From Saccoglossus kowalevskii (taxonomy: Eukaryota; Hemichordata; Enteropneusta; Harrimaniidae), in NCBI RefSeq assembly GCF_000003605.2, contig NW_003135844.1, positions 138,670 through 161,764 on the forward strand: a stretch of DNA of 23,095 bases, given 5' to 3'. Positions within the stretch are counted from its first letter, which is position 1; every line of letters starts with the position of its first letter. The position numbers and the translations under genes are program-made. Shown here piece after piece: positions 1 to 23,095 of the stretch. The notes under the pieces were generated by a model. That model did no database searches, was not told the origin of the DNA, and saw only the letters and a program-made list of their open reading frames with translations.

Positions 1-870
1 AACACGTGTGGAGTTGTGAAGGCAAACACGCTTCATGCGATATTAGGTCGACGTATTATTATGCAAATTTAAATAAAGTGCGACTGTTTTACACGAGGGG
101 TGGGCTGCGCTACAGAGCAAAGACACATGGTCACTGTTCATTCGTAACATCACAGATAGAGGGACTGTGATACTGTACTAACACAGTCCCTCTAACCACA
201 GTATGAACGTAAAAGCGTCCTTGAAAATGGTAAACAAACACACTGAGATGAATGGTCTGGGCTATACGATTAACCCACGGGGACTGTCTGTGCACGTCTA
301 CGCACGTTATTACCGACATACATGCTTCGCCTTTGACGACAACAAATTCCGTAGACTCTGATAAAGAGGCATTCTGCGCCGAAACACAGTGACAGGATAC
401 ACAGTTTACAGGCGAGTCTTAAACGCACGTTGCCATGTCAACGCAGAGAAATAAATATCAACTATCGTGTCAGTAATTCAGCTGAAATTGAACATGACAT
501 TGTCAACAGACCAATAGCCAATGAGTAGACCATGATTACCATGGTGAATATTATGAGGGTTCGGGCTAGGAAATAGATCGTCTCGACATAAATCAACAGT
601 CCGCCATTTTTGTAGCAATGAAAACGGGAGTTTCTACCAACCGTATTTGATTCTTTTCATGGCAATGCATTCGAGTTCCGGGATTAACCTCCCCGGTCGA
701 GTAGACCGCGATACCAAATTCTTCGCCAAACTTCGACTAAGTATTCCAGGTTTCAACGACAGCGTGCTGTACAGTAAACTGTACGTTTTAACATGAACGA
801 ATGTAGCGACCGACAATTTCTCACCACCTCTCGTTATTTATAGTTTTTGATTTTTGCTTAGTCATTGTTT
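1..870. other. Unassigned stretch, no gene recognised
   Basis: AT-rich sequence with only short ORFs of about 60 codons that resemble nothing I know. A YY1-like motif (GCCATTTTT, minus-strand AAAAATGGCGG) lies at about 601-611. I see no repeat shared with the rest of the window, no RNA gene and no splice pair that builds an exon. Confidence 0.6.
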
Positions 871-1450
871 ACATCACTCGAGGGCTGTGAATAAAGCGGC
901 CTCAAGATAACGTGTATCGCTATAGGCATCCATGTATCCATGGACGTCCACGGCGTATTACAGCGACAACAACCTGCTGTCGATAAACCACTCAGCCAAG
1001 CCTCGCATGAAGTATTTGCAAGGTGCTATGATCAGTGCACAACTATTATACTCACGTTGCCTTTACGTAATCGGTTCGCAAGGTTCAGTCCTCAGCAAGC
1101 TGTGTCTGGATCAACTCATTTACTCGACAATTCGCTACGACTCCACCATGGAAGGACACAGTCCTGCTTACTCCGTATAAGAGAGACTGGTATAACATAC
1201 GAAAGTGTGCCCTGCCCAGCCTATAAACAAACCCATATTGTCAAAGGTCAACTACTATGCAAATTTCCATTCATTCTACGCATCGTGTACTCCTTTTTTT
1301 AGTTTCTATTATCAGGCACTACTTGTACCCTTGACGAGCGGACTCAGTCACTTACGCTTCACGTGTCAGTTTGGGTTCAACCATTCACGAAAGAAAGCAT
1401 TGTTTTCCGGGGGGAAGGCATTATTTTCCGAGGGTGAGAAAACTGAATAG
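871..1450 (+). other. GC-richer segment with two overlapping ORFs, not assigned
   Basis: Two ATG-started ORFs overlap here in different frames: 82 codons at 932-1180 and 120 codons at 940-1302. The segment is visibly richer in G+C than its surroundings, which lengthens ORFs by chance. Neither translation contains a domain, signal peptide or membrane segment that I recognise, and both cannot plausibly be real. A true exon is possible, but nothing here supports it beyond openness. Confidence 0.15.
1395..1434. repeat. Two-copy short tandem repeat of about 20 bp
   Basis: A unit of the form AAGCATTGTTTTCCGGGGG is followed immediately by a near copy, AAGGCATTATTTTCCGAGGG. The copies differ at a few positions. 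This is a simple local duplication with no visible function. Confidence 0.6.
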
Positions 1451-2403
1451 ACATGGGATCAAGCAGAAAAAAATAAAATGATTCCATACAGCTTAATCAT
1501 TCATTCTGAGCCAAAATATTGCTTTACAATTATACAAACTTAAAAAAATCGCCCTAATACCAGTAGAATTGTTGATAGATCGGTGTTCGGTAGAAATATC
1601 TGAAGGGAGGAATCACGTCAGCATTTCCTGAATGCATTCAATCTTGTCTTATAATTTTCGGTAAAACGCCACCTTTTTGCCAAAATCACTATTAGCGGTT
1701 TTCCGCGACAACTTCTCAGATCATTCTGGTGTCCCGGCTATTTGCGCATGCGTCCATTCTGTCAATTCGTAAAAGTAACAATGACACAGCCGAATTAAAA
1801 TATGTATTTTGACCATAGAAACACCCCTGTCACTTATATAACACAATGTTCAGGATATTTAGGTTGCTAAATGAGAAACAACAGTTCGCCTTCTCTTTGA
1901 TCTCCCTAGAGGTCTAAATCGGAAAAATATTACCGATATTTATACCTTTTTTGACCAGAAATAAGACCGATACTTATACCTAAAATGCCAAAAACGAGAC
2001 CGATTTCAGGGGCACCTCCCCATTAGGCAAGTTCTATGTATTGCCCTCCCCCGGGAAAATTACGGCCGCAGGATACACCGCATCTCGAGTGAAAATAACT
2101 TCCATATGCAACGGAAGCCACGGGGAGGGTGTTGGGGTCTGTTATTATTACATATGTTCCATATTTGATTATTTCATAATAAAAAAATAACGTGTAACAA
2201 ACCATGATGGCATTCAGGTCGGGAACCCCATTGCCTATTAATATATTCTAAGATAGAAATCGTGAGTACGAGTTTTGACTTCGGCGCAACGTGCACTAAT
2301 TACTACTGGTGACTCCTGATACCTCAAGTTCCAACCACTAAAGAAATTACAAAGTTAAAGTTTAGTAACGCCTCAGTTTGTACTCGCTAATCTGCACAAC
2401 ATA
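1451..2403. other. Unassigned stretch, no gene recognised
   Basis: No convincing coding sequence. It holds one NRF1-like palindrome, TGCGCATGCG, at 1743-1752, and the approximately 34-bp tandem repeat listed separately. The 60-codon ORF at 2023-2205 on the minus strand shows no family features. Confidence 0.55.
1933..2006. repeat. Short tandem repeat, period 33-34 bp
   Basis: CCGAT recurs at 1933, 1967 and 2000. The first two units continue alike (CCGATATTTATACCT and CCGATACTTATACCT, then an A-rich half). The third is cut short after CCGATTT. Spacings are 34 and 33 bp. Confidence 0.6.
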
Positions 2404-2470
2404 CAAGGTCGCCATCTTTGTTCATATGAACCCCATATCTTGCGCATGCGTGGCGCGACGACCATCGCCC
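2404..2470. promoter_or_regulatory. Possible promoter fragment with YY1-like and NRF1-like motifs
   Basis: GCCATCTTTG (a YY1-type site read on the minus strand) is followed within about 30 bp by TGCGCATGCG at 2441-2450, an NRF1-type palindrome, and by a short CpG-rich run (GTGGCGCGACGACC). In animals these motifs cluster close to transcription starts. No gene is recognisable on either side within range, so direction and target are unknown. Confidence 0.2.
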
Positions 2471-2850
2471 TTCAAACAATTGACTCATAAACTTTATTTT
2501 AAGTTTCATCACTGATTACATATGAAAAAAGACAAATCAAATTGCAATCGGTGTATTGTGATTAAAAAGTAGTGTGTTTGAAGTTATTCAGGTGATAACC
2601 ACGATTGCAATATTCAAGTTACAGCCACAATGCGGAGCAATGTCTGTGCAGTTGTTGTCTAAAAACATTTATTTCGATAGTCTCGATAGAGTGTTACAGA
2701 GTAATTTATCGACCACTTCAGATTAAAATATATGTTTTTAATCTCCACCCTAAACATGCAAGTTGTTGATTCTAAACAATAGAGCAACAACGTGTGAACC
2801 GAATTTGCGAACGTGAAGTCGCTATCATAACAATTCCTACTTTCAAACTA
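2471..2850. other. Unassigned stretch, no gene recognised
   Basis: AT-rich DNA without a supportable ORF, RNA gene or repeat that I could match elsewhere in the window. Confidence 0.5.
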
Positions 2851-2920
2851 TGTATGACGTGGAAACGTCAAGTGGTAAAAATCCCTTTAAACAACACTTC
2901 CATTATTGAGAGAAAATGCT
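2851..2920 (+). repeat. Fragment of the dispersed repeat family (right end)
   Basis: TGTATGACGTGGAAACGT, then CCCTTTAAACAACACTTCC and a GAGA stretch, match the right-hand part of repeat copy B (about 11281-11355) and partly copy A (about 6830-6860). It lies just beyond the 3' end of the first acetyltransferase gene. This supports the view that gene and repeat were duplicated together. Confidence 0.6.
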
Positions 2921-3003
2921 TAGTAAATTGTTAACACTTGACATATGTACCTACCAATAAGCGATAAAAGAATTCAAACCAACACCATATACAAATTTTT
3001 ACA

Positions 3004-3009
3004 TTTATT
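3004..3009 (-). terminator. Poly(A) signal of the first GNAT gene
   Basis: TTTATT on the plus strand reads AATAAA on the minus strand, about 23 nt past the TAA stop. If used, the 3' untranslated region would be very short (about 40-50 nt). Confidence 0.5.
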
Positions 3010-3031
3010 TTTTAAAGATATTTCACCACTT

Positions 3032-3715
3032 TTATAATTGTTTTACCATTAATTGAACACATTTGGCTACTGGATGATTTGAAAACAGTTTTTTACCTTC
3101 AAACTCGAAATTATCAAACTGTATTTCATATACTGAATGAAAACCACACTTTTCGAATGCACGTTGGCTATACGGACTAGTTGCGTCAGCCATGACTATT
3201 GACAAGCCTTTCTCTTTGCAAACCTCAAGTTTACGTCTGGTTATCTCTGTTAATATCCCCATTCTGCCATAATCTACATGAGTGGTTACTTTTGCGATTT
3301 CTGCAACCAGACTTGATGGAGTTGTTGTTATTCCAGCAATAGGATCACCGTGACCATGAAGTACCCCTAATATTGCTAACATAGGCGTGTATACTTCTCT
3401 TCCCTTTAGGTCTTTGGCATAGTATATATATTCTCCTTCCTCCCCTTCAGTGCATATTACACTCGCAGCTACTCCTACCAACTTATTTGTACTTGTATCG
3501 ATAGCCACAAATGACAGCCCATCACGTATGGCTCTCTGACATAGCTGGTAGTTAGCACTATACTCTACATTGTAGCTAGTATTGTCTAACGATGAAATGA
3601 GAGGTTCTCGTTGGAGCATAGCAGAAGTCAGCAACTTAGTAGCATCGTCTAGATGTATTTCCGCCAAGGAACGGTACTCTATATCCTCGATTCGATGGGA
3701 AGTCATGTTACTCAT
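3032..3715 (-). CDS. GNAT-family N-acetyltransferase, arylalkylamine N-acetyltransferase-like (copy 1, 227 aa)
   Basis: Intact single-exon ORF. The translation has the layout of the GNAT fold as found in insect-type arylalkylamine N-acetyltransferases, which move acetyl from acetyl-CoA to amines. It shows an N-terminal strand and helix with REPLI at 36-40, strands at about 67-86 (SFVAIDTSTNKLVGVA), the acetyl-CoA strand and loop at about 138-162 (VTTHVDYGRMGI), a strand at 171-180, and the helix with SQRAFEKCGF at 183-192, a hallmark of this family. The length of about 225 aa fits the family. No signal peptide or membrane segment is visible, so it is probably cytosolic. The loop is odd: the usual Q/R-x-x-G-x-G/A reads G150-R-M-G153-I-L155. 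The paralogue at 13780-14454 is 77% identical. ATG at 3715 is the first start; a second ATG at 3706 aligns with the paralogue's residue 1, so either may be used. The substrate is unknown. Confidence 0.92.
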   Translation of the reverse strand: MSNMTSHRIEDIEYRSLAEIHLDDATKLLTSAMLQREPLISSLDNTSYNVEYSANYQLCQRAIRDGLSFVAIDTSTNKLVGVAASVICTEGEEGEYIYYAKDLKGREVYTPMLAILGVLHGHGDPIAGITTTPSSLVAEIAKVTTHVDYGRMGILTEITRRKLEVCKEKGLSIVMADATSPYSQRAFEKCGFHSVYEIQFDNFEFEGKKLFSNHPVAKCVQLMVKQL

Positions 3716-3822
3716 CGTCAGGAAGCATAGGCCTATATAAGATTAAACAATAAACAAAATATTCAACAATATATCACGTATTCCTCTTTGTAAGTTATAA
3801 AATAAAAAGCTTCCCGGATGGA
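3716..3822 (-). promoter_or_regulatory. Conserved 5' flank of GNAT copy 1 (leader, promoter or splice acceptor)
   Basis: About 105 bp upstream of the ATG align closely with the flank of copy 2 (14455-14556), then similarity stops. Shared items, read toward the gene, are TTTTATAACTTACAAAG (a TATA-like element about 80-90 nt before the ATG) and TTATATAG followed by GCCTATGCTTCCTGA just before the start. The palindrome ATAGGCCTAT is at 3727-3736. TATATAG|G could be a close TATA element or a 3' splice site of a leader intron; the sequence cannot decide. Confidence 0.4.
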
Positions 3823-3891
3823 TTTATGTGCAACGCCTTATTGCGCAGCGAATTAAAGTTAATGTTAGCCAGTGATGGCTGTCTGCAGGAA

Positions 3892-3950
3892 TGTTTATAC
3901 TGTATTAGTTTGTTGAATTGAGGTTTCAAAACGAATAAGTCCACATATCT
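3892..3950. repeat. Repeat pair member, second copy at 4985-5042
   Basis: TATTAGTTTGTTGAATTGAGG and the following bases to CCACATATCT match 4985-5042 (CATTAGTTTGTTGGATAGGGG to CCACACAGAT) in the same orientation. It overlaps the 3' end of the reverse transcriptase relic, so the pair may be two pieces of one retroelement. Confidence 0.5.
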
Positions 3951-4232
3951 GCACTGTCATCTAAAAGAAGTCTCATCATTCTTGGAAAGTTTGCCGGGCT
4001 ATTTGTCAGATCGAATTGAAGAACTTTGTACTGCATAAGACCTAGCATTATTTGACAAAGGGAATTGCCACTATCCTTTTGTATCGGGCAGTATGTAGTT
4101 TTGTTTAAAGTTTGAAGGTCATTACAAAGACACACTGTCCCATCCTGTTTCTTCACCAGGACAATCGTGAAGCATATGACACTCAGATCGTTCAATCATA
4201 TCCAAATCTCACATATCATTTGCCTCGTTAAC
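3926..4232 (-). pseudogene. Ty3/gypsy-type reverse transcriptase relic
   Basis: The minus-strand reading gives IVLVKKQDGTV, then a decayed LNKTTYCPI, then a jump to YKVLQFDLTNSPANFPRMM. These correspond to the reverse transcriptase blocks that normally read VLVKK-DG, LN-T and FGLTNAPATFQRLM in Ty3/gypsy elements. Roughly 45 residues between the second and third blocks are missing, including the region of the first catalytic aspartate. Upstream, NDM-stop-DLDMIERSE at about 4220-4180 is in another frame, so the relic carries a stop near 4210 and a frameshift near 4165-4180. The open part begins with TTG, not ATG. No LTRs, protease, RNase H or integrase were found nearby. A dead fragment. Confidence 0.8.
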
Positions 4233-5382
4233 TATAATTTATTTAGCTGAAATAGAAACCTGATGACTATGAGTTGACTAAACTCCTGTACAAACTTGAA
4301 TTTGAGGGATTAACAGCACAACCTGTACTGCCTTCCCGCTATGAAGGACTTTAACAGATTTTTCAATTTGAGTAGTTCTTCGAGAGATTTGTCTTGTTGT
4401 TGCACGTCAATATTGATAATTATTTTTGGCTTCTTTTTAGTACAAGTTTCTACACCGCATGATAATGTATTTTCCTTTACATATACCGTATACCTATTTT
4501 AAAGGTTATTTTAGTGACGTTGTTCAGGCACAGCTGATATTGTGACAGCATTTTCGCCATTTATTTTAGAATGTAGCGCTTTGAATTTAGAAAATATGGC
4601 CCAGGACGACCAAGGTGGAACCGGGTGTTGGTAACTGTTTTTATGTTATGAAGACAATTTACTATTCTCGTTTTCTCGTTGGGTAAAACAGTGGTGGTAA
4701 TGGCAGGGTTTTTTCTCCAACCTTTGGAGTCTTCATGTCATTTCTATAATAATCCCCAATGAAAACAAATTGCGATTTGAAGAAATAATTTACAACCATG
4801 TACGTGAATCCACAAGTGTATTTTAAGTAAGCGGTATGTACACAACAGCATACAGACGAAATCATCTATTACCACTGTTCGACACGTTAAGTTCATACAC
4901 AAATATTTATATTCGTTCAGAAATGTGTTTATGTATGTTTAAAGATATCACACTGACGCCACTATAGTCAATAATTCACTGCATGAATTTGTATACAGCA
5001 TTAGTTTGTTGGATAGGGGTATCCAAATGAATGAATCCACACAGATTATTGCAATTGTTTTTTTAGCGTAAACACAAGGAACTGATACAGTCATTCGACG
5101 GGAGCCGTCTCATAGTAGACACGTTGGAACTTTCACATGCGTGGTGCTACGGGAGGTAAATAAAATGTAACTTAATAAATCGCACAAGATGATATAGAAT
5201 AAATCGAAAACCGGTGTAATTATTTTCAATAGCATCGGATGGAATAATAGAAAATAACAACCTGAATACCTGAATGTGAAATAATCTAATTAAAATAAAT
5301 TTAGAATGTTTTTGAAATTTCCAAACAAGAAATACGGTAGAAGAGAGAACTTGCTTAAAATACTCACGTGAGTCACAATAGC
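4233..5382. other. Unassigned stretch, possibly further eroded retroelement
   Basis: No supportable coding sequence. The segment at 4985-5042 repeats 3892-3950. ORFs of 67 and 80 codons on the minus strand (4662-4865, 5147-5389) show low-complexity hydrophobic translations typical of AT-rich non-coding DNA. Confidence 0.5.
4985..5042. repeat. Repeat pair member, first copy at 3892-3950
   Basis: Diverged direct copy of the segment at the end of the reverse transcriptase relic; see 3892-3950. Confidence 0.5.
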
Positions 5383-6985
5383 CATGCATAAATCAAACAA
5401 GCCAAGTATAAACCAGTGTTGTCTCTCAATTTTTTTCTAGAATAGACATTCAGTTACCTGAGAAAGCGAAAATATTGATGTCACCATATCCATTTTTAGC
5501 TTGCTTTAATATGACTACTTCAGCAGTGTCCCGCAAAGTTTACACAACAATTAGTAAATTTGTAATTCCAAATTCAGCCAATAACAACTTGTCAGCAATG
5601 CGGAGGATTTATGGCAGTGTTTGTGTGGACAGGCAACGTCTGAATGAAAAAAAAGCCTACTCAGACAACGCCGTAGGTTATTGAAAACATATAAACACTC
5701 GTGAGTTCAGGTGAAGCGCATAGCCACTCTCTATAGACGTACACTTATAAATAACAGACAAAACTGTTGAACTCACAACAACATAAAAGCGTTACGCCAC
5801 TGTAGGCAACTCACTAAGAACAGCTCCAAAATGGCGTGCAATTATTGCCGACTTGCCATGACTAAGTGCTCAAAAGTACACCAAACCTACAAATTGTTTC
5901 GAATCAATCTTCACAAGAATAAATTATGTATATAATAGGGCTGTACCTTAGAGTGAGCAGGCCTTGATTCGCATCCAATGCCTGAATAAATTTAAAGGGT
6001 TCATTGTGTGATATGTTATCACCCCATATCATCTGACCAAGGTTCATTTATTCAACCATTGCCTCTTTTAACTTTACCATATCGTTCTTGTTTATCATTC
6101 CAGATATTAGAACTGAATTCATGTTTAAAGAAATCTCTTTTTCTTACAGATCATAACATGTATTGCGATTAACTTACTGGGTTTCCAATGATTTGATTAC
6201 GAAGTGCTCCTCTTGCAATGCGTTCATATGCCAAGTAGAGTGATCAGCACAAAATTAAGACAGTGCGTACGTGCCAGCTTTATATAACATCTTATATAAT
6301 GTAACTTAGGGGGCCTGAATGAGTGGTGAATTAACACGTTTTCGAAACGTCACAATCGGCGGTTATTACTTGGAGGAGATTTTAAATTCAGTGTAGACAG
6401 GTCCCAGGTTTGTGTATATATATTCACTTCAGGTAAATGTCAACCTTCGAATATAGAATTCAATATTTACACCGCTACACATCAATTCAAAACCTGAGAC
6501 ATCCACAACATATCTGAAGCGTGCAACTAAAAGGAGCTTCATGTCAGACGGCAAGTGGTAGCTTAAATTTGTCGAATGAACGGCTCCCTCTATTGACAAC
6601 TAGAACTCCGCTGCACATTTAATCATTCATAAAAGTGTGCGACCCACAGTTAGGATATGTAAAAACTAAACATGCAACCGAACAGCTAGCACATGTGACT
6701 GATTAGTTAAAGTTGTTTTGACAATGTGCACACACTGTATCAATAATGCAATATATTCATTTCCGAAGCTGTTAATAAACCTATTATTATTATTATAGTA
6801 CATTACGCGGTCGGAATACAACCCAAAATAGCTTTAAACAACACTTCCAACATTGAAACAAATTGCCTACTCGTCGAATGTTCAAGTAAATTTCTTTTGT
6901 TTCTTATCTGTAAAAATAATAAAATATAGCATGCCGTTCAGAGCAATATTTGATTTTAACTTTTGGTTTATAAAAATGTTCTCTA
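5383..6985 (+). repeat. Dispersed repeat, copy A
   Basis: The first kilobase (5383-6395) aligns with copy C (20649-21826). Shared landmarks include CATGCATAAATCAAA at the start, the CTACTTCAG-GTGT-CCG-AAAGTTACACAA segment, AAAAGTACACCAAACCTA, and CTTAGGGGGCCTGAATG. The last part (about 6040-6985) aligns with copy B (10515-11480): AACGTCACAATCGGCGGTTATTA, GTGTATATATATTCACTTCAGG, TTTACACCGCTACACATCAA, AAATATAGCATGCCGTTCAG. No protein is encoded; the 62- and 69-codon ORFs inside are not kept open among copies. The element class is undetermined: I see no clear terminal repeats or target-site duplication. Confidence 0.75.
6783..6799. repeat. (TTA)n microsatellite in copy A
   Basis: About five ATT/TTA triplets in a row. 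Copy B has a shorter version at the corresponding place (about 11198-11208). Confidence 0.6.
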
Positions 6986-7884
6986 GTCGTCAGATAATTC
7001 GTCTTGTACGCAATGTTTGCATACATGACATATATAATTAGTGTTTCCACGTTTTGAAATTGAGTTCAAATTTCACAATAATTATAAATATTCTCAAATA
7101 AACTTATATCCTATTGGAAACCAATTTTTTCATGGCTTTATGGGCTGAACTGATAAACTCGAAACATTCGACTATTTTTATTAACATTTTCTTGGCGCAT
7201 TTGTGCCGAGTGAACATGACACAGCCTTCGTATCAATACTCGCAGCCTTCACTATGACATAACTGCTAGAGATATAGAGATAAACTACAAAATGTGATGA
7301 TACGATAGTCGTGCAGACACAGTCAAATAGTAAGATGAGCTGGAATTTTAACACTTCGAGTATAGGCCACCGCAATGTGACGTCATCTGCTTACATTTTT
7401 ACAAACCAGCATGCAACAGTGTGATAATGACTGTCGTTCTATGATCAACACAGGCTCGCGATCTGCTGCAATAATATTGACTATAAGTTGTTTGATTAAC
7501 ACATACATGTACATTTAATAGCAACACAAAAACAGCAGTGAACAAAGACTTAGTGTAAACGACCATTTCTTGACAACCAGTTACTTTGTGTAGACAGTAG
7601 ACTGATGCGACGGTCTATTACTTGAACAGCGCCCTCTTTTCATTGATCTCTAATGTTTTAAAAGGTTTGCAATGAAATAAGTGATCTGCGAAACAATGAT
7701 GTCAAATGAGATAAACAAATTATAAATTAATGTAGACTCCTTCAGTGTAATCTTACCAACTAATCTATTCTACAACTATTTATCATTTCTCCATCCTCGC
7801 AAACAGATGAAAATCACCATAACTAGAATTTCTATGAAGTGTCTGGTTTTGAAACGATTGATACAGTTATAGTTAACAGGCAAC
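6986..7884. other. Unassigned stretch
   Basis: No gene recognised. The 64-codon minus-strand ORF at 7181-7375 resembles no family. GCGCCCTC near 7629 echoes a phrase in copies A and B (6586, 11006), too short to call homologous. Confidence 0.45.
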
Positions 7885-8075
7885 TAGGTCAGCGTTACTA
7901 GTGTTGGCAATACCAGATAGTTGAATCGGCAACATCTTCTAGACTATCAAATTCGTGATGATGTTTTTCCTATTAGATTGTACAGCGACATTTAATACGG
8001 CAATGCAGGAAGTGAAACATCACCAATAACTAAGATTGTTCATATTGTTGATTATTGTAAAATTGCTGCAGCCAC
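7885..8075 (+). repeat. Fragment of the mosaic repeat module
   Basis: GGTCAGCGTTACTAGTGTTGGCAATACC through GTGATGATGTTTTTCCTATT matches 20386-20465, and AAGATTGTTCATATTGTTGA with its continuation to GCTGCAG matches about 16901-16945. Parts of the module found separately further right therefore lie together here, in the same orientation. Confidence 0.55.
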
Positions 8076-10425
8076 TAATTAACTTTGATAACGATATCAT
8101 ATATAAGTATCTTTTGTCAGATCATTCAATTATGAATCTGCACGTCATTTATGGCAAAGGTTTACATACAAGTACTATTACAGGACTAAAACTATTATTT
8201 CGGTGTACAGAATTATTTGTTTATTTTACTCCATGGATGTTTAATTACCAACATACGTCGGATCACTTTTGATTGAACTGGGAATATTCGCTCACATACC
8301 CTGCTATATGCAATGATGGGTTTATGCGTCATAAAACGTGAGCAAAACCCTGAGTGATTGACGCATAACTTACCAAACGGGTTCATTGTCATTACAAGGC
8401 GTACTTGAACGAGATAGTTTTATTAACATTTTAATACAACAACCCGTATTTGACTCTTTCTCAATTAATTTCTGCCGGTGGCTTGGCAATTTAAAGGACA
8501 TATTCAAAATGTTGTTTTCATTTGTCCATACCCTATATTACTGTGATTCAGTCGTTTATTGAAGAATAACTTGAGGCTAGCGTCCTAGTTTTTATTACAC
8601 CTATTATTACTCTACCTCCTGCTAAACCTCAAAACGTATTACATATGTCTTTATTTTTTTAACTCACATGCAATTAGAGCTTCTGGGATTAACACGTCTC
8701 TGTGTATGTCTGTTACACCATTACGCACAGAACCGATAGTCGGATTCTAAAAATATTTGGTACATTTATGTTCAGAGATAAACCACATACAATTTTAGTT
8801 TAGGATTGAATTTGTGTGTTCATACTAATTACCTAGTTAGCATGTATTAGTGTACCAGTACAAGTCATTAAATTGAAATAAAACTTGTTACATAGATGCT
8901 CTTGGATAGTCCATATTCCTACCTAGTTACATTGGGAATGAAATCTATGATTATTAATTACATAATTTGCATCGGCATATGTATAACTAATGTCTCGAGC
9001 ACTGCTGAAAACAACCAGTAACATAGTAAAGACATTACTAACGTATCACATTGCCATATATATGTGACCTCATTAATGTGCATTATTGTATCTCAAGCCA
9101 TTTTGCAGATGGGACAATTCAACCAGTGCGATATTGAAGATATATGATCAACATATCAGATGACCATTACATGACTATAGTCTACATATATTTTGTTCGA
9201 CATAAAATTGGTATATAATAACTGCTTTGCAATAAATCTTAGCTAGTTTTTTGTCCACCCCTCAGATGACTTGACAATAGTGTACAAATATTTTGTATAA
9301 TATAAAATTGGTATATGATAACTAGGGTGCAATTGATTGTGGCTACTTTATAGCACCCATCAGATTTCTAGACAATAACCCATTGCACGTATTACGTCGT
9401 ATTTTTTTTTATTGAATGTTTACACTCATTTGCATGTATGCATGTCTACTAGCCTATTGATTGATTGAATCGATTGCTTGGACCATGTAACCTCCACGTG
9501 GGGGTGGTAAGAGTTACCCTCTCATTTGTACGCTTGCCATCAACTTGCTGTTGTCATTTCTATGTGTGTGTATTGTAACCTATATAGTAAATGTCATCCT
9601 TCACTTAGATCATCAGTATGTAGTTGGTACCCTCCACTTAGGATCATTATGCTATGTTTTCTATGTTTATATGCGTTAATAAGTATGATTGGAGTACAAA
9701 ACATGATGACACAAAACTTCAAAATGTACTTGTGTGTTTTACCAAGTTCAGTTTAAGCCACATCAATCAATACATATAACTTGAGTTATTTAATGTCACT
9801 GAGCTTATTAAAGATGCACATTACTGGTATATATTGCACTTTGATGGCGGTGCAATAGAAACTGAGGGTGCAATATGACCTAGATACAATTTCCCAGTAT
9901 GCAATATGACCACGGGGAATGCTACACAAGTACATGACGCTGATATTGTACGACCATTATAACAGTGCTCAACATAGTATCGAACCAGTGTTAATCAGTT
10001 TCACAAATGCACAAAGCAGCATTGTAATAGTAGCTTTTAATTATAAATAAATAGCATCGTAACATCTGATGTAGAAGACTTGTTGATAAACCGATTTACA
10101 GGACTGCTATATATACTGTGGTAGGATCATTCGGACGTTGTCACGCCTTTGACACTGGAGAGTCTGACTATATTCAGTGTAGCAAGAGGAGTATCCTTGA
10201 ATCCAGCTTTGGATCCACGGCTTTTTCAGAGCCAGATTTATTAACATTCGGTTATTGACGGCGTACCTAAACACCACCATTGGTCCTGCTATAGTAGAAC
10301 GGGTGGACACGTATAATAGACTGATACGCTGATGCGTATACCAGCAGTAAACTGACCTTTATTCCCCGTAAATCCAGGACGGCGTTTGCGTGGGCAGCCG
10401 ACGACTGCATGAAACATAACGACCA
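8076..10425. other. Unassigned stretch, no gene recognised
   Basis: About 2.3 kb of AT-rich DNA. The 76- and 78-codon plus-strand ORFs (9526-9756, 8036-8272) and the overlapping minus-strand ORFs around 10107-10486 show no recognisable domains. The only structured item is the tandem duplication at 9181-9385. Confidence 0.5.
9181..9385. repeat. Two-copy tandem duplication, unit about 100 bp
   Basis: The first unit (about 9181-9280) reads TCTACATATATTTTGTTCGACATAAAATTGG...CCTCAGATGACTTGACAATAG. The second (about 9281-9385) reads TGTACAAATATTTTGTATAATATAAAATTGG...CATCAGATTTCTAGACAATAACC. The order of landmarks is identical with many substitutions, so the duplication is old. Confidence 0.7.
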
Positions 10426-11480
10426 CTCTGACAACGCCGTGGATACAGGGGTCATTGCAAATATGAACACACTTATTTACTGTCACCGTAAAGCATTAAA
10501 TAACACCTCGCATTATTCAACCCCACTTCGTATGCATGGTCAATTATTTCAATCATTGTCTCGTTCAACTTTACCTTATTTTTCTTGTTTTGTTGTTCAA
10601 GGTTTTAGGACTGAATTCATGTTTTCTCTCCTCCTTCAAGATTGTAAAATGTATCAACTGAATTTTCAATATTTTCATTAAAGAATGTTCCTATTTTAAT
10701 GCGTTTATATGACAAGTACATTTATCAGTGGAGAAATTGGATAGCGCATACGTGCCAGCTTTTTTAAATACTTTTTCAAAACGTCACAACCGGCGGTTAT
10801 TACTTCGAAGAGATTTTAACTCCAGCCAAGACAGGTTTGTGTATATATATTCACTTCAGGTAAAAGTAAACCTTTATATATGAAATATTTACACCGCTAC
10901 ACATCAATGCAAAACCTGAGACATTCACAGAATATTTGAAGCGTGTAGCTAGAAAGAGCTCCTTGTCAGTAAGGCAAGTGGTAGATTAACTTTGTTGAAT
11001 GAATGGCGCCCTCTATTGTACATTTAACCGTTTACAAAACCAAAGAGGTGGCGTGAGACCCGCAGTGGGGGTATACAAGAACTGCATATACATCCAAACA
11101 ACTGACACATGTGACTAATTAGTAACAGTTGTTTTGACAATGTGTACTCATTGTATCAATGATGCAGTGTATACATTTCTGCAAGTGTTCAAGAAATTAT
11201 TATTGTATTACACCAGCGAAGTTTGCCTTACACACTCATTATATATCAAAAGAAAGTTCAGTATTTTACCTTTCGGAATTTGTATGATGTGGAAACGTAA
11301 AATGGTCTGAATATTCCCAAAAATACCTTTAAATAACACTTCCCTCTTTGAGACAAATTGCCAACTCGTCGAATGTTGAAGTATTTTTTTTTAGTTTCTT
11401 ATCTTTAATAAAATATAGCATGCCGTTCAGATAAATGGAGTAATATTTGATTTTTAACTTTTAGTTTATTATAGAATGCT
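10426..11480 (+). repeat. Dispersed repeat, copy B
   Basis: Good alignment with copy A starts at about 10515 (TTCAACC-ATTG-CTC-TTTAACTTTACC) and runs to about 11480. A short earlier match (CTCTGACAACGCCGTGG at 10426, against 5660 in copy A) suggests the copy may begin there with a diverged middle. The best-kept block is 10775-10930. Compared with copies A and C, it lacks the CTTAGGGGGCCTGAATG segment, apparently by deletion. Confidence 0.7.
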
Positions 11481-11575
11481 TATTTCATTGAGTGTGTTGT
11501 GCTATACTGGGTTTTATTAAACACAAAAAGACGAATAGAATAATAGCTGAATTCTCTGAAAGCCATGTGCAATTA

Positions 11576-11887
11576 ATGACGCTGGGTCATCACAGAAAGA
11601 AACAGCGACTGTTTATAGATAATGAAAAGTGCATTTTAAAACAAACAAAAACACGTAAGCATCAAGCGCAAAGCGCAACACTTGTACCCAGTGAATGTGA
11701 CACAGCCAACATTATCTTCTGCATGCAGTATGCATTGACTTCTGCCATACCTCATGATTCCCACCCTCCATTAAAGAAAACCTACACAAAAGTAGTGCCA
11801 CGAATTTTAACACTATTTTTGAGTGGCGTCCTAATAGCAAAGCCTTTTTATCTGTTTTGCCTCATGAAGTATAGAGAAAAGGTTTGA
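11576..11887 (+). CDS. Unassigned ORF (103 aa from the first ATG)
   Basis: The frame is open from 11492, but that codon is GTG; the first ATG is at 11576 in a weak context (T at -3). The translation is lysine- and histidine-rich at first and ends with a hydrophobic stretch (ILTLFLSGVLIAKPFYLF) that could pass for one membrane segment. I recognise no family, and there is no copy elsewhere in the window. An ORF this long is not remarkable in 23 kb of two-stranded sequence. Probably chance. Confidence 0.12.
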   Translation: MTLGHHRKKQRLFIDNEKCILKQTKTRKHQAQSATLVPSECDTANIIFCMQYALTSAIPHDSHPPLKKTYTKVVPRILTLFLSGVLIAKPFYLFCLMKYREKV

Positions 11888-13412
11888 GTCTTGCTGAGTG
11901 TATATTGACACCCCTAAATGTAATAACTGACTATAGCATTACGTTTCTCGTGAGATATTTCTCTATGTAATTATAATGCTACGCAGCCAAACGAGTTTCC
12001 CTTCACTTATCTATTCAGTTATTGCTATGGAATTCACATACCAAATTTGAACAGCGCAGATTTGAACCTGGTAAGTTGATGTCGATTTCCTGCACATATA
12101 TGTGAACAGAAATCTTTGACGGCATACCGAAGTATTGGCCAAACGTTATGTGTTCTTTTAGTATAATTCCTTATTATTTCCACTGTTGCGAACATTAGAC
12201 ATACACAATGTGACATCAGTATCACCTATATGCTTTTGACTTGAATATTTGATACGTTGTATTGAGTGAAAGGATATATTTGTTGCAATTGAAGCTCTCA
12301 CACCCAACTAGGTTTCATGGCCATAATGTACACAGTCACATACACAATAACCTCCCTCCAAATTCAGGCTAGGTGAAGCCATGAGTGGGTGAGTCGAATT
12401 CGCGCTCAAAATCGAAAGTAACGACGTGTGACACCACCCAACAGACTAATACAATAATAAATACATCAGGGTTAGGGAGGTGATCAAAATCAAACCGCGC
12501 AATATGCAAATTTATGCAAGAATATTCATAAGCTGACAGTTCAGTGCGGCGCCTCCTTTTCACATCTGGGGAAGTAAGCTTAGCAATGAGGGGAGACATT
12601 GAATAAAAAAGGTGAACAATTTGAGTAACAACACAATAGTACATTACACCAACAATACTTCATGCTTTTAAAAATATGTCTGTCACGATCAAGCTTAACA
12701 CAGCTATGGTTTGCATGAAGGAGTACAGCTACAGTTCTGTTGCACACTAGTACAATAAATTTTTAATTTTAAAACTAAATGAAGACCAGCAAGCAAGTAT
12801 GTTATAAATCAGTTGATTAATTTAATCGCTCATATGTATTGACACACGACATTGACATGATTCTGTCACTGATGGCTAAAAAATTCCCTCTATTAATATA
12901 TATATATAGTTCAAATTTAACGCAAGATGGAGGCAAATAAGTTCAAAATCCGGGCGTGTCCCAGATTTCAAATTTTGGAGGTAAACAATGGTTGATTCAC
13001 AACATTAAGATGCATTCTGGGGGGTAGTGTATAATGAGCTTTTCTAGCATATAATAGACCTGGAATCTTTGAATTCAAAATTTAATTTATATCATATTCT
13101 CTGTGATTTATATAAATTTTTATCTCTTGTGCCTATCCTTGATTATTATTTGCACTTGTAACATATAATATGACCGCAAAGCACGTGCAAATATTTCGTT
13201 AAATTAGTAGCACCAATTTTCAACAAAAGAAGTACAAGACTTTTCTACGAGCGAACAAATAAAAAGCATATAGTTTGAGCAAATTAAACACAACATATTT
13301 CAATGGTGAAAAGTATGTATCAAATAACATATCGTACTAGCTGCGAATCTAGCAAAGCAAGGTTACTCAATAAATCGAACGATTCTAACTATGACACTAT
13401 GTAGATTAGATC
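11888..13412. other. Unassigned stretch, no gene recognised
   Basis: AT-rich. It contains a short (AT)n run at about 12895-12908 and a 91-codon minus-strand ORF (12369-12644) without recognisable features. No repeat from elsewhere in the window was found here. Confidence 0.5.
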
Positions 13413-13418
13413 TTTATT
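13413..13418 (-). terminator. Possible poly(A) signal for GNAT copy 2
   Basis: AATAAA on the minus strand, about 360 nt past the stop. No canonical hexamer lies closer, unlike copy 1, whose signal is about 23 nt away. Confidence 0.25.
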
Positions 13419-13779
13419 ACTTGAAATTAATTACAACATGAAACAAATCAAGTTGATGTGTGATTGATGAGTAATGCATTCTTACTCATTCCAGACACCA
13501 TATATAAAACTACTGAGATGTCAGTGGTTTGTGATGGTTAGTTCTCTATTTTGTATAAAACAGTAAACTATAGGTGTCATTGGCAAAGCAACATTGTGTT
13601 TGCATTTTTAAGAATCAACTTTTGTTGTTGTGACACTATCATCGAAAATCGTTTCATTTGATTGCCTTGCACTTATCAAGTGAGAGCTCCAGTGTTCAAT
13701 AACCATGTTTTTGTCAATGTTATTCACAGCTTCGTGGTTTAATTCTGACCACCATTTTAAAAAGATATTGTTCAGCACT

Positions 13780-14454
13780 TTATAAATTTTTTACCATTAA
13801 TTTAACACATCTGCCTATTGGGTGATTTGAAAACTGATTTTTGCCTTCAAACTCGAACTTATCAAACTGTATTTCATATACCGAATGAAAACCACACTTT
13901 TCGAATGCACGCTGGCTATACGGACTACTTGCGTCAGTTATGACTATTGACAAGCATTTCTCTTTGCAAACATCTAGTTTATGTCGGGTTATCTCTGTTA
14001 ATATCCCCATTCTGCCATAATCTACATGAGTGGCTACTTTTGCGATTACCGCAACCAGACTTGAGGGAATTGCTGTTACTCCAGCAAGGGGGTCACCATG
14101 ATCATGTAGTTCCCGTAATATATTTATCATAGGCTTGTATAAGTATCTTCCCTCTAAGTCTTTGGGATGGTAAATACACTCTTCATCTTCCCCTTCAGCG
14201 CATATTACACTTGTGGCAACTCCTACCAGCCCATTCGTACTTGTATCAATAGCCACAAATGACAGTCCATCACGTATGGCTCTCTGACATAGCTGGTAGT
14301 TGGCACTGTACTCAACCTCATAGCTAGTATTCTTCATTGTTGAAATGAAAGGTTCCCTCTGAACCATCGCAGAAGTCAGTAACTTAGCAGCATCATTCAG
14401 ATACATTTCAGCTAAGAAACGGTACTCTATGTGCTCCATTCGATGGAAGGACAT
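13780..14454 (-). CDS. GNAT-family N-acetyltransferase, arylalkylamine N-acetyltransferase-like (copy 2, 224 aa)
   Basis: Intact, intronless paralogue of the gene at 3032-3715. Identical blocks cover 49-74 (SANYQLCQRAIRDGLSFVAI region), the acetyl-CoA loop (YGRMGILTEITR, about 146-157) and the C-terminal helix with SQRAFEKCGF (180-189). Differences cluster at the N terminus, around 85-120 and in the last 20 residues, where substrate-side surfaces could change. The loop again has G in place of the expected Q/R and L in place of the final G/A. Relative to copy 1 it lacks three N-terminal residues. That both frames stay open despite many base changes suggests both were kept by selection. The same conserved 100-bp flank precedes the ATG, and a heat-shock-type promoter module lies about 620 bp upstream in the same orientation. 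Substrate unknown; an aralkylamine or polyamine is a guess from family. Confidence 0.92.
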   Translation of the reverse strand: MSFHRMEHIEYRFLAEMYLNDAAKLLTSAMVQREPFISTMKNTSYEVEYSANYQLCQRAIRDGLSFVAIDTSTNGLVGVATSVICAEGEDEECIYHPKDLEGRYLYKPMINILRELHDHGDPLAGVTAIPSSLVAVIAKVATHVDYGRMGILTEITRHKLDVCKEKCLSIVITDASSPYSQRAFEKCGFHSVYEIQFDKFEFEGKNQFSNHPIGRCVKLMVKNL

Positions 14455-14556
14455 CCTCAGGAAGCATAGGCCTATATAATGTTAACCAATAAACAAATAT
14501 TAACATATCACATATCCCACTTTGTAAGTTATAAAATCAAAAGCCTATCCCATGTG
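14455..14556 (-). promoter_or_regulatory. Conserved 5' flank of GNAT copy 2 (leader, promoter or splice acceptor)
   Basis: Aligns with 3716-3822 ahead of copy 1, including the ATAGGCCTAT palindrome (14466-14475) and minus-strand TTATATAG. Here the flank also carries AACCAAT (minus-strand ATTGGTT). If TATATAG|G is a 3' splice site, the upstream donor candidate CTGA|GTAAGA on the minus strand (14645-14636) would give a leader intron of about 170 nt. Alternatively the block is a TATA-type core promoter. Confidence 0.4.
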
Positions 14557-15100
14557 ATTCACCCGAAACTCAAAACACAAAAGTGAAAAAATATTTGGAT
14601 CCATGGTGTTTGTTTATACACCGATTATACCACCTTCTTACTCAGTCATGATGCCATGCATAAAATGTTACTTCTTTTTTTTATATGAAATAAAAATTCA
14701 ATTTTGCCTTAGTCTTATCGGGAGCGATTATGTGGGATCACTCGATCGCTTCGGTAAAAACGCATACCCGCCATGATGTTTGTGATGCATTAGTTGACCG
14801 ACATGTGTCCTTTGACCCGATGGGTCAATGTCACACGCAACGTAATATTACCGTAATTGGTATAGTACAGGTGTGATGGTTCAAATACCAAAATGGCAAC
14901 AGTAATAAAAAGACTTCCCTGGCGGCGATGATAAAATACCAACACGGAGCCAACAGATGAGGTTTCAACTGGTACTGGCATTATTATACTCTGCAAACAT
15001 CAAGTACAATAATGCGGTAAAACTCCACTACTCCAATAACTAGAAACTCCAATACAATTCAACGAGATCTCCGATCTGATCTCAGTGCTGAACAACTCCC
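14557..15100 (-). other. Candidate leader region between the heat-shock-type module and GNAT copy 2
   Basis: No homology elsewhere in the window. A transcript started by the module would cross it. It contains upstream ATGs: one opens an 11-codon ORF at about 15000, another a 63-codon minus-strand ORF (14981-14790) that begins MPVPVETSSVGS and that I cannot assign. Unspliced, these would hinder translation of GNAT copy 2, which favours splicing of the leader if the module does drive that gene. Confidence 0.25.
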
Positions 15101-15311
15101 CTATATATATACCCACACTGTCTATAAATAGACCATTACATCAGCATACATAATGAGTCTGGAACTTACTACAAATTTCTAGAATTTTCCATTACCTATT
15201 CAACCAGTTTCTAAAAATTCCACTCAGACACAGTACGGTTCTAGAACATTCTCAGTCACACGGACGTGGTAAACAAGTCGTATGCGACAGTCAAGAATGC
15301 CATTAACCAAT
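15101..15311 (-). promoter_or_regulatory. Heat-shock-type promoter module (HSEs, TATA, CCAAT)
   Basis: Two perfect three-unit heat-shock elements of the form TTCnnGAAnnTTC occur at 15177-15189 (TTCTAGAATTTTC) and 15239-15251 (TTCTAGAACATTC). A degenerate one (TTCTAAAAATTCC) begins at 15209, so the three starts are spaced 32 and 30 bp. Read on the minus strand, a CCAAT box (AACCAATCAGA, core 15307-15311) is distal, the HSEs are in the middle, and TATATATATAG (15111-15101) is proximal, with a second TATA-like CTATTTATAG at 15131-15122. This order matches known heat-shock gene promoters bound by HSF and NF-Y. Transcription would start near 15075 and run left toward GNAT copy 2. No heat-shock protein gene is present. 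Confidence 0.6.
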
Positions 15312-16372
15312 CAGAATGCCGCATTGTATTTTTGATCATAACAATTACATTGCGTTAAAACGATGTCGTAGCACGATATGTTGGTATGAAAACTTCATGA
15401 TAGTTTTAAATTTTAAGAGGTGATTAGCAATTTTTAAAAGGAAAAAGAAACCTTCATTAAAGAGTTTTTACATGATTCGCGATGATAACCAATCACGCAA
15501 TAAACACGTTGCTTTTTCATGAATACAGCGTAAACTGATCGTGATCTTTGCTTTGACTATGTATTATCGAGGTGGAATTGATTTTGCAAGAATTTTAGCT
15601 TTCAATTTAAACTACTGTGTCTATCATCAGAAAGTATTTACTTACAAACAAAGAGGTGCTAATTGTACAAAAATTGACTAGTATTGTTTATAAGCCACTG
15701 CCATTTCGTGCGACTAGGTTTATTTTTACAAATTGTCATCTACCACTGACAGGATGTGTGTGGGTCGGTGTGTAATTATAATAACAATCGGACAATTCTC
15801 CAGGTCGGAAGCGTTTCCATGGTTGTCGTTAATTTTGAGTGCCGGTCGTGGCCGACCATCGCAACATATATGAACATATGCAAGAGTCTGACATTCAGAA
15901 CGTATATCTGGTTAAATGTCTCAAAAATTAGCACAGGTACAAAAAACAACGTTTTTTGAGTGTAACGGTAGGACACAAAGATCCGACAGCAAGACGAAGT
16001 AAGACTACAATTTAAAGTGACCCTGCTGTGACCGAACTATTTAATGGAGCGGTTGGAATGTAAAAAACACTTTTGTGGCAGTGTGTGGGTTGAGCCACAC
16101 TCTGCCATTACAGTATATGTAAAGCCAGTTATTAGAATATTTATCTTAGGGTCTACTGACCAAATGAAAAAATCGGAAAAAATGTAAATTCCCTGAAATA
16201 TAACAAATTCAATGGGGCTGTTCTAAATGGTGGGTGGGCAGTTTGAATAATAATCAAGCTTAAACATCCAGAAATTATCAGCTAATGCCAATATCTGAAA
16301 TATGGGTTTACTTTTAAAATTGAGAATGTGTTTACTGTAGTTGTACATGTGTGTTATTGAAACAACACATTG
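15312..16372. other. Unassigned stretch, no gene recognised
   Basis: No supportable ORF; the pair of opposite-strand 66-67-codon ORFs at 15756-15976 mirror one another and are not recognisable. Apart from the hairpin at 16076-16107, nothing structured was seen. Confidence 0.5.
16076..16107. other. Perfectly spaced inverted repeat (hairpin, 13-bp stem)
   Basis: TGGCAGTGTGTGG, a 6-nt loop GTTGAG, then CCACACTCTGCCA. Twelve of 13 stem positions pair. It is isolated from any recognisable gene. Confidence 0.6.
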
Positions 16373-16420
16373 AATAAAACAATTCAAACCAACACTATTT
16401 TTACCTTTATTTTTAAAAGA
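16373..16420 (-). repeat. GNAT 3' flank attached to the pseudogene
   Basis: AATTCAAACCAACAC and the following T-rich bases match the 3' flank of GNAT copy 1 at 2971-3018, in the same orientation. This shows that the pseudogene arose from a DNA-level duplication including flanking sequence. Confidence 0.65.
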
Positions 16421-16666
16421 TGTGAATATCTCCATTTTGCTATTATTTACATGAGTGGCTACTTTTGGGATTTTCGCAACCTGACTTGATGGAGTTGTTG
16501 TTATTCCTGCAATTGGATCACTATTATCATTATTGTTAGCATAGGCCCGTATACTTCCCTTCCCTTTAGGTCATTGGCATAGTAAATACATTCTCTTTCC
16601 TCCCCTTTAGCGCATATTACACCGGCAGCGTGTACGTTATCGACAGCCACAAATAACAGCCCATCA
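16421..16666 (-). pseudogene. GNAT acetyltransferase pseudogene (third copy, internal fragment)
   Basis: Nucleotides match the coding region of GNAT copy 1 from about residue 64 to 156, in the same orientation. Missing are the first 63 residues and the last 70 or so, including most of the acetyl-CoA loop and the SQRAFEKCGF helix. Two further internal losses lie near 16525 and 16635, where the gene copies carry 10-20 more bases. The 3' coding loss joins residue ~156 directly to sequence matching the 3' flank of copy 1, an internal deletion of roughly 230 bp. Some bases agree with copy 1 and others with copy 2, so it split off near the time of their own duplication. It cannot encode a working enzyme. 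Confidence 0.85.
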
Positions 16667-17320
16667 TGAATATTTTAATAAACATTCTACTTCAGAAGTG
16701 TCCCGCAAAGTTACCAAATGGTTAGTATATTTGTAATTACAAGTTAACCTAATAATAATAGCAAATCAACAGTGACAGACTAGTTTTATAAGCGCCAATA
16801 TCCTACATTTGAATATGGTCGGTGCATGACAGATAAGCAACACGAGGAAATGCCTTGTATGGCATGGCTATCTAGGTAGCAACACAGAGGTCACTAATCA
16901 TTAAGATTATCCATATTGAGTTGAATATTGACGCAATTCGCAGAAACCTACAAATGACAGTCATCACGTACGGCACCGTACGTCTTATGTTTTGACAAAT
17001 TAGTTTATTTTCAATTTTGAGATTTAAGATTGAAGTTTAAAATATCCCATGAAATGAAAGCAATTTCGTAATATATACGTGTGTTGTAGGTGTACGGACT
17101 AAATTTTATTAAAAACCCATATCTAAACAAGGTCCGGTGCATGACAGATAAGCCACACGAGGAAATGCGTTGTATGGCATGGCTATCCAGGTAGCAACAC
17201 CGACCCCACTAATCATTATAATTATATTGTGTTGAATATTGACGCAATTCGCTTAAATTATCGTTTACGGAACCCACAAATGACAGTCATCACACACGGC
17301 ACGTACGTCTTATGTTTACA
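16667..17320 (+). repeat. Mosaic tandem repeat module next to the GNAT pseudogene
   Basis: It starts exactly where pseudogene homology ends. 16667-16800 matches copy C at 20730-20880 (ATATTTTAATAAACATT, CTTCAG-AGTGT-CCG-AAAGTTAC). Then GGTCGGTGCATGACAGATAAG to ATTGACGCAATTCGC (about 16816-16945) and GACAAATTAGTTTATTTT to ACGGACTAAATTTTATT (about 16993-17111) follow. The first of these recurs at 17131-17315 (GGTCCGGTGCATGACAGATAAGCC and on), making a tandem array with a period near 312 bp. Related pieces are at 20470-20600 and 20890-21005. Confidence 0.75.
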
Positions 17321-17636
17321 TGTTTTCCAACCCAAAATTAGAAAATGTATCAAGTGTTACAGTTATACTCAGCAGGCAACAAGACGCAATGATACCGGGA
17401 CCCGCCGTAGGCGGCAGTATTTTCATGCGAGGTCAATTTTGGATCACCAGGTCATTCCTAAACGCGCAATTAGGACTGAGTCGAGAATCAATTTTGGGTG
17501 CCAGAAATCAACCAAAGACGCTTATTTGGGTATAATTTACGCTGTCAAGACAAAGTTCAGGTAATAAAATAAGATTGACGACGTTTTCTGAAGAGAAAAA
17601 AGTGAATTATTTGTTGAAAAAAGCGGAGAAAAATTG
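17321..17636. other. Unassigned stretch
   Basis: Two overlapping plus-strand ORFs (111 and 71 codons, 17229-17564 and 17320-17535) run out of the repeat module into this segment. Neither has recognisable domains. A small hairpin, CCGCC-GTA-GGCGG, lies near 17403-17415. Confidence 0.4.
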
Positions 17637-17763
17637 TGACGTCGACTCTACGCATGCAATGCAGCGTCATGGAAATTGTCTACAGTACACGTACACGCTT
17701 CTTTCGATGACGTAGATTATTTTGCCAGCGAGCCTAGGACGCCGTACAGACATTGTACTAAAG
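17637..17763 (+). promoter_or_regulatory. Candidate promoter and first exon of an unidentified transcript
   Basis: Two CRE-like sites, TGACGTCG (17637-17644) and TGACGTAG (17708-17715), lie in a short CpG-richer patch. The patch ends in ACTAAAG|GTAAGAG at 17763/17764, a nearly perfect 5' splice site (AAG|GTAAGA). Small ATG-started frames inside close quickly, so such an exon would be non-coding. Partner exon candidate: 19779 onward. Confidence 0.3.
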
Positions 17764-19778
17764 GTAAGAGCTCTTGCCTTTTTCCACAAATTTTAATATT
17801 GCTTTACCTCTAAAACTCAACACACCATGCTATGATCATTCACTGTTTTGAACTAAACGACTCATCGCTAATAAAGCCGATTTTCAGGATTTATTGGCAC
17901 ATGATGTCATGAATCAGGGAATCTAATGACCAAAAAAAATCTCCAAATATTGCATTGTACAATATAGCATTGGCAAAATGATGACTTCGGATGTAGCAAT
18001 GCCTGGGGGCATGGATAAGATTTATAGTCTTTGCCCATTAATGTAATGTTATAGTGTATATGAAATATGTGATCATGATTAATCTTCATGATCATTTGTG
18101 ACTACGCTATTGATTATTCGACATAGGCTACCACACACTGTATAATATTGAGCAAAAAGTTATGCAAGAAATTGCATTTCATTCACCACATTGGCATTGC
18201 TGCCTGTATTCATTCTTACTTTTTCATGACCATTGCTTGGCCCACTACAATTTTCTTGTGATTTAAGACGATTGTTGTCATATGCACGAAACAGCAAGAG
18301 CTGCACTGTGTACATCAGAGTGCTTTTATCGTGCTTGTGTTGTTGCTATTTTAGGTAAATGGCCACAGCAGAAAAGTACATAACTGTCATTTATTAGGCA
18401 GAAACTGAAAGCGGCCAATTCCTTGTGCTAATGTTTACATACACATGTACATCAGTGAAAGTTTTGCTGTCACCAGCTACCATTTTTGTAATGGTGCCAC
18501 CGATCAACAGTTCATGCCACTCACCTAAACTTTAAACAAGGACATGTGTTGTCCTTTGTTATTAAGGCCGAATTTTATTTTTATGGAAATGAGTTACCTT
18601 TTTCTAAAATGAACAAAAGTTGATATTAATAACATAATGTGAAAAAAAAGTTGTTTAAAATGATTGTATTCAATATAGACTGAACATATTGGGGAAAAAA
18701 TAAATCTAAAATAATCAAATCCCTGCCTAACTACCCAATATTGTTTACCCTAATACTGGAAACACCAAATTTGTTTTTCATTGGCCTCATAATGGTTTGA
18801 GATCTTTTTAACATGGTCCACATAAATAATGAGGGATGAACTGGTATTCTGTACAAACAGGTCCATGCATTTACATTCTACGTTTCTGGTTTGATGTTGA
18901 CTCATTTACAGCCCTGTCATTGGGGATACCATGATTTTACTCCTTATATCATGTGTGTGGGCTGTCTTATGTAAACCAACAATGCTGTCTTTGCACATGG
19001 TCAATTCACACTGGTTATATGTCAGATGGCACATTGCCTTTGCCATCGCCATGCGATAAATTCATTACTTTTACGGGTTCTACCAGTCTGATGGGATTGA
19101 TATCATCAATGATATTCCTATGAAGTACAATTACATTTCATATAGTCTCTTTGGACCTATTTTATTTTCTCTTCACTCTGAATGGTCAGTTGGATGAACA
19201 TACAATAGCCTATAAGTAAGGAGGGATATTTGTACAACACCCTGTTACTTTGCATGATATGGGTCTATAATACTGTCTTGTAAAATGTTGTAAACGGTTA
19301 ACTACTGGTTTTTTACAGTTTATTGTTGCAGCACATATACTTATTGAAAGGATATAGTATTTTCGACAATATGACTACTACCAAACTCGTTGTCGGTGGT
19401 GATACCTATCATTTGGATCTTCCCTCAACACTTGTGCGCTTTTGCACCATGAGTCGTTTCATGCACATCATACCAAATTAACCGTGACACTCTGTTTACA
19501 ACACTAATTTACCTCATTATAAAGTAAATGTGCATAACCTGTGTTTATTTTCACTGAGAGTATGCTTGAATGCATGGTGGTGCTTTCAGCATCCTCTCAC
19601 TAGTTATTTACAATGTGCCTCAAGATTTAATTATGGAAAGTCCAATCATTTCCAAAGCATTATCTATTTCAACAATGTTCTTCCTATTGAACATTCCTCT
19701 ACTCAACACCTTACTCAAATCATTCATTACAATTATATAATCCTTACCACTTACTCGTTTTTTTTTATTTTCTTCCAG
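17764..19778 (+). other. Unassigned stretch, intron-like
   Basis: No coding sequence recognised. Candidate acceptors are TTGTTGCTATTTTAG (ends 18354) and TTTTTTACAG (ends 19318), but no matching donor was seen to close internal exons. A 36-codon ORF at 19371-19481 (MTTTKLVVGGDTYHLDL...) is discussed among rejected items. Confidence 0.3.
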
Positions 19779-19890
19779 GCGAGATAATTCAACTATCACC
19801 TGTATCTTTTATTGGTTCAACTTTTTACTTTATTCTTACTTGAATGTTTATTGTTGGTTAAATAAAAAATAAAAACGTTATTATTCCCTT
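19779..19890 (+). ncRNA. Candidate terminal exon with poly(A) signal
   Basis: A strong 3' splice site (long pyrimidine tract from 19757, TCTTCCAG|GCGAG at 19778/19779) is followed at 19861 by AATAAAAAATAAAA, two overlapping poly(A) hexamers, and then a T-rich stretch. With the donor at 17763 it could form a two-exon non-coding transcript with an intron of about 2.0 kb. Inferred from signals only. Confidence 0.25.
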
Positions 19891-19968
19891 GTTCATTACA
19901 GACGATTATTTTATTCATACTATTTTTACATGGTTGTCTTCCAACTAGTCATGCTAGTGATGTCTAAT

Positions 19969-20387
19969 AGCAACTGGCCAAATTACAATCGAGTGGTGGG
20001 TGGGTCACAGTCAAGTACAAATAAGCCATTCACTGCCAAAGAACAAATATGCTAGTACTCACTTTAACCTCCCCCTTGATTCAAATGACATAACCAAAAG
20101 ACTTAAGACATCACCTACTTCCTATAACACACAACATAATAATCACATAATTGTTCTTACATGTATACATTGTCACAGCAAAATCAATTCCATAAATTTA
20201 CCAATGGATCAAGCAAATCATTTGCCCATATTAACTATAGCCTATTTTGTAATCCATCTAATATATTTGTTTTGTGTTTCAATTACATAACGTTAGTACA
20301 AAAATGTCAGCTTCTATTATTTGGACCCTCGGGAAAACACAATCCCAAGGTCACGTTTATATGGTGCTGGTCCCGCTAACTCTGGGT
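19969..20387 (+). repeat. Inverted repeat arm, left (about 420 bp)
   Basis: From AGCAACTGGCCAAATTACAATC to GGTCCCGCTAACTCTGGGT this arm is the near-perfect reverse complement of 22669-23095, with scattered substitutions and a few short indels. A 72-codon ORF in this arm has a 70-codon counterpart in the other. Their likeness follows from the DNA similarity, and no protein family is recognisable. The outer end is unknown because the partner arm runs off the window. It could be the terminal inverted repeat of a DNA transposon, a foldback element, or two opposite insertions of a short element. Confidence 0.85.
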
Positions 20388-20640
20388 CAACTTTTCTAGT
20401 GTTGCCAATGCCAGCATAGTTGAATTGGAAAAATCAACCGTGATGATGTTGTTTCCTATTCGGTTTTAAAAACATGACAAATTAGTTTATTTTAAATTGT
20501 GAGCTTTAGGAATTAAATTAAAATATCCCTTGAAATGAAAGCAATTTCGTAATATATACGTGTGTTGTAGGTGCACGGACTAAATTTTATTACGATAATA
20601 ATATAAAAAGAACCAATTGTTAAAAATGCAGGCATGGATC
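20388..20640 (+). repeat. Mosaic repeat module pieces inside the inverted repeat
   Basis: 20388-20465 (TCTAGTGTTGCCAATGCC to GATGTTGTTTCCTATTC) matches 7889-7975. 20475-20592 (GACAAATTAGTTTATTTT to GGACTAAATTTTATTA) matches 16993-17111. Same orientation in all cases. Confidence 0.7.
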
Positions 20641-20648
20641 AAAGTAGT

Positions 20649-21826
20649 CATGCATACATCAAATGAGACATGCGGGAACCAGTGTGTCTTTAAACTTGTT
20701 CTAAAATAGACCTGTGCAAATGAAAATATTAATAAACATTGCATGTCACCGTACCGATTTTTTGCTTGCCTTAATATGCCTACTTCAGGAGTGTTCCGTA
20801 AAGTTACACAATGATAAGTATATTTGTAATTACAAGTTATCTCAATAGTAAATTGTCAGCAAATCAACAGTTTTATAAAAAGACAACAGCACTAAAATCC
20901 CATATCTAACCAAGGTCCGGTGCATGACAGATAAGCCACACGAGGAAATGCGTTGTATGGCATGGCTATCCAGACAGCAACACCGACCCCACTAATTATT
21001 ACGATTCTGTATATACTTAAATTGTCGTTAGTTATTGATGGTATACGCACAGGAATTCCACGTATTCTTTCAATGGCGGTGTTTGAATGGACAGCCAAAG
21101 ATTCCGGTCACTGTCACCACACCCGACCTTACCCATACTCACCTCGTCTTGCCTTGCCTTCAACAGGCTATAATTGACAGGCATCTCCCAAACATATAAA
21201 CACGCAATATGGTAGTTGTAGTTGGACTCACAACAACAACAACAACAACAACAAAGCGTCACGCCACTGTAGACAATATGGCGATTTTCTACAACACAGC
21301 AGCCATCCACAAAAACACAGAGCTCCAAATAACGTATAATGAATGACCAGGTTTTCAAAAGTACACCAAACCTAAAAACTGCATCGAATGCGTCTACAGA
21401 AGAATAATGTATGCTTATAATGAGGCCATGCCTTAGAAAGAAAACAGTGTTTGATTCGCCACCATGGGCAGCATTATGCGTGTGCATTAATTTGAATCTA
21501 ATGTCTAAATACATTTACTACAGTAAACTCAATAGGTATGAAATATTGATTTTTTCTACAAATTATAATAAATATTTCGATCAACTTACAGAATTTTCAA
21601 TGTTTTGATTACGGAATGCTCCTCTTGTAATGCGTTTATATGCCAAGTAGTATGATCAGTAGAGAAATTTGACAGTACGTAGTATCAGCTTTATTGACTG
21701 CCTATCACGTAACAATGATATAATATCATGTAACTTAGGGGGCCTGAATGCGTGGTGAATCAACACTTATTCAAAACGTCACAATCGGTTATTATTACAT
21801 GTGGGTGATTTTAACTTCAGCATAGT
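20649..21826 (+). repeat. Dispersed repeat, copy C
   Basis: Aligns with copy A (5383-6395) from CATGCATACATCAAA to GATTTTAACTTCAGCATAG. Relative to copy A it carries an extra block at about 20885-21010 (CCCATATCTAACCAAGGTCCGGTGCATGACAG...), which is the unit found in tandem at 16816-17315. Several ORFs of 65-160 codons cross it on both strands. The longest (160 codons, minus strand, 21032-21514) runs through the (CAA)n tract, read as a cysteine string, and is not conserved in copy A. Confidence 0.75.
21231..21254. repeat. (CAA)8 microsatellite in copy C
   Basis: Eight CAA triplets without interruption. Copy A has only CAACAACAT at the equivalent place (about 5777-5786), so the tract expanded in this copy. 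Confidence 0.85.
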
Positions 21827-21855
21827 TTTAATGTCACAATAATAACGTTTTCTAA

Positions 21856-21884
21856 CTTGCCACGGGGTAGGCAAGCAGCCTACC
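21856..21884. other. Two overlapping, mutually exclusive hairpins
   Basis: CTTGCC (21856-21861) pairs with GGCAAG (21870-21875), while GGTAGGC (21866-21872) pairs with GCCTACC (21878-21884) around loop AAGCA. The stems share bases, so only one can form at a time. Confidence 0.5.
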
Positions 21885-22668
21885 ACAGATGTGATAATAT
21901 GCAAGCCTTCACCACGGATTGTGGGTTCCTTAACACCCTACTGATTATAATATCAAAATAAGCCAGCTGATTGGTTGGTTGTCCCCTGTATAAATTATTA
22001 TCGTACCAGACCCGCTCACACACAACAGAATGCACAGTAATGTCGTAAAGGATGGTTTAATTGTACAACCAGTTTATGATATCAATAGTACACAGAGAGA
22101 TATGAATTCACTGTACAATAAAAACAATTAACGCACATGTCAGGGCAGAATAAGGCTGTGGCGTCTCGTAGGTAACCCATAAACTCAACCCATAACCGGG
22201 ATGATTTCCAATGGGCAAAGCCTTCTTCACGTATTGAACGACGTCGCTGCTTAACTGTGCAGATAGGCGCGCGAAACTTTGAAGCAGGAAACGGCCGGTT
22301 ATAAAATACCATAAAACTAATACTATTACAATTTCAAAGCACCTGCAAATAAAAATATATCACACAAAAACTACCAAAATATTATTCAAAACACAGCCAA
22401 TGGTTCCTAGCCTAATGTGTGTGTAACAAGCTTGATAATTACCGACTTCTGTCGGGCTACAGTAGAAACGTTGCTACATGTAGATTCAGTTCGATACCCA
22501 GGCCTGGCTTCTCGTAGAATACTTTGTAGAACTCGTGTCGAACACAGAAGGCCCGTAGAGCTGCACCCAGAAAAGGAGTCTAGTCTTCCACTGTCTCTAC
22601 GCAATGTCCGTCGACTAGGCGAGTAACCTGCACACCACGTGGATCATTACGGGAACAACACACTAATA
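21885..22668. other. Unassigned stretch between copy C and the right inverted arm
   Basis: Short ORFs on both strands, none recognisable. GATTGGTTGG at about 21969 with TGTATAAATTA at about 21988 looks promoter-like on the plus strand, and GGTATTTTATAACC on the minus strand near 22310 precedes a 76-codon ORF (22312-22082). Both are weak. Confidence 0.35.
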
Positions 22669-23095
22669 ACCCAGAGTTAGCGGGACCAGCGCAATACAAA
22701 CGTGACCTTGATAATAGGATTGTGTTCAAATAATAGAAGCTGACATTTTTGGACTAACATTATGTAATTGAAACACAAAATATAAGTATTAGAGGGATTA
22801 CAAAATAGGCTATAGTTAATATGGGCCGATAATTTGCTGGAGCTGTTGTTAAATTTATGTAATTGATTTTGCTGTGACAATGTATACATGTATGAACAAT
22901 TATGTGAATATGGTGTTGTGTGTTATAGGAAGTAGGTAATGTCTTAAGTCTTTTGGTTATGTCATTTGAATCAAGAGGGGGAGGTTAAAGTACTTGATCG
23001 GAAAGAATGATTATATTTGTTCTTTGGCAGTGAATGGCTTATTTGTACTTGACTGTGACCCACCCACCACTCGATTGTAATTTGGGCCAGCTGCT
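22669..23095 (-). repeat. Inverted repeat arm, right (reaches window end)
   Basis: Reverse complement of 19969-20387, beginning ACCCAGAGTTAGCGGGACCAGC on the plus strand and ending CTCGATTGTAATTTGGGCCAGCTGCT at the window edge. Similarity is still strong at the last base, so the arm may be longer. The spacer between the arms is 2281 bp. Confidence 0.85.

What the first reader, a model, noticed from the sequence alone, without database searches (positions are those of the whole stretch)
15101..15311. Heat-shock-type promoter pointing at an acetyltransferase gene
Two perfect TTCnnGAAnnTTC elements and one degenerate element, spaced 32 and 30 bp, sit between a CCAAT box and a TATA box in the order of known heat-shock promoters, reading leftward. 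The next intact gene in that direction is GNAT copy 2, starting about 650 bp away. Copy 1 lacks the module (its upstream DNA is a retroelement relic), so the two paralogues may differ in stress response. The elements are seen directly; the link to the gene is inference.
Basis: partly seen in the sequence, partly recalled or inferred. Interest (0 to 1): 0.7.

Follow-up and report, generated by a model that had tools for sequence, protein, structure and literature searches.

The report
Solo retrotransposon LTR carrying heat-shock elements
The heat-shock-like promoter is real, but it is the control end of a jumping element that landed beside an acetyltransferase gene, one of at least 40 such copies in this apparently animal genome, and whether it affects that gene is untested.

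Summary
Both perfect heat-shock elements (15177-15189, 15239-15251) and the TATA boxes are there and beat chance. Window 14829-15289 (461 bp) is a repeat with 39 other scored copies in the window's own genome, TGTC...GACA ends and the same 5 bases, GTCAA, on both sides; 31 of 40 copies have identical 5-bp flanks. It is a solo LTR, reading leftward. Three of 40 copies show a primer-binding-type site beside the LTR; a visible gag piece of one hits the SCAN domain (5.8e-10), as in Gmr1-like Ty3/Gypsy elements. Of the 39 other copies, 31 have at least two exact HSEs and 8 have one. The CCAAT box lies outside the LTR. The insertion is young (7 of 461 positions differ from the commonest letters, small indels aside; dS between GNAT copies 1 and 2 is 0.33). 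It sits in sense 375 bp upstream of GNAT copy 2, but 14 upstream ATGs and no good early splice donor argue against a simple LTR-GNAT mRNA. HSF binding and heat induction are inferred; HSE cores are not more conserved than the rest of the LTR (p 0.49).

The parts
14829..15289 (-). Solo LTR (461 bp), element sense leftward; ends TGTCGC...GTGACA in element sense
   Evidence: 39 other scored copies at 85-96% identity, boundaries shared
14824..14828 (.). Target-site duplication, left copy (GTCAA)
   Evidence: identical to 15290-15294; 31 of 40 copies have identical 5-bp flanks
15290..15294 (.). Target-site duplication, right copy (GTCAA)
15239..15251 (-). Distal exact three-unit heat-shock element
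   Evidence: recurs in the family
15209..15221 (-). Degenerate HSE-like element, 2 mismatches of 9; not better than chance on its own
   Evidence: present in the 20 copies aligned, altered on C4660
15177..15189 (-). Proximal exact three-unit heat-shock element
   Evidence: recurs in the family
15122..15131 (-). CTATTTATAG, upstream TATA-like box (reads CTATAAATAG on the other strand)
   Evidence: same in the 20 copies aligned
15101..15111 (-). TATATATATAG, probable TATA box of the LTR; TATATATAG in 38 of 40 copies
   Evidence: 15101-15109: 1 of 349 cells non-majority, p 0.011 against the rest of the LTR, uncorrected
15073..15079 (-). TCAGATC, initiator-like; probable start near 15077 (inferred)
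   Evidence: read; no transcript data
14790..14981 (-). 63-aa ATG frame running out of the LTR; not a gene
   Evidence: no Pfam or PDB match; 1466 of 20000 shuffles have one as long; similar frame in the LTR copy of L021
15307..15313 (+). CCAATCA (NF-Y type site), in host DNA outside the LTR
   Evidence: outside the repeat boundary
13780..14481 (-). GNAT copy 2, intact acetyltransferase frame (probable start 14454)
   Evidence: Pfam PF00583 21.2 bits against cut-off 20.7; dN 0.125, dS 0.333 against copy 1
14459..14544 (-). Upstream block shared by GNAT copies 1, 2 and the copy at window-relative 47538; candidate native core promoter or 5' leader

Best explanation
Window 14829-15289 is a solo LTR left by a Ty3/Gypsy-type retrotransposon with a SCAN-type gag, inserted recently and leftward 375 bp upstream of GNAT copy 2. 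Its U3 part carries two perfect three-unit heat-shock elements and a TATA box. Most likely the family uses the host's heat-shock factor to switch on its own transcription under stress: an HSF trimer binds each HSE, and polymerase starts near 15077. The solo LTR keeps that promoter, so heat could start a leftward transcript here that runs towards GNAT copy 2, or the HSEs could raise GNAT copy 2 as an upstream enhancer. Shown: repeat, boundaries, target-site duplication, HSEs and TATA recurring in the copies, gag type of one copy. Inferred: HSF binding, heat induction, start site, and any effect on GNAT.
For: Own-genome search: 40 scored matches of 782 first-look candidates; the 39 non-window ones cover about window 14829-15289 at 85-96%. 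Identical 5-bp flanks in 31 of 40 copies; full 461-bp span in 39 of 40. Two or more exact HSEs in 31 of 39 other copies and one in the other 8; TATATATAG in 38 of 40. 23 of 27 genome matches to the paired-HSE pattern (gap 44-56, the window's own spacing) are this LTR, window included; the reversed pattern gives 8. Primer-binding-type sequence beside the LTR in 3 of 40 copies, on the side the promoter points to. Gag piece P0001: SCAN E 5.8e-10. SCAN derives from Gmr1-like Gypsy gag (PMC3424704, passages) and in frogs was found only in Gmr elements (PMC4131045, passages). One of two HSP70-family genes whose upstream 2 kb I read has an exact three-unit HSE about 325 bp upstream of its first matched exon. 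ONSEN, a plant LTR retrotransposon, is driven by heat-shock factors through such an element (PMC3907296, passages). [quoted passage not shown]
Against: HSE cores are not significantly more conserved than the rest of the LTR: 11 of 694 cells against 347 of 16798, p 0.49; a sliding mask does as well or better at 168 of 387 positions. The 20 closest copies alone gave 2 of 342 against 163 of 8417, p 0.10. 8 of 39 other copies have only one exact HSE, and 13 of the 31 with two have them at another spacing (not listed; L019 82 bp). The pattern was cut to this LTR's spacing, which favours it. The other HSP70-family gene read (L081) has no three-unit HSE in 2 kb. No expression, HSF-binding or chromatin data were available. 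The pol region of longer copies is withheld, so the clade rests on one gag piece.
Confidence: 0.6

Rival explanations
1. The solo LTR is an inert relic: its HSEs are inherited from the family but it is silenced or not bound, and GNAT copy 2 runs from its own upstream block.
For: HSE cores evolve like the rest of the LTR. GNAT copies 1, 2 and the one at 47538 share about 90 nt upstream, with a TATA-like ATTTTATAACTT in copies 1 and 2.
Against: The window copy is young and keeps both HSEs and the TATA (7 of 461 letter differences, none in an HSE core). The upstream block is not significantly more conserved than 4-fold sites (69 of 80 against 54 of 70, p 0.20) and only 41 nt of it are found at the fourth intact copy.
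Confidence: 0.3
2. The LTR has been co-opted as the main, heat-inducible promoter of GNAT copy 2.
For: Same strand and order, 375 bp between LTR end and the probable GNAT start; none of eight polyadenylation hexamers tried is in the LTR; copy 2 lacks the 1.5 kb upstream region that the copies at 47538 and 55222 share.
Against: 14 upstream ATGs between 15077 and 14454; the two best donors (14767, 14562) lie after 5 and 10 of them, and the proposed donor near 14642 scores at the 88th percentile of all minus-strand GTs. Copy 1 also lacks the 1.5 kb region, without an LTR.
Confidence: 0.1
3. The module is the promoter of a host heat-shock gene, present or lost, next to the GNAT genes.
For: HSE and TATA arrangement as in hsp promoters.
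Against: No Pfam match of any kind in the three leftward frames (E up to 10); the module is a dispersed repeat with target-site duplications.
Confidence: 0.01

Closest known systems
ONSEN / ATCOPIA78 (Arabidopsis, LTR copia)
   Same: LTR promoter with nTTCnnGAAn-type elements in its copies; heat-shock factors drive ONSEN (PMC3907296, passages read)
   Different: ONSEN is Copia and plant; here the gag is SCAN-type (Gypsy) and the genome apparently animal. Heat induction is shown for ONSEN and only inferred here. The name ATCOPIA78 is recalled
Helitron-borne HSEs in Caenorhabditis (PMC6927752; abstract, outline and one section read)
   Same: A mobile element spreads HSEs and brings nearby genes under heat control
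   Different: Helitrons are DNA transposons; an LTR would bring a whole promoter with TATA and start site
Gmr1-like Ty3/Gypsy retrotransposons
   Same: Gag with SCAN-type domain (PMC3424704 and PMC4131045 passages)
   Different: Pol gene order and phylogeny could not be read; heat-shock elements in their LTRs were not mentioned in the passages read
Animal hsp70-type promoters (Drosophila, PMC2871787; bay scallop, PMC4100766; passages read)
   Same: HSEs upstream of a TATA box. Here the proximal HSE lies about 100 bp from the inferred start, inside the range of Drosophila Hsp23 (94-137 bp)
   Different: No heat-shock protein gene attached; repeated in the genome; flanked by target-site duplications

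Membership tests
Solo LTR of an LTR retrotransposon | TG...CA ends at boundaries shared among dispersed copies | tested here: met
   TGTC...GACA; 39 of 40 copies span the full 461 bp
Solo LTR of an LTR retrotransposon | Short target-site duplication, differing between copies | tested here: met
   GTCAA/GTCAA at the window; identical 5-bp flanks in 31 of 40 copies
Solo LTR of an LTR retrotransposon | Other copies joined to an internal region with primer-binding site or polypurine tract | tested here: met
   TGG...CTCGTCCGGG beside the LTR in L009, L017, L064 (3 of 40; the tRNA-Pro assignment is recalled); purine-rich AGAGGGGAGGCA before the LTR in L016
Gmr1-like Ty3/Gypsy | SCAN-type gag | tested here: met
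   P0001, from the copy at L017/L021: PF02023 39.3 bits against cut-off 27. One copy only
Gmr1-like Ty3/Gypsy | Integrase ahead of reverse transcriptase; RT phylogeny (recalled) | not testable with these tools
   internal regions read mostly N
HSF-responsive promoter | Three or more alternating nGAAn units upstream of a TATA box | tested here: met
HSF-responsive promoter | HSF binding and heat induction | not testable with these tools
   no expression or ChIP data
HSF-responsive promoter | HSE cores under more constraint than neighbours (a supporting sign, not a defining one) | tested here: not met
   11 of 694 against 347 of 16798 cells, p 0.49
Host heat-shock gene promoter | Linked heat-shock protein frame | tested here: not met
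   0 Pfam families in the leftward frames

The most novel reading that the evidence does not exclude
An animal counterpart of ONSEN: a SCAN-gag Gypsy family that hijacks the host heat-shock factor to transcribe itself, supplies most of the genome's perfect HSE pairs at this spacing (23 of 27 matches), and scatters ready-made heat-inducible promoters, one of which now differs between paralogous acetyltransferase genes.
Probability: 0.3. Interest if true: 0.65.

Novelty: new member of a known kind. Interest (0 to 1): 0.42.

Why it matters
If heat drives this LTR family, it would be an animal case of a retrotransposon that rides the heat-shock response, as ONSEN does in plants, and would offer dozens of natural insertions for testing how such elements rewire stress responses. 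Even if it does not, the case shows that a convincing promoter in front of a gene can be a recent insertion, so a whole-genome copy search should come before assigning the promoter to its neighbour.

Tried and rejected
Host hsp gene or pseudogene leftward: no Pfam match in three frames, and none for the 63-aa frame in the PDB. The 63-aa frame as a gene: chance-sized (1466 of 20000 shuffles), and most of it is LTR sequence with a similar frame in another copy. Rfam (gathering scores) and tRNA scans of the window found nothing. GNAT relatives in viral contigs: none confirmed. Repeats inside the window alone did not show the LTR, because the other copies lie elsewhere. An early count of HSE pairs (12 of 3000) included overlapping elements, which required 10-100 bp, replaces it. 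Native-promoter argument from conservation of the upstream block: not significant (p 0.20). No paper on HSE-bearing LTR retrotransposons of animals was seen in the listings (4 of 4 listed; 10 of 66 listed; 12 of 12 listed), titles and abstract starts only, open-access library only; that is a limited search, not proof of absence. Papers opened but not used above: PMC2897805, PMC2900285, PMC11802806, passages only.

Full report
What is in the sequence. Two exact TTCnnGAAnnTTC elements lie at 15177-15189 and 15239-15251 and are the only ones in the window. Two such elements 10-100 bp apart were seen 4 times in 12,000 simulated windows (4000 each at orders 1-3), and 0 times with a TATA and a CCAATSR site in the stated order. 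The middle element has 2 mismatches of 9 and is not distinguishable from chance on its own. On the minus strand TATATATATAG (15111-15101) lies about 30 bases before an initiator-like TCAGATC (A at 15077). The TATA boxes can be read on either strand, so the leftward direction rests on the LTR anatomy below; the start itself is inferred.

What it is. The decisive result is the search of the window's own assembly (572 Mb, 4830 contigs, unnamed). Of 782 first-look candidates 40 were scored; one is the window and 39 others match about the same stretch, window 14829-15289, at 85-96% identity. Its ends are TGTC and GACA, and GTCAA flanks it on both sides. Over these 40 copies, 39 span the whole 461 bp and 31 have identical 5-bp flanks. 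These are the marks of solo LTRs with 5-bp target-site duplications. One search shows four further copies by their letters, on C844, C2738, C4350 and C4456. In three copies (L009, L017, L064) the LTR is followed, on the side the promoter points to, by a primer-binding-type sequence, TGGGGGCTCGTCCGGGA in L009 and L017 (tRNA-Pro type, recalled). L016 has a purine-rich stretch before the LTR, as a 3' LTR would. This fixes the element's sense as leftward in the window.

Which element. The internal parts of two such copies are mostly withheld (N). A visible open gag piece of one (P0001, 248 aa) matches the SCAN domain at 5.8e-10, above its cut-off, and weakly a solved chain named Zinc finger protein 24 (8.4e-4). 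SCAN derives from the gag of Gmr1-like Ty3/Gypsy elements (PMC3424704, passages), and in frogs was found only in Gmr elements (PMC4131045, passages). So this is probably a Gmr1-like family; gene order and RT could not be tested. That the source is an animal is inferred: after one designed coiled-coil chain, the next seven solved relatives of the acetyltransferase are dopamine or arylalkylamine N-acetyltransferases, and the gag is of the SCAN type.

Heat-shock elements belong to the family. At least two exact three-unit HSEs are in 31 of 39 other copies, one in the other 8; TATATATAG is in 38 of 40. Genome-wide, the paired-HSE pattern with the window's own spacing (gap 44-56) has 27 matches; by their letters 23 are this LTR (window included) and 4 are not; the reversed control pattern has 8. 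The pattern was cut to this LTR, which favours it, and 13 of the 31 copies with two exact HSEs are not listed there, so their spacing differs (L019: 82 bp). The CCAAT box at 15307 is host DNA beyond the LTR.

Does it work as a heat promoter? For: architecture; a young window copy (7 of 461 positions differ from the commonest letter, none in an HSE core, small indels aside); a TATA less variable than the rest of the LTR (1 of 349 cells, p 0.011, one of three comparisons, uncorrected). A small control: HSP70-family matches lie on five contigs; I read 2 kb upstream on the two whose match begins at profile position 1. One (L080) has an exact three-unit HSE about 325 bp upstream of its first matched exon, the other (L081) has none. 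Against: HSE cores vary like the rest of the LTR (11 of 694 against 347 of 16798 cells, p 0.49; sliding mask 168 of 387 as good or better). I put heat responsiveness of the family at somewhat better than even.

Does it drive GNAT copy 2? The LTR is in sense, 375 bp from the probable start at 14454, and has none of eight polyadenylation hexamers tried. But 14 ATGs lie between 15077 and 14454; the two best donors, 14767 and 14562, come after 5 and 10 of them, and none of the ten best donors lies before 14851. GNAT genes form a cluster: in 103 kb of the contig (26.6 kb of it N) there are four intact frames, at window-relative 3035-3742, 13783-14481, 47538-48233 and 55222-55929, and two partial ones, at 16406-16671 and 39762-40079; the LTR occurs once. 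Copies 1, 2 and the one at 47538 share about 90 nt upstream, with ATTTTATAACTTACAAAG identical in copies 1 and 2; the fourth shares only 41 nt of the block. The block's identity (69 of 80) does not significantly exceed 4-fold sites (54 of 70; p 0.20). dS between copies 1 and 2 is 0.33 and dN 0.125, so the duplication appears far older than the LTR insertion, and the absence of the module at copy 1 needs no further explanation.

Verdict. [quoted passage not shown] the spread of HSEs by mobile DNA has a precedent in Caenorhabditis Helitrons (PMC6927752, abstract, outline and one section).

Noticed in passing
contig positions equal to window-relative 39762-40079, 47538-48233 and 55222-55929 (in the stretches fetched): The GNAT genes form a larger cluster: two more intact frames and one more partial outside the window, in the opposite orientation; the two intact ones share about 1.5 kb of upstream DNA at 82.5%.
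   Followed up: partly
window 16374-16671: Truncated third GNAT copy (pseudogene) that also shares 3' flanking DNA with copy 1 (2964-3019), which points to DNA-based duplication.
   Followed up: partly
window 19978-20387 and 22669-23085: Inverted repeats (arms of 73, 256 and 42 nt, 91-100% complementary) bounding about 3.1 kb, like a foldback or long-TIR DNA transposon.
   Followed up: no
window 6138-6916, 10657-11411, 21550-21831: Related dispersed-repeat copies, blocks at 73-87% identity.
   Followed up: no
   Followed up: partly
L080 358-370: Exact three-unit HSE about 325 bp upstream of the first matched exon of an HSP70-family gene whose matches are split over several exons.
   Followed up: partly
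G000:C3326:199423-199569, C291:227793-227868, C3966:7308-7382: The four paired-HSE matches outside the LTR family look like short tandem repeats.
   Followed up: no
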